Below are positions 1 to 64,000 of a DNA stretch of 64,000 nucleotides, piece by piece. Both the position numbers and the translations under genes were made by a program. Source of the stretch: Clostridia bacterium (GTDB lineage Bacteria; Bacillota; Peptococcia; DRI-13; UBA5745). The notes beneath the pieces were generated by a model that was given only the letters and a program-made list of their open reading frames with translations, had not been told where the DNA came from and searched no databases. The stretch covers positions 1 through 64,000 of the forward strand of contig JAHDPO010000031.1 of assembly GCA_018434325.1 (NCBI GenBank), given 5' to 3'. Positions within the stretch are counted from its first letter, which is position 1; the number at the start of each line of letters is the position of its first letter.

Positions 1-349
1 GTATTGCATCGAAAAGGATACGTGTTTGTGCCTGAATGCCGTCTTTGGCAGAGATCAGCAAGATAGCGCCATCCAACACATTCAATGAGCGCTCTACCTC
101 TGAATAAAAATCGATATGTCCAGGCGTATCAATCAAATTGACTTTGACATGGCCCCATTGATAAGATGCTATGGATGCCTGAATTGTAATGCCCCTTTGC
201 TTTTCAAGTGCCATAGAATCTGTAATCGTTGAACCCCTGTCAACACGCCCGGACTCAGTAATGGTACCGCTGGCATAGAGAATACTCTCTGTTAATGTTG
301 TTTTTCCAGCATCTACATGAGCCAAGATGCCGATATTCATTATTTTCAT
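1..349 (-). CDS. Tetracycline resistance ribosomal protection protein (TetM/TetB(P) family), 5' part only
   Basis: The reverse strand encodes about 116 N-terminal residues of an EF-G-like translational GTPase before the window edge cuts it. The G1 P-loop AHVDAGKTT, the switch region RGITIQ and the G3 motif DTPGH are all present. [18 protein letters not shown] matches the ribosomal-protection family, which dislodges tetracycline from the 30S subunit. By eye the sequence is not an exact match to TetM, TetO, TetW or TetQ as I remember them, so it may be a divergent class. The start ATG at 349 follows a GAGG ribosome-binding site. An attenuator and a leader peptide lie upstream. Confidence 0.88.
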
Positions 350-382
350 AAGTCACACCTCATATGATCGTTAAAAGATAAA

Positions 383-420
383 AGTCCCCTGTGATTGAAA
401 TACTTTCATCACAGGGGACT
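383..420 (-). terminator. Attenuator terminator in the tet leader
   Basis: A nearly perfect stem (AGTCCCCTGTGAT paired with ATCACAGGGGACT) is followed on the minus strand by a T-rich run. It lies between the leader peptide and the tet start codon, as in the tet(M) type of transcriptional attenuation. Stalling or fast transit of the ribosome on the leader would decide whether it forms. Confidence 0.8.
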
Positions 421-590
421 GCTATCATAACAATTATGAGCACGACATTAAAAGCTGTTAGAAAGAGAATTCTACAGCAAGGCGGCATCCATAAAATATG
501 AAAGTATTCTTAAATTAAGGTACAAAAATCAAACCTATTACAGATGTAATAAGGCCAAATCATTCGTACCTACCATCATTCAGTTGATTG

Positions 591-614
591 TTATTTAAGA
601 ATACCTTGCCGCAT
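591..614 (-). CDS. Seven-residue leader peptide MRQGILK of the tet gene
   Basis: A short frame, ATG to TAA, encodes MRQGILK behind a strong AAAGGAG ribosome-binding site. Its coding bases include TATTCTTAAAT, complementary to a segment at 504-518, and CAAGG, complementary to CCTTG near 477-482. This gives an alternative pairing upstream of the terminator. The layout fits a leader-peptide attenuator. I infer the regulatory role from position and pairing. Confidence 0.6.
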   Translation of the reverse strand: MRQGILK

Positions 615-817
615 AGTAGTTAATCTCCTTTTAGTGCTTTTCTCATATTACCCTATGAACACTGGATTTGTCAAGTTCACTTACAGCTACCAAAGTGACT
701 ATAAGCAAAAAGGATATAAAAAAGATGTTAATGTGAAACAAAATAGAATCAGACATGAAAAGTACTCAATAAAATGGACTTATGGATATAAATCACATTT
801 AAAAGGATGGTGATCTT

Positions 818-883
818 ATGTGCTGGTCAATCCAGATTGCACCGCTGCTAATTTATTGCAGCGATATTAGGTCGATTATGTAG
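818..883 (+). CDS. Possible 21-residue leader peptide upstream of a terminator
   Basis: ATG at 818 follows AAGGATGGTGATCTT and opens a 21-codon frame beginning MCWSIQIAPLL and ending at TAG 881-883. It sits in the divergent gap opposite the tet leader. A small hairpin (ATGGCT/AGCCAT, about 921-943) and an intrinsic terminator (991-1036) follow before the next gene. This arrangement resembles an attenuation leader, perhaps antibiotic-responsive, but I do not recognise the peptide. Confidence 0.4.
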   Translation: MCWSIQIAPLLIYCSDIRSIM

Positions 884-990
884 CTGCTTTATATAGCTGC
901 TATCAATTAAAAAAAGGCAATGGCTTTCATCGGAGCCATGTGCCTATCAACACGAACCAGTAGAACAGGTTTGCTACGAATTAACATATA

Positions 991-1036
991 AGAGTATACA
1001 AGCGGACTTTCACGTTCGTAAGTATACTCTTTTTTT
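991..1036 (+). terminator. Intrinsic terminator or attenuator upstream of the sigma-like gene
   Basis: The stem AGAGTATAC/GTATACTCT encloses an extra GCGGAC-type inner region and is followed by six or more T residues. It could end transcription from the short leader frame at 818 and so control the sigma-like gene that starts 85 nt later. Confidence 0.75.
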
Positions 1037-1121
1037 ACTGCACAAAATTATTTCCCGGTGTCGGTCACCGCCTCTTGTCCTTCGTTTTCGCCACTCAACG
1101 AAAATCAAGGAGGACAAGAGA

Positions 1122-1535
1122 ATGTCAGAGAATAAAAAATACACCATTATCGTAAAAAAGCAGCGTGTAGAGGTCAGCGAGGCCGTCTACCGTGCCTACC
1201 ATAAAGAGCGTGAGGCAGAGCGCTATCAGAACAAACTGATCCGCCAGAATGAGCTGTCATTGGAACGGTTCCATGAGGACGGTGTCAATATCGATTATCT
1301 CATTGTTTGTGTTCAAGCAGATATTGTGGACAAGCTCATTCATCAGGAGCAGCTGGAGTCGCTGTGGTCAGCGCTACAGTACCTGCCGGAGGATGAGCGC
1401 CGCCTCATTGATGAACTGTTTTTCAACGAGAAAAGCGAGCGTAAGCTGGCTTCAGAGCTTGGTGTTCCTCGCATGACACTCAGCGATAAAAAGCATCGGA
1501 TACTCGGAAAGCTGAAGAAATTTATGGACAAGTAA
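1122..1535 (+). CDS. Sigma-70 region 4-like regulator of the mobile element
   Basis: This 137-residue protein has a basic N-terminus (KKYTIIVKKQRVEVS, EAVYRAYHKEREAERY) and a C-terminal helix-turn-helix: LPEDERRLIDELFFNEKSER followed by KLASELGVPRMTLSDKKHRIL, typical of sigma-70 region 4. Such short sigma-like proteins are common in Bacillota integrative elements and probably control element genes. AAGGAGG lies about 12 nt before the ATG. A terminator follows directly, so it is likely transcribed alone. Whether it recruits RNA polymerase or merely binds DNA cannot be told from the sequence. Confidence 0.75.
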   Translation: MSENKKYTIIVKKQRVEVSEAVYRAYHKEREAERYQNKLIRQNELSLERFHEDGVNIDYLIVCVQADIVDKLIHQEQLESLWSALQYLPEDERRLIDELFFNEKSERKLASELGVPRMTLSDKKHRILGKLKKFMDK

Positions 1536-1550
1536 AATTTATTCCGTCCA

Positions 1551-1593
1551 CCCCCCTTACTTTTTCCTTTATAGAAGTGAGGGGGATTTTTTT
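1551..1593 (+). terminator. Intrinsic terminator after the sigma-like gene
   Basis: CCCCCTTACTTTTTC and its complement GAAGTGAGGGGG form a stem followed by seven T residues, 16 nt after the stop codon. Confidence 0.85.
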
Positions 1594-1599
1594 ATCTCT

Positions 1600-2110
1600 C
1601 CCATGCTCTTTGAAAAACACCGGCCTCGCCGGTCATATCCAGCAGCTTAAATACGTTAGCTGTTCATCCCGAAAGGGAAAAGCGGCTCCGGAGGACACGC
1701 CAAGACCATCTGCGGATAGGTCAGAGCTATCCGTCAACACGATAGCATCAAAGGTGTCGAGCGAGAACTGTCCGTCCGAAAAGCAATCTGTGGTAGATTG
1801 CCCCGCCATGACCTGAACAGCCTATCATGATACTTCTGCACAGCCTCAGCCTCACGCAAAGGGTGCAGCCGCCGGAGAACCCGGCGGGGGTGAAATTCCC
1901 ATGACAGCCACCAACCAAGGCTGGTTTAAGCTGACTGCCCATGCAGGACAAGCCCGTTCTGCGCTCCGGGAAGTCGTGTCGAATAGGAGCAAGCGAAAAC
2001 GAAGAACAAGACGGCTTTATGCCGGAAAATATGAGGGCAGCCGCCCTGCCGGTACAACCGATTACACTCGGCGGCTGTCCTTATCCTTCTGGTATAAAAC
2101 AAATTCACGC
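1600..2110 (+). ncRNA. Candidate long structured noncoding RNA or cis-element upstream of the toxin gene
   Basis: No convincing gene lies in these roughly 510 nt, yet compact stems follow one another. Examples are CCGGC/GCCGG near 1620, TCCCGAAAGGGA near 1668, GGATAG/CTATCC near 1714-1733, GCAATCT/AGATTGC at about 1784-1801, CCGCCGG/CCGGCGG near 1870-1890, GGG-TGAAA-TTCCC near 1888, and CAGCCGCC/GGCGGCTG near 2038-2078. The density of stems and the higher GC than typical intergenic DNA suggest a folded RNA or a recombination/transfer site. I could not match it to a known RNA family. The strand is assumed from the downstream gene. Confidence 0.4.
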
Positions 2111-2126
2111 AAAGGAGGAATGTGAA

Positions 2127-2528
2127 ATGCGTATTTACAAAGGCGATATTTTCTATGCAGACCTAACTCCAGTCGTTGGATGCGAACAGGGTGGGGTAAG
2201 GCCTATTTTGGTAGTTCAAAACAACACCGGAAACCGCTACAGCCCCACTGTCATCGTAGCCGCTATCACCAGCCGCACCGGGAAGCAGCATCTCCCTACC
2301 CACATCAGGTTGGGCGAACCGCAAAACGGTCTGCGGCAAAATTCATTGGTGCTTTTGGAGCAGGTGCGAACCATTGACCGTTCCCGCCTGCGTGACTACA
2401 TAGGCACACTGACCGACCGGCAGCTCAGGGAGGTGGATGAAGCCTTGGCTGTCAGCTTCGGGCTGGGGCTTGCTGAAGAACCGGTGCAGAAAACAGAGGT
2501 AGCGCCGGTATTAACCGCCAGTATGTAA
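2127..2528 (+). CDS. MazF/PemK-family mRNA interferase toxin
   Basis: This 133-residue protein starts MRIYKGDIFYADLTPVVG and continues GGVRPILVVQNN and VIVAAITSR, the signature pattern of the MazF/PemK/Kid fold. Family members cleave mRNA at short sequences and are neutralised by a small antitoxin. The start at 2127 is chosen because AAAGGAGG lies just before it and the family N-terminus begins there. The C-terminus has an extra tail after LGL. No antitoxin gene is visible upstream, which is unusual. The upstream region is the structured gene-free stretch. Confidence 0.85.
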   Translation: MRIYKGDIFYADLTPVVGCEQGGVRPILVVQNNTGNRYSPTVIVAAITSRTGKQHLPTHIRLGEPQNGLRQNSLVLLEQVRTIDRSRLRDYIGTLTDRQLREVDEALAVSFGLGLAEEPVQKTEVAPVLTASM

Positions 2529-2541
2529 AGGAGGATTTTAG

Positions 2542-2916
2542 ATGGAACAGAAAAACGCTTGGATTTATTGCCGCATTGATGCGCCGGAGGATACACATGG
2601 CGCTTTGAAAGGCCAGTATGAGCAGTTGGAGCGCTATGCTTCACAAATGGGATTTGCCGTTGTCGGCTCCTCGCAGGATTTAGGCAGCGGCCTTGCGATG
2701 GATCGCCCCGGCCTGCTGGCTGTTCGGGAGGCTGTAAAGGATAAGGATACTCAGGTTTTGCTGGTGACATCCATCAGCCGGATCGGACGGGATGCCGCAG
2801 GGGTTATGGAATTCATCGGAGATCTGAGCAGTTGTGGTGTTCGTATCTTTTCTCCGATGGAGGGAGAAATCAGGCCGCAGCCTTTCAGCTTTTTGTCACA
2901 GTTCAATTTGAATTAG
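2542..2916 (+). CDS. Stand-alone serine-recombinase catalytic-like domain with Asp in place of the catalytic Ser
   Basis: This 124-residue protein resembles only the N-terminal resolvase domain. WIYCRIDAPEDT (residues 7-18) aligns with the usual YCRVSTEEQ, so the nucleophilic serine is Asp13. The later SRIGRDAAG motif (about 75-83) of the active-site arginine loop is kept. It lacks the DNA-binding recombinase domain and zinc ribbon. It should therefore be catalytically dead and may act as an accessory or regulatory partner of the full-length recombinases. It lies 13 nt after the mazF stop with its own AAGGAGG site. Confidence 0.7.
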   Translation: MEQKNAWIYCRIDAPEDTHGALKGQYEQLERYASQMGFAVVGSSQDLGSGLAMDRPGLLAVREAVKDKDTQVLLVTSISRIGRDAAGVMEFIGDLSSCGVRIFSPMEGEIRPQPFSFLSQFNLN

Positions 2917-2927
2917 GAGGGATCGCC

Positions 2928-3083
2928 ATGAAGAGTACAGCCCCTGTCAATGAAGTCCGCTATCTGATGGCGCATAACTTCCTGTCCTATCTTTTGGAGC
3001 ATGGGAAAATCACCTTAAAGGAATTCCATATCGCCGACCAATATGCAGTGGAAAAATACCGACCCAAGCTGCGGATTATTTAG
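2928..3083 (+). CDS. Small SHOCT-like protein of recombinase modules
   Basis: This 51-residue protein contains FLSYLLEHGKITLKEFHIA, which has the shape of short SHOCT-type oligomerisation motifs (a turn of hydrophobics followed by G-x-I-T-x-x-E). Proteins of this size and pattern often lie between serine-recombinase genes in Bacillota elements. ATG 2928 is preceded by TAGGAGGGATCGCC, a strong site, 11 nt after the previous stop. Its function is unknown. Confidence 0.6.
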   Translation: MKSTAPVNEVRYLMAHNFLSYLLEHGKITLKEFHIADQYAVEKYRPKLRII

Positions 3084-3174
3084 TGAATTTTGTGATAGCT
3101 TTCGGTGCATCTCTGTGGTAGTGTATGTGCTAATACCCACAGGGTATTGAACTCACACGAAAGGAGAATTCACA

Positions 3175-3339
3175 ATGAAAAAGCAAGAAACCATGAGGAT
3201 TGCTGTTTACTGCCGTGTGGCAACAGAGGCACAGCTGACAGACCAAAGCTCAGAGAAAGAGCAGATCAAGCGGCTGCAGCAATTCCTGAAAGAACAGGAG
3301 GTGCAGCCATGCCGCAGGTACAGGTTATTGAACCGGTAA
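3175..3339 (+). CDS. 54-residue serine-recombinase N-terminal fragment, catalytic Ser replaced by Ala
   Basis: ATG 3175 follows AAAGGAGAATTCACA and opens MKKQETMRIAVYCRVATEAQ. The resolvase motif YCRVS is YCRVA here, so Ala16 replaces the nucleophile. The frame stops after 54 residues, and its last 31 nt overlap the start of the next recombinase in a different frame. It could be a decayed gene 5' end, or a translated leader that couples translation to the recombinase behind it. The good ribosome-binding site argues that it is still translated. Confidence 0.5.
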   Translation: MKKQETMRIAVYCRVATEAQLTDQSSEKEQIKRLQQFLKEQEVQPCRRYRLLNR

Positions 3340-4883
3340 ACGCCATTTTTCAGTATGCCCCGCCCAAGCTGCGTGTCTGCGCCTATGCCAGAGTCAGCAG
3401 CGACTCCGCCGATCAGCTGAACTCCTTTTCGGTACAGATGGATCACTACCAGAACCTCATCGCCAAAAATGAGGAATGGGAGCTGGCGGATGTTTACGCC
3501 GATGAGGGCATCACCGGAACCCGGTCGGATAAGCGGGAGGAATTCCAGCGGATGCTGTCCGACTGCAGAAAGGGCAAAATCGACCTCATCCTCGTCAAAT
3601 CGGTCTCCCGGTTTGCACGAAATATCCACGACTGCCTCGCCGCTGTCCGGGAACTGAAAGCCCTCGGCATTGAGGTGGAATTTGAGGAAGATGGCCTGAA
3701 AACCGCCGATATGCACGATGAGATGATCATCGGCGCATTCAGCGCCATCGCACAGGAGGAATCCACCTCAATCTCCAACAATATGCGCTGGAGCTACGCC
3801 CGGAGAATGCAAAACGGCAGCTTCACCTGTTGCTGCGCCCCTTACGGCTACGACCTTATCGATGGCATCCTGATCCCCAACCCCAAGGAAGCCCCTGTGG
3901 TGCGCCGGATTTTCGCAGGCTATCTCTCCGGCAAAAGCATGGAGCAGATTGCAGATCAGCTAAATGCCGATGGCATCCCCTGCAAAAACGGAGAAGTAAA
4001 ATGGCTCTACACCGCCATCAGCTATATTCTTAAAAGTGAGCGCTACATCGGCGATGCCCTGCTGCAAAAATCCTACACCACCGACACGATGCCCTTCAGG
4101 ACGGTACGCAACAAGGGTGAGAAAGACCGCTATTACATTACCGGCTCCCATGAAGCAATGATCAGCCGCACTGTGTTTGAGCAGGCGCAGCAGCTCATGA
4201 AAGCCCGAAACGCCCTCTGTCCCCACAAAGGATACGGCAGGCAGTATGTGTTTTCTCAGAAAATCCGCTGCGGCAAATGCGGTACGAACTTCTCCCGCAG
4301 GGTGACCAATGGCAAGGTCTACTGGATGTGCCGCAGACATTTCCGCAGCAAGGAGCTGTGCGAAGTCAGGCAAATCCGTGAAGATGCCATCATACAGGCA
4401 TTTAACCGGATGTATAACAAGCTAAAACAGAACAGCGGCTACATTCTTACCCCGGCGCTTAGTCAGCTGACTGACCTCAAATCCAAAATCACCATGAGCG
4501 ATGGCAAGATCGGCTCCATCAACAAAGAAATAGCGGAACTCACCAAGCAGAGTCTGGTACTCAATCGTCTTCGGACGAAAGGTTACATGGACTCTGTTAT
4601 TTTTATGCAGAAAACCAATGAGATCAACCAACAGCTCGACTTGCTCAAGCGCAACCGCCGCAGGCTGATGGAAAGCGATGCGGATGACCAGATAATCTGC
4701 GACTGCCGCTTGTTGATCGGCATCATGGAACAGGGTGCGCCTTTCCTCGCTGACTTTGACGAAATGCTGTTTTACAGCATGGTGCATCACATCGTGGTCA
4801 CCGAGCAGGACAAGCTGCGGTTCCATTTGCTTGGCGGTTTTACATTAACCGAACCGCTTCCGGGGGAGGTGTTCGGACGATGA
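3309..4883 (+). CDS. Large serine recombinase (site-specific integrase/excisionase family), complete
   Basis: This 524-residue protein has the N-terminal resolvase domain with RVCAYARVSSDS (nucleophile Ser30) and the SRFARN arginine motif. A recombinase domain follows (GYLSGKSMEQIADQLNADGI, then SERYIGDALLQKS), then a zinc ribbon CGKCG...WMC...C from about residue 320, and a coiled-coil C-terminus. Large serine recombinases join attP and attB through a covalent seryl-DNA intermediate. ATG 3309 is chosen because AGGAGGTGCAGCC precedes it; an upstream in-frame extension has no family similarity. The stop overlaps the next gene's start by 4 nt. Confidence 0.9.
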   Translation: MPQVQVIEPVNAIFQYAPPKLRVCAYARVSSDSADQLNSFSVQMDHYQNLIAKNEEWELADVYADEGITGTRSDKREEFQRMLSDCRKGKIDLILVKSVSRFARNIHDCLAAVRELKALGIEVEFEEDGLKTADMHDEMIIGAFSAIAQEESTSISNNMRWSYARRMQNGSFTCCCAPYGYDLIDGILIPNPKEAPVVRRIFAGYLSGKSMEQIADQLNADGIPCKNGEVKWLYTAISYILKSERYIGDALLQKSYTTDTMPFRTVRNKGEKDRYYITGSHEAMISRTVFEQAQQLMKARNALCPHKGYGRQYVFSQKIRCGKCGTNFSRRVTNGKVYWMCRRHFRSKELCEVRQIREDAIIQAFNRMYNKLKQNSGYILTPALSQLTDLKSKITMSDGKIGSINKEIAELTKQSLVLNRLRTKGYMDSVIFMQKTNEINQQLDLLKRNRRRLMESDADDQIICDCRLLIGIMEQGAPFLADFDEMLFYSMVHHIVVTEQDKLRFHLLGGFTLTEPLPGEVFGR

Positions 4884-5743
4884 AAAAGAACCGCTATCTC
4901 CCCTTTGGCTACCACATCCAAAACGGTGTGCTGTGCATCCATAATGCCGAGGCCGCTGTGGTGCGCCAGACCTTTTTGGATTATCAAAGCGGACAGTCCT
5001 ACCGGTTGATTGCTGAAAAATTGACTGCCAAGAAAAACCCTTATTTAGAGAACCGTACCGACTGGAACAAACACATGGTCAAGCGGATGCTGGAAAACCC
5101 CCGATACTGCGGCGGCGATCATTTTCCAACGATTATCCCCTCCGACACGTTCGGGGCTGTAGCCGCCCTCATCGGGCAGAAAGGCCAAGGGGAACGTATC
5201 CCCGATGAACTGGATATCATCCGCAGAAAAGCGATTTGTGCGGCTTGTGGAGGCAAATACAAAAGGGATGGCAGAAGCAAGAAGTATGAAGCGTGGTGCT
5301 GCTCCGCCGAGGGGCGCATAACACCAAAGCGCATCTCCGACCAAATCCTGCTGGACAGCGTAACGGCGGCTTTGAATATCATCATCGCCGATCCGAGTCT
5401 GCTGGAGCCTTCCCCAACGCCACAGCATCCCCATTCTCTGGATGCCACCCGGACAGAGAATCAGATCAACCGGGAATTGGAAAAAAGCGAGGTGGACAGC
5501 GACTACATCAAGCTGCTGATTTTCAGCTGCGCCGCCGCAAAATACGATACTTGCCCTGACCGGGAGCCGGAATACTTAACCCGCCATTTGAGGTCGGTAT
5601 TTGAGCAGGAACAGCCGCTGGAGGCTTTTTCTCCCCGGCTTTTTGAGGCCACCATCAAACAGGTTCTCATCGAACCCGATGGCGGCCTAACCCTTCGCAT
5701 GAACAATCAAATACTCGTCCACTACGGGGCAGGAAAGGAGTAA
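4880..5743 (+). CDS. Serine-recombinase-like protein lacking the catalytic domain
   Basis: This 287-residue protein begins directly inside what would be the recombinase DNA-binding domain (LPFGYHIQNGVLCIHNAEAAVV), then has ENPRYCGGD, a zinc-binding CAACG...CC stretch and a C-terminal helical region. The resolvase domain with Ser and Arg active-site residues is entirely absent. It is tightly coupled (ATGA overlap) to the complete recombinase before it and followed 5 nt later by another. The conserved coupling suggests a functional DNA-binding partner or directionality factor rather than random decay, but this is inference. Confidence 0.75.
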   Translation: MKKNRYLPFGYHIQNGVLCIHNAEAAVVRQTFLDYQSGQSYRLIAEKLTAKKNPYLENRTDWNKHMVKRMLENPRYCGGDHFPTIIPSDTFGAVAALIGQKGQGERIPDELDIIRRKAICAACGGKYKRDGRSKKYEAWCCSAEGRITPKRISDQILLDSVTAALNIIIADPSLLEPSPTPQHPHSLDATRTENQINRELEKSEVDSDYIKLLIFSCAAAKYDTCPDREPEYLTRHLRSVFEQEQPLEAFSPRLFEATIKQVLIEPDGGLTLRMNNQILVHYGAGKE

Positions 5744-5748
5744 CCGAT

Positions 5749-7398
5749 ATGCAGACACAAACCATCGCCCCTATGCAGAAGCGGGTGGATCTGATTCCTG
5801 CCAATGTGCTGGTGGGCAAAGCCAGCACCAGAAAGAAAAAGCTGCGTGTGGCGGCCTACTGCCGGGTCAGCACCGAGCAGGAAGAACAACAGTCCAGCTA
5901 CGCTGCGCAGATTGCTTATTACACCGACAAAATATCCCAAAACAAGGATTGGGAGCTGGCCGGGATATTTGCTGACGAGGGCATCACCGGCACCAGCACC
6001 AAAAAGCGTGACGAGTTTCTCAAGCTCATGGCGCTCTGTGAAAAGGGCAAGATTGACATGGTGCTGACCAAATCGGTCTCCCGATTTTCGAGGAACACGC
6101 TGGATGCCATCACCTACATCCGCAAGCTCAAAGCCAAGGGCATCCCGATCATCTTTGAAAAAGAGGGCATCAACACCATGCAGATGGCCAGCGAAATGGC
6201 GCTGTGCTTTCTCAGCGGCTTTGCACAGGCCGAGAGCGAGTCCATCAGCCGCAATGTGACATGGGGCAAGCGCCAGAGCTTCAAGAACGGCAATGTGCCG
6301 TTTCAGTATAAACGCCTGCTGGGTTACGAAAAAGGTGAGGATGGCCAGCCCAAGGTTGTGCCGGAGGAAGCGGAAATGGTCAAGCGAATATTTCGCAGCT
6401 ATTATGCCGGAGCCAGCATCAGCAAAATCAAAAAGTCGCTGGAAGCGGACGGTATCCCATCTCCCACCGGCAAAGAGAAGTGGTCGCCGGGTGTTCTCCA
6501 GTATATGCTCCGAAATGAGCGCTACATCGGCGATGCCCTGCTGCAGAAAACCTATGTGGTGGATTGCATTACCAAGGAAACCCGAAAAAACAACGGTGAA
6601 ATCCCGCAGTATTATGTAACTGGAAACCATGAGCCGATTATTTCAAGGGATTTATTCAATCTGGTGCAGGAAGAAATCGCCCGGAGAGCCGGAAAACGCA
6701 AGGTAGCGCAAAAGGCTGTGAAAACAGAGAGAGGAAAATACAGCAGCAAGTATGCGCTGACCGAGCTTCTCAGCTGCGGTGACTGCGGAACTCAGTACCG
6801 CAGGGTCACGTGGGCGAGGGGCGGCAAGAAAAAGGTGGTCTGGCGGTGCATCAACCGCTTGGAATACGGCACGAAATACTGCAAGGAGTCCCCCACCCTT
6901 GAGGAAAGCAGACTTCACACTGCCATCGTGGCCGCCCTGAATTGTTTGGATAATGATAAACTGGATGTCATGGAAACCCTCCGAGCCGGTCTGCAGCTTG
7001 CCTTGGGTACGCAGGAGGGTGACAGCTTCAATGAGGGTGCCATCCAAAACCGCATTGCGGAACTGCAGAGCGTGATGATGGATTTGGTGGAACTCAGCTC
7101 CAAGTCCAGTGCCAGTGCAGATTATTTCGATGCCAAGTTTGAAGAAATCTCCACCGAGATCAAGTCGCTGCAGGAGCAGCTGGGCAAACACAAGCAGCAA
7201 ACACTGATCACGCAAAATACCAAGGCCAGAATAGGCGAACTGCTGGCCATCATGGAGCAGCTCGACCTGAGCGTTAAAGAGTATCGTGACGATGTGGTCA
7301 GGGCGATCATCGCCAAGGTGGTGGTTTTATCCGCCGACCGCATCCGGGTCACCTTTGATGGCGGTGTAGAAATGGAGATGGAACTGCCGGGTGAATGA
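5749..7398 (+). CDS. Large serine recombinase, second complete copy
   Basis: This 549-residue protein carries KLRVAAYCRVSTEQEEQQ with nucleophile Ser41, KSVSRFSRN, a recombinase domain with NERYIGDALLQKTY, a zinc ribbon (CGDCGTQYRR...WRC...C, about 344-380) and a long coiled coil (about 440-500). It differs clearly in sequence from the copy at 3309, so this is not a recent duplication. It is the last gene of the tandem block and is followed by an intrinsic terminator. Three tandem recombinase genes suggest a heteromeric machine in which each contributes to site recognition. Confidence 0.9.
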   Translation: MQTQTIAPMQKRVDLIPANVLVGKASTRKKKLRVAAYCRVSTEQEEQQSSYAAQIAYYTDKISQNKDWELAGIFADEGITGTSTKKRDEFLKLMALCEKGKIDMVLTKSVSRFSRNTLDAITYIRKLKAKGIPIIFEKEGINTMQMASEMALCFLSGFAQAESESISRNVTWGKRQSFKNGNVPFQYKRLLGYEKGEDGQPKVVPEEAEMVKRIFRSYYAGASISKIKKSLEADGIPSPTGKEKWSPGVLQYMLRNERYIGDALLQKTYVVDCITKETRKNNGEIPQYYVTGNHEPIISRDLFNLVQEEIARRAGKRKVAQKAVKTERGKYSSKYALTELLSCGDCGTQYRRVTWARGGKKKVVWRCINRLEYGTKYCKESPTLEESRLHTAIVAALNCLDNDKLDVMETLRAGLQLALGTQEGDSFNEGAIQNRIAELQSVMMDLVELSSKSSASADYFDAKFEEISTEIKSLQEQLGKHKQQTLITQNTKARIGELLAIMEQLDLSVKEYRDDVVRAIIAKVVVLSADRIRVTFDGGVEMEMELPGE

Positions 7399-7411
7399 AA
7401 ATGGCATTAGA

Positions 7412-7437
7412 AGCCGCCACAAAGCTGGCGGTTTTTC
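7412..7437 (+). terminator. Intrinsic terminator closing the recombinase block
   Basis: GCCGCCA and TGGCGG pair around a short loop and are followed by TTTTT, 14 nt after the last recombinase stop. Confidence 0.85.
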
Positions 7438-7581
7438 TACTTTGGTCGGAACTTTCGCTGTTTTTCAATTGGTTTCACCATAATACTGTGAATATTTCCA
7501 TATTTTACACTAAACAGATTGCTTTATTCGCTACTGCGATATATAATATATACAATCTTTATTTTGAAAAGGATAGTTTTA

Positions 7582-7761
7582 ATGGACTATATCACAGTGA
7601 AAGATGCCGTTGAAAAATGGGGAATCACACCACGCCGGATACAGGTGCTTTGTGCGCAGGGCAAAATACCGGGCGCTGTTCGGTTTGGGGTTGCTTGGGC
7701 GATACCTAAGGATGCAGTGAAGCCTAAGGACGGTCGATGTAATAAAAAAAAGCCAGAGTAG
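7582..7761 (+). CDS. Small helix-turn-helix protein (excisionase/MerR-like)
   Basis: This 59-residue protein, MDYITVKDAVEKWGITPRR followed by IQVLCAQGKIPGA, has the winged-helix pattern of small excisionase-like or helix-turn-helix 17 proteins. ATG 7582 is preferred over longer upstream frames because AAAAGGATAGTTTTA precedes it and the domain starts there. It stands between the recombinase terminator and the defence operon, so it might direct excision or control the genes after it. Its composition is closer to the recombinase side than to the AT-rich genes that follow. Confidence 0.65.
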   Translation: MDYITVKDAVEKWGITPRRIQVLCAQGKIPGAVRFGVAWAIPKDAVKPKDGRCNKKKPE

Positions 7762-7816
7762 ATTAATGTTATATAAAATTAATCATGTATAATATTTTTG
7801 TGGAGGGAGTGACATC

Positions 7817-9004
7817 ATGACTAGCCATCAAGCATCAGAACAAATGATAGGTTATCTTTATCAAGCTAGGTATGCATTGTACCTTTTATTAAATAATGAT
7901 GATGAGCAATCAGAAATTAGTATTGAAAAATTTGATGATGTAAGCTTTGGAAACGGTGATACTCCTGAAATCATGATTCAACTCAAGCATCATGTAAAGG
8001 CTTATGGCGATTTAAATAACGCAAGTACAGATATATGGAGAACATTAAAAGTTTGGATAGATGCTATTAGTAAGCATCCAGATTTATTGTCAAAAACAAA
8101 ATTTATGATAATAACTACTGCTTCGGCGCCAGAGGGCACAGCAGCATATTATTTGAAAACTGAATCACAAAAAAGGGATTCTCTTTTGGCTTACAGCATA
8201 TTAAAAAAAGTTGCGGAAGAATCTCAGAACAAAGGTCACCAAAGTTATTATAAAGCATTTACCAGTATGCCAGAATCGCAAATTCAGCAATTGTTAGATT
8301 GTATTTATGTAATTGACAAGAGCAGCAATATTGTCGATGTTGAATCTGATATAAAAAAAGCCATTAGATATAGTAGCCTTCCTCAATATATTGATAAAAT
8401 ATGTGAACGTTTGGAAGGTTGGTGGTACAAAAAAGCAATAGAAGCTTTATGCTCAGAAACACCAATATTCATATCTCAGAGTCAAGTGCGTTCACACATA
8501 GTTTCTATAGGATTGGAATATGCACCCGACAATTTGCCTATTGATGTGGACGAATCCGAAAACTTCGAATTAGATGAGTTGTCTCCAAATGATCAAATAT
8601 TTTATGAACAATTAAAGCTGATTTGCTTAGGAAGCAATAGACTGAGAATGGCAATTAGAGATTATTATCGTGCCTTCAAACAGCGAGCAAACTGGGTCAG
8701 GGAAGAATTGTTATATACAAATGAGCTGGACAAATATGAAAAAAAACTTATTGATGAATGGGAACATTCATTTTATGCAATGCAAGACGACTTGTCAGAT
8801 TATGGAGATCAAATTACAGAAAATACTAAAGTATTAAATGCAAAAAAACTCTATAAGGAAATTGAAGAAAAGGATATACGTATTAGAGATCGCTGCAGTG
8901 ATGCATTTGTAATGAGAGGCAGTTATCATATCTTAGCGAATCAGCTTAGAGTAGGATGGCATATTGATTTTTATGAGCGTTTGGCGCAATTATTAAAGAA
9001 CTGA
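7817..9004 (+). CDS. ABC-three-component (ABC-3C) system protein with nuclease-like N-terminus
   Basis: This 395-residue protein begins with GYLYQARYALYLLL (about 12-25), then SIEKFDDVSF (35-44) and IMIQLKHH (52-59). The D...QxK spacing resembles the PD-(D/E)xK nuclease fold of DUF4297/Mrr-like effectors. The C-terminal half is helical with RAFKQRANWVREELL and LIDEWEHSF, typical of the C-terminal modules of ABC-3C proteins. The family is known from comparative genomics of conflict systems, where the effector is thought to be switched on by the ATPase partner. GGAGGGAGTGACATC precedes the ATG. The middle component starts just after its stop. The nuclease assignment is from motif spacing only. 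Confidence 0.72.
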   Translation: MTSHQASEQMIGYLYQARYALYLLLNNDDEQSEISIEKFDDVSFGNGDTPEIMIQLKHHVKAYGDLNNASTDIWRTLKVWIDAISKHPDLLSKTKFMIITTASAPEGTAAYYLKTESQKRDSLLAYSILKKVAEESQNKGHQSYYKAFTSMPESQIQQLLDCIYVIDKSSNIVDVESDIKKAIRYSSLPQYIDKICERLEGWWYKKAIEALCSETPIFISQSQVRSHIVSIGLEYAPDNLPIDVDESENFELDELSPNDQIFYEQLKLICLGSNRLRMAIRDYYRAFKQRANWVREELLYTNELDKYEKKLIDEWEHSFYAMQDDLSDYGDQITENTKVLNAKKLYKEIEEKDIRIRDRCSDAFVMRGSYHILANQLRVGWHIDFYERLAQLLKN

Positions 9005-9014
9005 GGTGATTTAT

Positions 9015-9503
9015 TTGAGGAATTGGGGGCTTAGGGCAAAGGAAGTCGCTTATTTACTTAATCCGGCGTTTTGTGGTAGGTTATTATACAGTTGCATTAA
9101 AACATATAATGAGATAACAAAAAGAGCTTTTCCATTTCCTCTTATTTATCTGATTCTTCCATTGATACTTCATAAAAAAACTAGAGAGTGCATATCAAGT
9201 CGTACACAATTGATCATATGGCAACAACGATATCCTGAATTATTGATAGGTTTTGCAGAGAGAACAAAAGATATGGTTCAAATAACCAATGAGGCTATGG
9301 AGTTTTTGCTCCAAAGTGGTGTCGTACTGTTAACGAACGCTGCAGAGCTTGAAATATCTCAAACGAGCCGACCACTCAGTAAGACAAAATATGTTAATGA
9401 CGAAATCAGAGATTGCCTTAATAAAAGCGAACACGTTGCAAAATGGTTTGCTGCAGCAGGAAAAGTTGAAACAGTATATGTTGGTTTGGGGGTAAGACCA
9501 TGA
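9015..9503 (+). CDS. ABC-three-component system middle component (DUF6521-like)
   Basis: This protein of about 162 residues contains AYLLNPAFCGRLLYSCIKTY near its start, the hallmark of the middle component that links effector and ATPase in ABC-3C systems. The start is taken as TTG 9015 because GAGGTGA lies 5 nt before it; GTG 9006 is the alternative. A hydrophobic stretch, FPFPLIYLILPLIL, lies at about 40-53. Its stop overlaps the ATPase start by four bases, showing tight translational coupling. It is one of the most informative genes for calling the whole trio an ABC-3C system. Confidence 0.75.
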   Translation: MRNWGLRAKEVAYLLNPAFCGRLLYSCIKTYNEITKRAFPFPLIYLILPLILHKKTRECISSRTQLIIWQQRYPELLIGFAERTKDMVQITNEAMEFLLQSGVVLLTNAAELEISQTSRPLSKTKYVNDEIRDCLNKSEHVAKWFAAAGKVETVYVGLGVRP

Positions 9504-11416
9504 TGCAGATACGAGAATTAGTCATATACGGATTAAATGGACAAGTAAGGCATTTGCCATTTCAATTAGGAAAAGTGAACATAATATCCGGAAAATCGAA
9601 ATCCGGAAAATCGGCTGTAGGCGACATAATTGACTATTGCCTAGGCGGGAGTTCTTGTGATATTGCAGATGGCGTAATTAGAGAAAATGTGTCGTGGTAT
9701 GGATTGCTATTGCAGTTTGATAGCGAAAGAGTGTTTGTAGCTCGCCAAAATCCGCCTCCTGGTCAACAGTCGACGGGATTTTGTTATATTGAGGTCGGAG
9801 AAAAGATTGAAGTTCCTGAAAAATGTGATTTTGTTTCCAATACTAATGTTGCTGGATTGGAGGAGGCCTTAACTAAGAGATTAGGCATTTCTGAAAATCT
9901 AAATATACCGCCGGACGGACAAAGCCGTGATCCTTTAGCAGCTAATATTCGACATGCATTATACTACTGCTTTCAAAATCAAGATGAGGTAGCAGCAAAA
10001 ACTTTTTTATTTCATAAGCAGTCAGAGGATTTTATTACGCAAGCCATAAAAGACACTTTGCCATATTTTTTAGGTATAGTGAATGAGGAAGCGTTAGCCT
10101 TAGAAAATGAAAGAAGTATTCTAAAAAGAAGATTAGCAATTGAAAGACGTAGGCTAGAAGAAAATAGAATGCTTCAAGGAGGAGGCTTGCAAAGAGCCAT
10201 TTCGTTAATATCTGAAGCAAAGTATGTAGGTCTCGTATACGATAATATTGAAGTGGATTATGATAGTTACGATTCTGTCTATAAAGTTTTAAAAAACGTG
10301 AATGAATGGACTCCTGTAAATGCTGAAACGGTTGGTATGGATCGTTTAAGCTTTTTACAGTCAGAACTAAAAAAAGCCGAGGATGAATTAGAACAACTGA
10401 ATCAGGATATTAGTAATGCAAAAACATTTGCGGGAGAAACAAGCGGCTATGCAAATGAAGTCGAGCATCAAAAAATTAGGCTAAGCTCAATTGGTTTATT
10501 CGAGCAACTTGATTTTAGACCGGATCATTGCCCCTTATGTGCCAATGAACTAGAAACACCTTTACCAAATATCGACATGATAAGAACCGCTATAAAAAAC
10601 CTAGATGACAATATACAAAATGTTACCCGGGAAAAACCGAAATTACGAAAATATATTGACTCCCTTGAATCAGAGAGGGAAAAAACACGGCAAGACATTA
10701 TCCAAGTAAAGTCTGAAATTGATGGCATTTATACTCAGAATCAGGATGCCATTGCATTAAAAGATTTAAATTCTAGGCGTGCAAAAGTAGTTGGTAGAAT
10801 TAGTCTATGGCTGGAAAGCGTAGAGCAACATGATGACTCTACAGGTAAAGAAAAAGTCATAAAAAAGATTGAGGATAGAATATGTGAAATTAATGAAACG
10901 TTAGATAAAGACTCACTAGAAGATCGTAAGCAATCTGTATTATCACGAATATCTGTAGATATGACTGAATGGGCTAAGGAGCTGAACTTAGAACATTCGG
11001 ATAACCCATATCGTCTAGATATGAACAAAGTTACAGTTATTGTCGATAAAGCTGATCGCCCTGTTCCTTTAAAACAGCTCGGCAGTGGATCAAATTGGGT
11101 TGGGATACATCTAATAACTTACTTTGCGTTACATAAATATTTTATTACGCTTAAAAGGCCAGTGCCTAATTTTATATTTTTGGATCAACCTTCACAAGTA
11201 TATTTTCCATCTGAGTTAGATGAAAAAAATACAGATTGGAATATGGTTGGCACCTTATATAACTTTATATCCGATAGGGTATCGGAACTAAAACAAAAGC
11301 TTCAAGTCATAATAGTAGATCATGCTAACCTCAAAAATGAAAGTTTCCGTAACTCTGTTATTGAAGATTGGTGGAATGAAAATAACTTGATACCGGAAGA
11401 TTGGTACAAAAAATAG
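9500..11416 (+). CDS. Rad50/SMC-like ATPase, DUF3732 family, of the ABC-3C system
   Basis: This 638-residue protein has a P-loop GKSKSGKSA (31-39), long coiled-coil arms (about 200-320 and 360-500) and a CPLC motif at 344-347 at the arm tip like the Rad50 zinc hook. An ABC signature-like LGSGSNWVG (about 526) and a Walker-B-like FIFLDQPSQVYFPS (about 558-571) follow. The Gln after Asp in Walker B, where canonical ATPases have Glu, seems to be a DUF3732 family trait as I recall it. It likely senses DNA structure or invading DNA and activates the nuclease-like partner. It is the last gene of the AT-rich island. Confidence 0.8.
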   Translation: MMQIRELVIYGLNGQVRHLPFQLGKVNIISGKSKSGKSAVGDIIDYCLGGSSCDIADGVIRENVSWYGLLLQFDSERVFVARQNPPPGQQSTGFCYIEVGEKIEVPEKCDFVSNTNVAGLEEALTKRLGISENLNIPPDGQSRDPLAANIRHALYYCFQNQDEVAAKTFLFHKQSEDFITQAIKDTLPYFLGIVNEEALALENERSILKRRLAIERRRLEENRMLQGGGLQRAISLISEAKYVGLVYDNIEVDYDSYDSVYKVLKNVNEWTPVNAETVGMDRLSFLQSELKKAEDELEQLNQDISNAKTFAGETSGYANEVEHQKIRLSSIGLFEQLDFRPDHCPLCANELETPLPNIDMIRTAIKNLDDNIQNVTREKPKLRKYIDSLESEREKTRQDIIQVKSEIDGIYTQNQDAIALKDLNSRRAKVVGRISLWLESVEQHDDSTGKEKVIKKIEDRICEINETLDKDSLEDRKQSVLSRISVDMTEWAKELNLEHSDNPYRLDMNKVTVIVDKADRPVPLKQLGSGSNWVGIHLITYFALHKYFITLKRPVPNFIFLDQPSQVYFPSELDEKNTDWNMVGTLYNFISDRVSELKQKLQVIIVDHANLKNESFRNSVIEDWWNENNLIPEDWYKK

Positions 11417-11478
11417 ATTATTAACAATGCTTTTGGCCTGCATCTATTTTGTACTAACGACACATTTTTTTACCATAA

Positions 11479-11552
11479 GGGCAATTAGCTCAGCTGGTTA
11501 GAGTACATGCCTCACATGCATGGGGTCGGGGGTTCAAGTCCCTCATTGCCCA
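11479..11552 (+). tRNA. tRNA-Val (anticodon CAC)
   Basis: A 74-nt cloverleaf can be folded. The acceptor GGGCAAT pairs with ATTGCCC, the D-loop contains AGCTCAGCTGGTTAGAG, and the anticodon stem CATGC/GCATG encloses CTCACAT, so the anticodon is CAC. The T arm GGGGG-TTCAAGT-CCCTC is normal. CCA is not encoded. It lies 62 nt after the defence operon and marks the return to host-like composition. Confidence 0.92.
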
Positions 11553-11682
11553 CTAAGGAATGACTGGATAGCCAGTCATTTTTGTTGTTTAAAGGAGACT
11601 TGAACGGGCGGAGTAGGAAGCGGCAAAGCCGACCTATGGGGAGGATTTGCCCGGCCCGGCGTGATAGCGAACAACGAAGAAA

Positions 11683-11734
11683 GGCAATAAGGGAAGTGGT
11701 GAGCGGAGCAAGTCCCACATTGCCCATTAAGGAA
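11683..11734 (+). repeat. Imperfect copy of the tRNA-Val 3' end (candidate att remnant)
   Basis: Bases 11709-11734 repeat 11535-11560, the tRNA T-arm end plus 8 nt of flank, with 24 of 26 identical. GGCAAT at 11683-11688 can pair with ATTGCC at 11719-11724, so an acceptor-like stem survives, but no anticodon arm is present. Duplicated tRNA 3' ends are the classic footprint of integration at a tRNA gene. A degenerate tandem tRNA is the other option. Confidence 0.6.
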
Positions 11735-12345
11735 GAAAAACGCTGCCAGTCCCAATGCCATTAAGATTAGCAAAAAGTTGGCGAATTCATGGAGCATTGG
11801 CCGGCGCCGTGTCAAAAGAACAATGCAGCGAGATTCCCGCTACTGCTATTAGTGAACCCTTGGCGGCGGCAGCTTGTACAGAAATTGCGATTGTGGTCAA
11901 TTGGCTGGGGCATGGTGTACAAAAATTTCGTTTGTAGGTAAAATGCAGGGAAGGTAGTCCCTCACAACCGAAGAAATTGCACAAAACAGGCCTTGATTTG
12001 GCTAAAATAGGCCTCAGCTGCTGCTGCAATTCACCCACAAACGCAAAAATTGTACAGGCCGAGTCCGGAAAATGCATACAAACGAAAAAATTGTACATCT
12101 GCGCCCAACTATCTCAGGATAGCAGAACATCTGCGCCTCAGGATCTGCGGATAGCAGATTGAATCTGAAGGATTGAGTCCGTAGGACAGAATCGTCTAAG
12201 GATCACTGCTCCCCAGCCACAGGCAGTCACTGCCACCAGGGCACCAGGCGGTAACTACCCTGCCACTTTCCATTTTTTCATTTGACTCTTATCTAAATGA
12301 CATTGCCGCCAGTCCTTGATTGATCGGGATATTGGCGGTTCTTTA
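11735..12345. other. Gene-free region with three copies of a short repeat and a terminator
   Basis: I see no supported gene here. A motif close to ACAAACG(C/A)AAAAATTGTAC occurs twice directly (about 12037-12055 and 12074-12092) and once inverted with changes (about 11917-11936). A stem CCGCCA/TGGCGG at 12306-12338 followed by TTCTTTATTTT looks like an intrinsic terminator. CAGGCAGTCACTGCC-type small palindromes lie near 12220. The content could be remnants of mobile DNA next to the tRNA. Confidence 0.45.
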
Positions 12346-12450
12346 TTTTAAAATCACCTAACAGCGGGGTGCTAAATAACTGCTAAGTATGCTATGATAA
12401 TAATATTATGAATAAAAAATAAAGAATTCCGAAGAGGAGGCGCTTCAAAT

Positions 12451-13038
12451 ATGATCATATTCGATCTATTGATTACGTTTATATGTTTGGGGATCATTCT
12501 CCATCACATCATTAAACTTCTCCTCAGCGGAAAAAACAGAGCGGGATTGGTGATTATCGACTGCTTGAAAATAGTCTTTATTTTTTTTATTGTATATTTC
12601 TTAGTTTTTAGTTTTTTAATGCTTACCATATATGAGCTGTTCAACGATATGGGCTTTTTCTTCCCAATCCTGTCATTCAGCGGAGTGATCGCAATTTTTG
12701 TCGCCCACAAATACTACCGGTTAATTATGAACGCTGGGAAACCGACAGCTGGCAATCGGAGTTCACAGGCGACTAAAAAAGCATTTTCAGGAACTGCGGC
12801 AGCTTCCCCAAGGGAGAAAAGGCCTGCCGATGTGAAGAATACGGTAGCAGAAGCCCGAAAAGACGCTAATGCCGGGTTAAAGACAGGCCAGGCGGCGCCG
12901 GTGCAAAGACCTGTAAAGGTCAAGCACTGCAAGCACTGCGGCGCCAAGATTAACCTAAGCACCGGCATTTGCTCCGGCTGCAGCAAAAGAGCTATCGGCG
13001 TGAGCTTGATAAGGGGATTTAGGCGGCCGCAATTGTAA
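12451..13038 (+). CDS. Membrane protein with C-terminal zinc ribbon, function unknown
   Basis: This 195-residue protein has about three hydrophobic segments in its first 95 residues (LLITFICLGIILHHI, IVFIFFIVYFLVFSFLMLT, FFFPILSFSGVIAIFVA), then a polar linker rich in Ala and Lys. It ends with a short zinc ribbon CKHCGAKINLSTGICSGC (about 162-179). GAGGAGGCGCTTCAAAT precedes the ATG. It appears to be a single-gene unit. Zinc-ribbon tails of this kind are common in Bacillota membrane proteins of unknown role. Confidence 0.65.
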   Translation: MIIFDLLITFICLGIILHHIIKLLLSGKNRAGLVIIDCLKIVFIFFIVYFLVFSFLMLTIYELFNDMGFFFPILSFSGVIAIFVAHKYYRLIMNAGKPTAGNRSSQATKKAFSGTAAASPREKRPADVKNTVAEARKDANAGLKTGQAAPVQRPVKVKHCKHCGAKINLSTGICSGCSKRAIGVSLIRGFRRPQL

Positions 13039-13168
13039 TTAACCGCTTTCATCACCCATAATGGCAGAATATCCGGTTTGTGCAGGCAGTACGGTAGTGA
13101 CCCCAAATATGCAAAATTGCAAGTTGGGAGGAGGCCAATGAAAAAGTCGGTCAAGTCTCCTCCTGTGA

Positions 13169-13302
13169 GCAAAATTGCAGGTTTAAAGTGTGCTGTTTAA
13201 TTAAAATAGAGTCTATTCTCTTGCTGATGCACTAGATATAGCCAAATGTAGCCGCATGCAGCTCCCAAAATGATTTTGGGCACTTTAAACTTGCAATTTT
13301 GC
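13169..13302. repeat. Long inverted repeat, copy A of a dispersed family
   Basis: The arms are 13169-13193 and 13280-13302. They pair almost completely over 23 nt (core GTTTAAAGTGT, paired with the TTTAAAC core) around an 86-nt spacer. A second pair of the same arms lies at 43388-43410/43478-43500 with a different spacer. The gap 13039-13517 holds no gene that I can support. The shape suggests a small non-autonomous mobile element or a recurring mRNA hairpin. Confidence 0.6.
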
Positions 13303-13517
13303 ACATTTTTTAGTGGCCTCGTCAACCATCACCATTCTGAGCAACTCGCCGCAAATTTCAGGGTCAAGCTAAAAAACGAGCGTCGCTTGTGATTTTTCAA
13401 GTCACATAGCAACGTCCGCTTTGTATATCATAATATTCTTCAACTGTAATTATCCTTGCAGCTTGCAGCCACAATTATCCCTGCACTGCAATCATCCCTG
13501 CGCAGCCGCCTCCGGTA

Positions 13518-14306
13518 TCAGCAAAACAGCTCCGGCTCCCGGCGCTCAAGGAAATTGCCTTCTATTAAAGCTTTGCGCTGCAATAAACCTTCATCGTCAA
13601 AATATTTGGCCTCCTGTGGGCAAGCTTTGACGCAGGCGCAGCAACTGATACAGACTGCTTCATCGGCCAGGCGGGGATCGCTGAAAGAAATGGCGCCGCT
13701 GGGGCAATGATCGGCACAAAGCAGGCAGGCGGTGCAGCTATCATTCGTCTTAGGGGCGCGGGGAGCCGCCGTCATACCGGTGCGGTAGGGAAAATTGCCT
13801 GCCACCTTTACGGGCTGGAGGGAGCCGGCCGGCAGCTTTTCGGCTGCTTTGACGGCTAACGCTTCAGCCAGCTGCAGATCCTGAGCATCAGGCCGGCCGG
13901 CAGCCGCCAGGCGGGAGTAAGAATGTTCGCCGATAAAGGCGCCTGCGGCTATGGTGATAAAACCGGCCTCTTGAAGCAGATCCTGCATTTCCAGCAGGCA
14001 ATCCTCATAATGGCGGTTGCCATAGACGGCCACGATTACCGCTGGAGTATTTTGCCCTCGCAGGCCCTTGAGGAAAGGCAGCATAATAGCAGGCACTCTG
14101 CCGGCGTATACCGGCAGACCCAAAATCAACAGATCATCTTCACTAAAAGTGACAGCAAGCTTGCGCTCTGAAGGCGGCGTCTGATTGAGCCTTTGGCCCG
14201 TTTGGGCCTGAGGCAGCAGCCTGATGACTTCCCCGGTGATCGCCGCAACGATTTTTTCCGTGGCATGAGTCGGGCTAAAGTAGGCGCAGTGAACAGTATA
14301 GGCCAT
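13518..14306 (-). CDS. EFR1-type ferredoxin/flavodoxin fusion
   Basis: This 262-residue protein has an N-terminal flavodoxin-like domain (AYTVHCAYFSPTHATEKIV, LGLPVYAGRVPA, VAVYGNRHYEDCL) and a C-terminal bis-4Fe-4S ferredoxin (CTACLLCADHCPSGAISF and CISCCACVKACPQEA). EFR1-family proteins are electron carriers of anaerobes whose partners are mostly unknown. ATG 14306 is chosen since the family starts there and GAGGAGA lies before it; the upstream in-frame extension only reads through a palindromic repeat array. A 33-bp element shared with the transporter operon promoter lies upstream. Confidence 0.85.
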   Translation of the reverse strand: MAYTVHCAYFSPTHATEKIVAAITGEVIRLLPQAQTGQRLNQTPPSERKLAVTFSEDDLLILGLPVYAGRVPAIMLPFLKGLRGQNTPAVIVAVYGNRHYEDCLLEMQDLLQEAGFITIAAGAFIGEHSYSRLAAAGRPDAQDLQLAEALAVKAAEKLPAGSLQPVKVAGNFPYRTGMTAAPRAPKTNDSCTACLLCADHCPSGAISFSDPRLADEAVCISCCACVKACPQEAKYFDDEGLLQRKALIEGNFLERREPELFC

Positions 14307-14323
14307 ACAAACATCTCCTCTTT

Positions 14324-14426
14324 CGCCGATAGCTCGGCATTCTTCGCCGATAGCTCGGCATTCTTCGCCGATAGCTCGGCATTCTTTGCCGATAGCTCGG
14401 CGGCTTACTATGCCGATAGCTCGGCA
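14324..14426. repeat. Five palindromic repeats GCCGATAGCTCGGC in the ferredoxin 5' region
   Basis: Copies of GCCGATAGCTCGGC start at 14325, 14346, 14367, 14388 and 14412. The first four are exactly 21 nt apart and the last 24 nt. Each can fold as a small hairpin, and 21 nt is two helical turns. They lie between the putative promoter and the ribosome-binding site, so they are transcribed. They may be stacked operators, an RNA stem array, or slipped-strand expansions. Confidence 0.85.
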
Positions 14427-14448
14427 GGCCATGAAGCAAGATATGATT

Positions 14449-14481
14449 ATAGTATACTGTCCTGACGGCAGGAAGCAAGGG
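14449..14481 (-). promoter_or_regulatory. 33-bp promoter or operator element, copy 1
   Basis: The same 33-bp block occurs at 24009-24041 with 30 of 33 bases identical. On the minus strand it offers -35 TTGCTT, a 16-nt spacer and -10 TATACT. Here it precedes the EFR1 ferredoxin gene; there it precedes the TAXI/Tct operon. Shared control of both units is the simplest reading. Confidence 0.65.
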
Positions 14482-14490
14482 TTTGGCAAC

Positions 14491-14546
14491 AAAAAAACGG
14501 GCGCCCCAACGTGATCTCAAAAATCACCCGGAGGCCCGGTTTTTAT
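14491..14546. terminator. Bidirectional terminator after the Tct operon
   Basis: ACGGGC and GCCCGGT arms plus an inner GTGAT/ATCAC stem form a hairpin with A-runs on one side and T-runs on the other. It ends the tctA transcript on the minus strand just before the ferredoxin promoter element. Confidence 0.75.
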
Positions 14547-14601
14547 TTGACGCTACTGCCTTAAAATGCTCAAGCCTTGTCTTAATCCCGTTTAGCGCTG
14601 C

Positions 14602-16092
14602 CTAAAAACCGCTGGGCAGAGGCTTGGCCTGCTTCCTTTCCCTGTAGATCATGGAAAGGCTGGTGATCAGCGCAATGGCCAGGAAAACTACGCTAATGGG
14701 CTTAGTAAAGAAGATCAGCGGGCTGCCGTTGGAAGTAATCATTGCCTGACGCAAGGAGTTTTCCAGCAGGGGGCCCAGAATCATCGCCAGTACCGTGGGC
14801 GCAATGGGAAAATCGAAGCGGTCCATGAAAAAGCCCAGAACACCGAAGCAAATGGCTACAAGAACATCAAAAATGCTGTTGGAGGAAGCAAAGGAGCCGA
14901 TAACGCCGAAGATCATCAGGAAGCTGATCAAGAGAGGCTTTTTGATCAGAGCAATGCGAGAAATCGGCTTTACCACCAGCATGCCGATAAACAGCAAAGA
15001 TACGTTGGATAGAATCATGCCGGCAAAAATGGGGTAGACCACATCCAGGTGCTGTTTAAATAGCAGGGGCCCGGGCTGAATGCCTTGGATCATCATGGCG
15101 CCCAGCAATACAGCGGTGACGGAGTCCCCCGGTATACCCAGGGTCAGCATGGGGATCATCGCGCCGCCGGAGACGGCGTTGTTGGCTGATTCCGGACCGG
15201 CAATGGCTTCCAGGGAGCCCTTGCCCACCAGCTCCGGATGCCGGGCGTTGCGCCGGACATCGCCATAGGATACGTAAGAGGCAATGGTGCCGCCGGCTCC
15301 CGGCAAAATTCCGATCAAGACGCCGATGATACCGCCCCGGATCATGAAACGGAAGCTCTCCTTGAATTCCTGGAGATTGGGGACCACCCGGTCAACCTTG
15401 ACCATTTGCTGTTCTTCTTCCTTATATTCCAAAACCAGCCGGATTACCTCGGCAAAAGCGAACATACCGATAACCGCCGGCAGGAAGGAAAGTCCTCTGG
15501 ATAAAGGCGCTATACCAAAATTAAAGCGGCTGAAAGGCAGGATAGGATCATAGCCTACGGTGGCCAGCAAAAGGCCCAACAGTGCGGAAAAAACGCCTTT
15601 GATAAAAGATTTGCCGCTGACGGCAAAAACGGCGGTAAGGCCAAAAAGGGTAACGGAAAAATATTCCGCAGGGCCAAACATCAAAGCAAACTTAGCCAGC
15701 AAGGGCGAAAGAAAGATCATCGCAATGCAGCTGAAAAGGCCGCCGACGACGCCGGCTACGTTGGATATGCCGATGGCTACGCCGCCTTTGCCTTGCAGGG
15801 TCAGGGCATAGCCGTCATCCACCACCGCCGCATTGGCCGGAGCGCCGGGGGCCCGGATGGTAATAGCGGTAATGCTGCCGCCGTACATGCCGCCGGCATA
15901 AATCCCCAAAAGCAGCAGCATGGAGGAGATTGGGTCCATATTGAAGGTCAGCGGAGACAGCAGGGCAATGGCCAAGGTGGCGGTCAGGCCGGGAATAGCC
16001 CCAAACAACGTACCGATCAGCACTCCTAAAAGGGTGAGGGAAAAGTTGATGGGCTGAAAAATAGTGATGATAGCATTAAAAACCAATTCCAT
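14602..16092 (-). CDS. tctA: TctA-family large membrane subunit of a tripartite tricarboxylate-type transporter
   Basis: This 496-residue, highly hydrophobic protein of about 12 membrane segments has the TctA hallmarks GTLFGAIPGLTATLAIALL (about 26-44), YAGGMYGGSITAI and PGAPANAA, and the second-half repeat GVLIGILPGAGGTIASY with GIPGDSVTAVLLGA. TctA forms the sodium-dependent channel that takes up carboxylates delivered by the TctC binding protein. ATG 16092 is preferred because AGGAG lies 8 nt before it; GTG 16101 is in frame. It is the last gene of the operon and is followed by a strong terminator. Confidence 0.93.
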   Translation of the reverse strand: MELVFNAIITIFQPINFSLTLLGVLIGTLFGAIPGLTATLAIALLSPLTFNMDPISSMLLLLGIYAGGMYGGSITAITIRAPGAPANAAVVDDGYALTLQGKGGVAIGISNVAGVVGGLFSCIAMIFLSPLLAKFALMFGPAEYFSVTLFGLTAVFAVSGKSFIKGVFSALLGLLLATVGYDPILPFSRFNFGIAPLSRGLSFLPAVIGMFAFAEVIRLVLEYKEEEQQMVKVDRVVPNLQEFKESFRFMIRGGIIGVLIGILPGAGGTIASYVSYGDVRRNARHPELVGKGSLEAIAGPESANNAVSGGAMIPMLTLGIPGDSVTAVLLGAMMIQGIQPGPLLFKQHLDVVYPIFAGMILSNVSLLFIGMLVVKPISRIALIKKPLLISFLMIFGVIGSFASSNSIFDVLVAICFGVLGFFMDRFDFPIAPTVLAMILGPLLENSLRQAMITSNGSPLIFFTKPISVVFLAIALITSLSMIYRERKQAKPLPSGF

Positions 16093-16103
16093 GTTAACCA
16101 CTC

Positions 16104-16556
16104 CTAAAATAAGAGCCCCCTTGGCAGCGGAGCTTTAAGTAATATAGTAAAAATAAAATAAATGCTGACGCAGATGATAACGGCGTTGGCAGTGCTTAGA
16201 AGCAGGTTTCTGACGGTAAATTTTTGAAATACATACATGGCCAAAGCTATGCCGGCAAAAAAAGTCGAAAAAAAGTAGCCCAAAGATCTTATGCAAAAAT
16301 AATAAGCGATTAAAATTCCTACGATAACAGCCAGGCGCAGCCAGAGATAGCCTGTCATAGGATTGCCGGCTTCTTTTTTCTTTAAGGTTTGAAAGATCAG
16401 ACCCAGGCAGGCCAGGCCAAAAATCAAAGCAATAGCCCGGGGATAGTAAGCCGGACCGGCTTTGCTGACGGCGAAAACAGGAAATGAGGCAGAAATCAGC
16501 CAAACAACGATAGACAAGAAGAGCCCGCTGATACCTGCGAATAAATCGGCTTTCAT
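16104..16556 (-). CDS. tctB: TctB-family small membrane subunit
   Basis: This 150-residue protein has four predicted membrane segments (LFAGISGLFLSIVVWLISA, AIALIFGLACLGLIF, LAVIVGILIAYYFCI and the C-terminal NAVIICVSIYFIF). AGPAYYPRAIA in the first loop is typical of TctB. It lies directly before tctA with an 11-nt gap and after two TctC genes, as expected for a TTT transporter. A GC-rich hairpin separates it from the upstream tctC. Confidence 0.88.
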   Translation of the reverse strand: MKADLFAGISGLFLSIVVWLISASFPVFAVSKAGPAYYPRAIALIFGLACLGLIFQTLKKKEAGNPMTGYLWLRLAVIVGILIAYYFCIRSLGYFFSTFFAGIALAMYVFQKFTVRNLLLSTANAVIICVSIYFIFTILLKAPLPRGLLF

Positions 16557-16580
16557 GGCAGTGTTCCTTTCCAGGCAAAA

Positions 16581-16639
16581 GGCCGGCTGCCGGGAGGGAA
16601 TTATGGCGGCCCGCTTGAGGGGCGCCGGGGCAGCCGGCC
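16581..16639 (-). promoter_or_regulatory. Intercistronic hairpin between tctC and tctB
   Basis: GGCCGGCTGCC (16581-16591) and GGCAGCCGGCC (16629-16639) form a perfect 11-bp stem. There is no T-run, so it is not a normal terminator. In binding-protein operons such hairpins often protect the upstream message and raise binding-protein levels. A similar hairpin follows dppA in this window. Confidence 0.65.
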
Positions 16640-16654
16640 CTCAGAACCTTTTAG

Positions 16655-17677
16655 CTATTTGATAAATTCCAACTGTCTTAATACAGATTCCACATTAGGA
16701 TATTGCTCGTCCAGCATGGTTTTGAAATCGGCGGAGCCCCGATAGTATAAATCCAGGCCGGCTTCTGTGGCTTTTTGCTGGAATTCCGGATTATCGTAAG
16801 CTTTTTTGAAGGCGTCTTCCAAAATGGTCTTTACTTCTTCCGGTGTTCCTTTGGGAACGCCGAAGCCCCGCCAGCTTTCCCAAGCTACATCATAACCCAG
16901 CTCTTTGGCAGTAGGCGTATCGGGGAACATCTTGGATCTTTCGTTGGCCAGGATAGCCAGTACCCGGATCGAGCCATTTTCTACGTGCTGCTCCATACCG
17001 GTGAGGGTTTGAATGCCGGCGTCCACATGCTTGCCGGATAAGGCGGCAATGATTTCAGCGCTGCCTTTGAAGGGCAGATACTTGAATTTGGCGCCGTCGG
17101 CAGCAGCTTCCAGCAGACCGGAAGCCTGGTGAAAGAAGCCGCCCAAAGGAGTGGTGCCCATTTGCAAAGTCTCCGGCTTCTCCTTGGCCGCGGCCAGCAG
17201 CTCATCCAGCGTCTGATAAGGGCTGTCGCCGGGGACGAAAACGCCTACAGGCTGAGTGGTGAACTGCATAATCAGATCAAAATCCTCATACTTTATAGGG
17301 GTTTGTCCCATAGCCTGATTAGTCAACACGTCGAAGGTCAAATTGGCTACGGTATAACCGTCGGCCGGTGAATTGGCAGCCTGATCCCAGCCGATAGCGC
17401 CGTTGGCGCCGGTAACATTTTGATAAACAAAAGATTGACCTAATTCTTTAGCGGCATAATCGCCCATTAGACGGGCTGCTAAGTCAGAGCCGCCGCCGGC
17501 AGACCAAACAATGATCATTTCCATAGGCTTGGTGGGATAAGCGGGGGCGGCAGGCGCGGTGGACTGGCCCGACTGGGCCGGCGGATTGTTTTGGGCAGGC
17601 TGGCTGCCGCAGGCAACTAAACCTAATGAGAGCGAGAAGATTAAGATAATAACTAAAGCCTTTTTCAGATTCTTCAT
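16655..17677 (-). CDS. tctC: TctC-family solute-binding lipoprotein (Bug family), copy 1
   Basis: This 340-residue protein has a lipoprotein signal peptide with lipobox LVACGS and a Q/P/A-rich linker. The Bug-family core follows: YPTKPMEMIIVWSAGGGSDLAARLMGDY, NVTGANGAIGWDQAANSPADGYTV, and GTTPLGGFFHQ. The usual family motif PGGxxD is WSAGGGSD here. It binds a carboxylate outside the membrane and hands it to TctAB. It is about 60 percent identical by eye to the next copy, so the pair is a duplication. Confidence 0.9.
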   Translation of the reverse strand: MKNLKKALVIILIFSLSLGLVACGSQPAQNNPPAQSGQSTAPAAPAYPTKPMEMIIVWSAGGGSDLAARLMGDYAAKELGQSFVYQNVTGANGAIGWDQAANSPADGYTVANLTFDVLTNQAMGQTPIKYEDFDLIMQFTTQPVGVFVPGDSPYQTLDELLAAAKEKPETLQMGTTPLGGFFHQASGLLEAAADGAKFKYLPFKGSAEIIAALSGKHVDAGIQTLTGMEQHVENGSIRVLAILANERSKMFPDTPTAKELGYDVAWESWRGFGVPKGTPEEVKTILEDAFKKAYDNPEFQQKATEAGLDLYYRGSADFKTMLDEQYPNVESVLRQLEFIK

Positions 17678-17707
17678 GAGTCGGCTCCTTCCAAATAACT
17701 ACGTTTA

Positions 17708-18682
17708 TTATTTTACAAATCCAAGTTGTCGCAAGGTAGTTTCCACATAGGGATATTGTTGATCCAATGAATCTTTAAAATCATCAGGGCCCAGGTAAAC
17801 CAGATCCAGCTTGGCTCTCTTGGCCTTTTCTTGAAATTCCGGATGATTAAAAGCGGCTGCAAAGGCTTTCACTAATGCCTGCCTGATATCCTCGGGCGTA
17901 TCCTTGGGGACGCCGAAGCCCCGCCAGCTTTTGTAGACTACGTCATAGCCCAATTCCCTGGCTGTCGGCACCTGCGGGAAATTGGCCAGACGATCTTCCG
18001 TCAGCACCGCCAGAAGCCGTATGCCATTGTCTGTCATGTACTGCTCCATGCCGGTAAGCGTTTGGATAGCGGCGTCGGTTTTGCCCACGGCCAAAGCAGC
18101 GATGATTTCCGCCGAGCCTTTATAGGGGACCACATTAAAGCGGGCTTGATCCGAGGTATTTTCCAGGAGAGTAACGGCTTGATGGAAAAAACCGCCTAAA
18201 GGTGTGGTAGCCATGGTAATCGTATTGGGCTCTTTGGTAGCTGCGGCCAGCAGGTCATCCAGCGTCTGCCAGGGGCTGGCGGCGGGGACGAAAACGCCGA
18301 TAGGCTGGACGGTAAACTGGCAAATCAGTTCAAAATCTGTGTACTTTACATTCGTTTGTCCCATAGCTTGGTTAGTGAGGATATCAAAGGTTAAATTAGC
18401 TACGGTGTAGCCGTCTGGCTCCGCCGTCACTGCCTGCTGCCAGCCCTTATCACCGTTGGCGCCGGTGATATTGCTGTAGGTAAAAGGCTGGCCCAATTCT
18501 TTGGCAGCATAATCGCCGATCAGCCTTGCGGCTAAATCGGAACCGCCGCCGGCAGACCAAACGATGATCATGTCCAGAGGTCTTTCCGGAAAAGGCTGTT
18601 CCTTAGCGCTGCGGAAAGGGTTTTGGCCGCAGCCGGCCATCAGGAAGAGGAATAAAGTCAGCAAGACCAGTCTTTTTCTCAT
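17708..18682 (-). CDS. TctC-family solute-binding lipoprotein, copy 2
   Basis: This 324-residue lipoprotein (lipobox LMAGCGQ) has the same core as the following gene: MIIVWSAGGGSDLAARLIGDYAAKELGQ, NITGANGDKGWQQA and YKSWRGFGVPKDTPEDI. Two paralogous TctC proteins in one operon could widen the substrate range, or one could feed the sensor kinase. Its start overlaps the stop of the upstream TAXI gene by 4 nt, so the genes are translationally coupled. Confidence 0.9.
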   Translation of the reverse strand: MRKRLVLLTLFLFLMAGCGQNPFRSAKEQPFPERPLDMIIVWSAGGGSDLAARLIGDYAAKELGQPFTYSNITGANGDKGWQQAVTAEPDGYTVANLTFDILTNQAMGQTNVKYTDFELICQFTVQPIGVFVPAASPWQTLDDLLAAATKEPNTITMATTPLGGFFHQAVTLLENTSDQARFNVVPYKGSAEIIAALAVGKTDAAIQTLTGMEQYMTDNGIRLLAVLTEDRLANFPQVPTARELGYDVVYKSWRGFGVPKDTPEDIRQALVKAFAAAFNHPEFQEKAKRAKLDLVYLGPDDFKDSLDQQYPYVETTLRQLGFVK

Positions 18683-19776
18683 GACAGATCCTCCTCATCT
18701 CCGGTGGGCTTTGCCAGCAAGCCGATTTCTTCGTAATAGCGCCGCGCCCCCGCATGCAGCGGAACTACCAGATCTTTCGGGAAATCGTTAACGTTTACTT
18801 TTTTGTAGGAATCGTGGATTGTCTCATAAAAGGCCTTGTTTTCATAAACGGATTTCGTCAGAAAATAGGCTACCTCTTCCGGCAGGTCTTGACGGACGAT
18901 CAGCAAAGTCTTGATTCCTACGGTGAGAACGTCTTCCTCCTGGCCCGGATACGTGCCGGCGGGGATGATCAAGGGGCTCCAGCCGTACTTTTCAGACAGT
19001 GACCGGACGATATCGGGGCTCAGGCTTAAAAGTACCGATTCCCTTTTTGACAACAACTCCGAAACGGCAGCCTCCGGCATAGCTTTGTTGATTGCTAACA
19101 AGTCGAAATAAAGAGCATTGTAAGCCTTAAAAAGCGAGCTGCTTTCAGCAAAATAAATATCGGTGCCAGGTTCCTGCAAATCGCCGGCATCATTTAAACC
19201 GTATTCGGCCAAGACATACTGCAGTATAAAATAACTGCTGTCCGTGCGAGGGGGGACGCCCAACCGGGCTTTGCCGCCGTTTTTTTTCAATAAGTCTTCC
19301 AGAGTAAGAGCGCCTGTCTGTTTATCGGTGATCAGATAGAGCACGGTGTTTTCCAAAGAAGCAATGCCTTGAATGCCGTCCAGTATACCCTCATAAGGAG
19401 CAAGGCCTGCCAGGGCTTTTTCCAGAAGGAAACCCTGGGATAAGCCGATGGCTGCCTGCCCGTTTTGCAGAAGGTAAGGGTTGGCGATGGCTCCTCCGGT
19501 AGTGACGGTAATCGGATAACCATAAAAGTATTCATTGGCTTTTTCGGCGATGGCGGCCGAGACAGAGACCCAAAGGCCGTTGATGGAGCCGGAGGCAAAG
19601 GTGATGGGCTGGATCCGGGGCACATCTCTTTCCTCCAAAGGCGGAGCCCCCCCGTTCTGCAGGGAACAGGCGGTACCGGCCAGCAGACTGACCATCAACA
19701 AAAGGCCGCCGACAATTTTCTTTAATATGCATCTTTTATGCCAGCTATCATTAGCCAGGCGGATAAAGGCTTTCAT
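18679..19776 (-). CDS. TAXI-family (TRAP-associated) solute-binding protein, copy 1
   Basis: This 365-residue protein has an N-terminal hydrophobic segment with lipobox-like LLAGTACS, then ITFASGSINGLWVSVSAAIAEKANEYF and ITVTTGGAIANPYLLQNGQAAIGLSQ, the standard pattern of TAXI binding proteins. These normally partner a fused TRAP permease, but none is present here; the only permease is TctAB. It may bind ligand for the adjacent sensor kinase. AAAGGAGG is about 12 nt before the ATG, a somewhat long spacing, so the exact start is uncertain. Confidence 0.82.
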   Translation of the reverse strand: MKAFIRLANDSWHKRCILKKIVGGLLLMVSLLAGTACSLQNGGAPPLEERDVPRIQPITFASGSINGLWVSVSAAIAEKANEYFYGYPITVTTGGAIANPYLLQNGQAAIGLSQGFLLEKALAGLAPYEGILDGIQGIASLENTVLYLITDKQTGALTLEDLLKKNGGKARLGVPPRTDSSYFILQYVLAEYGLNDAGDLQEPGTDIYFAESSSLFKAYNALYFDLLAINKAMPEAAVSELLSKRESVLLSLSPDIVRSLSEKYGWSPLIIPAGTYPGQEEDVLTVGIKTLLIVRQDLPEEVAYFLTKSVYENKAFYETIHDSYKKVNVNDFPKDLVVPLHAGARRYYEEIGLLAKPTGDEEDLS

Positions 19777-19841
19777 CCTCAGCGCTATGCCTCCTTTGGG
19801 AAAAAGTTTCCCCTGCCGGGGAAAAACTTTCCCTCGTATAA

Positions 19842-21212
19842 TTAATGGTATTCCTTTAATTTATTACGGAGAGTACGCTCGGTAACCCCCAAAAGAGCCG
19901 CAGCTTTTTTGCGGTTGCCTATTGTGGAGCGCAGAGTATCTAAAATGGCCTGGCGCTCAATAGCGTCAAGACGAAAGCCGGCAAGAGCCCCTTGAGGCAG
20001 CGGGCCGCCGCCGGGCAAGGCAGTGCCGCCGAGGTCGCCGGCAGCCATGGAGGCTTCCAGTTCAGGCAAATCTGCCAGGGTCAGCACCGGCCCTTCGGAT
20101 AAGGCCACGGCCCGTTCCGCTAAATTCTCCAATTCTCTGACGTTGCCGGGAAAATCATAACGCTCCAATAAGAATAAAACATCCCGGTGAGCTCCCGTTA
20201 CTTGTTTGCCGAATTGCCGGTTGTATTTTTTGATGAAATACTGCAGCAGAAGAGGAATATCCTCTTTGCGCTGCCGCAAGGGCGGAACCTTGATCGTAAT
20301 CACATTAAGGCGATAATATAAATCCTCCCGAAAAGCTCCTTGCTCTACGGCTTTTTTCAGATCCTTATTTGTGGCGGCAATCAGCCGCACATCCACCTGG
20401 ATCGCCTGATTTGAGCCCACAGGAGTTATGGCTTTATCCTGCATCACCCGCAACAGCTTGGCCTGGAGGCCAAGATCCATATCGCCGATCTCGTCTAAAA
20501 ACAAAGTGCCTTTATGGCAAAGCTCAAACTTGCCTTTGCGGTCGCTGTCCGCTCCGGTAAAAGCCCCTTTCTTGTGGCCAAAAAATTCGCTTTCCAATAG
20601 ATTAAAGGGGATAGCCGTGCAATTGACGGCTTCATAATGGTGCTTTTGGCGGTTGCTACCGTAATGGATGGCTTTAGCCACCAAATCCTTGCCGGCGCCG
20701 CTTTCGCCTAAGATCAAAATGTTGGAGTTGATATTCTTTACTTTATCGATCATGGTAAAAACCGACGCCATGGCGGCAGAGCGGCCGATGATTTCGCTGT
20801 GGCCGCTTTGGGCCTTCAACAGCTGGTTTAAGTGGGCCACTTGCTTATTGAGGCCGGCATTTTCCAAAGCGTGGCCCATCAGGTTTTTCAGCTCGTCCAG
20901 GATGATAGGCTTGCTGACGTAATGGTAAGCTCCCGCTTTTACCGCTTCCACCGAGGAATCGATGCTGCCGAAGCCAGTCATAATGATCACCGGAATATGA
21001 GGATGGCTGCTTTTAATCTCTTTAAGCACTTGAATACCGTCGTGGCAGCCTAGTTTTAAATCCAGCAGGATGAGTTCCACAGGCTGGTTCTTTATATAGA
21101 GGTAGGCTTCCTCCGGCGTCAAAACCCAGTGGACTTTGTGCTCATCCTCCAGGGCGTAAGACAGAGATACGCAAATATTTTTCTCATCGTCAATAATCAG
21201 GATATTGCTCAT
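19842..21212 (-). CDS. NtrC-family sigma-54-dependent response regulator
   Basis: This 456-residue protein has a receiver domain (IDDEKNICVSL, phosphoacceptor Asp in LILLDLKLG), an AAA+ domain with Walker A GESGAGKD, the sigma-54 contact loop GAFTGA, LFLDEIGDMDLGLQ and the arginine-finger region, and a Fis-type HTH at the C-terminus (RKKAAALLGVTERTLRNKLKEY). It should be phosphorylated by the kinase encoded just upstream and then activate a sigma-54 promoter. One such promoter lies upstream of this operon (23979-23996), suggesting autoregulation and control of the transporter. Confidence 0.93.
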   Translation of the reverse strand: MSNILIIDDEKNICVSLSYALEDEHKVHWVLTPEEAYLYIKNQPVELILLDLKLGCHDGIQVLKEIKSSHPHIPVIIMTGFGSIDSSVEAVKAGAYHYVSKPIILDELKNLMGHALENAGLNKQVAHLNQLLKAQSGHSEIIGRSAAMASVFTMIDKVKNINSNILILGESGAGKDLVAKAIHYGSNRQKHHYEAVNCTAIPFNLLESEFFGHKKGAFTGADSDRKGKFELCHKGTLFLDEIGDMDLGLQAKLLRVMQDKAITPVGSNQAIQVDVRLIAATNKDLKKAVEQGAFREDLYYRLNVITIKVPPLRQRKEDIPLLLQYFIKKYNRQFGKQVTGAHRDVLFLLERYDFPGNVRELENLAERAVALSEGPVLTLADLPELEASMAAGDLGGTALPGGGPLPQGALAGFRLDAIERQAILDTLRSTIGNRKKAAALLGVTERTLRNKLKEYH

Positions 21213-21257
21213 AAGCTCTCCTTTACAGGTATAAACGACAGGGGGACGGGTCGATGC

Positions 21258-22874
21258 TCAAGGCAGGATAACCGTTGCCTTGGTGCCGCTGCCGGCTTGG
21301 CTCTCCAAAATCAGCCGGCCCCGGTTTTTCTCCAAAAGGCGGCGGCAGATATAAAGGCCTAAGCCGGTGCCCGAGCGGCGGGTAGTAAAAAACGGCTCCG
21401 TAACTTTTTCCAGATATTCTGCGGGAATTCCCGGACCATTATCGCTGATGGTCACCGCGATATTGCCTTCCGGAGTCCTATAGCTGCCGATGGTGATGGC
21501 GCCGCCCTCCTGTAAGGACTCCAGGCTGTTGAGGATCAGGTTGATGAAGACCTGCATCAACTCCATGCTGTCGCCGCAGACCATTTGGCCCGGGGGCAAG
21601 CTTACGTCCAGGGCGATCCTCTTCTCATTGCACTTGCGCAGCAGCAGTAATAAGACGCTATCCAGCAAATCTTTGATATCAAAGGAAGCGGGGGCTGCCT
21701 GCTTAGGCTTGGCATATTCCGACAAAGAAGACACCATGCTGTCCAGGCGGTTTACCTCCATAGTGACGATTTCGGTCATGTTGCGGCGAAAATCGGCATT
21801 GTTGATTTTGCTGGGCAAAAGCTCCGTCATGGTTTTGATGGAGGTCAGCGGAGTTCTGATCTCATGGACAAATTCCGAAACCAAAAGATCCAGGGATTTC
21901 ATCCGATCTACCTTCGTCATTTCCTCCTGAAGCCGGCGCTCCTTGCTGTAAGCTCTATTCAGCTCCTCTGTGCGGCGCTCTACCTCTTTTTTTAACGTAG
22001 TCCGCCATTTAAGCGCCAGCGCCATAATCAATAAGGCCAGCATGGCCACCAGGGAGATGGCTAAAAAATAGCTCCTGATTTTGCGGTTGTAAGAAGCAAT
22101 GCTTTCCCCGAACCATTTTTCATAAATCTTGTCATAGCTTTTATTGCTGAAAACCGCCTCCAGGCCGCTGTTTAGCTGAGTCATTAAATTTTTGTCGGCG
22201 GCGTTGGTGTAAAAAGCGTAAGAGCTGACGTTGAAAGACTCGCCCACGGCTTTGATGTAATCCTCCTGATTCCATTTTTGGATCAGATACATGCCGGCGC
22301 TTTTATTGCCGATATAGGAGTCTACGTCCTTATTCATCAGCAGGAGAAAGCCGTGCTCCTGACTCATGACAATTTGCGGGCTTTCCAAAGTGTATTTATC
22401 CAGATGAGTGCTGATGAGAGGCGTAAGGCTCTGGGTATTGATGGCTACAGAACCGCTCCAAAAGCCCTCAAGATCGGAGATGTATTGATTGTCCGCCCGC
22501 ACAAAGATCGTGTCCTGGCTCTCGATCAGCTCTTTGGAAGCCAGTAGGCTGGGGCCGCCGGAACGGTTGCTGACGATGGCGTCAAGACCCCGGTGCAGAA
22601 GATTATTGTTCAAATCAGCGGCAGTTTGAGCATAAAGCTCAATATCCACACCGATTTCAATAGCCACGGCCCGGACGAGATCGACGTTGAAGCCTTTGAT
22701 CATGCCGTTATCATCCACATAAGAGTAGGGCGGCATATTAATGTCGACGCCTACCCGGATGCTTTGGTTTTCCTGCTCAAAAGGAGCCGCTTTCAGTATG
22801 GGGGCGGGCAGAAACGGCAGAAGCGGCAAAAGACCGGCCATAAAAAGAGGGAGAAGCTTTTTCTTCAATTCCAT
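21258..22874 (-). CDS. Sensor histidine kinase with a periplasmic solute-binding domain
   Basis: This protein of about 538 residues has a signal segment ([17 protein letters not shown]), a complete SBP family 3 domain ([21 protein letters not shown] to about residue 265), one membrane helix ([20 protein letters not shown]), a HisKA box [11 protein letters not shown] with the phospho-His, and an ATPase domain ([24 protein letters not shown]). The extracytoplasmic binding domain should sense a small ligand directly. ATG 22874 is preferred over 22892 because AAAGGGA lies before it and it keeps the overlap with the upstream TAXI gene short. Confidence 0.9.
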
Positions 22875-23902
22875 ATGAGATCCCTTTCCCAATAATATTT
22901 GACGGCCCCCTGATGGAAGGAAAGGGGGTACTTATCATTCAGCTGATTGCCCTTGATTTCCTGATCAATAAAAAATATGGACTTATATTCCGCCATATGG
23001 TCGTAAAGAGCTTTGGTCAGCTCATAAGTGATGACCAGTTTTGTTTCTCTTTCCGCCGCCAGCATTACTTTGGTGGCTGCGGTCAGAATATAGCGGTCCA
23101 TACCTTTGTAGGTTTGCGAAGGGATGGTGATTATCTTATATCCCGGCAGGAGAGTCTCGATCTCGTCAATCAGCTCCACATTCTCCAAGGGCAGCAAAAC
23201 GATATCAAAATTGGCGGCCATTTGAGCGATAGGCTGGCTTGGCAGCGAGGCGTGGGTGGCAATACAGTCGATGAGCCCTGCATCCATGGCTTTGACGGCT
23301 TCCTCCAGGCCAATATAAATGGGTTCAAAAGAGCTATAGTCCAAGCCATGAGCCTGCAATAGCCGGCGGGTCAGCAGCTCTTCTTCGCTGTTGAGAGCCC
23401 CTACGGCTACCTTCTTATTATTAAGCTCCGACAACCGGCGAATACCGGAGCTTTTGCGAACCACACATTGAAAAGCTAAAGCATATAAGGGCGTAACGAT
23501 CTGCTTTTGGTTTTTTAAAATAGTGCCGTAAAGGCCGGTCTGGTTAGCCTGATCAATCAGCAGGGCTTCGGAAATCAGTTCCAGCTGTCCCTGATGCTGG
23601 CCGGGCTGCTGAAAATAGCAATTCATCTCATCGGCATATTTTTCCACCATGACACAGAGAGCCATAGCCGGCTGATAAATCTCCTCTTTAGCCAGTCCGC
23701 TCTCTAAATTGATGGAGTATTCCTCCTGGACGTCGGACAACAGGTCGTAAGGAATCAGCTCTTCCTGAAATAAAGGGGAAGTACCGGCAGGGGGAGTGGG
23801 TTCGGGGGAAAGCAGCGCCGGGCTCCAAAAATATAAAGCGGCGCCGGAGACGGCAAGAAAAATGGCCAGCCAGAAAATAAGAGGGAATTTGGTGGGGTTC
23901 AT
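22865..23902 (-). CDS. TAXI-family solute-binding protein, copy 2 (membrane-anchored)
   Basis: This 345-residue protein has one N-terminal membrane anchor (FPLIFWLAIFLAVSGAALYFW) without a lipobox, then a divergent TAXI-like domain (ELISEALLIDQANQTGLYGT, LNNKKVAVGALNSEEELLTRRLL, YPLSFHQGAVKYYWE near the end). It is the first gene of the operon and overlaps the kinase gene by 10 nt. Because it precedes the kinase and is membrane-anchored, it may be a signalling partner and not a transport protein. That role is inference. Confidence 0.72.
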   Translation of the reverse strand: MNPTKFPLIFWLAIFLAVSGAALYFWSPALLSPEPTPPAGTSPLFQEELIPYDLLSDVQEEYSINLESGLAKEEIYQPAMALCVMVEKYADEMNCYFQQPGQHQGQLELISEALLIDQANQTGLYGTILKNQKQIVTPLYALAFQCVVRKSSGIRRLSELNNKKVAVGALNSEEELLTRRLLQAHGLDYSSFEPIYIGLEEAVKAMDAGLIDCIATHASLPSQPIAQMAANFDIVLLPLENVELIDEIETLLPGYKIITIPSQTYKGMDRYILTAATKVMLAAERETKLVITYELTKALYDHMAEYKSIFFIDQEIKGNQLNDKYPLSFHQGAVKYYWERDLIWN

Positions 23903-23978
23903 AGAATACTCCTGTTTTTTTGCTATAGCCTAAATATGAGGAAAATAAAGCCGCAAAAGAGGCCTGCTGTTCTTTCTA

Positions 23979-23996
23979 TGCAAAAATAATGCCAAA
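23979..23996 (-). promoter_or_regulatory. Sigma-54 promoter of the TAXI-kinase-regulator-Tct operon
   Basis: On the minus strand the bases read TTTGGCATTATTTTTGCA, with GG of the -24 and GC of the -12 element exactly 12 nt apart, matching TGGCAC-N5-TTGCW. It lies 77 nt before the first operon gene, and the operon encodes its own sigma-54 activator. Confidence 0.75.
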
Positions 23997-24008
23997 GCTG
24001 TGAATGTA

Positions 24009-24041
24009 ATAGTATACTGACTTGACGGTAGGAAGCAAGGG
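24009..24041 (-). promoter_or_regulatory. 33-bp promoter or operator element, copy 2
   Basis: This block is 30/33 identical to 14449-14481. Read on the minus strand it holds TTGCTT, 16 nt, then TATACT, so it could be a sigma-A promoter placed just upstream of the sigma-54 promoter. It could also be the binding site of the operon's response regulator. Confidence 0.65.
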
Positions 24042-24122
24042 CTGTATCCTAAAGGAAAATGTTGGCTAAGCTAATTTCTGGAAAGAAATATTACCGATGG
24101 AATTGATCAGGGGGTGGCGGCA

Positions 24123-24818
24123 ATGACCAATACCGTTCTTGTTGTGGACGACGAGCGTGAAATTGCTGATTTAATTGAAGTGTATCTGTGCAATGAGAAT
24201 TATCAAGTTCTCAAGTTTTATTGCATGAAGGACGCTCAGCAGTCCGTTGATACGCAAAAGATCGATTTGGCTATTTTAGATGTAATGCTGCCGGATGGCA
24301 ACGGCTTTTCCTTTTGCCGGAAAATCAGAGAGAAGCATACTTTCCCAATTATTATGCTGACGGCTAAGGAAGAAGAGACGGATAAGATAACGGGCCTTAC
24401 CCTGGGCGCCGATGATTATATTACCAAACCATTTAAACCCCTTGAGCTGGTTGCCCGGGTAAAAGCCCAGTTGCGCAGATATAAAAAATACAATTCCTCT
24501 GCCTCGGTATTTGATCATGTATTGATTCACGGCGGATTGGAAATTAACGTGAGCACTCATCAATGTACTCTCGACGAAAAACCGATTCCCCTTACGCCGA
24601 CGGAGTTTACCATTTTAAGAATTCTCTGTGAGGAAAAGGGCAAGGTTGTAAGCTCGGAAGCTCTGTTTTATAAGATTTGGGGCAACGAATATTTTACGAA
24701 GAACAACAATACGATTACCACCCATATCCGGCATTTGCGGGAAAAATTGGGTGACAGTGGGTCACATCCCAAATACATTAAAACAGTATGGGGGGTAGGC
24801 TACAAAATTGAAGGATAA
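24123..24818 (+). CDS. VanR-like OmpR-family response regulator
   Basis: This 231-residue protein has a receiver domain (VVDDEREIADLIEVYL, Asp in LAILDVMLPDGNG, LTAKEEETDKI, Lys in ITKPFKPLELVARVKAQLRRYKK) and a winged-helix domain (LTPTEFTILRILCEEKG, NNNTITTHIRHLREKLGD, YIKTVWGVGYKIEG). It resembles the VanR of glycopeptide-resistance clusters closely, but no vanHAX genes occur here. ATG 24123 follows GGGGGTGG; a GTG 9 nt upstream is less likely. The stop overlaps the kinase gene start. Confidence 0.9.
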   Translation: MTNTVLVVDDEREIADLIEVYLCNENYQVLKFYCMKDAQQSVDTQKIDLAILDVMLPDGNGFSFCRKIREKHTFPIIMLTAKEEETDKITGLTLGADDYITKPFKPLELVARVKAQLRRYKKYNSSASVFDHVLIHGGLEINVSTHQCTLDEKPIPLTPTEFTILRILCEEKGKVVSSEALFYKIWGNEYFTKNNNTITTHIRHLREKLGDSGSHPKYIKTVWGVGYKIEG

Positions 24819-25932
24819 GAAACTATGGCGAAAGCCTTATTATAAGCTAATACAAAAAATCTTTAGGCAAGTGCTTTTGCTTGCTTTTTTCTCCTGCGTA
24901 GTCATTCTCCTGATCCGCTCTCTGGGGCGGGGTTATATCGGCAATGTCATAACAAAAGGGATTGCCAGGTTTTATCAAGTGGGCTGGGATGCTGCAAAAT
25001 ATATATATTATGAGACTGTTCGCCAAAATATTGACTATATTATTCTGGGCGCAATGATCGTCTTTTTCCTGCTGCTGATTCGGCTGCTGTTGTCTTGGTT
25101 CACGAAATACTTTGATGAGATTATCAGCGGCGTCAATGCCCTGGCCAGTGGACAGAAAAGACAAATTGTCATGTCCTCGGAATTGGGCTTTGTGTCGGAC
25201 CAGCTTAACAAGGTGAATGACGAGCTGATTCGCAGCGCTGAAGCTGAACGTGAGGCGGAAAAACGCAAAAATGATTTAGTAGTTTATCTTGCCCATGACA
25301 TAAAGACTCCCCTTACCTCAGTTATCGGCTATTTAAGCCTCCTGGAGGAAAGCCCTCAGCTGCCGGCAGATCAGAGGCAGAAATATATTGAAATCGCATT
25401 GACCAAGGCCCAGCGCCTGGAATGCCTTGTAAGTGAATTCTTTGAAATAACCCGGTATAATCTCCATGATGTACCGCTGCAGAAAAGGAGCATTAATCTA
25501 AGCTATATGATGGAGCAGATTGTTGATGAAGCTTATCCCCAGCTTGCTAAAAACGGTAAAACCGCATCCATCAATATTCCGAAAGAATTAACGGTATATG
25601 CCGATTCCGACAAGCTGGCCAGAGTTTTTAACAATATCTTTAAAAATGCCATTGCTTATAGCGAGGCGGGAAGCGTAATTGAGATTACCGCGGAATCGGA
25701 TCAGCAGAGAACGGTTATCCATTTTAAAAATACAGGTGCAATTCCCCAGAGCGAGCTGGACGCCATCTTTGAAAAATTCTATCGTCTGGACGATGCCCGG
25801 CAAACAGCCACCGGCAATGCGGGGCTTGGCCTTGCTATTGCAAAGGATATTGTGGTCTTGCACGGCGGTACGATTACGGCCGAGAGCCATACAAACTATA
25901 CGGTATTTACCGTTATGCTGCCCGAGCTTTAA
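24808..25932 (+). CDS. VanS-like sensor histidine kinase
   Basis: This 374-residue protein has two membrane segments (about 18-38 and 73-93), a linker, the HisKA motif VVYLAHDIKTPLTSVIGYLSL, KLARVFNNIFKNAIAYS, and a glycine-rich GNAGLGLAIAKDIV ATP lid. FFEITRYNL and EKFYRLDDAR are shared with VanSA. The start appears to be TTG 24808 inside the end of vanR. The extracytoplasmic loop is only about 35 residues, as in VanSA, so it may sense a membrane or cell-wall signal. Confidence 0.88.
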   Translation: MKDKKLWRKPYYKLIQKIFRQVLLLAFFSCVVILLIRSLGRGYIGNVITKGIARFYQVGWDAAKYIYYETVRQNIDYIILGAMIVFFLLLIRLLLSWFTKYFDEIISGVNALASGQKRQIVMSSELGFVSDQLNKVNDELIRSAEAEREAEKRKNDLVVYLAHDIKTPLTSVIGYLSLLEESPQLPADQRQKYIEIALTKAQRLECLVSEFFEITRYNLHDVPLQKRSINLSYMMEQIVDEAYPQLAKNGKTASINIPKELTVYADSDKLARVFNNIFKNAIAYSEAGSVIEITAESDQQRTVIHFKNTGAIPQSELDAIFEKFYRLDDARQTATGNAGLGLAIAKDIVVLHGGTITAESHTNYTVFTVMLPEL

Positions 25933-25940
25933 TCTTGTAA

Positions 25941-25973
25941 TTTCTCCATATTTTCTCCATGTTTTCTCAATGA
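25941..25973 (+). promoter_or_regulatory. Three 11-bp direct repeats, candidate VanR-like operator
   Basis: TTTCTCCATAT, TTTCTCCATGT and TTTCTCAATGA follow one another without gaps. Tandem half-sites at one-helical-turn spacing are the usual binding pattern of OmpR-family regulators. They lie directly downstream of the VanRS-like genes and upstream of the CofE-like gene. Confidence 0.6.
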
Positions 25974-26009
25974 ATTCTTAAGAAAGCAGCCGCTTAATCA
26001 TAAAACATG

Positions 26010-26054
26010 AAAGCTCTTTTCCCGGTACAATCCAGATATCGGGAAAGGAGCTTT
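26010..26054 (+). promoter_or_regulatory. Hairpin that encloses the ribosome-binding site of the CofE-like gene
   Basis: AAAGCTC-TTTTCCCG pairs with CGGGAAA-GGAGCTTT. The 3' arm contains AAAGGAG, the ribosome-binding site for ATG 26057, and is followed by TTTTT. It could act as a terminator for upstream transcripts and at the same time block translation of read-through mRNA. Confidence 0.6.
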
Positions 26055-26056
26055 TT

Positions 26057-26833
26057 ATGATGCGCTATACTGAGGAGAATTTCACACTGCCCTTTGCACC
26101 CAACCCTGGAAAAAGTTTAAACATCATGACCAATTATGGGGTATTTTCACGTTACCCCGTTAAAACTCATGTGATTATGGAGACAGATTCTTTAGGGTCG
26201 GTGCTTGACCATTACCTTACACCCTATTTGCAGCCGGATGATTATGTGTTTATCAGCGAAAAAATAGTGGCAATCACCCAAGGCCGGGCTTTCCCTGTGG
26301 AGGAAATAAAGCCGGGCCGGTGGGCCAGGCTCCTGTCGTCATTTGTGCAGAAATCCTCCTATGGAATCGGATTGGGCATGCCCTGCACCATGGAACTGGC
26401 CATAAGGGAAATTGGCCTGCTAAAAATTCTCTTGGCGGCAGTATGCGCCGCCGTTACAAAACTCTTCGGCATACACGGGGTATTTTATCAAATTTTAGGA
26501 GAGCAAGCCCGAGCCATTGACGGCCCTTGCGATTATACCATACCGCCCTATAACCGTTATGCCAAGCTGGCCCCCAGCCGCCCCAATGAAGTGGCTAAGG
26601 AATTGGCTGCACATATTGGCGTAAAAGTTGTGATCATTGACGCCAATGATTTAGGCGTGGAGGTTCTTGGCCGCTCTCACTTTGATGAGATCGATATTGA
26701 TTTCTGCAAAGAGGTTTTTCGGGATAATCCTCTGGCTCAAGGCGACGAACAGACGCCTCTTTGTATCCTGCGCAGAGTACGGCAAGAGGATGTGAGTCCT
26801 GCTATCCTGAGTCCTAATCCCGAGTCCCGCTAA
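26057..26833 (+). CDS. CofE-like protein (F420-0:gamma-glutamyl ligase family)
   Basis: This 258-residue protein contains TDSLGSVLDHYLTPYLQPDDYVFISEKIVAITQGR, then GPCDYTIPPYNRYAKLAPSRPNEVAKEL and VVIIDANDLGVEVLG, which match the CofE/FbiB ligase fold. Canonical enzymes add glutamate to coenzyme F420. This organism type is not known for F420, and bacterial homologues near VanRS-like pairs may act on another acceptor. It appears to be the only gene controlled by the repeats and hairpin before it. The function should be taken as family-level only. Confidence 0.7.
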   Translation: MMRYTEENFTLPFAPNPGKSLNIMTNYGVFSRYPVKTHVIMETDSLGSVLDHYLTPYLQPDDYVFISEKIVAITQGRAFPVEEIKPGRWARLLSSFVQKSSYGIGLGMPCTMELAIREIGLLKILLAAVCAAVTKLFGIHGVFYQILGEQARAIDGPCDYTIPPYNRYAKLAPSRPNEVAKELAAHIGVKVVIIDANDLGVEVLGRSHFDEIDIDFCKEVFRDNPLAQGDEQTPLCILRRVRQEDVSPAILSPNPESR

Positions 26834-26845
26834 TCCCGAGCCCTG

Positions 26846-28552
26846 CTAGTCCTGAATCCTGCTCATGCGATTGACGGCGGAAATCAGGGCCCGCAGAGAA
26901 GCCTTCCGGATATCCCGGGAGGTGCCGGCGCCAAAACGGGTGCGGCCCTGCTTATCTCTCAGCTGAATGTAAGCCACAGCCCGGGAATCGGAACCGCTGC
27001 TTAAAGCGTGCTGGTCGTAGGAAAGGAAGTCGTAGTCGGCGGCGCCCAGGGTTTTCAGGGCATCGTAAAGAGCATCGATAGGTCCGTTGCCCTTGCCCTC
27101 TGCTTCCCTGGATTCTCCCTGATAAGTGATAACGCCGCTGAAATGGACTTCGTTGTCTTCCTCATCGGCCTCGTTAAGATAAGCGGTGCGGAAGGAGTTC
27201 AGCTCATAGGGGCCTGCCGGCCGGACAAACTCCTCGGAGAAAATAGCCAGCAGGGTCTCAGCGTTGATTTCAATATTATCTCTGTCAGCTCTGTCTCCGA
27301 TCACTTGGCCCAGCTCCGGCAGCATGGCTTTAGGGAGCTTGTAGCCGAAAAGATTTTCCAGAATAAAGCCGGCGCCGGCTTTAGCCGATTGGCTGTTGAT
27401 ACGGAGGATGGGATCGTACTGCCGGCCCACATCGGCGGGGTCCAGAGGCAAATAAGGCACTTGCCAGGCGGTGAGCCGCCGTTTTTTGCGCTGGCTGAGG
27501 CCGTTGAGAATGGCGTCTTGCTGGGCGCCGGCTAAAGCGGTGTAAACCAGCTCGCCGGCGTAAGGCTGGCGGGGGCCTACCGGCAGATGGGTAGTCTTCT
27601 GGCAGACCTGCCGGATTTTGTTGATATCACTGAAATCCAGGCCGGGATCGATGCCCTGGCTATAGAGATTAAGGGCCAAAGTGATCAGGTCCGCATTGCC
27701 GGCCCGGGAGCCGCTGCCAAATAAGGAGCCCTCTATGCGCTGCGCCCCTGCCAGCATAGCCAATTCGGCGGCGGCCACAGCTGAGCCCCGGTCATTGGCA
27801 GGGCGGACACTAAGGATAAAGCGGCCGCGGCAGCCGCTGCTTTGGCAGAACCACTCGATTTGATCCGCATAATGATTAGGCGTACATCTTTCCACAGTGG
27901 CCGGCAGACCGAGAATAACCGGATTTTCCGGCTCCGCCTCAAGGGCGTCCAGCACCTCTGCCGCCATACGCAAGGCAAAGGCCGGCTCCGTTTCCGTGAA
28001 GCCTTCCAAAGAATAGGCATAGGTCAGCTTCAGGCCTTTTTGCCGGGCTGCCCGGCCCAGCCTGCCAATTTGGCCGGCGCAATCCTTAGCTGCCGCCGCG
28101 ACAGCCTCCGGCCCGCCGGGATGAATCAGTTCCCGCTGTAAAGGGCTGGTGCAGCTGAAAAAATGAAATATTACTTCCGCGGCCCCTTCGACAGCTTGGA
28201 AGGTTTTTTCGATCAAGCTTTCCGTACAGGGGCTCGTTACCTGTAAAGCCACGCCGTCGGGGATCAGCCGCTGATCGATTAAGTGGCGCAGAAAGGCATG
28301 ATCGGCCTGATCCTGCCCCGGGCAGCCGATCTCAATTTCCTTAAAGCCGATTGACGTCAGAAGCTGAAAGAGCTCCAGCTTTTCCTCCAAGCTCATGGCA
28401 ATGGGTAAGGCTTGGCTGCCGTCGCTAAGGTCTACGCTGCACCAAAGGGGCCTCTGGCTGATGGTCCGGGAAGGCCAGGTGCGGCCGGGCAGGTCCGCCG
28501 GCACGCAAGGCTTGTATTTGGGGGAAGGATCTTTCATACCGCTGGCTGACAT
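26846..28552 (-). CDS. 2-isopropylmalate synthase (LeuA type 2) homologue lacking key catalytic residues
   Basis: This 568-residue protein aligns along its whole length with actinobacterial-type LeuA: TIM-barrel, then the C-terminal regulatory domain (SSGSDSRAVAYIQL). Key positions differ. DLRDGNQ is DLSDGSQ (41-47), losing the catalytic Arg; the metal-binding HPHNDRG is RPANDRG (250-256), losing both His; GNGERTGN is GSGSRAGN. Canonical enzymes condense 2-oxoisovalerate and acetyl-CoA using a divalent metal. This protein should not bind the metal in the normal way, so it may be a pseudoenzyme, a regulator or a changed activity. AGGAGGTAACGATT precedes the ATG. A structured leader lies upstream. 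Confidence 0.8.
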   Translation of the reverse strand: MSASGMKDPSPKYKPCVPADLPGRTWPSRTISQRPLWCSVDLSDGSQALPIAMSLEEKLELFQLLTSIGFKEIEIGCPGQDQADHAFLRHLIDQRLIPDGVALQVTSPCTESLIEKTFQAVEGAAEVIFHFFSCTSPLQRELIHPGGPEAVAAAAKDCAGQIGRLGRAARQKGLKLTYAYSLEGFTETEPAFALRMAAEVLDALEAEPENPVILGLPATVERCTPNHYADQIEWFCQSSGCRGRFILSVRPANDRGSAVAAAELAMLAGAQRIEGSLFGSGSRAGNADLITLALNLYSQGIDPGLDFSDINKIRQVCQKTTHLPVGPRQPYAGELVYTALAGAQQDAILNGLSQRKKRRLTAWQVPYLPLDPADVGRQYDPILRINSQSAKAGAGFILENLFGYKLPKAMLPELGQVIGDRADRDNIEINAETLLAIFSEEFVRPAGPYELNSFRTAYLNEADEEDNEVHFSGVITYQGESREAEGKGNGPIDALYDALKTLGAADYDFLSYDQHALSSGSDSRAVAYIQLRDKQGRTRFGAGTSRDIRKASLRALISAVNRMSRIQD

Positions 28553-28750
28553 AATCGTTACCTCCTTGACAAAATAGGCTTAATCAGAAAATGGAATTTT
28601 TAGGCCCCGGATGCTCAAATTTGTGAGTTGTGTGGTGTTTGATCCGACTTCAGACCCGTTTTGGGGATTGGCAATTGCACATAACTCGATTTTTTGAGCA
28701 TCGGACTCTCTAGTGGGAGCTCGGCAGTGACTTGGCTTTTAAAACAATTT

Positions 28751-28885
28751 AAAAAATAAAAGCCGTCAGCTCTATCGTTTAGAGGCGACGGTCAGGGGAA
28801 ACGCTCCGAGGCCGGTTCCCTTGTCTTGCCTATTGCCTCGCATTAACCGGCAGCTTTCCGAAGTCCAAGGTGAAGATGTTGCTCT
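28751..28885 (-). ncRNA. Structured leader RNA with terminator upstream of the LeuA-like gene
   Basis: On the minus strand about 135 nt fold into several stems: GCCGGTT/AACCGGC around a GCGAGGCAATAGGC loop, a competing GGGAA/TTCCC pairing, and a final CCGTC-GC-CTCTA/TAGAG-CT-GACGG stem followed by a T-rich run (28751-28761). Competing stems before a terminator are typical of a riboswitch or attenuator. I did not recognise a known class, and no T-box sequence is present. A free small RNA is also possible, since the gene begins 200 nt later. Confidence 0.5.
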
Positions 28886-28975
28886 ATCCGCGTAATATGG
28901 TAAATGATGAGTCAAATGTAGCATGATTCAGTAAATAAAACAAGAAAAAAATTTGAAAACCAAATAAATTTGATA

Positions 28976-29003
28976 TTGACTATCTTTGACTATTTGCTAT
29001 AAT
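28976..29003 (+). promoter_or_regulatory. Sigma-A promoter of hsp20
   Basis: TTGACT (28976-28981), a 16-nt spacer and a perfect TATAAT (28998-29003) precede the CIRCE element and the hsp20 gene. Confidence 0.85.
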
Positions 29004-29014
29004 AGAGATAGAAA

Positions 29015-29041
29015 TTAGCACTCGATGATGTAGAGTGCTAA
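29015..29041 (+). promoter_or_regulatory. CIRCE operator (HrcA binding site)
   Basis: TTAGCACTC-N9-GAGTGCTAA matches the CIRCE consensus without mismatch and lies just downstream of the promoter. HrcA would repress hsp20 here until heat stress. Confidence 0.95.
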
Positions 29042-29067
29042 AATATAATAGCAAGGGAGTTGTTAAC

Positions 29068-29502
29068 ATGACTGGGCTTATTCCATTCAACAGAAGAGGA
29101 GACCTTTCCAGAGACCGATTGTTCAACATGATGGACGACTTCTTTAATGATTCTTGGCTGCCCGGAAGGAGCTTGCTAAGCGATACATTTAAAGTGGACG
29201 TCAAAGAGAATGAAAACGATTACACCATTGAAGCGGATTTGCCGGGAGTGCAGAAAGAACAAATCAATCTGGAACTCAATGAAGGCCGGCTGACCATCGC
29301 CGTTGTCCGTAATGAAGAGGTTGAGGAGGAGAAGAAGGGTTATATTCATAAGGAAAGAAGGCATTCTTCCATGCAGCGTTCCGTATATCTGGCCGATGCC
29401 GATAATGAAGGGGTAAACGCTAAGCTGAACGATGGTGTGCTGACGGTCTCGATACCGAAAAAACCGCAGATCGACTATAAAAAGCGGATTGAAATTCAGT
29501 AA
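29068..29502 (+). CDS. Hsp20/alpha-crystallin small heat-shock protein
   Basis: This 144-residue protein has a short N-terminal arm (FNRRGDLSRDRLFNMMDDFF) and an alpha-crystallin domain (FKVDVKENENDYTIEADLPGVQKEQINLELNEGRLTI is the first half; AKLNDGVLTVSIPK the conserved end). It holds unfolding proteins in a refoldable state. ATG 29068 follows AAGGGAGTTGTTAAC. Control by CIRCE is notable, since in many Bacillota hsp20 belongs to other stress regulons and CIRCE serves groESL and dnaK. Confidence 0.93.
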   Translation: MTGLIPFNRRGDLSRDRLFNMMDDFFNDSWLPGRSLLSDTFKVDVKENENDYTIEADLPGVQKEQINLELNEGRLTIAVVRNEEVEEEKKGYIHKERRHSSMQRSVYLADADNEGVNAKLNDGVLTVSIPKKPQIDYKKRIEIQ

Positions 29503-29541
29503 ATCTTCCTGCTTCAATAACTTCCCTAAAAATCCTGTAAA

Positions 29542-29577
29542 AATGAGCTGTCGCAAATTTGCGGCAGCTCATTTTTT
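29542..29577 (+). terminator. Intrinsic terminator of hsp20
   Basis: ATGAGCTGTCGCAAA pairs with TTTGCGGCAGCTCAT (one mismatch), followed by TTTTTT. The rest of the gap to 29862 holds a second small hairpin (about 29613-29640) and no gene. Confidence 0.9.
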
Positions 29578-29759
29578 GCAGCGTGCCATACTTTGATGGG
29601 CAGCTCCATTTATGCAAATCTGCAAGCGGCAGGTTTGCACTCCGCATCGGAAGCTTTTATTCAAATTGCTGGAGGATTAAAAGGCTGAAGAGGTGAAGAA
29701 CCCTAAATTTACCCCGCCCGTACATCAAAGGAGTTTTGCCACAGCCCTTTTGCAACTTA

Positions 29760-29786
29760 TTCACCGCGCTTTCACACTCTTTTCAC
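29760..29786 (+). promoter_or_regulatory. Three TTCAC direct repeats at 11-bp period before the efflux operon
   Basis: TTCAC occurs at 29760, 29771 and 29782, exactly one helical turn apart. This architecture mirrors the repeats at 25941-25973 and suggests an OmpR-family regulator, possibly the VanR-like one, acting on the macA-macB operon. Confidence 0.4.
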
Positions 29787-29862
29787 ATACAAGGTTTAAA
29801 CTGGAAGATAACAGGATTCTTGTTTTAAACGCAAGCAGTAAATTATTGTAGGAGGCGTTGGC

Positions 29863-31779
29863 ATGGCAGCGAAGAAAAGGTGGAAGTGGATATTGGTGAT
29901 TCTGGTATTGGCAGCGACGGCGGGAGCCGGCTATAAATTTTTGTATAAAGGAAATACGGCGGTGGCTGCCAATCCTGCCGCTACCCTGCGAACCAGCAGC
30001 GTCATTCGGGGCAGTATCAGCTCTATGGTTACCGGCAGCGGCTCCGTAGCCACTTCCAGAGAGCAAAGCCTGACCGCCCCCGGGGCCTCCACCTTGCTGG
30101 AGGTGCATGCTGAGGATGGGCAGAGGGTTGCCAAAGGCGATCTGCTTTTTGTACTGGATTGCCCCGAGGTAGAGTCCTCTCAGCAGGCGCTGTCCCAATA
30201 TCAGTACCAGCTGGAGGAATATTATGCCGCCCGGGAAGAATTACAGCGCCAGGCGGATAAGGATTATTTGGTCACTTCTGTAGGAGCCAAGGTGGGAGAA
30301 AAACTGACCAAGAATGGCTCTTTGCTGTCTTTGCTGGATATCAGCGCCATGACCCTGCAAGTCCCTGCCGAGGAAGGCGCGGCTTGGGCGGCAGGTCAGC
30401 AGGTTCAGGTTTCTTTGCTGGAGTACGGCAATACGGTAAACGGTACTTTAGCCGGCCAGCCTACTGCTGCCAGCAGCAACGGTATGGAATATTTGATCTT
30501 TACCTTGCAGTTGGATAAAGGCCAGCGCATTGCAGGAGAGACTTATGGCCAGGCCTATAATCAGGATTTGAGCAGCCAGGCGGTGGTAATGCTTAAGCCC
30601 AACAGCGAAACACTGATCAAGGTCCCCGCTGACGGCTATCTGGATGAGCTTAATGTGACGGAAGGTGAGGTCGTAAAAGCCGGTACCTTAATGTATAAGA
30701 TCAGCAGCACCAACCTGGAATCTCAAATTTCCGAGGCTAGTTCGGAAATGCAGGTGGCCATGGCTCAGCTGAAGCAAAAGAAAACCACCTTGACGGCAGA
30801 CTTTGACGGCATTTATTATGCGGCCGCCGACAGCTCCGGGCCTAAAAACACCTTTCAGCAAGTAGGAGACAGCCTGACGGCCAACCAAAGCCTGGGCAAA
30901 GTGGTGGATGGGGAGAGAATGCAGATCGTCTTTAATGTAGACGAGCTGGATATTGCTAAGGTGGAGATCGGGCAGGAAGTCAAGGTGGTGGCCGATGCTT
31001 TGCCGGATAAGAGTTACACCGGCCGGGTAGCCAGGATCGCCCAGGAAGGCTCCAGCTCCGGCAACGTGGCTTATTATTGGGTGCTGATCGAAGTGACGGA
31101 GTGGCAGGGGCTGAAGGTAGGCATGACTACCAGCCTGGAAATCGTGGTGGATCAGTCGGAAGATACTTTGATGGTGCCTATTAATGCCGTCCATACGGCC
31201 AGAGGGACTAAATACGTGATCCTGGCGGCGGATCAAAGCAATCCGGCAGCCATCGCCGGGGCAGGAGCCGTCACGATCCGGGAAAGACCCGCAGGGGAGC
31301 AGAGCGGCGTCGGGGAGCAACCCACCGGCAATGAGCAGAATAATGCAGGTCAGCAAAACGGCGGTGGTCAGCCAAGTGGCGATCAGCAAAACAATAGCAG
31401 CGCCGAGACCCCCAGGCTGAAAAGCAGCGGCGAGCAGCCCGACAGCAACACGCAACCAGGTGGCGCGGTGGCAGCACCCAAGGCAGCCGGCAGCAGCCAG
31501 CAGCCCGGCAGCAGCAATGGCCAGAAGGGCTTGCAGCTGCCGGAGCGGGCGGTGATTGTGGAAACCGGCATCATCAACGATACCTATGTTGAAATTCTTT
31601 CCGGCTTGGAAGAAGGCCAGATTGTCGAGGTGGCCGGCACCACCGCCACCAGTAATACGGGGCAAAACTTTATGATGATGGGCCCCGGCGGCGGCATGGG
31701 TGGTGTGGGCGGCGGCGTTGGCACCGTAAGGGTCACGACCTCCGGCGGCGGCGGCAGGCCCGGCGGCGGCGGCCGCTGA
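29863..31779 (+). CDS. MacA-like periplasmic adaptor (HlyD/RND family) with long low-complexity linker
   Basis: This 638-residue protein has an N-terminal membrane anchor (WILVILVLAATAGAGYKF), a barrel-sandwich hybrid domain split by a short coiled coil, and a beta-barrel domain (VDELDIAKVEIGQEVKVVADAL). The unusual part is about residues 470-560, rich in Gln, Gly, Asn and Ser, plus a C-terminal tail of almost only Gly with Arg and Pro after residue 605. Such adaptors couple an ABC permease to an outer component or the cell wall. GTAGGAGGCGTTGGC precedes the ATG. It is first in an operon with macB-type genes and a TolC-like gene. Confidence 0.85.
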   Translation: MAAKKRWKWILVILVLAATAGAGYKFLYKGNTAVAANPAATLRTSSVIRGSISSMVTGSGSVATSREQSLTAPGASTLLEVHAEDGQRVAKGDLLFVLDCPEVESSQQALSQYQYQLEEYYAAREELQRQADKDYLVTSVGAKVGEKLTKNGSLLSLLDISAMTLQVPAEEGAAWAAGQQVQVSLLEYGNTVNGTLAGQPTAASSNGMEYLIFTLQLDKGQRIAGETYGQAYNQDLSSQAVVMLKPNSETLIKVPADGYLDELNVTEGEVVKAGTLMYKISSTNLESQISEASSEMQVAMAQLKQKKTTLTADFDGIYYAAADSSGPKNTFQQVGDSLTANQSLGKVVDGERMQIVFNVDELDIAKVEIGQEVKVVADALPDKSYTGRVARIAQEGSSSGNVAYYWVLIEVTEWQGLKVGMTTSLEIVVDQSEDTLMVPINAVHTARGTKYVILAADQSNPAAIAGAGAVTIRERPAGEQSGVGEQPTGNEQNNAGQQNGGGQPSGDQQNNSSAETPRLKSSGEQPDSNTQPGGAVAAPKAAGSSQQPGSSNGQKGLQLPERAVIVETGIINDTYVEILSGLEEGQIVEVAGTTATSNTGQNFMMMGPGGGMGGVGGGVGTVRVTTSGGGGRPGGGGR

Positions 31780-31793
31780 GAGGAGGGTGAAAC

Positions 31794-32483
31794 ATGAGCC
31801 TTCTGGAAATGAAAAACATTAGCAAGGTTTATCAAATGGGCAAAGAAGAGCTTTACGCTTTAAAGGATATTTCCCTGGAGGTGGCGGAAGGCGAATTTGT
31901 GGCCATCATCGGGCCCTCGGGCTCCGGCAAGTCCACATTGATGAATCTTATCGGCTGCCTGGATGTGCCCACCTCCGGCACCTATAGGCTGGACGGCAAG
32001 GACGTATCGGATCTCAGCGGCGACCAGCAAGCCACCATCCGCAATGAGAAAATCGGCTTCATCTTTCAGGGCTTTAATCTGCTGTCAAAACTGACTGCTT
32101 TGGAGAATGTGGAGCTGCCTCTGCTTTATCGCAACATTCCTGCCGACCAGCGGCGGCAGCGGGCCCTTGAGGCTTTGGAGAAAGTGGGCCTGGCCGACCG
32201 TGCCGGCCATAAGCCTACGGAATTATCGGGAGGCCAGCAGCAGCGGGTGGCTATTGCCCGAGCCTTGGCCGGCAGCCCGCCGATTTTACTGGCCGACGAG
32301 CCTATCGGCAATCTGGACAGCAAGTCCGGCAAGGAGGTAACCAGCTTGATGCATAAGCTCCATCAGCAAGGCCATACCATTGTGCTGATCACCCATAATC
32401 AGGATCAGGCCAATGAAGCCCAAAGGAAAATTGCCATTTATGACGGCAATATCTTATCTGATGAGAAGGTGATCCGTAAGTGA
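31794..32483 (+). CDS. MacB-type ABC transporter ATPase
   Basis: This 229-residue ATPase has Walker A GPSGSGKST, Q-loop FQGFNLL, signature LSGGQQQRVAIARAL, Walker B ILLADEPIGNLD and the H-loop ITHN. MNLIGCLDVPTSG and LDSKSGKEV are typical of the LolD/MacB branch. It powers the permease encoded next and overlaps its start. Substrates of such pumps include peptides, antibiotics and lipids; the sequence does not tell which. Confidence 0.92.
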   Translation: MSLLEMKNISKVYQMGKEELYALKDISLEVAEGEFVAIIGPSGSGKSTLMNLIGCLDVPTSGTYRLDGKDVSDLSGDQQATIRNEKIGFIFQGFNLLSKLTALENVELPLLYRNIPADQRRQRALEALEKVGLADRAGHKPTELSGGQQQRVAIARALAGSPPILLADEPIGNLDSKSGKEVTSLMHKLHQQGHTIVLITHNQDQANEAQRKIAIYDGNILSDEKVIRK

Positions 32484-33652
32484 ATATATTACAGGCTTTA
32501 AAGATGGGGTTTAGCGGTATCGCCGGCAATAAGCTGCGGTCCATTCTCACCATGCTGGGCATTATTATTGGTGTAGCGGCCGTTATCGTTTTAGTTTCTC
32601 TGGCCACGGGCACCACTCAGTCCATTACCGACAGGATCTCCAGCATGGGCTCCAACCTGCTTACGGTGAATATTCGGGGCAGGGGCAATGAGGGCAGCCT
32701 TACCCAGGCGGAAATGAACAAATGGCAGGAGGAGGAAGGCGTTCAATACCTGGCTCCCGTCATCAATTCCAGTCAGGAGGTGAAGGCGGGGACGGAAAGC
32801 AGCAGCGCCAACCTCATCGGCACTACCGACGATTATTTGCAGATGAATTCGTTGAAGTTGGCCGCCGGCCGCAGTCTGGCCGATATGGATATGGAAGGCC
32901 GCACCCAGGTAGCCCTTATCGGCTCGGAAATTGCCGAAACCCTTTATGAAGGGGAAGATCCTCTGGGCCAAAACATCAAGATCAGCGGCAGCAATTTCAA
33001 AGTGGTAGGAGTTATGGAAAGCGCCGGCTCCAGCACGATGGGCTCTAACGATACCCGGGTGTTTATTCCTTACACTACAGCCCAGCGGCTGTTGAAGGAA
33101 AGCCGCATCAGCCAGGTTAATATCGGCGTAAAGACGGCGGAGCAGGTGGCGGAGGTCAAGGCTTTTCTGGAAGAGGAGCTGTTTGACAAATATGGCAGTG
33201 AAGATTACTACAATATTTTTGACCAGACGGAGCTGCTGTCTACTTTGCAGGAAACCACAGCCATGATGGCGGTGCTGGTGGGAGGCATCGCCGGTATTTC
33301 TCTGGTAGTAGGGGGTATCGGCATCATGAACATTATGCTGGTTTCCGTAACGGAGCGCACCAGGGAAATCGGCATCCGCAAGGCTATCGGCGCCAAGAAA
33401 CGCCATATTTTGAGCCAGTTCCTGGTGGAGTCCATCGTTCTCAGCTGCGTAGGCGGTCTGATTGGCGTAGCTCTTGGCGTCGGCATTACAAAAGCCGCCG
33501 GCGCTTTGGTGGATAGCCTCAGCGGCAATGTCTCCTTTACTGTGGTTGCCATTGCCTTTGGTTTTTCCGCTGCTATCGGCATCATCTTTGGGGTTTATCC
33601 GGCCAATAAAGCAGCTAACCTTAACCCCATCGAAGCCTTGCGCTATCAGTAA
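32480..33652 (+). CDS. MacB-type ABC transporter permease
   Basis: This 390-residue protein has an N-terminal membrane segment with NKLRSILTMLGIIIGVAAVI, an extracytoplasmic MacB core domain (about 45-260) and three C-terminal helices containing VGGIGIMNIMLVSVTERTREIGIRKAIGAKK, the family signature. Start GTG 32480 overlaps the ATPase stop (GTGA). MacB permeases work by mechanotransmission together with the adaptor and outer channel. Confidence 0.92.
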   Translation: MNILQALKMGFSGIAGNKLRSILTMLGIIIGVAAVIVLVSLATGTTQSITDRISSMGSNLLTVNIRGRGNEGSLTQAEMNKWQEEEGVQYLAPVINSSQEVKAGTESSSANLIGTTDDYLQMNSLKLAAGRSLADMDMEGRTQVALIGSEIAETLYEGEDPLGQNIKISGSNFKVVGVMESAGSSTMGSNDTRVFIPYTTAQRLLKESRISQVNIGVKTAEQVAEVKAFLEEELFDKYGSEDYYNIFDQTELLSTLQETTAMMAVLVGGIAGISLVVGGIGIMNIMLVSVTERTREIGIRKAIGAKKRHILSQFLVESIVLSCVGGLIGVALGVGITKAAGALVDSLSGNVSFTVVAIAFGFSAAIGIIFGVYPANKAANLNPIEALRYQ

Positions 33653-33675
33653 TCCTGTAAAGGAGGCATATAGAA

Positions 33676-34881
33676 ATGGATACTAATAATAAAGGAAATA
33701 AAAGCATGCAGCAGGCCAGCCTGTTTTTGGCGTTGAGCTTACTGCTGACAGCCTTGCCTGTGGAGCCGGATAAGATCAGCGGTTCTGCGCCGGCTGCCGC
33801 TGCCCGGTTCCTGGGCGGTGGCGCCTTGCTGGCTGATAGCGGCAGCGGACAGGTCAGAACCTATACGCTTACCGAGGTGGGGGCCATTGCCCAAAATAAT
33901 GGCAGCGATATTACCCGCCAAAAGGCCTCCCTTGATCAGGCTGAGCAATCAAAAGATTCCCAGCTGTCCAATTATCAGTCTCAGGTCTATCAATATTACA
34001 ATAATCCCAGCTCCGGCATCTCCGAAAGTTCTTTATACAGCTTGCAGGATAACTACGAAAGCGCCTACAATTCTTATTTGGACGCGGAGGAAGCTTTGGA
34101 AAAGCTGAAACCTAAAGTAGCTTATCAAGCCCAGAAGCTGTATTTGGACATCCTACAGGCAGAAGTACAGATAGGGATTCAGGAGAAGGAAGAGCAAAGG
34201 CTGCAAGCCGAGTATGAGCTGGCTAAGATTAAAAATGCTTTTGGCAGTTATAGCCAAAGCCAGCTGCAAAGCGCCAAGACCCAGTGGGATAGCGCCAAAG
34301 ATACTTTGGAAAATTTGCGAAGCTCTTTGAAAGATAACAAAAATACCATGCGGGAGTATTTGAACCTGGCTGACGAAGTGGAATTCAAGCTGGCTGATCC
34401 GCCGGATTTCGGCCAGTATGCTAAGGAGTTTGACCAGGAAGAGGTGCTGGCGGAGGCCTTAAAAAACTCCCTTTCCTTAAAGCAGGCCCAACGGGAAGTG
34501 GATGAGCTCAGCAAAAAAATCGAGAGCTATGAAAACCGGGGGCAATTCAGCCAGGCGGACAAACTGGCGGCTAATGGCGCCTCTAAGGATCTGGCGCTGA
34601 AGGAGACAAAGCTGACCTTGACGAGAACGGTGGAAAGCACCATGAAGGAATTCAACGGGCTGGAGACGGCTTTGGAGAAGGCCAAGGAAAAGCAGGACCA
34701 GGCCCAGCGGGATTACCTGACGGCTAAAATGAAGATGAATATGGGGGCCATTACTTTAAATGAATTAAGGACGGCGGAAAAAACTCTGCTGGCGGCTCAG
34801 AAGGATTATGTGCAGGCCCAATATAACGGTTATTTGGGAGCGAAGAAGGTTATTTTGCTGAAGCAGGGCATCCTGGTTTAA
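33676..34881 (+). CDS. TolC-like outer efflux component
   Basis: This 401-residue protein has a hydrophobic N-terminus (LFLALSLLLTALPV), the TolC entry pattern YTLTEVGAIAQNNGSDI, and two long coiled-coil halves (about 90-200 and 300-375) ending in KMKMNMGAITLNELRTAEKTLLAAQKDYVQAQYNGYLGAKKVILLKQG. In diderms TolC spans the outer membrane. Here strand-forming segments are weak, so it may be a cell-wall-spanning version known from some Bacillota. Its place in the operon behind macAB supports an export role. Confidence 0.75.
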   Translation: MDTNNKGNKSMQQASLFLALSLLLTALPVEPDKISGSAPAAAARFLGGGALLADSGSGQVRTYTLTEVGAIAQNNGSDITRQKASLDQAEQSKDSQLSNYQSQVYQYYNNPSSGISESSLYSLQDNYESAYNSYLDAEEALEKLKPKVAYQAQKLYLDILQAEVQIGIQEKEEQRLQAEYELAKIKNAFGSYSQSQLQSAKTQWDSAKDTLENLRSSLKDNKNTMREYLNLADEVEFKLADPPDFGQYAKEFDQEEVLAEALKNSLSLKQAQREVDELSKKIESYENRGQFSQADKLAANGASKDLALKETKLTLTRTVESTMKEFNGLETALEKAKEKQDQAQRDYLTAKMKMNMGAITLNELRTAEKTLLAAQKDYVQAQYNGYLGAKKVILLKQGILV

Positions 34882-34941
34882 GGAATGCTGCTCACACAGG
34901 TGGCGCTGCACACAGCGGGCGCTGAAATGAGCAAAAAGCCC

Positions 34942-35008
34942 AAAGCCGGCCCGTTTTATTAACGATGATAATTTATTTATCATTCAAGATAAAATGGGCT
35001 GGCTTTTT
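34942..35008 (+). terminator. Large terminator with a nested dyad
   Basis: AAAGCCGGCCCGTTTTAT pairs with ATAAAATGGGCTGGCTTTTT with few mismatches, and its loop contains ATGATAA/TTATCAT. It should end the efflux operon. The inner dyad (34965-34983), about 80 nt upstream of the sigma-54 promoter, could also be the activator binding site of the next unit. Confidence 0.75.
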
Positions 35009-35052
35009 GTCAATATTGATATTAAAATAGAGGCAAATCAGGCAAAATATTC

Positions 35053-35069
35053 TTGGCATGAGAATTGCT
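35053..35069 (+). promoter_or_regulatory. Sigma-54 promoter of the cysteine desulfidase-like gene
   Basis: TTGGCATGAGAATTGCT has the -24 GG and -12 GC 12 nt apart and fits the sigma-54 consensus well. It lies 52 nt before the gene start, and a sigma-54 activator is encoded directly downstream of that gene. Confidence 0.8.
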
Positions 35070-35120
35070 CTATATTTCTGCAGATACCGCCTGTGGCGGC
35101 AGAAAGGAGCAAGAACAAAC

Positions 35121-36536
35121 ATGAACGAGGATATCACAAGCCAGGCTATAGCTAGCGCGGATGTTAAAAGCCAGGAAGAAATAAAGAAAAGCTTTCGAGA
35201 GGACTGTTTGGCTTTATTGAGAAAGGAGCTGAAGCCGGCCATTGGCTGCACTGAGCCCGCCGCCATTGCTTTGGCCGTAGCGAGAACCATGGAGCTTTTG
35301 CAGTCGACGGCAGGAGCCGCAGGCAATTTAACGGCTCTGGAAGTGGAGCTTTCCGGCAATATTTATAAAAACGCCTATGCCGTCACCATCCCCGGCACCG
35401 GCAAAGCCGGCCTGGAGCTTTCCGCAGCCCTTGGGGCAGTGCTGGCCGACAGCAAAAAAGAATTGCTGCTCTTCAAAGATCTGACGGCGGTGGCGGTTGC
35501 CGAAGCCGAAGCATTGATTGCCGGCAATAAAGTAAATGTACAAGCAGTCTGTGAGGCCCCCTCTGCTTTTTATATTCATGTTACCGCCAAGACGGCTGAG
35601 CATGTGGCCGAGACCTGGACGGAAGACAACCATACGAATTTAGTCAAAGCCCTTTACGACGGCCGCGATAGCTCTGCCCCGGAGGAAGGCCGGCTCCCCG
35701 GAAGCGCCGTAGGCGCTGAAAGTACCGGCAGTGCCGGAACGGCCAAAGCCGGTGTTTGCTCGCTGGTAGGCAGGGAAATGGTGGAACTGGTAGAAGCTAT
35801 AGAGCAAATCCCCATAAAGGAATTGGCCTTTTTGGAAGAGAGCGCCATTATGAACCGCAACATGGCCCGGGCAGAGCTGGAGCAGCCTGCAGGACTGGGG
35901 CTAGGCCACCGCCTGCAGGAATTGATGAAAAGTCAGGTGTTGGCTGATGATTTGATCACCAAGATACGCATTGAGGTGGCGGCGGCCTGTGACGGACGGA
36001 TGGGGGGGCTGCCCTTGCCGGTGATGAGCACCACAGGCAGCGGCAATCAGGGGATTTTGGTTTCCCTGCCCATCGCCATTGTGGCCGAAGAAAAGGCCTT
36101 ATCCAAGGAGCGGTTTTTACGGGGTCTGGCCTTGGGTAATCTGACCACTGCTTACGTGAAGCAGCACATCGGCAAATTAGCGCCTATCTGCGGCTGCGCC
36201 ATTGCGGCAGGATTGGGCGTATCGGCGGCGGTAGCCTGGATGATGGGCGGCAGCCCGGCTCAAATCGAGGGAGCTGCCAGAAATATGATGGCTAATCTGG
36301 CCGGTATGATCTGTGACGGCGCCAAGGACGGCTGCGCTCTGAAGCTGACCTCTTCGGCCTGTGAATCGGTGCTGGCGGCTTTTCTTGCTCTGGGAGGCAC
36401 GGAGGTGGGGCCCCAGGAGGGCATTGTGGATCAGGGCTTAAAAGGCATTGTGGCCAATCTGGTTATTCTCTGCCGGGAAGGTATGCCCAATCTGGACCGG
36501 ACCATGATCGGCATATTGCAGAAAAAAGCGGTATAA
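35121..36536 (+). CDS. L-cysteine desulfidase/serine dehydratase-like protein (UPF0597, CyuA family)
   Basis: This 471-residue protein has the signature LKPAIGCTEPAAIALAVART (about 39-58), then NIYKNAYAVTIPGTG, VMSTTGSGNQG, ICGCAIAAGLG and MICDGAKDGCALKL. Its conserved cysteines are thought to bind an iron-sulfur cluster, as in CyuA/CdsB, which degrades L-cysteine to pyruvate, ammonia and sulfide. ATG 35121 follows AAAGGAGCAAGAACAAAC. A linker of low conservation (about 180-215) is rich in Gly and Ser. Sigma-54 control and the neighbouring activator fit substrate induction. Confidence 0.88.
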   Translation: MNEDITSQAIASADVKSQEEIKKSFREDCLALLRKELKPAIGCTEPAAIALAVARTMELLQSTAGAAGNLTALEVELSGNIYKNAYAVTIPGTGKAGLELSAALGAVLADSKKELLLFKDLTAVAVAEAEALIAGNKVNVQAVCEAPSAFYIHVTAKTAEHVAETWTEDNHTNLVKALYDGRDSSAPEEGRLPGSAVGAESTGSAGTAKAGVCSLVGREMVELVEAIEQIPIKELAFLEESAIMNRNMARAELEQPAGLGLGHRLQELMKSQVLADDLITKIRIEVAAACDGRMGGLPLPVMSTTGSGNQGILVSLPIAIVAEEKALSKERFLRGLALGNLTTAYVKQHIGKLAPICGCAIAAGLGVSAAVAWMMGGSPAQIEGAARNMMANLAGMICDGAKDGCALKLTSSACESVLAAFLALGGTEVGPQEGIVDQGLKGIVANLVILCREGMPNLDRTMIGILQKKAV

Positions 36537-36616
36537 CGAAGGGGAGATATGCCCCTTCCGGGATATAGGTCAATGATCGGGAAATAATAGCCAATGGACG
36601 ATGAGGGGTGGAATGC

Positions 36617-38056
36617 ATGCATTTGGTAGAGGACGCCAAGGCTTATATTGAACAGACGGCAGAAGCCATCGGCCAGGCTTTGGAGATGGACACGACTATC
36701 GTGGACCAAAACTGCCTGCGGGTGGGAGGCACCGGCCGCTACCGCCACCGCCTGGGCTTACCCATACCTCACGGCTCTTTTTATCGGCAGATCATGGTGG
36801 AAAAAGTGCCTAAGATCATTCTGAACAACAGGGAGTCTTTTGCCTGCCAGGAATGCGAGGAGAAGGAATATTGCCAGGAGCTGGCCACCTTGGCTTACCC
36901 CATCGTTGTAGACAGCGAAGCTGTGGGGGTTATCGGCTTGATTGCTTTTACGAAAGAGCAGCAAAAAAGGATGGAGGAAAACGGCGAGAAGTGGCTATCC
37001 TTTTTAGCCAATATGTCCAGCCTGCTGCAAAGCAAGCTGGAGCTGCTGACAAAAAATCAGCTGCTGGCTCAGCAGTTTGAGGAGGCCATCAGCTCCTTCA
37101 ATGATAAGCACGCCTTTCAGCATCTGATCGGCGATCAGCCTAATTTTTTGGCCCTGCTGGAAAAAGCCCAAAAAGCGGCGGCAGGCAACGCCAATATCCT
37201 GATCACCGGCGAAAGCGGCACCGGCAAGGAACTGCTGGCCAGGGCTATCCATAGTGCAGGCAGCCGCAGCAGCAAGCCTTTTATCGCCGTCAATTGTGCC
37301 GGCATTCCCGAGCATCTGCTGGAAAGCGAGCTTTTTGGCTATGAAAAAGGCGCCTTTACCGGCGCCGGGCCTAAGGGGAAACCGGGAAAATTTGAGATGG
37401 CTCAGGAAGGGACTTTATTTCTCGATGAAATAGGGGATCTGCCTTACGGCATGCAGCCCAAGCTCTTGCGGGTATTGCAGGAGCGAGCTGTCGACCGGTT
37501 AGGCGGTTTAACATCGCTGCCTTTGAATGTGCGGATTATTGCCGCCACCAATAAGGATTTAGGCAAGATGGTGAAAAACGGCGAGTTTCGGGAAGAACTA
37601 TATTACCGGCTGCATGTAATTCCCTTGACGCTGCCTGCGCTGCGGGAGCGGCGACGGGATATTCCTTTATTGGCTCAGTTTTTTTTAGGGAAGCATGACC
37701 ATTTGCTGGGCGGCGCCAAACATCAATTCGCACCGGAAGTATTAAGAGCTATGGAGCGCTACGACTGGCCCGGCAATATCCGTCAATTGGAAAACGCTGT
37801 GGAATATATGGTCAATATGGCCCGGACGCCTATTATCGGCTTGCCTGATTTGCCGGAGAGCCTGGGGCTTTACGGTGAAGCCCGAAGGGAAGCGGATACC
37901 ACGCTGGTGGGCCAGCTGGCCGAGTATGAGAGGGGCATTTTGCAGACGATGCTGGCCGGCAAAACCAGCCTGGAGGAAAAGCTGGAATGCGCCAGGGCTT
38001 TGGGCATCAGCCAGGCATCCCTCTACCGCAAAATGAAGCTTTACGGCATTAAATAA
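36617..38056 (+). CDS. Sigma-54-dependent activator with a cysteine-rich sensory domain
   Basis: This 479-residue protein has an N-terminal GAF-like domain (about 1-140) containing CQECEEKEYC (about 76-85), an AAA+ domain (Walker A GESGTGKE, GAFTGAGPKGKPG, LFLDEIGDLPYGMQ) and a Fis-type HTH (ARALGISQASLYRKMKLYGIK). There is no receiver domain, so the signal is probably a ligand or metal sensed by the N-terminus. It likely activates the sigma-54 promoter of the preceding gene. The start at ATG 36617 is chosen for the GAGGGGTGG spacing; GTG 36608 is possible. Confidence 0.9.
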   Translation: MHLVEDAKAYIEQTAEAIGQALEMDTTIVDQNCLRVGGTGRYRHRLGLPIPHGSFYRQIMVEKVPKIILNNRESFACQECEEKEYCQELATLAYPIVVDSEAVGVIGLIAFTKEQQKRMEENGEKWLSFLANMSSLLQSKLELLTKNQLLAQQFEEAISSFNDKHAFQHLIGDQPNFLALLEKAQKAAAGNANILITGESGTGKELLARAIHSAGSRSSKPFIAVNCAGIPEHLLESELFGYEKGAFTGAGPKGKPGKFEMAQEGTLFLDEIGDLPYGMQPKLLRVLQERAVDRLGGLTSLPLNVRIIAATNKDLGKMVKNGEFREELYYRLHVIPLTLPALRERRRDIPLLAQFFLGKHDHLLGGAKHQFAPEVLRAMERYDWPGNIRQLENAVEYMVNMARTPIIGLPDLPESLGLYGEARREADTTLVGQLAEYERGILQTMLAGKTSLEEKLECARALGISQASLYRKMKLYGIK

Positions 38057-38174
38057 GGGCTTCTCAATGAAGATTCTTCCGGCAGCCCGTATTGCCGTCA
38101 CTTTTTTGCCATTTGCCGCATACATATGCAGGAAACGGCAAAACATAGGCGGCGGGAAGGGGAGGCTGACGATC

Positions 38175-38768
38175 ATGAAAGGCATAGATGTAAGCAAATA
38201 TCAAAGGGAAATCCAGTGGGATAAAGTAGCGGCTGCCGGCATGGAGTTTGCTATCATCCGGTCTTCCTGGGGCCGGGAGGCTCACCAGGTGGACCCTTTT
38301 TTTTATCGCAATCATGAGGGCGCCCAAAAAGCGGGATTGCATGTGGGCGCTTATCATTATAGTTATGCGAAAACCGCGGAACAGGCCCGGCAGGAAGCCG
38401 CCTTTTTCCTGGACACGATAAAAGGCCTGCGTTTTTCCATGCCGGTATATTATGATTTGGAGGACCCTTCTCAAGCCACCTTATCGAAGAGCGAAGCTAC
38501 GTTAGTTGCCGAAGCCTTCTGCCGCCGGGTGGAGGCAGCCGGCTATTTTGTGGGGATCTACGCCAATATGGAATGGCTGAATTGCCGCCTGGACATGAAA
38601 AAATTGCCTTATACCCTATGGCTGGCCCAATGGGGACCCAAGCCGGGTTATCAAGGCAATTTTGATTTATGGCAGCACAGCTCCCAAGGGCAGGTGCCGG
38701 GAATCAGCGGCCCTGTGGATTTGAATCTTTGTATGAGGGATTTCCCCTGCCTGCTGAAGGCTAAATAA
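38175..38768 (+). CDS. GH25-family lysozyme (N-acetylmuramidase)
   Basis: This 197-residue single-domain protein begins MKGIDVSKYQREIQWDKV with the catalytic-region Asp5 and has VYYDLEDPSQ (Asp94, Glu96), both typical of GH25 active sites. LAQWGPKPGYQGNFDLWQHSS near the end is also conserved. No signal peptide or wall-binding repeat is present, so it may act in the cytoplasm, leave by another route, or be phage-derived. The start is ATG 38175; GGGGAGGCTGACGATC precedes it. Confidence 0.9.
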   Translation: MKGIDVSKYQREIQWDKVAAAGMEFAIIRSSWGREAHQVDPFFYRNHEGAQKAGLHVGAYHYSYAKTAEQARQEAAFFLDTIKGLRFSMPVYYDLEDPSQATLSKSEATLVAEAFCRRVEAAGYFVGIYANMEWLNCRLDMKKLPYTLWLAQWGPKPGYQGNFDLWQHSSQGQVPGISGPVDLNLCMRDFPCLLKAK

Positions 38769-39621
38769 ACTTAGTGGTCAGGCTGCCGATGTGCTGGATG
38801 GTAACGGTGACTTCCTCGCCGGCAGTAAGCCAATTTTGCTGATCTGCCTCTTTGCCGAAAATAACTCCCGCCGGCGTACCGGTAAAAATAAGATCCCCCG
38901 GCTCCAGCAGGATAAACTTGGAGGCGTAGCTGACAATCGTATAGATATCAAAAATCATACGGCTGGTATTGCTGTTTTGCACCAGCTCTTCGCCCCGGCG
39001 GCAGGAGATGTCCAAATGGCAGGGGTCGAGCTCATCGGCGGTGACTATCCAGGGGCCGGCGGGTGCAAAGCCGGGCAGACTTTTGCCGATCAGCCACTGG
39101 GAGGTCTTTTTTTGGGCCTCCCGAGCCGAAAGGTCGTTGCCGCAGGTATAGCCAAAAATGTAATCCGCTGCCTTTTCCTTGGGAATATCCATGCCGCCCT
39201 TGCCTATGACAATGACCAGTTCAGCTTCATAATCATAGCAATGAGCATTGGCGGAGAGTTTGACGGGGGAGCGGTGGCCCGTCAGGGCGTTGTTGAATTT
39301 AGAAAACAATACCGGCTCCGGGGGATAAGTCATGGCCAGGCTTTTATGCATTTCTTCCACATGTTCTTTGTAATTCTGGCCCACGCAAAGGATTTTGCTC
39401 AAAGAAGAGGCCGGCGGCAGATAGCTGAGGCTGTCTTCCTTCAGCAGGGGTAAAGTGCCGCCCAGGCAGATTTTATCGATTTCTTTTTTGGCAGCCTCAA
39501 AATTTTCGATGGTATCCTTTAAATCCCGGGGATAACCGGCGGCGGTTAAGTCCAAGACGCCATCGTCCAGCTTTAAGCCTAAGCGGCTTTGACCTTCAGC
39601 GGAAAAACACAGCAATTTCAA
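38761..39621 (-). CDS. Fumarylacetoacetate hydrolase (FAH) family protein
   Basis: This protein of about 286 residues has the FAH-fold motifs ILCVGQNYKEHVEEM, FSKFNNALTGHRSPV, YDYEAELVIVIGKGG (metal-binding Glu residues), FGYTCGNDLSAREAQ and PGDLIFTGTPAGV. Family members hydrolyse or decarboxylate acylpyruvates and related diketo acids; the exact substrate is unknown. TTG 39621 is the likely start, because GGGGGA lies 6-7 nt before it whereas ATG 39642 lacks a binding site. It converges on the lysozyme gene with an 8-nt overlap. Confidence 0.88.
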   Translation of the reverse strand: MKLLCFSAEGQSRLGLKLDDGVLDLTAAGYPRDLKDTIENFEAAKKEIDKICLGGTLPLLKEDSLSYLPPASSLSKILCVGQNYKEHVEEMHKSLAMTYPPEPVLFSKFNNALTGHRSPVKLSANAHCYDYEAELVIVIGKGGMDIPKEKAADYIFGYTCGNDLSAREAQKKTSQWLIGKSLPGFAPAGPWIVTADELDPCHLDISCRRGEELVQNSNTSRMIFDIYTIVSYASKFILLEPGDLIFTGTPAGVIFGKEADQQNWLTAGEEVTVTIQHIGSLTTKFI

Positions 39622-39761
39622 GATATAGTCCCCCTTTTTCATTGCAGATTATTTTGTCTATTGAATGTGTACCGATTTCGTATATTGACTTTATGCTATC
39701 ATGACTGCAAAATCAAAGCAAGACTTTGTTGAAGCAGAGAATAGGAAAAGAGGAAACAGCC

Positions 39762-41204
39762 ATGGAGGAGAAATATCGGATTTATCCGGCCCGGTTAAAG
39801 GGAGAGGTTGCCCTGCCGGCAGAAATAGACCTGGCCTCCCGGGCCATCATCTGTGCCGCCTGGGGAGCGGGGGCGTCCGCCTTGACCATTGACGCCGGCG
39901 GCCTGGCCCCGGATTTGCAAAGGATTTTGGATGGCATAAAGGCCCTGGGGGCCTTGTGGCAGAAAGAGGGCGAGCGGCTGGAGATCATTGGCTGCCGGCG
40001 CAGCGATGACAGAAACCGCTGGGCAGATAAATTCAATGTCAGGAAAGATGACCGGGCTCGAAGCGGCAGTCTGCAAAGGGACAAGCTCCAAGAGGACAAG
40101 CTCAAAGAGCAGATGCCGTTGATTGCCTGCGGCGATTGCCAGGCTGTCTTTGATTTATTTTTGCCTTTGGCTTTAGTGCGCAGTGGCGGCGGCCGTTTTA
40201 CCGGTGCAGGGGATTTGGCCGGCCTGGATTTGACGCCTTACGAAAAGGCGTTCAGCGGCCTGGCCGCATTCCGGCAACTGGGAGAGGGCCGGCGGGATGC
40301 TCTGGATATAGAGGTAACGGGACGGTTTACGCCGGGCCGGTTTCTGATGCCTGAGCAAGTAAGCCCGGCATTTCTCAGCGGCTTGCTGCTGGCGCTGCCC
40401 TTGCTGAAAGGAGATTCGCAAATTTTCATGAGTCAGGAGCCGGCCAGCCGGGAGGCCATAGAGATGACGCTGCGGCTGATGGCGGAATTTGGTTGTCAGG
40501 TGAGCCGCCGGGGCGAGCGGGAGTTCCTCATACCCGGCCGGCAGCGTTACCAAAGCAGAAAATTTATTATTGAAGGGGACTATAGCCTGGCTGCCTGTTA
40601 CTTGGCGGCTTCGGCTTTAGGCCAGGAAATCGAGGTGCAGGGGCTGGCCGGCGCTTCGCTGCAAGAAAACAGAGTGATTCTGAATTTGCTGGCCAGGCAG
40701 GGGAAAAGGCCCTGCCAAGGGCCCAATGGCGGGGTGAGTTTTGGCGAGGAGCAGAAGGAAGCGGGTAGTCTGCCTGCTGCCAACGGGACTGCCGGGGAGG
40801 CTCTCGTCGATTGCCGCTTGTGGCCGGACTTGCTGCCGCCTTTGGCCCTCTCAGCGGCCCTGACCCCGGGCATTACCCGCATCCAGGGGCCGGCATCAAA
40901 GGAGCTGCCGGGCCGGCAAAAGGCAGAGGAACAGTTGCTTTTTGCTGTGGCAGAGGAGCTGAATAAACTGGGAGCCAGAATCGAAGTCGAAGGCAAAGAT
41001 CTGCTGATCCAAGGGGTAACGGCACTTGCCGGCGGCGCCACGGTAAGCTCCCGGGGAGATTGCCGTATAGCTTTAATGTTGGCTTTGGCCATTTCTTTGA
41101 GTGAACAGCCGGCAATACTTGAGCAGCCCTTGGCGGCAGAACGCTGCTACCCCGATTTTTGGCAGGATTACCGGCGGCTGGGCGGCCTGACAGAAGTCGT
41201 ATAA
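39762..41204 (+). CDS. EPSP synthase-like protein without the catalytic lysine (AroA family)
   Basis: This 480-residue protein has the two-domain EPSPS layout. DYSLAACYLAASALG and DCRLWPDLLPPLALSAAL match family blocks, but the active site is changed. The N-terminal PGDKSxSxR motif reads LPAEIDLASR (18-27), with Ile where the substrate-binding Lys should be; GNSGT is absent; SSQF is VSPAF; KESDR is KAEEQ. An insertion at about 84-118 is charged. It is unlikely to make chorismate precursors and may be a pseudoenzyme or a new transferase. GAGGAAACAGCC precedes the ATG. Confidence 0.7.
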   Translation: MEEKYRIYPARLKGEVALPAEIDLASRAIICAAWGAGASALTIDAGGLAPDLQRILDGIKALGALWQKEGERLEIIGCRRSDDRNRWADKFNVRKDDRARSGSLQRDKLQEDKLKEQMPLIACGDCQAVFDLFLPLALVRSGGGRFTGAGDLAGLDLTPYEKAFSGLAAFRQLGEGRRDALDIEVTGRFTPGRFLMPEQVSPAFLSGLLLALPLLKGDSQIFMSQEPASREAIEMTLRLMAEFGCQVSRRGEREFLIPGRQRYQSRKFIIEGDYSLAACYLAASALGQEIEVQGLAGASLQENRVILNLLARQGKRPCQGPNGGVSFGEEQKEAGSLPAANGTAGEALVDCRLWPDLLPPLALSAALTPGITRIQGPASKELPGRQKAEEQLLFAVAEELNKLGARIEVEGKDLLIQGVTALAGGATVSSRGDCRIALMLALAISLSEQPAILEQPLAAERCYPDFWQDYRRLGGLTEVV

Positions 41205-41329
41205 CCTGCCGGCTATTCATCAATTCAGGCGGCAACCCAGCCTCGAATCCGATTTTTCATAAAAAAGCCAAAAAGGGGAAAGATAGGGCTATCTGTCAAT
41301 TTTGCTTTGACGATAGGAGGAAGACGGAA

Positions 41330-41719
41330 GTGGAAGAGCTGGAGTCCCTGAGGGATTATCAATTTACCAAGTCTCATGAATGGGTGCATTTTTTAAATGA
41401 TCATCAGGCCTTGATCGGCATTACCCGCCATGGCCAGAAACTCTTGGGAGATTTGGTCTATATCACCTTGCCGGCAGATGAAGAGGAAATCGAAGCGGGA
41501 GAAGCCTTTGCCGAGCTGGTTTCGGCCCGGGCCGATTCCGACGTTTACTGTCCGGTCAGCGGCAAAATCACCAAAGTAAACATGAATTTGCTGACGGATC
41601 CGAACCGGATCACCAAAGACCCTTACGAGGCCTGGATGATTGAGGTGTCGGATATCAGTGATCACGAGCCGCTTTTGGAAGCCGATGATTATCAGCGCTT
41701 TTTGGATACGGAGCAATAA
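41330..41719 (+). CDS. GcvH-like lipoyl-domain protein with Arg at the lipoylation site
   Basis: This 129-residue protein has the GcvH pattern: YQFTKSHEWVHF, IGITRHGQKLLGDLVYITLP, then FAELVSARADSDVYCPVSG. In GcvH the lipoylated Lys lies in ESVKAxS; here the aligned residue is Arg67 (codon CGG). It cannot carry lipoate at this position, so it cannot serve the glycine cleavage system in the usual way. The start GTG 41330 is chosen because GGAGGAAGACGGAA precedes it. It lies 125 nt after the EPSPS-like gene, also altered at its active site. Confidence 0.78.
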   Translation: MEELESLRDYQFTKSHEWVHFLNDHQALIGITRHGQKLLGDLVYITLPADEEEIEAGEAFAELVSARADSDVYCPVSGKITKVNMNLLTDPNRITKDPYEAWMIEVSDISDHEPLLEADDYQRFLDTEQ

Positions 41720-41757
41720 GTCCCCGGGGCCGGCGGCGTCTGGAGCGCCGAGTAGGG

Positions 41758-43215
41758 CTAGAGTACCGGCTGCCAGGCTTTTTTCAAGGCTTCCACAGCG
41801 GGAAGTATATCTTTTTCCGGAATAGCCGCATAGGAGAGCATCAATTGCTGCCAGGGGCGGCCGGGATCCTTTTTATTCTCCATGGTTTCCGACAAAGGAA
41901 TAAGTGCTACGCCTTCGCCCAGTGCCCGGCCCGCCAGGCTCTGGGCGCTTTCTTTGCTGGCCGCCAACAAAAGGAGGCGCAGGCCGCTTTCGTAAGGCGC
42001 TACCGTAAGGCCTTGGGGGAAGCAATGAGCCAAGGCTTGCCGCAAGCGCTGGCTTTTCAGATCATAGATGCGCCGCAGCCGCCGGATATGGCGGTTCAAG
42101 TGGCCATCGGCAATAAAATCCGCCAGGGCCAGCTGCTCCATGCCGGAAGCCGTCTGGTTATACCGAAAACCTACCTGCCTGTATGCCGGCAGCAGAGAAT
42201 GGGGCAGCACCATGTAGCTGATGCGCAAGGAGGGCAGCATGGTACGGGAAAAAGAGCCGAGATAAATGACGTTTTCACCCCGGTCAAGGCTTTGGAGGGA
42301 AGGCAGGGGCCGCAGCAGATAGCGGAATTCGCCGATATAGTCATCCTCCAGCAACAGGGCGCCTTGCTGAACTGCCCGGCCCAGCAGGTTGAGACGCTGG
42401 GCTGCCGTTACCGCTTCCCCCTGATAAGGATTGGAGGGATTAATACAGATCAGCCCCGGCAGCCGGGCCTGTTCGTCTTCCAGCTCCGCCAAAGAAAAGG
42501 AGCGGATTTGGTAATGGTGATCCCGGAAAATCTGCTCTGCCTGAAAAAAGCCGGGGGCTTGAATCCCAATAGTGGTAATGGGTTGGGGCAAGGCGAGGGC
42601 TTGGCCGGCCAGAGCTTTATCGGCAGCAAGGCTTTTGTTGTAGACCTCCAGAATACCGCAGAGTATGTGGAGCAGGCTTTGGGTGCCAGCCCCCACTACG
42701 ATTTGCTGGGGGCTGCAGCGGACGTCCCGGGCCTCGTCGCTGTATTTTGCCAAAGTATAAAGCAGCCGGGGCTCGCCTTGATAGGGGCCATAGGAGGTCA
42801 GCAATTCTGGCTGCTTTAGGGCATTGTGGAGATAGCGGCGCCAGACCGTCATATTAAAGCTGTCGTTTTCCACCCCATAGCTGCGAAAATTATAGCGAAC
42901 AGCCGGCCCGTCGTCTAAAGCTGCTTCCTTTGCCTCCCCGAATGGAGGCAGCGGACCTTGCAGGTCATGTAAATCGGCGGCATAATAGCCTTGCTTCGGC
43001 TTGCTGATCAGGAAGCCTTCGTCTAGGAGCTGGCTGTAAGCGATTTCCACTGTGATGCGGCTGACGCCCAAGGCCTTAGCCAGGCTGCGGATAGAGGGCA
43101 GCTTTTGGCCGGAGTTCAGATTCCCCTCTTGCATGGCTTCCTTGATCAGCGTAATTAATTGGCGGTACATGGGCAGCTTGCCTTGGGGATCAAGCCGCAG
43201 CGTAGTCAGGAGCAT
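41758..43215 (-). CDS. PdxR/MocR-type GntR regulator with aminotransferase domain
   Basis: This 485-residue protein has an N-terminal GntR winged helix (LPMYRQLITLIKEAMQEGNL, GQKLPSIRSLAKALGVSRITVEIAYSQL) and a class-I aminotransferase-like domain (ICINPSNPYQGEAV, LLEDDYIGEFRY, and YLGSFSRTMLPSLRISYM with the PLP Lys replaced by Arg or Thr at the usual SFSK position). MocR regulators bind PLP or an amino acid adduct and control vitamin B6, GABA or transport genes. GGAGGCGACCTT precedes the ATG. Its target is not evident; the next gene upstream across the gap is cysteine synthase. Confidence 0.88.
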   Translation of the reverse strand: MLLTTLRLDPQGKLPMYRQLITLIKEAMQEGNLNSGQKLPSIRSLAKALGVSRITVEIAYSQLLDEGFLISKPKQGYYAADLHDLQGPLPPFGEAKEAALDDGPAVRYNFRSYGVENDSFNMTVWRRYLHNALKQPELLTSYGPYQGEPRLLYTLAKYSDEARDVRCSPQQIVVGAGTQSLLHILCGILEVYNKSLAADKALAGQALALPQPITTIGIQAPGFFQAEQIFRDHHYQIRSFSLAELEDEQARLPGLICINPSNPYQGEAVTAAQRLNLLGRAVQQGALLLEDDYIGEFRYLLRPLPSLQSLDRGENVIYLGSFSRTMLPSLRISYMVLPHSLLPAYRQVGFRYNQTASGMEQLALADFIADGHLNRHIRRLRRIYDLKSQRLRQALAHCFPQGLTVAPYESGLRLLLLAASKESAQSLAGRALGEGVALIPLSETMENKKDPGRPWQQLMLSYAAIPEKDILPAVEALKKAWQPVL

Positions 43216-43387
43216 AAGGTCGCCTCCTTTTTTGGGCGCGTAATGATATTCAAATCTGTCCCTGTCATTATATATTATTTTTGAAGGCGCTGTCCATAGA
43301 AAGAAGGCTATAACCTGTCTCGCTGCTCAATTTTGCAGGTTTTCCCCCAATATGCAGACTCATGGTGGTTCTTACGGTTATTTTTGC

Positions 43388-43500
43388 GCAAAATTTCAAG
43401 TTTAAAGTGTCCGCACTCAGTTTTTTGACTTGTTTTGGCTTGAAAATGGTTGAGAACCCCACCTTTTGGGCAATGACACACTTTAAACTTGAAATTTTGC
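43388..43500. repeat. Long inverted repeat, copy B of the dispersed family
   Basis: Arms 43388-43410 and 43478-43500 are perfectly complementary over 23 nt around a 67-nt spacer. They are nearly the same as the arms at 13169-13193/13280-13302. The gap 43216-43703 contains no supported gene; besides this repeat it holds the cysK terminator. Confidence 0.65.
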
Positions 43501-43618
43501 TCATTTTACAAGGTTTTAGTTCCGCTATGACCGATTCGCTTTTCCTATTTTCATCTGCCGGGCCAAATGCGGAATATTGCCCGGGCAATAACGCCAAATA
43601 AACGCCAAGCAGGTGAAG

Positions 43619-43664
43619 AAAAAAGCTGCTTCTCCCGATCCACCGGATCAAAGAGAGGCAGCCT
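43619..43664 (-). terminator. Terminator of the cysteine synthase gene
   Basis: On the minus strand GGCTGCCTCTC pairs with GGGAGAAGCAGC around a GATCCGGTGGATC inner hairpin, followed by TTTTTTC. Confidence 0.8.
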
Positions 43665-43703
43665 TGCCGATTACCTTCCAATATATAAAGAGTGGAGCCG
43701 ATA

Positions 43704-44630
43704 TTAATCAAACAACGGCGTGCTGAAATAGCGCTCACCGGTATCCGGCAGCAGAGTAACGACGGTCTTGCCTTTCCCTAGCTTTTTGGCCATTTTCAAA
43801 GCGGCGGCTACGTTGGTACCGCTGGAGATGCCGCACATCAAGCCTTCCAGCCGGGCCAGGTCCTTGGAGGTCCGGATGGCTTCCTCATCGCTAATAATAA
43901 CGACTTCATTATAAATCTGCGTATCCAGATTATCGGGAATCAAGCCGTCGCCGATGCCCATTTGCAGATGGCTGCTGATCTTGCCGCCGGAAAGGAAAGC
44001 GGCGTTTTCCGGCTCTAAAGCCCAGATCAGAATATCGGGATTGCTTTGGCGCAAAACCTGGCCGATACCGCTGATGCAGCCGCCGGTGCCGATGCCGGAG
44101 CAAAAGCCGTGGATGGGCTTGTTCACTTGCTCAAGGATTTCCCGGCCGGTTTGCAGCCGGTGAACGGCGGGATTAGCGGGATTAGTGAATTGCTGGGGCA
44201 CGTAAACCTTAGGGTTTTCCGCCTTCATTTTCAGAGCGGTCTTCAGGCAATTATCAATGCATTCGCCAATGTTGCAGTTGTCTTTGACGACGATGACCTC
44301 GGCGCCATAGTTTTTTACCAGCTTACGGCGTTCTTCGCTGACGGAATCCGGCATAATGATAATCGTTTTATAGCCTCTCACCGCCCCCACAAGAGCTAAG
44401 CCGATGCCTTGGTTACCGCTGGTGGGCTCCACAATGATCGTATCGGGGTTAATATCGCCCCGCAGTTCCGCCTCCCGGATCATGTTGAAAGCCGTTCTGG
44501 TTTTGATGGAACCGCCAATATTAACACCTTCAAATTTGACCAGCACTTCCGCATCGTTTTCGCCGGGCAGCCGGTTAAGGCGAATTATCGGCGTATTGCC
44601 AATAGCCTCCAAAACATTAGCGTAGATCAT
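43704..44630 (-). CDS. cysK: Cysteine synthase (O-acetylserine sulfhydrylase family)
   Basis: This 308-residue PLP enzyme has NTPIIRLNRL, the PLP-lysine segment VNIGGSIKTRTAFNMI, TSGNQGIGLALV (substrate loop), CSGIGTGGCISGIGQVL (phosphate loop) and LPDTGERYFSTPLF. The usual GGSxKDR has Thr instead of Asp after the Lys, a small deviation. It makes cysteine from O-acetylserine and sulfide, or may act on a related substrate. A promoter TTGTAT-18-TATAAT lies 35 nt upstream. With the desulfidase-like gene at 35121, the window carries enzymes for both making and breaking cysteine. Confidence 0.9.
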   Translation of the reverse strand: MIYANVLEAIGNTPIIRLNRLPGENDAEVLVKFEGVNIGGSIKTRTAFNMIREAELRGDINPDTIIVEPTSGNQGIGLALVGAVRGYKTIIIMPDSVSEERRKLVKNYGAEVIVVKDNCNIGECIDNCLKTALKMKAENPKVYVPQQFTNPANPAVHRLQTGREILEQVNKPIHGFCSGIGTGGCISGIGQVLRQSNPDILIWALEPENAAFLSGGKISSHLQMGIGDGLIPDNLDTQIYNEVVIISDEEAIRTSKDLARLEGLMCGISSGTNVAAALKMAKKLGKGKTVVTLLPDTGERYFSTPLFD

Positions 44631-44665
44631 TACTCCAGCTCCTTATCCGATATAGTAATCAGTTC

Positions 44666-44695
44666 ATTATAATCACAAAACCTACAGGAATACAA
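44666..44695 (-). promoter_or_regulatory. Promoter of the cysteine synthase gene
   Basis: On the minus strand TTGTAT (44695-44690), an 18-nt spacer and TATAAT (44671-44666) are present, followed by the gene 36 nt later. Confidence 0.65.
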
Positions 44696-44826
44696 GGAAT
44701 AATTAAAATTATTAAAATGGACTGTTATTTTAATAATTTCTTAAGCTGTTTTTATTCAGTTTCTAATTTTTCTATGGTTAAATAAGTAAAGAGAATTGCG
44801 GAGAAATAAGTTTGGAGGTAAGCGGC

Positions 44827-46200
44827 ATGAAAGGTAAAAAGAAAAAATGGCTTATTGCAGGGGGCGTGGCGGCTGCCCTTTGTCTGGCCTTAGTCATCGT
44901 CAGTCAGCTGCGGGGCGGCGAGGCTTTGCCGGCTGTCGCCACGATGAAGCTGGCAAAAGGGGATATCGAGAAAAGCATCACGCTGAAAGCCCCGCTTGAG
45001 GGGATGGATAAAGCGGAGGTTGTGTCCAGCCTTCATTGCGAGGTGATGGAGCTGAAAGTGGAAGAAGGAGATTCGGTAGCCAAAGGTCAGCTGCTGGCGG
45101 TACTGGATGATCAGGATTTGCTGCTGGCTGTGGAAAAGGCCCGAGATCAGCTGGAGCTTACCCGTTTTCAGTATCAGGAAGGGCTGAAAGAAAGTCAGCG
45201 CCAATACGCCAAGATTAAAGAAGGCTTGACGGCAGCCCGCAAACAGTATGAGCGGTCGCAATCATTATATGAGGCCGGCAGCCTTTCTTTGCAGGAGCTG
45301 GAAACTGCCGAAAGCAGCTTGAAGGATCTGGAAAACCAGGCGGCGGCTTATGCAGTATCCAAGGAAAGCGTAGTGCTTTCCCAATCGCAGAATAAGCAGC
45401 TGAGTATTTTGGAGAAAGCCCTTGGGGAAGCTGAGGATAAATTGGCTCAGGCCCAGGTCAAAAGCCCCATTGACGGCATCGTTACCCGGGTCAATGTACG
45501 CTTGGGACGTTTTGCCGACGAAACGGAAAACAAAAGCCCCATGTTTGTCATTGAGGATCTGTCCAAGCTGCAGATGAAGGTGCAGATCAGCGAATACGAT
45601 ATCGGCCAAGTGGCTGTGGGCCAAAAGGCCACTATTTCTGCGGATATCCTGGGCGGCAAGGCTGTGGCCGGCCAGGTAAGCAGGATCTCCCCCACCGGTG
45701 AAAGCAAAAGCGGCGGTACGGAGCGGGTCATTCCCACCATTATCGATATCAAGGAAGAGAATAATCAACTGATTGCCGGCATCAACGCCAAGGCGGTCAT
45801 TCATTTGGCTAAATCGGAAAATACGTTTACGGTGCCCCTGGAAGCTTTAGTGGCTGCCGATGGATCTGCCGGTGGTGCGGTTGATGGCGCTGCCGATGGA
45901 TCTGCCGATGGTGCGGTTGATAGCGCTGCTGAGGGTTCTGCCGATGGCGCGGCTGTGAGCACCGGCGCCGGCAGCTCCGCCAGCGGCGAGGCCTGGCAGG
46001 TTTATCGGGTCACTGCCGCCGGCATTCTGGAGCTGGTCGACGTTACTTTAGGGATAGAAAATGATTTGCAGGCGGAGATTTTGTCCGACCGGCTGGCAGA
46101 GGGCGATACCATCATTACTATAGTGACGCCCGATTTGCATGAGGGCATGCAGGTGCAGGCGCCGGCGGCAGAGGCAGCGGCGGAGGCAAGCCATGAGTAA
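44827..46200 (+). CDS. MacA-like adaptor protein, second efflux system
   Basis: This 457-residue protein has a membrane anchor (KWLIAGGVAAALCLALVIVSQL), a lipoyl-like domain (VVSSLHCEVMELKVEEGDSVAKGQLL), a coiled-coil hairpin (about 105-205) and a barrel domain (ISEYDIGQVAVGQKATISADI). Residues about 350-390 are a repeat of Ala-Asp-Gly-Ser units (SADGAVD, AADGSADG), probably grown by DNA slippage. GGAGGTAAGCGGC precedes ATG 44827. Its last bases overlap the ATPase gene start by 8 nt. Confidence 0.85.
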   Translation: MKGKKKKWLIAGGVAAALCLALVIVSQLRGGEALPAVATMKLAKGDIEKSITLKAPLEGMDKAEVVSSLHCEVMELKVEEGDSVAKGQLLAVLDDQDLLLAVEKARDQLELTRFQYQEGLKESQRQYAKIKEGLTAARKQYERSQSLYEAGSLSLQELETAESSLKDLENQAAAYAVSKESVVLSQSQNKQLSILEKALGEAEDKLAQAQVKSPIDGIVTRVNVRLGRFADETENKSPMFVIEDLSKLQMKVQISEYDIGQVAVGQKATISADILGGKAVAGQVSRISPTGESKSGGTERVIPTIIDIKEENNQLIAGINAKAVIHLAKSENTFTVPLEALVAADGSAGGAVDGAADGSADGAVDSAAEGSADGAAVSTGAGSSASGEAWQVYRVTAAGILELVDVTLGIENDLQAEILSDRLAEGDTIITIVTPDLHEGMQVQAPAAEAAAEASHE

Positions 46201-46924
46201 GGCGGTCATCCGTCTGACGGATGTGAGCAAAACGTATGATACCGGCGCTATTCAGGTCCAGGCCCTGAAGCATGTGGATCTTGTTATTAATGAAGGGGAA
46301 TTTGTGGCCATCATGGGCCAGTCCGGTTCCGGCAAATCCACCCTGATGAATATTCTGGGCTGCCTGGACCGGCCTACCTCCGGGAAGTTCTATCTGGGGG
46401 AAGACGACGTATCCGTTATGGATCCGAAAGAGCTGGCCACGGTGCGCAACAAAAAAATCGGTTTCGTCTTTCAGTCCTTTAATTTGATCCCCCGGACCAC
46501 AGCCTTGAAAAACGTGGAGCTGCCCATGATCTATGCCCGGCGGCCAAAAACGGAGCGGCGCCGGCAGGCGGAGGCGCTGCTGGCCAGAGTGGGGCTGGCT
46601 GACCGGGGCGATCATCTGCCCAATGAGCTTTCCGGCGGCCAAAAGCAGAGAGTGGCCATCGCCAGAGCCTTGGTGAATCAGCCGCAAATGCTGCTGGCCG
46701 ACGAGCCTACAGGCAATCTGGATACGGGCTCCTCTCTTGAGATCATGGAGCTGTTTACCGCCCTTAACAGCGAAGGCGTCACGGTGGTGGTGGTTACGCA
46801 CGAAGAGGAGATCGCCGCTTATTGCGGCCGGGTAGTGCGGTTTAAGGACGGGCAGCTAATCAGCGATTTGCTTCAGGAGCCGGTACGGCCGGCTGCCGCT
46901 GCTAAAGGGGGGGATGACCGATGA
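46193..46924 (+). CDS. MacB-type ABC ATPase, second efflux system
   Basis: This 243-residue ATPase carries Walker A GQSGSGKST, FQSFNLIPRTTALKNVELPM, signature LSGGQKQRVAIARALV, Walker B MLLADEPTGNLD and the H-loop VTHE. ATG 46193 lies within the end of the adaptor gene. It belongs to the same subfamily as the gene at 31794 but is clearly a different paralogue. A C-terminal tail of about 20 residues rich in Ala and Gly is extra. Confidence 0.92.
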   Translation: MSKAVIRLTDVSKTYDTGAIQVQALKHVDLVINEGEFVAIMGQSGSGKSTLMNILGCLDRPTSGKFYLGEDDVSVMDPKELATVRNKKIGFVFQSFNLIPRTTALKNVELPMIYARRPKTERRRQAEALLARVGLADRGDHLPNELSGGQKQRVAIARALVNQPQMLLADEPTGNLDTGSSLEIMELFTALNSEGVTVVVVTHEEEIAAYCGRVVRFKDGQLISDLLQEPVRPAAAAKGGDDR

Positions 46925-48129
46925 CGATGCTGCTGGAAAATTTCATCATGTCCCTCCAAGCCATTCGGGCCAACAAGATGCGCTCTCTTCTGACCATGCT
47001 GGGCGTGATCATCGGCATCAGCTCCGTTATTACCATCGTCTCCATTGGCGACAGCATGAGAAATTTTATGACGGACCAGTATAAGGACGTAGGCATTAAC
47101 AGAGCCATGGTTTATACGAGGCCTTTGGACGGCTTCTATTCGGACAGCGATTATTTCACCGTCGACGATTTGGACATAGTGCTGGAGGCCATGAACGGGG
47201 ATTTGGCCTATGCGGATCTAAACGGCTGGAGCAACGGCACCATCAAGAGAAAAAGCCTTGATATCAACGTGGAAATGCAGGAAGTAGCCAAGCATTTTGA
47301 AAGCATTGCCAATGTGAAAATCATTGAAGGCCGTATGATCAACGACGCCGACATCAACGGCCGCCGGCCCCATATTGTGCTGCCGGAAAAAACGGCTTTG
47401 GAGATCTTCGGCACCGCCAAATGCACAGGCAAGGTTATTGAGATGGAAGTGGAAGGCGAGCGGCGGGAACTGACGGTAGTAGGCGTTTATCGCAAAGAAA
47501 TGAGCGCCGCTTCTTTGATGCTTCTGGGCAATCCTACGGCCTATGTGCCATACTCCTATATCCGTAATGCGGATAATCATATGACTTTTTACCTCAACGT
47601 TTATTTTGCCGATGATGCTGATAAAGAGGCGGGCTATCGCCGGCTGACCAATGTGATAGCCAGAATGAAAAACCGCCAGCCGGAGGAGATCCGGATGCAT
47701 ACGGTGGCCGAGGAGATGCAGCAGGTGGACATGGTGCTGGGCTCCCTATCCCTGGCGGTTGGCGCTATTGCCGCCATTTCTCTCCTGGTGGGCGGTATCG
47801 GCATCATGAATATCATGCTGGTTTCCGTAACGGAGCGAACCAGGGAGATCGGTATCCGCAAAGCCCTGGGGGCTCAGCCCTGGGATATCAAGTTTCAGTT
47901 TCTGACGGAATCCGCCATCATTTCGGCCGCCGGCGGCATCATCGGTACGACTTTTGGCCTGGCTACCGTATTAATTTTGGGGAAAGTGGTGGACATCGCC
48001 GTAGTCGTCAATCCCGGCACCGTCCTTTTGGCTGTGGCTTTTTCCGCCGCCGTCGGTATCGGTTTTGGCTTTTATCCCGCTTCCAAGGCTGCCAACGCCG
48101 ATCCCATCGAGGCCCTGCGCTACGAGTAA
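46921..48129 (+). CDS. MacB-type ABC permease, second efflux system
   Basis: This 402-residue protein has the N-terminal helix with NKMRSLLTMLGVIIGISSVI, a large extracytoplasmic domain (about 50-270) and the C-terminal signature GGIGIMNIMLVSVTERTREIGIRKALGAQP. ATG 46921 overlaps the ATPase stop (ATGA). No TolC-like gene follows this set, unlike the first efflux operon, so it either shares that component or works without one. A very long hairpin follows the stop. Confidence 0.92.
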   Translation: MTMLLENFIMSLQAIRANKMRSLLTMLGVIIGISSVITIVSIGDSMRNFMTDQYKDVGINRAMVYTRPLDGFYSDSDYFTVDDLDIVLEAMNGDLAYADLNGWSNGTIKRKSLDINVEMQEVAKHFESIANVKIIEGRMINDADINGRRPHIVLPEKTALEIFGTAKCTGKVIEMEVEGERRELTVVGVYRKEMSAASLMLLGNPTAYVPYSYIRNADNHMTFYLNVYFADDADKEAGYRRLTNVIARMKNRQPEEIRMHTVAEEMQQVDMVLGSLSLAVGAIAAISLLVGGIGIMNIMLVSVTERTREIGIRKALGAQPWDIKFQFLTESAIISAAGGIIGTTFGLATVLILGKVVDIAVVVNPGTVLLAVAFSAAVGIGFGFYPASKAANADPIEALRYE

Positions 48130-48131
48130 GT

Positions 48132-48240
48132 TGAAGGCCGGTATAGCCTCTGCTCACTCTTCGCGGGCCAAACCACGAAGGAAGTATAGCAAGGTGGTTT
48201 GGCCCGCTGCGAATGTTCGCTGAGACTATACCGGCCTTCA
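48132..48240. repeat. 109-nt long hairpin between the efflux and pyr operons
   Basis: TGAAGGCCGGTATAG pairs with CTATACCGGCCTTCA at the ends, and GCGGGCCAAACCAC pairs with GTGGTTTGGCCCGC in the middle; the parts between are partly complementary. No T-run follows directly. It may be a bidirectional transcription end, an mRNA stabiliser or a miniature mobile repeat. Confidence 0.75.
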
Positions 48241-48284
48241 TAAAAGATTAGGGATTTTCATATAAAAGTATACAAATATCCCTC

Positions 48285-48314
48285 TGGACAAAATCCGCCG
48301 TCAGAGGTTATACT
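48285..48314 (+). promoter_or_regulatory. Promoter of the pyrBI leader
   Basis: TGGACA (48285-48290), an 18-nt spacer and TATACT (48309-48314) are present. The start region is AAAAAAG, where slippage synthesis is conceivable. Confidence 0.6.
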
Positions 48315-48325
48315 AAAAAAGAAAT

Positions 48326-48388
48326 GCTTCGGCGGTTTCATTCAAACGAAAGTTAAAACGCTTTGCCGAAGCCGGCAAGGCGTTTTTT
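48326..48388 (+). promoter_or_regulatory. Attenuator in the pyrBI leader
   Basis: Terminator arms AACGCTTTGCC (48357-48367) and GGCAAGGCGTT (48374-48384) form an 11-bp stem followed by T residues. GCTTCGGC (48326-48333) can instead pair with GCCGAAGC (48365-48372), which would break the terminator. The two folds exclude each other, as expected for an attenuator. I see no clear PyrR-binding consensus. Confidence 0.7.
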
Positions 48389-48456
48389 ATGGAGTATGGG
48401 CCTCTGTATCGGACCTTCACCCTTTCGCCGGCAGCTTGTAAGATGAGGAGGTTTTT

Positions 48457-49422
48457 ATGCGGCATTTAATTGATCCTTTAGATTTTACCGTAGAAGAAAT
48501 TGAGGCCCTATTAGATGTAGCCGATGAGATTGCGGCAGACCGTCAGGCATTTCGCCAGGTTTGTCAGGGCAAGACATTGGCTACACTTTTTTATGAGGCC
48601 AGTACCAGGACCCGCCTGAGCTTTGAGGCAGCCATGCTCAATCTGGGCGGCAACGTCCTGGGCTTTGCTACGGCAGACAGCAGCTCGGCAGTCAAAGGGG
48701 AAAGTGTGGCGGATACCATCCGTACCGTTTCCTGCTACGCCGATATCTGCGCCATGCGCCACCCCAAGGAAGGCGCACCCCTGCGGGCCTCCCGCTTTTC
48801 CCGGATCCCAGTGATCAATGCCGGTGACGGCGGTCACCAGCATCCCACTCAGACCCTGACGGATCTCATGACCATCCGGCGGCGGCGCAAGCAGCTGGGC
48901 AATATCACCATCGGTCTTTGCGGCGATCTGAAATTCGGCCGTACCGTGCATTCTCTCATCAAATCGCTGGCCCGTTATGAAGGCGTTAAATTCATCCTGA
49001 TCTCACCGGAGGAGCTGCGGGTGCCGGATTACGTCATCGAAGAGGTGCTCTGGGATAAAGGGGTGCCTTTCGTCGAGGCGGAAGACATGGAGCTGGTCAT
49101 GGATCAGCTGGATATCCTTTATATGACCAGAGTGCAGAAGGAAAGATTCTTCAATGAAGAGGACTACGTGCGCTTGAAGGATACTTATATCCTGACGCCG
49201 GATAAGCTGGCGGCGGCTAAGCCGGACATGGCTATTCTCCATCCCCTGCCCAGAGTCAATGAGATATCCATTGATGTGGATCAGGACCCCCGGGCCGCCT
49301 ATTTTGAACAAGCCCAAAACGGCGTTTACGTCCGGATGGCCTTAATCATGATGCTGCTGGAATTAGCCAGTCCCGCGGCCGCTATGGCCAAGGACGGGGC
49401 TTCAATAAAGGAGGGCCGCTAA
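48457..49422 (+). CDS. pyrB: Aspartate carbamoyltransferase catalytic chain
   Basis: This 321-residue protein has the carbamoyl-phosphate motif [16 protein letters not shown], the mobile-loop [18 protein letters not shown] and [10 protein letters not shown]. It makes N-carbamoyl-aspartate, the first committed step of pyrimidine synthesis. GATGAGGAGGTTTTT precedes the ATG. It is coupled to pyrI with no gap. The C-terminus has about 15 extra residues after LLEL. Confidence 0.96.
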
Positions 49423-49869
49423 ATGCTGAATATTGACAGCCTGGAACGGGGCATCGTTATCGACCATATCAAAGCCGGCAGCGCCATGTGGCTTTACCAG
49501 CTGCTGAACCTGGACCGCCTGGAGTGTACGGTGGCTATTATCAAAAATGCCCGCAGCAATAAGCTGGGCAAAAAAGACATCATCAAGATTGAAGGCATGC
49601 TGGATATCAATTTGGAGATTCTGGGCTATATCGACCCCAACATCACCATCGCCATCATCGACGAAGGTAAAATCATCGAGAAAAAACGGCTGGTGCCCCC
49701 GGAAACCCTCCGTAATGTCATCCGCTGCAAAAATCCCCGCTGCATCACCAGCATTGAGGAAGGGGTGGATCATATTTTCCGGTTGACCAAAGGCCAAAAC
49801 GGTCCCCGCTACCGTTGTGCATATTGCGAACAGGAAGATCAGGGCCAGCCCGAGAAACTGCTTAAATAA
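49423..49869 (+). CDS. pyrI: Aspartate carbamoyltransferase regulatory chain
   Basis: This 148-residue protein has an N-terminal nucleotide-binding domain (GIVIDHIKAGSAMWLYQLL, NARSNKLGKKDIIKIEG) and a C-terminal zinc domain with CKNPRCITS and YRCAYCEQ (four Cys). It gives allosteric control by CTP and ATP to PyrB. The start codon follows the pyrB stop directly; GGAGGGCCGCTAA supplies the binding site inside pyrB. A terminator-like hairpin lies at 49928-49959. Confidence 0.95.
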   Translation: MLNIDSLERGIVIDHIKAGSAMWLYQLLNLDRLECTVAIIKNARSNKLGKKDIIKIEGMLDINLEILGYIDPNITIAIIDEGKIIEKKRLVPPETLRNVIRCKNPRCITSIEEGVDHIFRLTKGQNGPRYRCAYCEQEDQGQPEKLLK

Positions 49870-49927
49870 AGCAAAGACTGTCTCCAAGGATTAATTTGTA
49901 GTAATCATTATTACTTGGATGATGGTT

Positions 49928-49959
49928 CACAAGGCGAAGGCAACGGCTTTCGCCTTGTG
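49928..49959 (+). terminator. Hairpin terminator after pyrI
   Basis: CACAAGGCGAA pairs with TTCGCCTTGTG, enclosing a GGC-AAC-GGC-like loop, and is followed by GTATTTT. The rest of the gap to 50216 holds AT-rich promoter-like DNA (for example TATAAAA near 50003) and a small CCCTCGGGAAGGG stem, but no gene. Confidence 0.6.
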
Positions 49960-50216
49960 GTATTTTCCCGTTGCTGCCGGCCCGCACCGAATATTTTATT
50001 GTATAAAAAGGAAATTTCGAAAAAATTACGGCAGTAAATCCCTCGGGAAGGGATTATTCCAGAGCCGTCGAATAAAATTAAAATAGACAAGAAATTTAGC
50101 ATGAAATGAGCCTCAAGCAAATAGCAGAATATTTTGAATCATAGGATAACAAGGGGGAGTGTTTCAAAAAATTCTATTGTCAATCCAGCGTTATCATTTG
50201 AAAGGGAGGGAATTTA

Positions 50217-51908
50217 ATGAAGAAAAGGAATTTGGCATTACTATTGACGGTACTCTTTTTATTGACGACTTTCGCCGGCTGCGGCAGCCCAGCTGCTTCC
50301 ACACCGCCGGCCACCACGCCGGCAGCTACAGAGGCGGCCACTCAGCCTGCTGCTTCCGGTGTTCCTGCCAAAGTGGCCCCCGGCTATGAAAATATTATGC
50401 GGATGGTTACCAATCCTCAGCCGGACACTTGCGACCCTCAAAAAACCACAGAGTTTTTCTGTGTCAATTTCATGATTTTCAATCGGTTAGCTGAAGCCGT
50501 CACCACCGGCCCCGGCAAAACAGAGTTAATTCCCAGCCTGGCCGAAAAATGGGAAATCAGCGACGATGCTTTGGAATATACCTTTTACTTGAGAAAAGGC
50601 GTCAAATTCCACAACGGCAATGACTTTACCGCTGAAGACGTCAAATATACTTTCGAGCGGATGCTTTGGCCGGAGACTGAGGCCAAAAACCAGGATTTCG
50701 TCGATCCCATCGTGGGTTCCGATGAGGTCATGGCCGGCACTACCAAGGAATTAGCCGGTCTCACCATCGTGGATGACTATACCATCAAAATGAAGCTGAA
50801 GGTTCCCTTCGGTCCTTTTATTGCCTCGATGGCTGCACCGGCCATGGGCATTCTGGACAAAGAGGCCACGGAAGCCGCCGGTATGGATTTCGGTCAGGTG
50901 GCTGACAAGACCATCGGCACCGGCCCCTATTATTTTGACAAATGGGTGCTTAATGACGAGCTCTTAGTCAAGCGTTTCGACGGCTACTGGGATAAGAAAC
51001 CGGAGCTGGAAGGTATCTCCTGGAAAATCATCAGCGACGCCGAAACCATGCGGATGATGTTTGAAGCCGGAGAGCTGGACGTCTTTGACACCGAGTTTGC
51101 CCTGAGCCAGCTGGAGTATTTCACCAACAGTCCTAAGTATGCCAACAATATTGTTGCCGGCGACCGGGTGGGTATCTACTATCTTACCTTCAACCAGCAG
51201 ATCAAGCCCTTCGACGATGTTCGGGTTAGGAAAGCTCTGCAGATGGCTATGGACCGCCAGGGTCTGGTAGACGCTCTCAACGGCGGCCGGGGCACCCCCC
51301 GTTACGGTATCTTCCCCGCCGGCGTCATGGGCTATAATCCCAATCTGCCGGAGATCCCTTATGATGTAGAGAAGGCTAAGGCACTGCTGGCCGAAGCCGG
51401 CTATCCCGACGGTTTTGAGATGACCATCGCCCACGACAGCTCCAGCACCCAGGCTTTGCCCAGGGTGGAATTGCTGGCCTCTCTTCTTGAGGATATCGGT
51501 CTGAAAGTCACCATCGATTCCATGGACAGCGCCACCTGGTTTGCCACCAGGGCCGAGGGCAAGCTGCCCATGTATACCACCAGCTGGTCCGCCGACTATA
51601 ATGATCCCGATAACTTCATTTACACGTTCTTCGCCCCCGGCAATACCTTGAAGCGTTCTTTCAATTTCAACAATCCGGCCCTGTCCAAGCGGATTGTGGA
51701 CGCCCGGGCTATTGTGGATCCGGTGGCCAGAGAAAAAGAGTATCAGGCTTTGGAAATCGCAGTCATTCAGGACGAGGCTGCCTGGATTCCTCTGTATAGC
51801 GTACAGCACGTATTCCTGGTCAACGACCGCCTGCAAGGCTTCAAGCCTTCCTGGAATGGCTGGAGTGACGGCTGGTATTATTACGACGGCTTGCGTATCG
51901 AGAACTAG
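50217..51908 (+). CDS. dppA: Dipeptide/oligopeptide-binding lipoprotein
   Basis: This 563-residue protein has a lipoprotein signal peptide ([17 protein letters not shown]), a Thr/Pro/Ala-rich linker, and the SBP family 5 pattern: [58 protein letters not shown], and [16 protein letters not shown]. It collects peptides outside the membrane for the permease encoded next. AAAGGGAGGGAATTTA precedes the ATG. A stable hairpin separates it from dppB and probably raises its expression over the membrane genes. Confidence 0.93.
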
Positions 51909-51934
51909 GCCTAACCGTCGCAACCTTTGCCAGG

Positions 51935-51977
51935 GCAGAAAGATAAGTAAGGCTTTGCCTTACTTATCTTTCTGCCA
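51935..51977 (+). promoter_or_regulatory. Perfect 20-bp intercistronic hairpin between dppA and dppB
   Basis: Two perfectly complementary 20-nt arms (51935-51954, 51958-51977) flank a 3-nt loop TTT. No T-run follows. The position after a binding-protein gene suggests 3'-end protection of the dppA message and partial termination. Confidence 0.85.
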
Positions 51978-51998
51978 AGCCTGAACAGGAGCAATCAT

Positions 51999-52919
51999 AT
52001 GGCGAAATATATTATAAAACGAATACTGGTAGCTTTTCCGGTCCTGGTTGCGGTATCCCTGATCCTGTTTATTATGCTTAATGTGGTGCCGGGAGATCCC
52101 GTAACCGTCATGATGCGGGAGCACATCAAGCCGGAGCTCATCGAGGTTTTCAAGGAACGGATGGGCCTTAATGAGCCGATCTTCGTGCAGTTCGGCAAAT
52201 ACGTGCTCAATGCCCTGCGGGGAGATTTCGGCATGTCCTATAAATTGAAGCGGGACGTGTCGGCTTTGATTCTCGAGGCTTTTCCCCATACGATCAAGCT
52301 GGCCATTTATGCAGCCCTGGTGGCCTGGTTCATCGGCATCCCCGCCGGGATTTTTTCGGCAGTGAAGCAAAATACGCTGGTAGACAGGGCCTTCATGTCC
52401 TTTTCTCTGATGGGCGTATCCCTGCCGGTTTTCTGGGCCGGCCTGCTGATGCAATACCTCTTTGCTTTTAAACTGGGCTGGCTGCCGGTAACCGGCTATT
52501 ACAGTCCCAAATACTATGTTTTGCCGGCTATCGTACTGGGCTGGCAGTCGGCGGGAACCATTGCCCGGCTCACCCGCTCCAACCTTCTTGAGGTTATGAA
52601 GAATGATTATATCCGCACCGCCCGGGCCAAAGGACTGGGAGAAGCGGTGGTAGTGGTGAGCCACGCCCTGAAAAACGCCATGCTGCCTGTAGTAACCATG
52701 ATGGCTATGCAGGTTGCCGGTCTTTTGGGAGGCGCCGTGATGACGGAAAGTATTTTCGGTATACCCGGCCTGGGCCGGATTACGGTAGACGCCATGGGCA
52801 CCAGGGACATGCCTCTTTTGCAGGGCTCCGTCTTGTTTATTACCGCAATCATTATTATTGGCAACATGGTGGCGGATCTGCTGTACGCTTTCCTTGATCC
52901 CAGAATCCGAGTAGAGTAG
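51999..52919 (+). CDS. dppB: Dipeptide ABC transporter permease DppB
   Basis: This 306-residue protein has six membrane segments. It starts MAKYIIKRILVAFPVLVAVS, then LNVVPGDPV and RMGLNEPIFVQFGKYV, and carries the EAA loop DYIRTARAKGLGEAVVVVSHALKNAMLPVVT that contacts the ATPases. It forms the channel with DppC. AACAGGAGCAATCAT precedes the ATG. Confidence 0.94.
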   Translation: MAKYIIKRILVAFPVLVAVSLILFIMLNVVPGDPVTVMMREHIKPELIEVFKERMGLNEPIFVQFGKYVLNALRGDFGMSYKLKRDVSALILEAFPHTIKLAIYAALVAWFIGIPAGIFSAVKQNTLVDRAFMSFSLMGVSLPVFWAGLLMQYLFAFKLGWLPVTGYYSPKYYVLPAIVLGWQSAGTIARLTRSNLLEVMKNDYIRTARAKGLGEAVVVVSHALKNAMLPVVTMMAMQVAGLLGGAVMTESIFGIPGLGRITVDAMGTRDMPLLQGSVLFITAIIIIGNMVADLLYAFLDPRIRVE

Positions 52920-52927
52920 GTGACACC

Positions 52928-53866
52928 ATGCAAAACAGCGATATTCTCACTTTAAATAATCAAAGCCTCCCACCGGATCTGGGTCTGCCGCCGGCAGAGG
53001 ACATCGATGCCGAGCTTCTGGATAACGAGACCATGTGGGACAGAATTAAAATCATGCTGCGCAAAAACAAATTGGCGGCAGCTTCATTTGTCGTTATTGT
53101 TCTGATGTGTCTGGCGGCGGCTTTTGCCCCTTTTCTGACACCCTACGAGCCCAACAAAACCTCCCTGAAGGACCGGCTGGCTCCCCCTTCCCGGGAGCAT
53201 ATTCTGGGCTGCGACGAACTGGGCCGGGATCATTTTACCCGTATGCTCTATGGCACCAGGGTTTCCGTGATGATCGGCCTTTTACCCACCAGCGTGGCTA
53301 TGATTATCGGCACGGTTTTGGGCCTGATGGCCGGCTTTTATGGCGGCAAGATTGACTTTGTCATCATGCGGCTGGCCGATGTGGTGCTGGCCTTTCCCTC
53401 ATTGCTTTTGGCCATGGTGGTTTCCTACACGTTAAAAGGCGGCATTATCAGTATCTTTCTTGCTCTGGCAGCAGTCAAATGGGCCAGGACGGCCCGGGTG
53501 ATCCGGGCTCAGACCTTATCCATGAAAGAAAAGGAGTTTGTGGAGGCCGCCCGCTCCCTGGGCGTCAAAAAGAGCACCATCATGTTTCGCCACATTCTGC
53601 CCAACTGCCTGCCTAATTTAATTGTCCTGCTGACCCTCAACATTCCGGAGTCGATTCTGGACGAGGCCAGCCTCAGCTTTCTCGGTATCGGGGCCCAGCC
53701 TCCTTCCACCAGCTGGGGCCTGATGGTCTTCCGCTGCAAACCCTTTTTATTTGAGTATCCCTGGCTGGCCATCGCTCCCGGCGTTGCCATTCTGATTTTT
53801 GTACTGGCTTTCAATTTCTTGGGTGACGGTGTCCGGGATGCCCTGGATCCCTATCTGAAGGATTAG
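52928..53866 (+). CDS. dppC: Dipeptide ABC transporter permease DppC
   Basis: This 312-residue protein has an extended polar N-terminus of about 45 residues, then LAAASFVVIVLMCLAAAFAPFLTPY, the DppC hallmark LAPPSREHILGCDELGRDHFTRMLYGTRVS, and the EAA loop EFVEAARSLGVKKSTIMFRHILPNCLPNLIV. It pairs with DppB. It begins 8 nt after dppB, with TAGGTGACACC as a weak binding site. Confidence 0.94.
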   Translation: MQNSDILTLNNQSLPPDLGLPPAEDIDAELLDNETMWDRIKIMLRKNKLAAASFVVIVLMCLAAAFAPFLTPYEPNKTSLKDRLAPPSREHILGCDELGRDHFTRMLYGTRVSVMIGLLPTSVAMIIGTVLGLMAGFYGGKIDFVIMRLADVVLAFPSLLLAMVVSYTLKGGIISIFLALAAVKWARTARVIRAQTLSMKEKEFVEAARSLGVKKSTIMFRHILPNCLPNLIVLLTLNIPESILDEASLSFLGIGAQPPSTSWGLMVFRCKPFLFEYPWLAIAPGVAILIFVLAFNFLGDGVRDALDPYLKD

Positions 53867-53878
53867 GAGGCGATTAGT

Positions 53879-54943
53879 ATGATGACGAATCTGGCAGCGA
53901 ACAGGGCAGCCGATAGGATTACGGATATAGAATCGGGCATTCAAGGGGCAGCGGCTCAGGAAATGCTGGTTATAAAGGATTTAAAGACCCACTTTTTTAC
54001 CCAAAAGGGCGTGGTGCCGGCAGTGGACGGCGTCAGCATCCGTATCCCCGAAAAACAAGTCATGGGCATTGTGGGGGAATCGGGCTGCGGCAAAAGTGTT
54101 ACGGCTATGTCGATTTTGCAGCTGATCAGCCGGCCGGGCCGGATCGTCGGCGGCAGCATCATGCTGGACGGTGAAGAGCTGGTAGGCAAAAGCGTCAGAG
54201 CCATGAGGGATATTCGAGGTGATAAGGTTTCCGTGATCTTTCAGGAGCCGATGACCTCTTTGAATCCCGTATATACGGTGGGCCGGCAGGTCAGTGAAGC
54301 GATCACCGTCCACCGGCATGTCGGCAAGCAGGAGGCTCGCCAGCAGGTTATCGAAATGTTCAAAGCCGTGGGTATTCCCGAGGCGGAGCGGCGTTTCAGT
54401 TCCTTTCCCCACCAGCTTTCCGGCGGTCTGCGGCAGCGGGTGATGATTGCCATGGCCATGGTCTGCCAGCCCAAGCTGATGATTGCCGATGAGCCGACTA
54501 CCGCCCTGGATGTGACCATCGAAGCGCAGATCCTTCACCTGATGCGGCGGCTGGAGGAGAAGTCCAATACCTCCATCATGCTGATCACCCACAATATGGG
54601 CGTGGTAGCGGAAATCTGTGATTTTGTTTACGTTATGTATGCCGGCAAGGTTATGGAGCAAGCGCCAGTCTTTGAGCTCTTTGACCATACGAAGCATCCC
54701 TACACCAAAGGCTTGCTGAATTCCATACCCAAACCTACGGAAGAAAAGCAGAGGCTGTATAATATCAAAGGCATGGTACCTAATTTGCTGCGTCTGCCTA
54801 AGGGTTGCCGGTTTTCCCCCCGCTGCGAATACGCCATGCCGGAATGCCGGGAGAGCGAACCGGAGCTCTATGATTGCGGTAAAAATCATAAGGTTCGCTG
54901 CTTCCTTTATCAAAAGGGCCAAGGAGGCGGCGCCGATGAATAA
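53879..54943 (+). CDS. dppD: Dipeptide ABC transporter ATPase DppD
   Basis: This 354-residue ATPase has a 25-30 residue N-terminal extension, Walker [28 protein letters not shown], signature [15 protein letters not shown], Walker [13 protein letters not shown], and the C-terminal oligopeptide-transporter domain with [15 protein letters not shown] (cysteines that in related proteins bind an iron-sulfur cluster). TTAGGAGGCGATTAGT precedes the tandem ATG codons. It powers uptake together with DppF. Confidence 0.94.
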
Positions 54944-55940
54944 TCCAATAAATCATGTAAATCATGAGGGACGCAAGGTTTTGGCGGCGGCGGAAAATGT
55001 GGTAAAAGAGTTCAAGCTTTCCGGCAATATACGCCGGGGAGATCTGGTTGTTCATGCCATCACCGATGTGAGCTTGAATATCTATGAAGGCGAAACCCTG
55101 GCCATGGTGGGAGAGTCGGGCTGCGGCAAGAGCACCATGGGCCGGCTGTTTCTGCGGCTTTTGGAGCCCACCGCTGGTACCGTCCGCTTTGAAGGCCGCA
55201 ACCTGGCGGATTTGGGTGAGGAAGAGCTGCGCCATTTGCGCAAGCAGATGCAAATTATTTTTCAGGATCCCTATGCTTCCTTGAATCCCCGGATGACGGT
55301 AGCCCAGATTATTGCCGAGCCCCTGAATACCCACCAGGTCTATGGCAGCCATAAGGAAACGGAAGCCCGGGTCAAGGAACTGATGAAAAAGGTAGGCATC
55401 CGGCCGGAGTTTACCAACCGTTATCCTCATCAATTTTCCGGCGGCCAAAGGCAGCGTATCGGCATTGCCCGTGCCTTGGCCTTAAACCCCAAGCTGATCG
55501 TCTGCGACGAGCCCGTATCGGCTCTGGATGTGTCCATTCAGGCCCAAATTCTCAACCTGCTCCACGATCTTCAGAAGGAGATGGGCCTTACTTATCTTTT
55601 CATCTCCCATGACCTCAGCGTGGTCCGCTATATTTCCGACCGGATCTGCGTCATGTTTTTGGGCAAGCTTTGTGAGGTGGGGCCTACGGAGGAGATTTTC
55701 CGGGAGCCGAAGCATCCTTATACCAGATTCCTGCTGGAAGCAGTACCCAAGCCTAATCCCCATCTGCGCAAGGAGCAGAAAGCGTTCCTCACCGGCGAAA
55801 TGCCCAGCCCGGTGAAGCCGCCTTCGGGCTGCCGTTTCCATACCCGCTGTCCTTTGGCTACGGAACGCTGCAGCCAGGAAGTACCGGTCCTGCGGACGAT
55901 GGCAGAACGGCAGGTGGCTTGCCATATGGTGAATCCATGA
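54936..55940 (+). CDS. dppF: Dipeptide ABC transporter ATPase DppF
   Basis: This 334-residue ATPase has Walker [43 protein letters not shown], Walker [15 protein letters not shown] and the C-terminal [18 protein letters not shown] 54936 lies inside the dppD end after AAGGAGGCGGCGCCG; longer in-frame starts upstream lack a binding site. The stop overlaps the following serine hydrolase gene (ATGA). Confidence 0.94.
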
Positions 55941-56788
55941 TGCTCCAGGAAATGACTTTAGAAAAACGGATAGAACGGGAGATCATGAGCTTCAGCGGGC
56001 TTATGGGCATCTATGCCTCGGATTTGCGGGGCCGGGTGGTGGCCATTAATGCCGACGAGCCTTTTGAGACGGCCAGCACCATCAAATCCTTCATCCTGGC
56101 AGTCCTTTTCCAAAAGGCGGCAGCCGGCGAAAAGGACTTAAACCGGATGCTGGCTTACACGCAGGAAAATTTTATTGACGGCAGCGGGCTGCTGCGAGCC
56201 TTGGAATTAGGCACTTCTCTGTCCGTAAAAAATTTAGCTACCCTGATGATCATCGTTAGTGATAATATTGCTACCAATATGCTCATAGACTATATAGGAC
56301 TGGACGAGATCAACGAGGCCATCGGCGCTATGGGCTTTGACGGTACCCGGCTCCATTGCAAGCTGGGAGAAGGGGGCTGGGCCAGGCTGGGCACCACTAC
56401 TCCCCGGGATTACGGCCGGCTTTTTGAACGGCTGGCCGCCGGAGAATTGACGGGCCCCCGGGGCGATGGCCAAATGCTGGAGATATTTAAACAGCAGCGA
56501 TTCGCCACCACTTTGACTTATCTGTTGCCGCCTTATTATTTTGACGAGGATAATTACGGCGCTGCCAGCCCCATCTATCTGGCCTCCAAAAGCGGCTCCA
56601 TGAACGCTTGCCGCAACGACGGCGGCATTGTAGGCACTCCCTGGGGCAGCTACGCCATAGCCTTGTTTACGAAAGGCTTCAGCGACAAGCAGTACCATAA
56701 GGATCATGAGTCCCATGTCTATGGCGGCCGGGTCAGCCGTCTGCTCTTTGATCAGTATCTGGCTTTGGAAGGAAGGTTTGCTCTATGA
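55937..56788 (+). CDS. Class-A beta-lactamase-like serine hydrolase without signal peptide
   Basis: This 283-residue protein has STIK (Ser47, Lys50), SDN (108-110) and KSG (218-220), the three penicillin-interacting motifs, plus [14 protein letters not shown]. The ExxLN segment with the deacylating Glu166 of true class A enzymes is not found; the aligned region reads [10 protein letters not shown]. No signal peptide is present, so the enzyme should be cytoplasmic. Coupled to dppF and ldcA by ATGA overlaps, it may cleave imported peptides, for example murein peptides or D-amino acid peptides, and not antibiotics. Confidence 0.8.
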
Positions 56789-57732
56789 TTTTTCCGCCGG
56801 CACTAAAATTGGGTGATACTATCGGCTTGATTGCTCCTTCTTCTCCGGTACCGGCAGCCCGGGTTGAAGCCTGCAAAGCTCTTGTGGAGAGCTGGGGTTA
56901 TAAGGTAAAAGAAGGCAACGGGATTTACAGCGCCCTCCACGGCTATCTGGCCGGCCCGGCAACCACCCGGGCGGCAGATATTAACGCCATGTTTGCCGAT
57001 GGGACGGTCAAGGCCATCTTCTGCCTGCGGGGCGGCGACGGCAGCTGCCAAGTCATGGATAAGCTGGATCTGCGGCTGATCCGGGCCAATCCCAAGATAT
57101 TTGTAGGCTATAGCGATATTACCAATTTTCATGTATTCCTGAATCAGCAAGCCGGACTGGTGACCTTTCACGGTCCCATGGTATCCGCCAATATGCTGGA
57201 GGATTATGATGAATTTACGAAGGAGTCCTTTGAGGCAGCCCTGGCCCTGGGTAATAGAGGCAGCCTGGAACTGAAAAATCCCGAAGGGGAGCCTTTTAAG
57301 GCTTTGCGCTTTGGTCAGGCCGAGGGAACCATTGCCGGCGGCAATCTCTCCTTAATTTGCTCCATGCTGGGCACGCCTTATGAGATCAATACCAAAGGGA
57401 AGATTCTGTTTATCGAAGATGTGGATGAGACCACCTGGCATGTGGACCGGATGCTGCACCATTTGAAGTACAGCGGCAAGCTGGATCAGGCTGCCGGCGT
57501 CATCGTCGGCGATTTCGGCGGGCAAAGCAATCCCCGGGACCCCGGCTATCTGGTGGAGGAGCTGCTGCGGGATTTCTTTACGGGTTACCATAAGCCTGTG
57601 ATTTACAACGTAAAATCCGGCCACTGCATTCCTATGTCCACCATCCCCTTGGGAGCGGTTTGTTCTATGGAGACAGGCCGGATATCGGCAGCCGGTGGCG
57701 AAGAGCCGAGAATAGTTTTTCATTGGCCTTGA
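56785..57732 (+). CDS. LD-carboxypeptidase (peptidase S66, LdcA/MccF family)
   Basis: This 315-residue protein starts LKLGDTIGLIAPSSPV and has the nucleophile elbow FVGYSDIT (Ser110), FHGPMVSANM, IAGGNLSLICSMLGTPYE and LFIEDVDETTWHVDRML (catalytic Glu region). LdcA enzymes remove the terminal D-Ala from murein tetrapeptides in the cytoplasm; MccF relatives cleave microcin C-like compounds. Its place at the end of the dpp operon suggests recycling of imported murein peptides. ATGA overlap with the gene before. Confidence 0.9.
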   Translation: MIFPPALKLGDTIGLIAPSSPVPAARVEACKALVESWGYKVKEGNGIYSALHGYLAGPATTRAADINAMFADGTVKAIFCLRGGDGSCQVMDKLDLRLIRANPKIFVGYSDITNFHVFLNQQAGLVTFHGPMVSANMLEDYDEFTKESFEAALALGNRGSLELKNPEGEPFKALRFGQAEGTIAGGNLSLICSMLGTPYEINTKGKILFIEDVDETTWHVDRMLHHLKYSGKLDQAAGVIVGDFGGQSNPRDPGYLVEELLRDFFTGYHKPVIYNVKSGHCIPMSTIPLGAVCSMETGRISAAGGEEPRIVFHWP

Positions 57733-57765
57733 CGGATTCAAAGGCTTAAATAACAGATAAATAAA

Positions 57766-57802
57766 AATGAGGCAGACGGCAAAGCTCTGGCCTCATTTTT
57801 TA
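57766..57802 (+). terminator. Terminator of the dpp operon
   Basis: ATGAGGC and GCCTCAT pair around a 17-nt loop and are followed by TTTTTTAT, 33 nt after the ldcA-like stop. Confidence 0.8.
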
Positions 57803-57851
57803 TCGTGAAAAAATTTATTTCAGAAATAATTTCGGGAATTAAAGTTTTCTA

Positions 57852-57880
57852 TTTACTTTTTTTGTATCGGGTATTATTAT
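57852..57880 (+). promoter_or_regulatory. Promoter of the lrp-ald unit
   Basis: TTTACT (57852-57857), a 17-nt spacer and TATTAT (57875-57880) are present. AT-rich ATTTC/GAAAT palindromes just upstream may bind the Lrp-type regulator. Confidence 0.55.
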
Positions 57881-57904
57881 TAAGAAAAAATTTTGGAAGA
57901 TGGG

Positions 57905-58375
57905 ATGAAGATGATGCGTATTGACAGTATCGACCTCCAAATCATTAAATCCTTAAAGGAAAATGCCCGGGTCAACGCCTCGGAAATCGGTGAGAAGGTC
58001 AATATGTCTGTTTCTGCTGTCATTGAGCGAATGCGCAAGCTGGAGACTGCCGGTGTGATTCTGAAATATACCGTGGTTTTAGACCATAAGAAAATTGGCA
58101 AGGACGTCAGCGCATTTATTTCGGTTAGTTTGGAGCATCCTAAATATAATGATCGATTCATCGACGCGGTGAAGCAGAACCCGGAGATTGTGGAGTGCAA
58201 TTATGTTACCGGTGATTTTGACTTTCTGCTGAAAGTGATCACCAGCTCGACCGACACCCTGACCGAGCTGCTTAATCAGATTAAGTCCCTGTCCGGCGTA
58301 TCCCTGACCCGTACCCTGGTCGTATTATCCGCCACCAAAAATGAATTCACCGTATTGCCGGAGTTTAAGAGGTAA
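57905..58375 (+). CDS. Lrp/AsnC-family transcriptional regulator
   Basis: This 156-residue protein has an N-terminal HTH ([39 protein letters not shown]) and a C-terminal RAM domain ([33 protein letters not shown]). It probably senses alanine or another amino acid and controls the alanine dehydrogenase gene that follows after 20 nt. The start at ATG 57905 is the best guess; ATG 57911 and 57914 are close alternatives and a TTG at 57893 is in frame. Confidence 0.9.
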
Positions 58376-58395
58376 ATCGAAAGGAGACGAGGCAA

Positions 58396-59511
58396 ATGAT
58401 TATTGGAGTGCCGAAAGAAATAAAACCTCAGGAAAACCGGGTGGGTTTAACCCCCGCCGGCGTTGATGCTTTCGTAAAAGCAGGCCATAAAGTATATTTG
58501 GAAAACAATGCGGGATTAGGCACCGGCTTCAGCGATGAGGAGTATGAAGCCGCCGGCGGCGAGATACTGCCTGATGCCCGGCAAGTATATAGTGCCGCGG
58601 ATATGATCGTCAAAGTCAAGGAGCCTCTGGCGGCAGAATACAGCCTGCTTAAAGAGAACCAGATTATTTTTGCCTACTTGCATTTGGCGCCGGATCAGGA
58701 GCAGACCGAGGCTCTGCTGCGGCAGAAGGTCATTGGCGTAGCTTATGAAACAGTGCAGCTGCCCAATAAGGCGCTGCCTTTATTATCGCCGATGAGCGAA
58801 GTGGCGGGCCGCATGTCTATTCAGGTAGGCGCCCGGCTGCTGGAGAAAAACTGGGGCGGCGCCGGCATCCTTTTGGGCGGTGTGCCGGGAGTGGAGCCTG
58901 CCAGTGTAGTCATTATCGGCGGCGGCAACGTAGGCCTCAGCGCCATCAGAATGGCCATCGGCATGGGGGCCCAGGTGACGGTGCTGGATGTGTCCGTCAG
59001 CCGTTTATCCTATCTGGACGACTTGTTTATGGGCCGGCTGATTACGTTGATGTCCAATAATTATAACATAGCCAAAAGCGTCAAAGAGGCGGATTTGGTA
59101 GTAGGAGCCGTGCTGATACCGGGAGCCAGGGCTCCCAAGCTGGTCAAAGAAGAAATGGTCAAGTCCATGCGGCCCGGCTCCGTGCTGGTGGATGTGGCTA
59201 TCGACCAGGGCGGCTCTATTGAAACCATTGACCGGATTACCACCCATGAGAATCCGTATTTTGTCAAGCACGGGGTGATCCACTATTCCGTAGCCAATAT
59301 GCCCGGCGCCGTACCCCGTACTTCCACCTTTGCGCTGACCAATGCCACCCTGCCCTACGCTTTGCAGATCGCCAATAAAGGCCTGGAACGGGCCCTGAAA
59401 GATGATCCGGCCTTGCTGCTGGGGCTCAATACTTACAAAGGCCGGTTGACCTATCGCCCGGTGGCGGAAGCCCAAGGCCGGGAATACACGCCGGCGGCGG
59501 AGCTGTTTTAA
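58396..59511 (+). CDS. ald: Alanine dehydrogenase
   Basis: This 371-residue protein starts [23 protein letters not shown], with [17 protein letters not shown] (catalytic Lys and His region), [13 protein letters not shown], the NAD-binding [25 protein letters not shown], and [13 protein letters not shown]. It oxidises L-alanine to pyruvate and ammonia with NAD. AAAGGAGACGAGGCAA precedes the ATG. It converges on btuD with a 4-nt overlap and no terminator between them. Confidence 0.96.
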
Positions 59512-60302
59512 GTGACAGGCGTTATTTTTGACAGCTCCTGCAATTGAGCGAAAAAGACTTGCTTGCGGCCTTGCCATTCAGCGATATCCACTTCTACCTC
59601 GTAAACCCGCCGGATGTTTTCCCGCGTAAAAACCTGTTGGCTGTCTCCTTGGGCAAAAGAGGCGCCGTCTTTAAACAGAACCACTTGATCGCAAAGGATT
59701 GAAGCCAGATTGAGGTCGTGGATGGAAACCACTGCAGTGACTTGCTTTTCGGCCGCATAGCTTCGCACAAGGCGAATGGTTTCCAGCTGATATTTCATAT
59801 CCAGATTACTGGTGGGCTCATCCAGCAAAAGCAATTCCGGCTGTTGAGCAATAGCCCGGGCCATTAGCACCCGTTGACGTTCCCCGCCGCTCAGCCCGTC
59901 GAATTGCCGAAAGGCCAGTGCCTCCAACTGCAAGCGTTCTATGGCTTCGAAAGCAATTTGCCGGTCCTGCTTGCTGGGGCGAAAGCGCAGATAGGGAATT
60001 CGTCCCAGCATAATGATGTCCACTACCCGGCAGGCCATGCCCCGGCCGGAGCTTTGCGGCACATAGCCGATTTTGCGGGCCCGTTTTCTGGGCGACAAAG
60101 ATAAAAGGCTTTTGCCGTCCAGACAGATATCTCCTTGCTTGACCGGAAGCATACAGCCCACACATTTGAGCAGGGTGGTTTTTCCTGCGCCGTTAGGACC
60201 CAAAAGACCTACTACTTGACCTTTTTCCGCGGAGAAGGAAATATGCTTCAGCACCGCAGCGCCGCTATAAGAAAAACTCAGATCTTTTATCTGCAGGTAC
60301 AT
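59508..60302 (-). CDS. btuD: Corrinoid (cobalamin) ABC transporter ATPase
   Basis: This 264-residue FecE/BtuD-type ATPase has Walker [34 protein letters not shown], signature [15 protein letters not shown], Walker [13 protein letters not shown] and the H-loop SIHD. Sequence alone fits iron-siderophore, heme or B12 uptake; the cobalamin riboswitch upstream of the operon points to B12. The start overlaps the permease stop. Confidence 0.85.
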
Positions 60303-61375
60303 CAGGACACCCCCCGCCGTTCTTTCAAAATCAAGTGGATAAAGATAGGAACGCCCAGAAAAGAAACGACAATTCCTACCGGAACATTGACCGGCGCCAG
60401 GATGATCCGGCCAATGGTATCACCTGTCAGCACAAGAAGGGCGCCGGTAAGGGCGGCGAAGGGCAGCAGGAAACGATGGTCGCTGCCGATCAGCAGCCGG
60501 GCAATATGAGGCCCGGCCAGGCCCACGAAGCCAATCACCCCAGTAAAGCTGATAATGGAGGCGGTGAGCAGCACGGATAGAAAACCGACGCAGATGCGTA
60601 CGAAGGCAGGAGAAATGCCGAGGCTGCGGGAAACATCATCATCTCCTCCCGAAAGAATATTAAGGGATTGGGCAAAGCCATAAATTCCGGCCAGGCAGGG
60701 CAGGGAAAACAGCAGAACCACCAGGACTTGGGGCCAGGTTGCGCCGTTTAGGCTGCCAAATAACCATTGCACGGCAGCCGCCAGCTGATAATCACTGGCA
60801 AAGAACTTCACCACGCTGTCGCAGGCGTTGAAAAGGTAGTTGGTTGCAATGCCGGTAAGAATAATTGATTCCGGACTCATGCCTGCCCGGCTGGCGATGA
60901 AATACACGCCGGCGGCGCAAAGCAGCGACCAGGTGAAGGCGCTGATCACAATGCCGGTGTTGGTGCCGCCCAGAGGGCCCGCACCATAAACGATGGATAA
61001 AGAAGCGCCAAAGGCCGCTGCCGAAGAAATGCCTATGGTGAAGGGACTTACCAGAGGGTTGCGGGTGACGCCTTGCAGGGCAGCGCCGGATACCGATAAA
61101 CCGATGCCGCCTAAAATAGCCAGACAAATACGGGGCAGCCGCAGCAGCAGCACAATTTTTTGATTGGCGTTTTCCAGCCGGCCGCCATGAAAAAAGACTC
61201 CCCGTAGAGCGCCGAAAATATCTGCCGGTGTGGCTTCGGCGGTTCCTACCGCCGTGAACCAAAGGCCGCATACCAGAACCAGCAAACTGCAAAACAGCAG
61301 AAGCAGCACGGCTTTACGGCTGCTTCTGCGATATTCTTGTTCCAGGGAATGTTGGGAAAACAAGAGCTTTTTCAT
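60302..61375 (-). CDS. btuC: Corrinoid (cobalamin) ABC transporter permease
   Basis: This 357-residue protein of the FecCD/BtuC family has about ten membrane segments. It contains LRLPRICLAILGGIGLSVSGAALQGVTRNPLVSPFTIGISSAAAFGA, a family signature, and GVIGFVGLAGPHIARLLIGSDHRFLLP near the end. A cytoplasmic N-terminus of about 25 residues precedes the first helix. It lies between the binding-protein and ATPase genes, with 3-nt spacing to the former. Confidence 0.9.
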   Translation of the reverse strand: MKKLLFSQHSLEQEYRRSSRKAVLLLLFCSLLVLVCGLWFTAVGTAEATPADIFGALRGVFFHGGRLENANQKIVLLLRLPRICLAILGGIGLSVSGAALQGVTRNPLVSPFTIGISSAAAFGASLSIVYGAGPLGGTNTGIVISAFTWSLLCAAGVYFIASRAGMSPESIILTGIATNYLFNACDSVVKFFASDYQLAAAVQWLFGSLNGATWPQVLVVLLFSLPCLAGIYGFAQSLNILSGGDDDVSRSLGISPAFVRICVGFLSVLLTASIISFTGVIGFVGLAGPHIARLLIGSDHRFLLPFAALTGALLVLTGDTIGRIILAPVNVPVGIVVSFLGVPIFIHLILKERRGVS

Positions 61376-61378
61376 GGC

Positions 61379-62503
61379 TTAGGAAAGCTCTTTGGCGGCA
61401 AAGAAGTGGCCTTCAATATTCTCGAAGCCTTGGAAATCTTCCATCCAGGCCCGGAAAACTTCATCGGGATTTAAATCAGGCAGCAGGTCAGGATAGACCC
61501 ATTTGGCGATATAAGCCGCACCTACCAGTTTGGAAGCGCCGCCATGGCTAAACTGGGTCATCAGAAAAATATTGTTGTTTTGCACGGCGGGAATTTCATC
61601 CCAGCCCGGGCGGCTTTTGATTTCGGCAACGGTATCGATAAATTGCTGCTTTGCCGGGGGATGGTACAGTCCGGTGCCTTGCAGCGCCTGGGCAGGAGTA
61701 ATCAGCTTGACGATACAATCAGGCTTGCGCACAATCACTTCTTCCGGATTTACTTCGCTGGCCTTGATGGTATCGATATTCTCGCTGAAGATGTTGTAAG
61801 CATGAGAGGCCACGCTCATACCGTAAAAAGCATTACCGGGGACAACCGTAGAATAATTGGTGGTAGTCTCCAGGTACATGCTGCGCTGAGGCTGGTCCTT
61901 TAGCTGAGTTTCGATATAAACCTGAATATCGTTAAAATAGTTATAAAACTTTTGGGCTGATTCTTCAACGCCAAACATGATTCCGATATTATCACATTGA
62001 TTCTTAAAATCTGCGGTATCATAACCGGAAATAACAAACACCTTGATGCCGAAAGGCGTCAATTTTTCTTCAGCTTCGGTGACGCTGCCATTGTCGGGAA
62101 GAATCAGTACCTGAGGATTCAGCTCGACAATTTTTTCATAATTCAACTCCGTCTGGCCCTTGCCGATGACGTTGGCAGGATCAAACATAGCCCAATAATC
62201 CCGGTCCTGAGCAGTGTTGGTATCCACTGCGATAACGTGATCGATGGCGCCGCAGGCCCGAATCAGTTCGCTATTGTATCTGTTGGCTACCACGGCGGTT
62301 TTTACGGGGTAGGGCAGTTCTACCTGGCGGCCCATATTATCGGTAAGGGTGATTGTTTCATTGCCGGCAGGAGCCTCGATCCCGGTGGACTGAGAGGACT
62401 GGGGCTCGGTAGGGCCGGCGGCTGGCTGGCCGGCGCCGCAGCCCGATAAAAGTAGGGCCATGCACAACAGGATGCTTAAGAGAGGAAGGATAATGCGTTT
62501 CAT
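61379..62503 (-). CDS. btuF: Corrinoid-binding lipoprotein (BtuF/FecB type)
   Basis: This 374-residue protein has a lipobox (LLLSGCGAG), a short linker and a TroA-type domain: ITLTDNMGRQVELPYPVKTAVVANR, NYEKIVELNPQVLILPDNG, PGWDEIPAVQNNNIFLM. It binds the ligand outside the membrane. AAGGAGAAAATCTT lies before the ATG. As first gene behind the cobalamin riboswitch it should be the most directly B12-controlled. Confidence 0.85.
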   Translation of the reverse strand: MKRIILPLLSILLCMALLLSGCGAGQPAAGPTEPQSSQSTGIEAPAGNETITLTDNMGRQVELPYPVKTAVVANRYNSELIRACGAIDHVIAVDTNTAQDRDYWAMFDPANVIGKGQTELNYEKIVELNPQVLILPDNGSVTEAEEKLTPFGIKVFVISGYDTADFKNQCDNIGIMFGVEESAQKFYNYFNDIQVYIETQLKDQPQRSMYLETTTNYSTVVPGNAFYGMSVASHAYNIFSENIDTIKASEVNPEEVIVRKPDCIVKLITPAQALQGTGLYHPPAKQQFIDTVAEIKSRPGWDEIPAVQNNNIFLMTQFSHGGASKLVGAAYIAKWVYPDLLPDLNPDEVFRAWMEDFQGFENIEGHFFAAKELS

Positions 62504-62652
62504 AAGATTTTCTCCTTTTTGCGTTTTATTCTATTGATGTTAGGAAATAGAAATCATTGTCTCAGCGCTTTTTAACTAGCTTTTTAAACCACCTCCGTAT
62601 CGGAAACGGCGGCAAAAAAGATATAGCGAGACTTTAAAATAAGCGTCAAGAC

Positions 62653-62925
62653 AAAAAAACCGGGGGACAGAATACCCCCGGTGAACGCAAAAGCCAGCCT
62701 GAAATCCCTTCACCACCAAAGGATCTTGAGAAACAACCGGCAGATATCCTGACTCAAAGCTTCAAACCTAATCCACAAGCCTTCCCGGAAAAGATTCCAG
62801 TGGCGCAATTTGTGTTTCGTAGCTTTTACAGTAAAGTGTGCTGTTGCGGATTCTAACCGCATTCCCTATTAATGCCTATAAAGGCAACCGGCTGTCTTTA
62901 TATATTTAGTTGTCCTGCACCAATT
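62653..62925 (-). promoter_or_regulatory. Cobalamin riboswitch with terminator, upstream of btuFCD
   Basis: On the minus strand GGGAATGCGGTTAGAATCC-like core bases, the B12 box CGCCACTG (62815-62808), GGGAAGGC, and GTCAGGATATCTGCCGG appear in the order expected for the cobalamin aptamer. A stem CCGGGGG/CCCCCGG (62660-62682) followed by TTTTTTT terminates transcription. High cobalamin should switch the importer off. The outer limits of the aptamer are approximate. Confidence 0.92.
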
Positions 62926-62947
62926 AAATACCGGATTGAAGTAAATG

Positions 62948-63871
62948 TCAATCAAATTTCTTAAAAAATTCGTAGGCATTATCGAAGAAAAGCCGGTTGG
63001 CAATGCTTTCTCCCAAACTGGAATGGCAAATGGCATTATATAAACCGCTTACGTCGGCTACCGATTGCAGGAAAGCAGGCGTTTTGGCGCCGTCAAAATC
63101 AGAGCCTAAGGCCGGTACTTTATCACCGGCTAGTTCCAGCATACGGTCCACATGGCGGAGCAGATCATCCCAGCCTGCTACCTGGCCATCTTCTTTCAAA
63201 AAGTTGATATAGTAATTTAACCCGATGACGCCGCCCATCCGGCTTATTTCCCGGATTTGGTCGTCCGTGAGATTGCGCCGGTGATTGCAGACGCTGCGGC
63301 AATTGGAATGACTGGCAATGAAAGGCTTGGTGGCCAAATCTGCCGTTTCCCAGAAGGATTTATCGTTGGCGTGGGATACATCCAAAATAATGCCCAACTC
63401 TTCCATGCGGCCGATAGCCTGCCTGCCGAAATCCGTAAGACCCCATTCGGTATAGGCGCTGGCGCCGCCGGCCAGTTCATTGGCGCCGTTCCAGGTGAGG
63501 CTGGCCAGACGGACGCCCCGTTCTGCCATGAGATTGATGCGATCCAGGTCGCCGGCAAAAATCGAGGAGTTTTCGATAGTGAGCAGAGCGGCCACTTTGC
63601 CGGTGGCCAGAGCTGCGTCAATATCCCCGCTTGTCCTGACCTGACAGATGCGATCTGAGAAATCCTTCATATTTTGTTGGAAATGGCTGTACAGCTTTTC
63701 CCCTTCTTCAATAGCCAGCTCCAGCCGGTATCTGTCGTGGATGAACATGGCAAAGCATTGGCAATACTGGAGATTCGCCGGCAGGCGGTCCAAATCGATA
63801 TGACCGGTATTGCCGGCAAAGGGAGCGCCTTTTAATAATGTGTCGCAATGCAGATCGAAAATTTTCATCAT
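62948..63871 (-). CDS. Membrane dipeptidase-like enzyme (peptidase M19)
   Basis: This 307-residue protein starts MMKIFDLHCDTLLKGA with the zinc-binding HxD, then LLTIENSSIFAGDLDRI, LTWNGANELAGGA, GIILDVSHANDKSFWE, PFIASHSNCRSVCNHRRNLTDDQI and LGSDFDGAKTPAFL, the renal dipeptidase pattern. It cleaves dipeptides, often with a D-residue or dehydro-residue in second position. ATG 63871 is chosen for AAGGAGATAGTGCT before it. It has no signal peptide, so it probably hydrolyses imported dipeptides in the cytoplasm. Confidence 0.92.
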   Translation of the reverse strand: MMKIFDLHCDTLLKGAPFAGNTGHIDLDRLPANLQYCQCFAMFIHDRYRLELAIEEGEKLYSHFQQNMKDFSDRICQVRTSGDIDAALATGKVAALLTIENSSIFAGDLDRINLMAERGVRLASLTWNGANELAGGASAYTEWGLTDFGRQAIGRMEELGIILDVSHANDKSFWETADLATKPFIASHSNCRSVCNHRRNLTDDQIREISRMGGVIGLNYYINFLKEDGQVAGWDDLLRHVDRMLELAGDKVPALGSDFDGAKTPAFLQSVADVSGLYNAICHSSLGESIANRLFFDNAYEFFKKFD

Positions 63872-63893
63872 AGCACTATCTCCTTTCCGTCTT

Positions 63894-63902
63894 ATTATAT
63901 CA
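63894..63902 (-). promoter_or_regulatory. Extended -10 promoter of the dipeptidase gene
   Basis: TGATATAAT on the minus strand is an extended -10 element 23 nt before the start codon; no good -35 is visible. The remaining bases to 64000 show no gene that I can support. Confidence 0.5.
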
Positions 63903-64000
63903 CAGCCGGGGAAAAACCAGCCCCGTTTATTTCCTGGGCAATAAATTTCCCGGCGCCTTTCCAAACACCCTTTTAAAAGGAAGACAATGGTAGACAGGGC

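What the first reader, a model, noticed from the sequence alone, without database searches (positions are those of the whole stretch)
7817..11416. ABC-three-component type defence system next to a recombinase island
Three tightly coupled genes encode a protein with PD-(D/E)xK-like spacing (DDV...QLK), a NPAFC middle component and a DUF3732 Rad50-like ATPase with a CPLC hook. The trio is visibly more AT-rich than everything around it and sits between a serine-recombinase block and a tRNA. ABC-3C systems are predicted conflict systems with little experimental work that I know of, and this nuclease-headed version may be an unstudied subtype.
Basis: partly seen in the sequence, partly recalled or inferred. 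Interest (0 to 1): 0.72.

Follow-up and report, generated by a model that had tools for sequence, protein, structure and literature searches.

The report
Lamassu defence trio on mobile island
The three genes are an intact member of a known bacterial anti-virus system called Lamassu, carried as cargo at one end of a mobile DNA element whose relatives often carry other anti-virus systems in the same place.

Summary
In detail: 7817-11416 holds three tightly coupled, AT-rich genes (GC 0.354; window 0.507). They are LmuA, LmuC and LmuB of a Cap4-type (type II) Lamassu, a studied branch of ABC-3C with solved structures of all three subunits.

What is new is the setting. The trio lies inside the recombinase element, not beside it: recombinases, HTH gene and trio are colinear in Muricomes (86%), and 3.2 kb is 99.94% identical in Butyricicoccus, breaking at 11464, 14 bases before tRNA-Val. 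Relatives of the last recombinase often have other defence systems there: strong matches at 10 of 17 loci scanned, against 0 of 10 control regions. A 25-base motif ends the element after the cargo in several cases, but it also occurs alone elsewhere, so its meaning is open.

The parts
7817..9004 (+). lmuA: Cap4-like PD-(D/E)xK nuclease domain (E37, D40, D41, Q55, K57) plus ABC-3C C-terminal domain CTD7
   Evidence: Pfam CTD7 3e-41; Cap4_nuclease only 0.064, below threshold; PADLOC LmuA 5e-62; K57 aligns with the lysine that is alanine in two PDB constructs; AF2 pLDDT 91, Foldseek to LmuA chains 8e-17
9006..9503 (+). lmuC: ABC-3C middle component 3
   Evidence: Pfam MC3 2.7e-54; PADLOC LmuC 4.8e-15; PDB LmuC chain 9hqu_D 3.8e-07
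9500..11416 (+). lmuB: Rad50/SMC-like ATPase, DUF3732; Walker A GKSKSGKS at 31, hook CPLC at 344, LGSGSN at 527, Walker B DQPSQ at 562
   Evidence: Pfam DUF3732 2.4e-48; PADLOC LmuB 3e-144; PDB 9hqu_A 2e-53; motif positions
7519..7761 (+). small HTH (HTH_17, excisionase-like) gene of the element
   Evidence: Pfam HTH_17 1.7e-06; within the stretches colinear with Muricomes L009 and (to 7736) L114
5749..7398 (+). large serine recombinase (last of the cluster)
   Evidence: NCBIfam CcrB-like 8e-34, below its curated cut-off
4880..5743 (+). recombinase-domain protein
   Evidence: Pfam Recombinase 7.2e-12, the only family at E up to 1e-4
3105..4883 (+). large serine recombinase (ORF as listed; the true start is probably further in)
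   Evidence: NCBIfam CcrB-like 1e-34, matching from residue 89, below its curated cut-off
2542..2916 (+). short resolvase-domain ORF
   Evidence: NCBIfam YneB-like 1.6e-12, below cut-off
11439..11464 (+). right-end motif and right border of the mobile element
   Evidence: identity with Butyricicoccus L008 stops at 11464; same pattern at the ends of related islands
11479..11553 (+). tRNA-Val (cac), host gene just outside the element
   Evidence: ARAGORN; the homologous site in congener G004 aligns from 11464 on

Best explanation
An intact type II (Cap4-effector) Lamassu system, carried as right-end cargo of a serine-recombinase mobile element. Most likely mechanism: LmuB dimers with LmuC hold LmuA in an inactive complex. 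LmuB, hooked like Rad50, binds DNA ends or hairpins of an invading phage or plasmid. Its Walker B glutamine makes ATP hydrolysis slow, so engagement acts as a near one-way switch. LmuA is released, assembles into a tetramer and cuts DNA without distinguishing self, which blocks the invader and usually stops the cell (abortive infection). Shown here: composition, order, motifs, fold, near-identical copies in other hosts and the right border of the element. Inferred from solved relatives and the literature: complex, sensing, release, tetramer formation, cutting. Inferred from the sequence comparisons: the element spreads the module between hosts by site-specific recombination.
For: Family models; solved homologues for each subunit, with PDB titles naming sequestration, DNA-bound and LmuA-tetramer states; five putative active-site residues invariant in 37 of 37 aligned LmuA; K57 equals the lysine that is alanine in two PDB constructs; order A-C-B in 84 of 85 loci, DQP[ST]Q in 82 of 85, and, by a pattern that may match anywhere in the frame, CPxC in 81 of 85; E-to-Q and abortive infection described for Lamassu (PMC10586767, passages); hairpin and DNA-end sensing (PMC12904381, passages). 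Mobility: 99.94% identity over 8217-11464 with Butyricicoccus, ending sharply, and 86% colinearity over 3296-11415 with Muricomes; LmuB in 1 of 46 genomes held for the host's class, that one being the host's own.
Against: No activity was tested. LmuA is only 14-25% identical to the solved LmuA chains in the fold search, with query TM-scores of 0.25-0.54, so domain arrangement or trigger may differ. Pfam Cap4_nuclease is below threshold (E 0.064). The solved 9ny5/9uxl LmuB lacks the CPxC hook, so the role of the hook is not fixed. The left end of the element is off the contig.
Confidence: 0.9

Rival explanations
1. The trio is a host-side island that only happens to lie between an unrelated recombinase element and a tRNA gene.
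For: The base composition changes sharply between the recombinases and the trio.
Against: Recombinases, HTH gene and trio are colinear in Muricomes at 86% identity. A second Muricomes copy keeps recombinases and HTH and has DRT3 genes in place of the trio. The border shared with Butyricicoccus lies after the trio, not before it.
Confidence: 0.05
2. The trio protects the mobile element itself, mainly against competing plasmids and elements, rather than the host against phages.
For: It is element cargo. Vibrio Lamassu acts on plasmids as well as phages (PMC10586767, passages).
Against: Other cargo found in the slot matches models of anti-phage systems; the two roles are not exclusive.
Confidence: 0.3
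3. A decaying or silent copy without present function.
For: In Butyricicoccus LmuA is cut at about codon 134 near a contig end with insertion-sequence-like repeats (by eye).
Against: In the window all three frames are open and carry the family motifs. In Muricomes LmuA and LmuB are open at 92% and 95% identity.
Confidence: 0.08

Closest known systems
Type II Lamassu LmuACB (Salmonella enterica 9hqu/9hqx/9hr5; Vibrio cholerae 9uxl; 9nxx/9ny5 set)
   Same: All three subunits, DUF3732 ATPase with DQPSQ, Cap4-like nuclease lysine, small middle component
   Different: Low identity (LmuA 14-25% in the fold search); CPLC hook here, CPMC in 9hqu, no such motif in the 9ny5/9uxl chains; carried on a serine-recombinase element
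ABC-3C systems (CTD7 + MC3 + DUF3732)
   Same: Pfam members of exactly these families
   Different: Nothing seen that sets it apart
Staphylococcal cassette chromosome (SCC) elements with Ccr serine recombinases
   Same: CcrA/B/C-like recombinases next to exchangeable cargo; end motif beyond the cargo; two ends in tandem in Muricomes (comparison with SCC recalled)
   Different: Recombinases score 120 bits or less against cut-offs of 700-900; inserted near a tRNA gene or at other sites; conjugation genes upstream in the Muricomes relative
Defence hotspots of phages, satellites and other mobile elements (P2/P4, PMC9122126, listing and start of abstract only)
   Same: Variable defence cargo at a fixed place of a mobile element
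   Different: Here the place is between the last serine recombinase and the right end of a serine-recombinase element

Membership tests
Lamassu type II / ABC-3C | LmuB: SMC/Rad50-like ATPase with DUF3732 | tested here: met
Lamassu type II / ABC-3C | LmuC middle component | tested here: met
   MC3 2.7e-54; LmuC 4.8e-15; PDB LmuC chains, best 3.8e-07
Lamassu type II / ABC-3C | LmuA with effector domain and ABC-3C C-terminal domain | tested here: met
   CTD7 3e-41; LmuA 5e-62; fold match to LmuA chains
Lamassu type II / ABC-3C | Cap4-type PD-(D/E)xK active site | tested here: met
   E37, D40, D41, Q55, K57 invariant in 37 of 37; K57 aligned with K-to-A in solved constructs; Pfam Cap4 model itself below threshold
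Lamassu type II / ABC-3C | Operon order A-C-B | tested here: met
Lamassu type II / ABC-3C | Walker B glutamate replaced by glutamine | tested here: met
   DQPSQ at 562; general for LmuB per PMC10586767
Lamassu type II / ABC-3C | Anti-phage or anti-plasmid activity | not testable with these tools
   needs a bench assay
Lamassu type II / ABC-3C | LmuACB complex, LmuA tetramer on activation | not testable with these tools
   known for homologues, from PDB titles only
Integrative and conjugative element | Relaxase, coupling protein, VirB4/TraG-type ATPase in the element | tested here: inconclusive
   Found upstream in Muricomes (MobL, T4SS-DNA_transf, TraG-type) and partly in Butyricicoccus (TrbL, TraG-type); the window's contig starts inside the element
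SCC element | Ccr recombinase above curated cut-off | tested here: not met
   best 120 bits against 900

The most novel reading that the evidence does not exclude
The trio is one cassette of a family of SCC-like defence islands in Clostridia and relatives: a serine-recombinase cluster with a small HTH gene at one side, an exchangeable defence module in the middle and a conserved 25-base right end (GCATCTWTTTTKWMCTAAYNAYACA) at the other, sometimes set down in tRNA arrays. The end motif, used as a search string, would then lead to further defence modules.
Probability: 0.4. Interest if true: 0.55.

Novelty: new member of a known kind. Interest (0 to 1): 0.33.

Why it matters
The trio adds a hook-bearing Lamassu from a mobile element that is found almost unchanged in different hosts. 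The larger point is the slot: if the place between the last recombinase and the right-end motif is a regular docking site for immune modules, recombinase and motif together give a simple way to find defence systems and to see how they are exchanged among gut Clostridia.

Tried and rejected
Unstudied subtype: rejected, solved structures exist for all three subunits. E-to-Q Walker B as a novelty: rejected, already in print (PMC10586767). Insertion inside the tRNA-Val gene: not supported, the border lies 14 bases before it. SCC membership: recombinase scores far below cut-off. Viral contigs: a search with LmuB gave 3 pattern matches and no relative. LmuB is rare around the host: in 1 of 60 relatives and 1 of 46 genomes of its class, the host itself both times.

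The end motif as a clean marker: only partly upheld. The pattern was written from the sites of the window, Butyricicoccus, Muricomes and the G131/G213 pair, so their exact matches are by construction. In 398 genomes of the phylum it gave 15 matches in 12 genomes with up to 2 mismatches, 12 of them in 9 genomes not used to build it, against 3 genomes for the backward control. Of the 12 new sites, only G020 (recombinase remnant, ATPase-like pair, motif) and weakly G014:C6 (remnants about 12.5 kb away) had a recombinase on the cargo side. Two exact copies in G406 had none within about 14 kb on either side; G134 and G014:C7 had none in the stretches read. These lone copies are unexplained.

Defence slot, selection told: loci were taken in rank order of the recombinase hits down to E 1.5e-132, plus L114; I had seen the ORFs before the scans. 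Rule: the first three ORFs of at least 190 aa downstream (two where only two existed); shorter ORFs were passed over. It named 53 proteins in 18 loci; 50 proteins from 17 loci were scanned. Not scanned: L122 (3 proteins); L157 (99.97% copy of L156); L158, L117 and L121 (contig ends); G237 (contig end, not fetched); L169-L173 (43-45% identity, fetched; by eye mostly no defence genes). Strong matches: L114, L154, L156, L118, L159, L160, L164, L163, L165, L120. Partial: L155 (203-aa piece of a 466-position model), L166 (ABC domain), L168 (N-terminal domain). None: L161, L162, L119, L167. Control: 36 proteins from 18 arbitrary regions were listed; 20 from 10 regions of 9 of the genomes were scanned, two per region against up to three per slot locus. 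0 strong, 2 partial. Counting only the first two ORFs of each slot locus still leaves 10 of 17. Fisher p 0.0023 for strong, 0.0066 for any match; the loci are related, so these are rough. Second control, about 4.5-15 kb upstream of the recombinases: 38 proteins listed from 10 regions, 36 from 9 scanned (L194 dropped). One member each matched a type III methyltransferase (1.7e-226), a type III restriction enzyme (1.8e-185; by size both probably in L195) and PDC-M57B (1.2e-71); one or two members each matched pVip, capP, DrmD, SduA and type II methyltransferase models more weakly. This output is a tally and does not name members. Some of these recombinases belong to prophages (tail genes upstream in L198, L199, L201, by eye), so the family is not one kind of element.

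Conservation counts: the LmuA alignment used 36 of 68 relatives of suitable length. The CPxC and DD...QxK counts are patterns that may match anywhere; in L006 the aligned hook position reads WPFC, so 81 of 85 is an upper bound for the hook, and the L006 LmuA match looks like chance.
Full report
WHAT IS THERE. Three genes on the + strand, 7817-9004, 9006-9503 and 9500-11416, are separated by one base and then overlap by four. The trio has GC 0.354; none of 604 sliding 3.6-kb windows is lower, and the lowest outside it is 0.452. A serine-recombinase cluster lies upstream (2542-7398), a small HTH gene at 7519-7761, and tRNA-Val at 11479-11553.

WHAT THE GENES ARE. Gene 1 has the ABC-3C domain CTD7 (3e-41) and matches PADLOC LmuA over nearly its whole length (5e-62). 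Gene 2 is middle component MC3 (2.7e-54; PADLOC LmuC 4.8e-15). Gene 3 is DUF3732 (2.4e-48; PADLOC LmuB 3e-144). Pfam's Cap4 nuclease model reaches only E 0.064 in gene 1, but residues E37, D40, D41, Q55 and K57 are invariant in an alignment of 37 LmuA. K57 aligns with the lysine that is alanine in two PDB constructs. An AF2 model of LmuA (37 sequences, pLDDT 91) finds LmuA chains first (E 8e-17), then Avs3, Cap4 and DUF4297/HerA-type proteins; identities are 14-25% and query TM-scores 0.25-0.54. LmuB carries Walker A, a CPLC hook, LGSGSN and DQPSQ.

FAMILY. With five plasmid loci added, 84 of 85 have the order A-C-B on one strand, two of them with A and C in one frame; the remaining one is cut off by its contig start. 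DQP[ST]Q is found in 82 of 85 (of the others one reads DQPSE and two show no DQP in the frame used). By simple pattern CPxC is found in 81 of 85 and DD(V/I/L)...QxK in 81 of 85; both are upper bounds. The trio therefore has the sequence features of type II Lamassu. The solved set includes LmuACB in a "nuclease sequestration state", LmuACB on DNA and a DNA-bound LmuA tetramer (titles). The Walker B glutamine and its likely effect, slow hydrolysis and irreversible activation, are in a 2023 review (PMC10586767, passages). Hairpin and DNA-end sensing are summarised in PMC12904381 (passages). The structural paper it cites is not held.

HOW IT MOST LIKELY WORKS. Complex formation, sensing of DNA ends or hairpins, release of LmuA, tetramer formation and DNA cutting with abortive infection are all inferred from relatives. 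Shown here are parts, motifs, fold and order only.

WHERE IT SITS. LmuB is identical over all 638 residues in Butyricicoccus sp. Marseille-Q5471 and 95% identical in Muricomes intestini. DNA identity with the Butyricicoccus contig is 99.94% over window 8217-11464 and stops there. After that base the two genomes differ, so 11464 is taken as the right border of a mobile element, 14 bases before tRNA-Val. In Muricomes the recombinases, HTH gene and trio are colinear (3296-11415, 86%). In a congener of the host, G004, the homologous tRNA-Val follows what reads by eye as tRNA-Asp, and similarity to the window begins exactly at the border; the element thus seems to sit in a tRNA spacer. Upstream of the Muricomes block, on the same contig, lie a MobL relaxase, a coupling protein and a TraG-type ATPase, so that copy appears to be part of an integrative and conjugative element. 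For the window this cannot be seen, because its contig starts inside the element.

A DEFENCE SLOT. A second Muricomes copy of the recombinases and HTH gene is followed by DRT3a and DRT3b genes instead of the trio. I therefore looked downstream of other relatives of the last recombinase (39 of 398 genomes of the phylum have one at E up to 1e-100; further ones). Strong PADLOC matches stood there at 10 of 17 loci scanned: DRT3, Hma, Qat (three loci), Gabija, Tmn, AbiE, Iet, type IIG restriction with GajA, HEC-05, and Druantia DruE; some loci hold two systems. Three more had partial matches and four none. Of 10 arbitrary regions, none had a strong and two a partial match; Fisher p 0.0023 for strong matches. 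Controls had two proteins per region and slots up to three, but counting two per slot leaves 10 of 17. Upstream of the recombinases a tally of 36 proteins showed three strong members (two of type III restriction-modification, one PDC-M57B). The loci are not independent, I had seen the ORFs first, and relatives at 43-45% identity that I left unscanned look poorer by eye, so this is a lead, not proof. In a pair of genomes of different families a 16.9-kb stretch with recombinases and Qat is 99.7% identical.

AN END MOTIF. The right borders share a 25-base pattern, built from the window, Butyricicoccus, Muricomes (two tandem sites and a second copy) and the Qat pair; in 13 genomes searched it occurs only at these seven sites, none for the backward control, none in 8 genomes. 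The other islands with defence cargo (for example G154, G009, G128) lack it. In the Qat genome G131 it lies 8 bases before tRNA-Thr. In G020 it follows a recombinase remnant and an ATPase-like pair just after a tRNA-Leu. Over 398 genomes it gave 15 matches in 12 genomes, 12 of them new, against 3 control genomes. Several stand alone without a recombinase near, which I cannot explain; they may be remnants.

KNOWN OR NEW. The trio is a new member of a known kind. That mobile elements carry defence systems in hotspots is known (for example PMC9122126 and PMC10121019, seen as listings with the start of the abstract). My searches for this particular slot listed no paper whose title or abstract start describes it, but the library is incomplete and only one listed paper was opened (PMC11706625, passages), which concerns other islands.

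Noticed in passing
L009 12928-13403 (Muricomes): Two copies of the right-end motif 450 bases apart, as if two cassettes had been set down in tandem; a 629-aa metallophosphoesterase-like gene (by eye) follows lmuB before the first end.
   Followed up: partly
L008 1-126 (Butyricicoccus): LmuA is interrupted at about codon 134 by sequence with insertion-sequence-like repeats (by eye) at the contig end, although the rest is 99.94% identical to the window.
   Followed up: no
L063 and L071: LmuA and LmuC match the same open frame, which suggests a natural LmuA-LmuC fusion in two Anaerolineae.
   Followed up: no
window 1-349, - strand; L113 4532-5773: The window's contig appears to start inside a tetracycline-resistance-type ribosomal protection gene (by eye), which in Butyricicoccus lies in the conjugation region.
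   Followed up: no
L113 5425-6508: In Butyricicoccus window bases 1-424 are joined directly to 5856-6518, an internal deletion of most of the recombinase cluster.
   Followed up: partly
window 11732-12308: Interspersed repeats: the stretch 11479-13172 gives 52 matches in the host genome and 47 in a congener, most of them to this part.
   Followed up: no
G406:C1:2585303 and 2638490; G134:C59:577; G014:C7:4270: Exact (G014: one mismatch) copies of the end motif without any recombinase in the stretches read.
   Followed up: partly
G000:C23:16947-20972 (L117): The host holds a second, diverged recombinase cluster (48% identity for the last gene), with a stop codon in that gene.
   Followed up: no

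Follow-up and report, generated by a model that had tools for sequence, protein, structure and literature searches.

A full-length type-2 LeuA that has lost its active site and may be retained for its regulatory domain

Within a window of 64,000 nucleotides from a Clostridia bacterium (contig JAHDPO010000031.1, the whole stretch analysed here), one gene encodes a type-2 LeuA, hereafter LeuA2, which by its residues is almost certainly dead as a synthase and has probably been maintained by selection nevertheless. We give an even chance to the explanation that it is a catalytically dead pseudoenzyme retained for a regulatory half that would bind leucine and act on a putative partner.

Family membership and loss of the active site

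LeuA2 passes the cut-off of the curated model NF002991 with 623.7 bits against 455 over residues 10-562, its full length, and contains the HMGL-like, IPMS_D2 and LeuA_dimer domains in that order (Table 1). The open reading frame begins with ATG, is preceded by a Shine-Dalgarno sequence and has no internal stop, in agreement with a preliminary description of the sequence, which had called the protein full length with an intact frame. Among proteins of solved structure the best-matching relative is M. tuberculosis LeuA (1sr9, 3fig; type 2, NF002991 / PRK03739), which is likewise full length with the three domains and shares about 40% identity with the window protein, and it was also the top match when the PDB was searched with an AlphaFold model of LeuA2. 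In this model both the barrel and the regulatory domain are present, with low confidence for residues 1-9, 331-338 and 378-389. The full-length TM-score is low (0.57, rmsd near 19 Å) because the placement of the two halves relative to each other differs or is uncertain; the barrel alone reaches a TM of about 0.9 of the target with an rmsd near 2.5 Å.

Table 1. Features of the LeuA2 locus in the window.
Feature	Position	Strand	Remarks
Degenerate type-2 LeuA gene	26846..28552	-	568 aa, frame intact
HMGL-like TIM barrel with lost active site	27605..28447	-	residues 36-316
IPMS_D2 linker subdomain	27356..27553	-	residues 334-399
LeuA_dimer regulatory domain	26864..27271	-	residues 428-563; dN/dS 0.079
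R80S codon	28424-28426	-	
H285R codon	27803-27805	-	
H287A codon	27797-27799	-	
H379Q codon	27521-27523	-	in the IPMS_D2 linker
Shine-Dalgarno AAGGAGG of LeuA2	28561..28567	-	from the sequence; graded strong
Dispersed repeat separating the T-box relic from the gene	28590..28715	.	12 additional matches in the genome
T-box stem-I-half relic, antiterminator half missing	28792..28913	-	alignment to the T-box of G005

Residues were compared in an alignment to 1sr9 and about 60 canonical relatives, and M. tuberculosis numbering is used for the substitutions and for the positions of the catalytic and leucine sites. The residues R80, H285, H287, H379, E317, N170 and N83, which are invariant in each canonical relative covering the position, are replaced in the window protein by Ser, Arg, Ala, Gln, Ser, Ser and Ser, respectively, and these replacements (R80S, H285R, H287A, H379Q, E317S, N170S and N83S) set it apart from M. 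tuberculosis LeuA. Other changes at near-invariant positions include P89A, S171C, P217L, S219G and N250G, and the GxGERxG motif, canonically GNGERTGN, reads GSGSRAGN. Of the arginine and the metal ligands expected in an active enzyme (R80 with D81, H285 and H287) D81 alone remains, and neither H379, the likely catalytic base, nor the GxGERxG motif is preserved. The substituted motifs reported in the preliminary description, DLSDGSQ and RPANDRG, were confirmed letter for letter. Its claim of loss at all main active-site positions was too strong, since D81, Q84, H167, E218, T254, N321 and Y410 are retained, but the loss is large, and the replacement of H379, which had been overlooked, adds weight to the loss of catalysis. 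Altogether, 14 of 77 near-invariant columns of the catalytic region are altered in the window protein (11 of the 14 are altered in its sister too), against 0, 1 and 0 of the same columns in the three nearest live relatives, which is therefore far beyond chance.

In the homologous BjMAMS2A the metal is held by two His and one Asp and is essential, and activity was undetectable in the mutants R89A/K/Q and H388A/D/E/Q (PMC11532901); R89 and H388 are equivalent to R80 and H379 in the mapping that we made. Since four such changes (R80, H285, H287 and H379) occur together, isopropylmalate synthase activity appears very unlikely for LeuA2. A family score alone is thus an unsafe basis for annotating leuA, given that this degenerate protein clears a curated cut-off.

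Live and dead copies among relatives, and a second LeuA

The sister species (G008, a Clostridia metagenome-assembled genome, contig JAHDMJ010000014.1) carries a LeuA2 that is 84% identical to that of the window's genome (G000) and has the key losses in common with it. The replacements of R80, N83, N170, H285, H287 and H379 (S80, S83, S170, R285, A287 and Q379) use identical codons in both, and sequencing or assembly error was rejected, since residues and codons agree between two genomes that were assembled separately. The loss of the active site is accordingly older than the split of the two species. Canonical catalytic and metal-binding residues are found in G005, of the same genus (63% identity), and in G001 (67%) and G002 (52%), both of the same family. 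The substitutions are thus shared by the nearest species but not fixed among relatives further away. The live gene of G005 and the window gene have the same efflux genes nearby, but relative to these the G005 gene points the opposite way, so that the locus is related but rearranged; canonical residues at the same locus, which the preliminary description had named as evidence against its proposal, therefore do occur in this more distant congener, while the nearest species shares the losses.

The active site has truly been lost, but recently and within a narrow group. When genomes were scanned with a DNA pattern for the Ser-substituted motif, which misses the serine codons TCA and TCG, it matched only G000 and G008 among 46 genomes of the class and only the window's own genome among 399 genomes of the phylum, these totals taking in all genomes whether or not they carry a type-2 LeuA. 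An old and widespread family of dead LeuA was also considered and is not supported, the pattern being confined to two species in these sets.

A second, independent degenerate type-2 LeuA, 42% identical to LeuA2 and carrying R80S, Q84R, T254N, H287L and H379I, was observed on a gammaproteobacterial metagenome contig (L052, 3597-5297, (+)), adjoining a gene that resembles aminodeoxychorismate/anthranilate synthase component I. Its R80S looks convergent with that in the window protein. A search of the 2.0-Mb genome of L052 (completeness unstated) turned up no further LeuA-like gene, and because this setting, with no LeuA1, differs from that of the window, the protein may simply be decaying. In G001 (L076, 4445-9912) the live type-2 leuA follows genes resembling homoserine kinase and two homoserine dehydrogenases; it has no T-box at the Rfam threshold, and a clear leuB was not found in this 85% complete genome.

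Both species with a dead copy also have LeuA1, 93% identical between them, with leuC, leuD and leuB adjoining its gene. The normal leuA that the preliminary description had suggested looking for elsewhere in the genome is therefore present, in a leuA1-leuC-leuD-leuB operon (G000:C56) confirmed with curated models. This LeuA1 scores 753 bits to the LeuA1 equivalog NF002086. It has the superfamily and the original reaction in common with LeuA2, but differs in its canonical DRDG-type and HCHDD-type motifs (TLRDGEQ and HCHDDLG), its operon context and its low similarity to the window protein (85.6 bits by phmmer). LeuA1, for which acquisition by transfer was considered, is present in most of the class; that of the two species reaches 57% identity to LeuA1 from other families within it, compared with 51% to that of the family members G003 and G004, which have LeuA1 and lack the type-2 copy. 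In the live type-2 carriers G005, G001 and G002 no LeuA1 was found, which is weaker evidence for G005 and G001, with genomes only 80-85% complete, than for G002 (96%). Among these few genomes, the lost site and the joint presence of LeuA1 and LeuA2 go together.

That both species keep LeuA1 and LeuA2 would also suit a regulatory or structural subunit of the leucine pathway that does not itself sense leucine, for example in mixed oligomers with LeuA1, and HisZ with HisGS offers a precedent (PMC9734150). Mixed oligomers are doubtful, however, since the two proteins are only distantly similar, and the leucine-site residues kept in LeuA2 also speak against such a subunit, which we regard as very improbable.

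Selection after the loss of the site, and loss of T-box control

Because the losses are common to both species with the same codons, the divergence between G000 and G008 dates after them. Over 568 codons the two LeuA2 genes differ by no stop and no indel, and their dN/dS is 0.16 (NG86) or 0.19 (YN00), compared with 0.03-0.13 (NG86) for ten neighbours. By part, dN/dS is 0.185 for the barrel, 0.126 for the linker and lowest for the regulatory domain (Table 1), with bootstrap 5-95% ranges of 0.12-0.19 for the whole gene, 0.14-0.23 for the catalytic part and 0.04-0.16 for the regulatory part. Neutral simulations with the same number of changes gave a mean of 6.7 stops, a probability of 0.0016 for no stop and an identity of at most 73%, against the 84% observed.

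LeuA1 of the same pair of species served as a control. The catalytic domains are 79.5% identical for LeuA2 and 94.8% for LeuA1 (Fisher p 4e-8), and the barrel of LeuA2 changes at roughly four times the rate of the LeuA1 barrel, whereas the regulatory domains are 92.9% identical for LeuA2 and 94.9% for the LeuA1 core, that is, the regulatory domain without its variable insert (p 0.61). On the basis of this comparison, the LeuA2 barrel is relaxed but not free, and the regulatory domain is held under much the same constraint as in a working enzyme. An apparent excess of conservation of the LeuA2 over the LeuA1 regulatory domain (p 0.044) was discarded, as it vanished once the variable insert of LeuA1 had been removed. 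Conservation of the regulatory domain is not unique to the dead pair either, since the live relatives G005 and G001 show it in a milder form (75% regulatory against 69% catalytic identity); the additional bias in the dead pair is modestly significant (p 0.034). At the leucine-site positions of type-2 LeuA, taken from PMC2704214 (531, 533, 535, 536, 551, 554, 558, 565 and 567), both dead proteins have the same residues as their nearest live relatives, G001 and G005, and the window protein keeps all seven near-invariant columns of the regulatory region unaltered.

The live gene of G005 is immediately preceded by a T-box (RF00230, 99.3 bits, Rfam) with the specifier triplet CUC, called by eye, which is a leucine codon. 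Alignment of the window leader to this T-box gave a score of 103 over 28792-28959, the best of 1000 dinucleotide shuffles reaching 42; Rfam on the window leader alone returned chance-level matches only, and the relic emerged solely when the leader was compared with that of the live congener. The dispersed repeat that follows it, possibly a small mobile element, has no match in the sister genome and is absent at this locus there. In the sister species the T-box upstream of LeuA2 has been lost altogether, without even a relic. With the antiterminator half missing and the repeat lying between relic and gene in the window species, and the T-box gone in G008, LeuA2 is out of T-box control in both species, unlike a type-2 LeuA with a working leucine T-box and no separate LeuA1 in its genome. 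Loss of the old leader, together with the upstream insertion in the window species, could mean falling expression.

The main rival explanation is slow decay of a redundant enzyme, in which LeuA1 covers the pathway while the site and the T-box of LeuA2 erode and the frame is unbroken so far. It is consistent with LeuA1 making the enzyme redundant, with a T-box reduced to a relic in one species and lost entirely in the other, with the repeat upstream of the window gene, with the different changes that each species shows along the active-site loop, and with the fast evolution of the barrel. Yet all of the divergence within the pair is later than the loss, and it has been accompanied by a low dN/dS even in the barrel and by no indel or stop, an outcome that neutral simulation rarely gave for stops and never gave for identity. 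We therefore consider decay unlikely.

A candidate leucine sensor

A different function for the barrel has also to be weighed, in which it has been re-tooled for another, possibly metal-free reaction and the replacement residues form part of a new site. The residues S80, S83, S170, R285, A287 and Q379 are identical in both species, D81, E218, T254 and N321 stay, and the barrel is still under purifying selection, all of which speaks for it. On the other hand, the two species disagree at the pocket and loop positions 171-177, 223, 315 and 317, no part of LeuA2 is less conserved than the barrel, and no new pathway genes were recognised adjoining it in the window. Because variation between the species falls on the pocket positions and not on the regulatory domain, new chemistry is the less likely reading, and we rate it as clearly unlikely.

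The preliminary description had proposed selection for another function, for example leucine sensing or a metal-free activity, and this is borne out in part. Selection for a non-synthase role agrees with the low dN/dS after the loss, the lack of indels and the normal leuA operon elsewhere in the genome. Preservation of the regulatory domain and of the leucine-site residues favours leucine sensing, whereas metal-free activity has become less likely because the active-site loop goes on changing in its own way in either species.

We propose that a normal type-2 LeuA under leucine T-box control lost R80, the substrate-site arginine, the metal ligands H285 and H287, and H379 in the ancestor shared by two species which also carry LeuA1. 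With these residues gone, the protein would presumably be unable to run the metal-dependent Claisen condensation. The T-box was dismantled, with the protein remaining under purifying selection and its allosteric domain intact. The C-terminal domain would most likely bind leucine and pass its state to a putative partner, the TIM barrel acting as a scaffold. For the retention of LeuA2 as a predicted leucine sensor the balance of the evidence is level, and the presence of the dead form in two species only counts against it, as do the possible fall in expression and the bias towards the regulatory domain that live relatives already show. More tentatively, LeuA2 may represent the conversion of an allosteric enzyme into a stand-alone amino-acid receptor, caught early, with live relatives and the relic of the RNA switch still visible.

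A works-like comparison can be made with HisZ, the regulatory subunit of ATP phosphoribosyltransferase, which controls the opening step of an amino-acid pathway but does not catalyse it (PMC9734150), but HisZ has a known catalytic partner, HisGS, whereas that of LeuA2 is putative, and nothing suggests that the two proteins are related. A LeuA pseudoenzyme was not found described in the literature searched, which left most subscription journals outside its scope. Pseudoenzymes usually come to light long after they arose, whereas here ancestor-like live forms, a redundant LeuA1, a leucine T-box in decay and two species that diverged after the loss are available together. With such a set it can be tested by what route a feedback-regulated enzyme turns into a sensor, or whether this one is simply being lost.

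Elsewhere in the window, the convergent neighbour of LeuA2 (26057-26833, (+)) encodes a protein of 258 aa with a weak match to F420-0:gamma-glutamyl ligase (PF01996, 31 bits) and no NCBIfam match. A two-component pair is located at 24114-25932 (+), and its regulator exceeds the NCBIfam VanR-ABDEGLN cut-off (365 against 350 bits), van genes having been sought among the immediate neighbours only. A cobalamin riboswitch (62722-62907, (-), 102 bits) and a pemK RNA (1824-1904, (+), 67 bits) were also detected.
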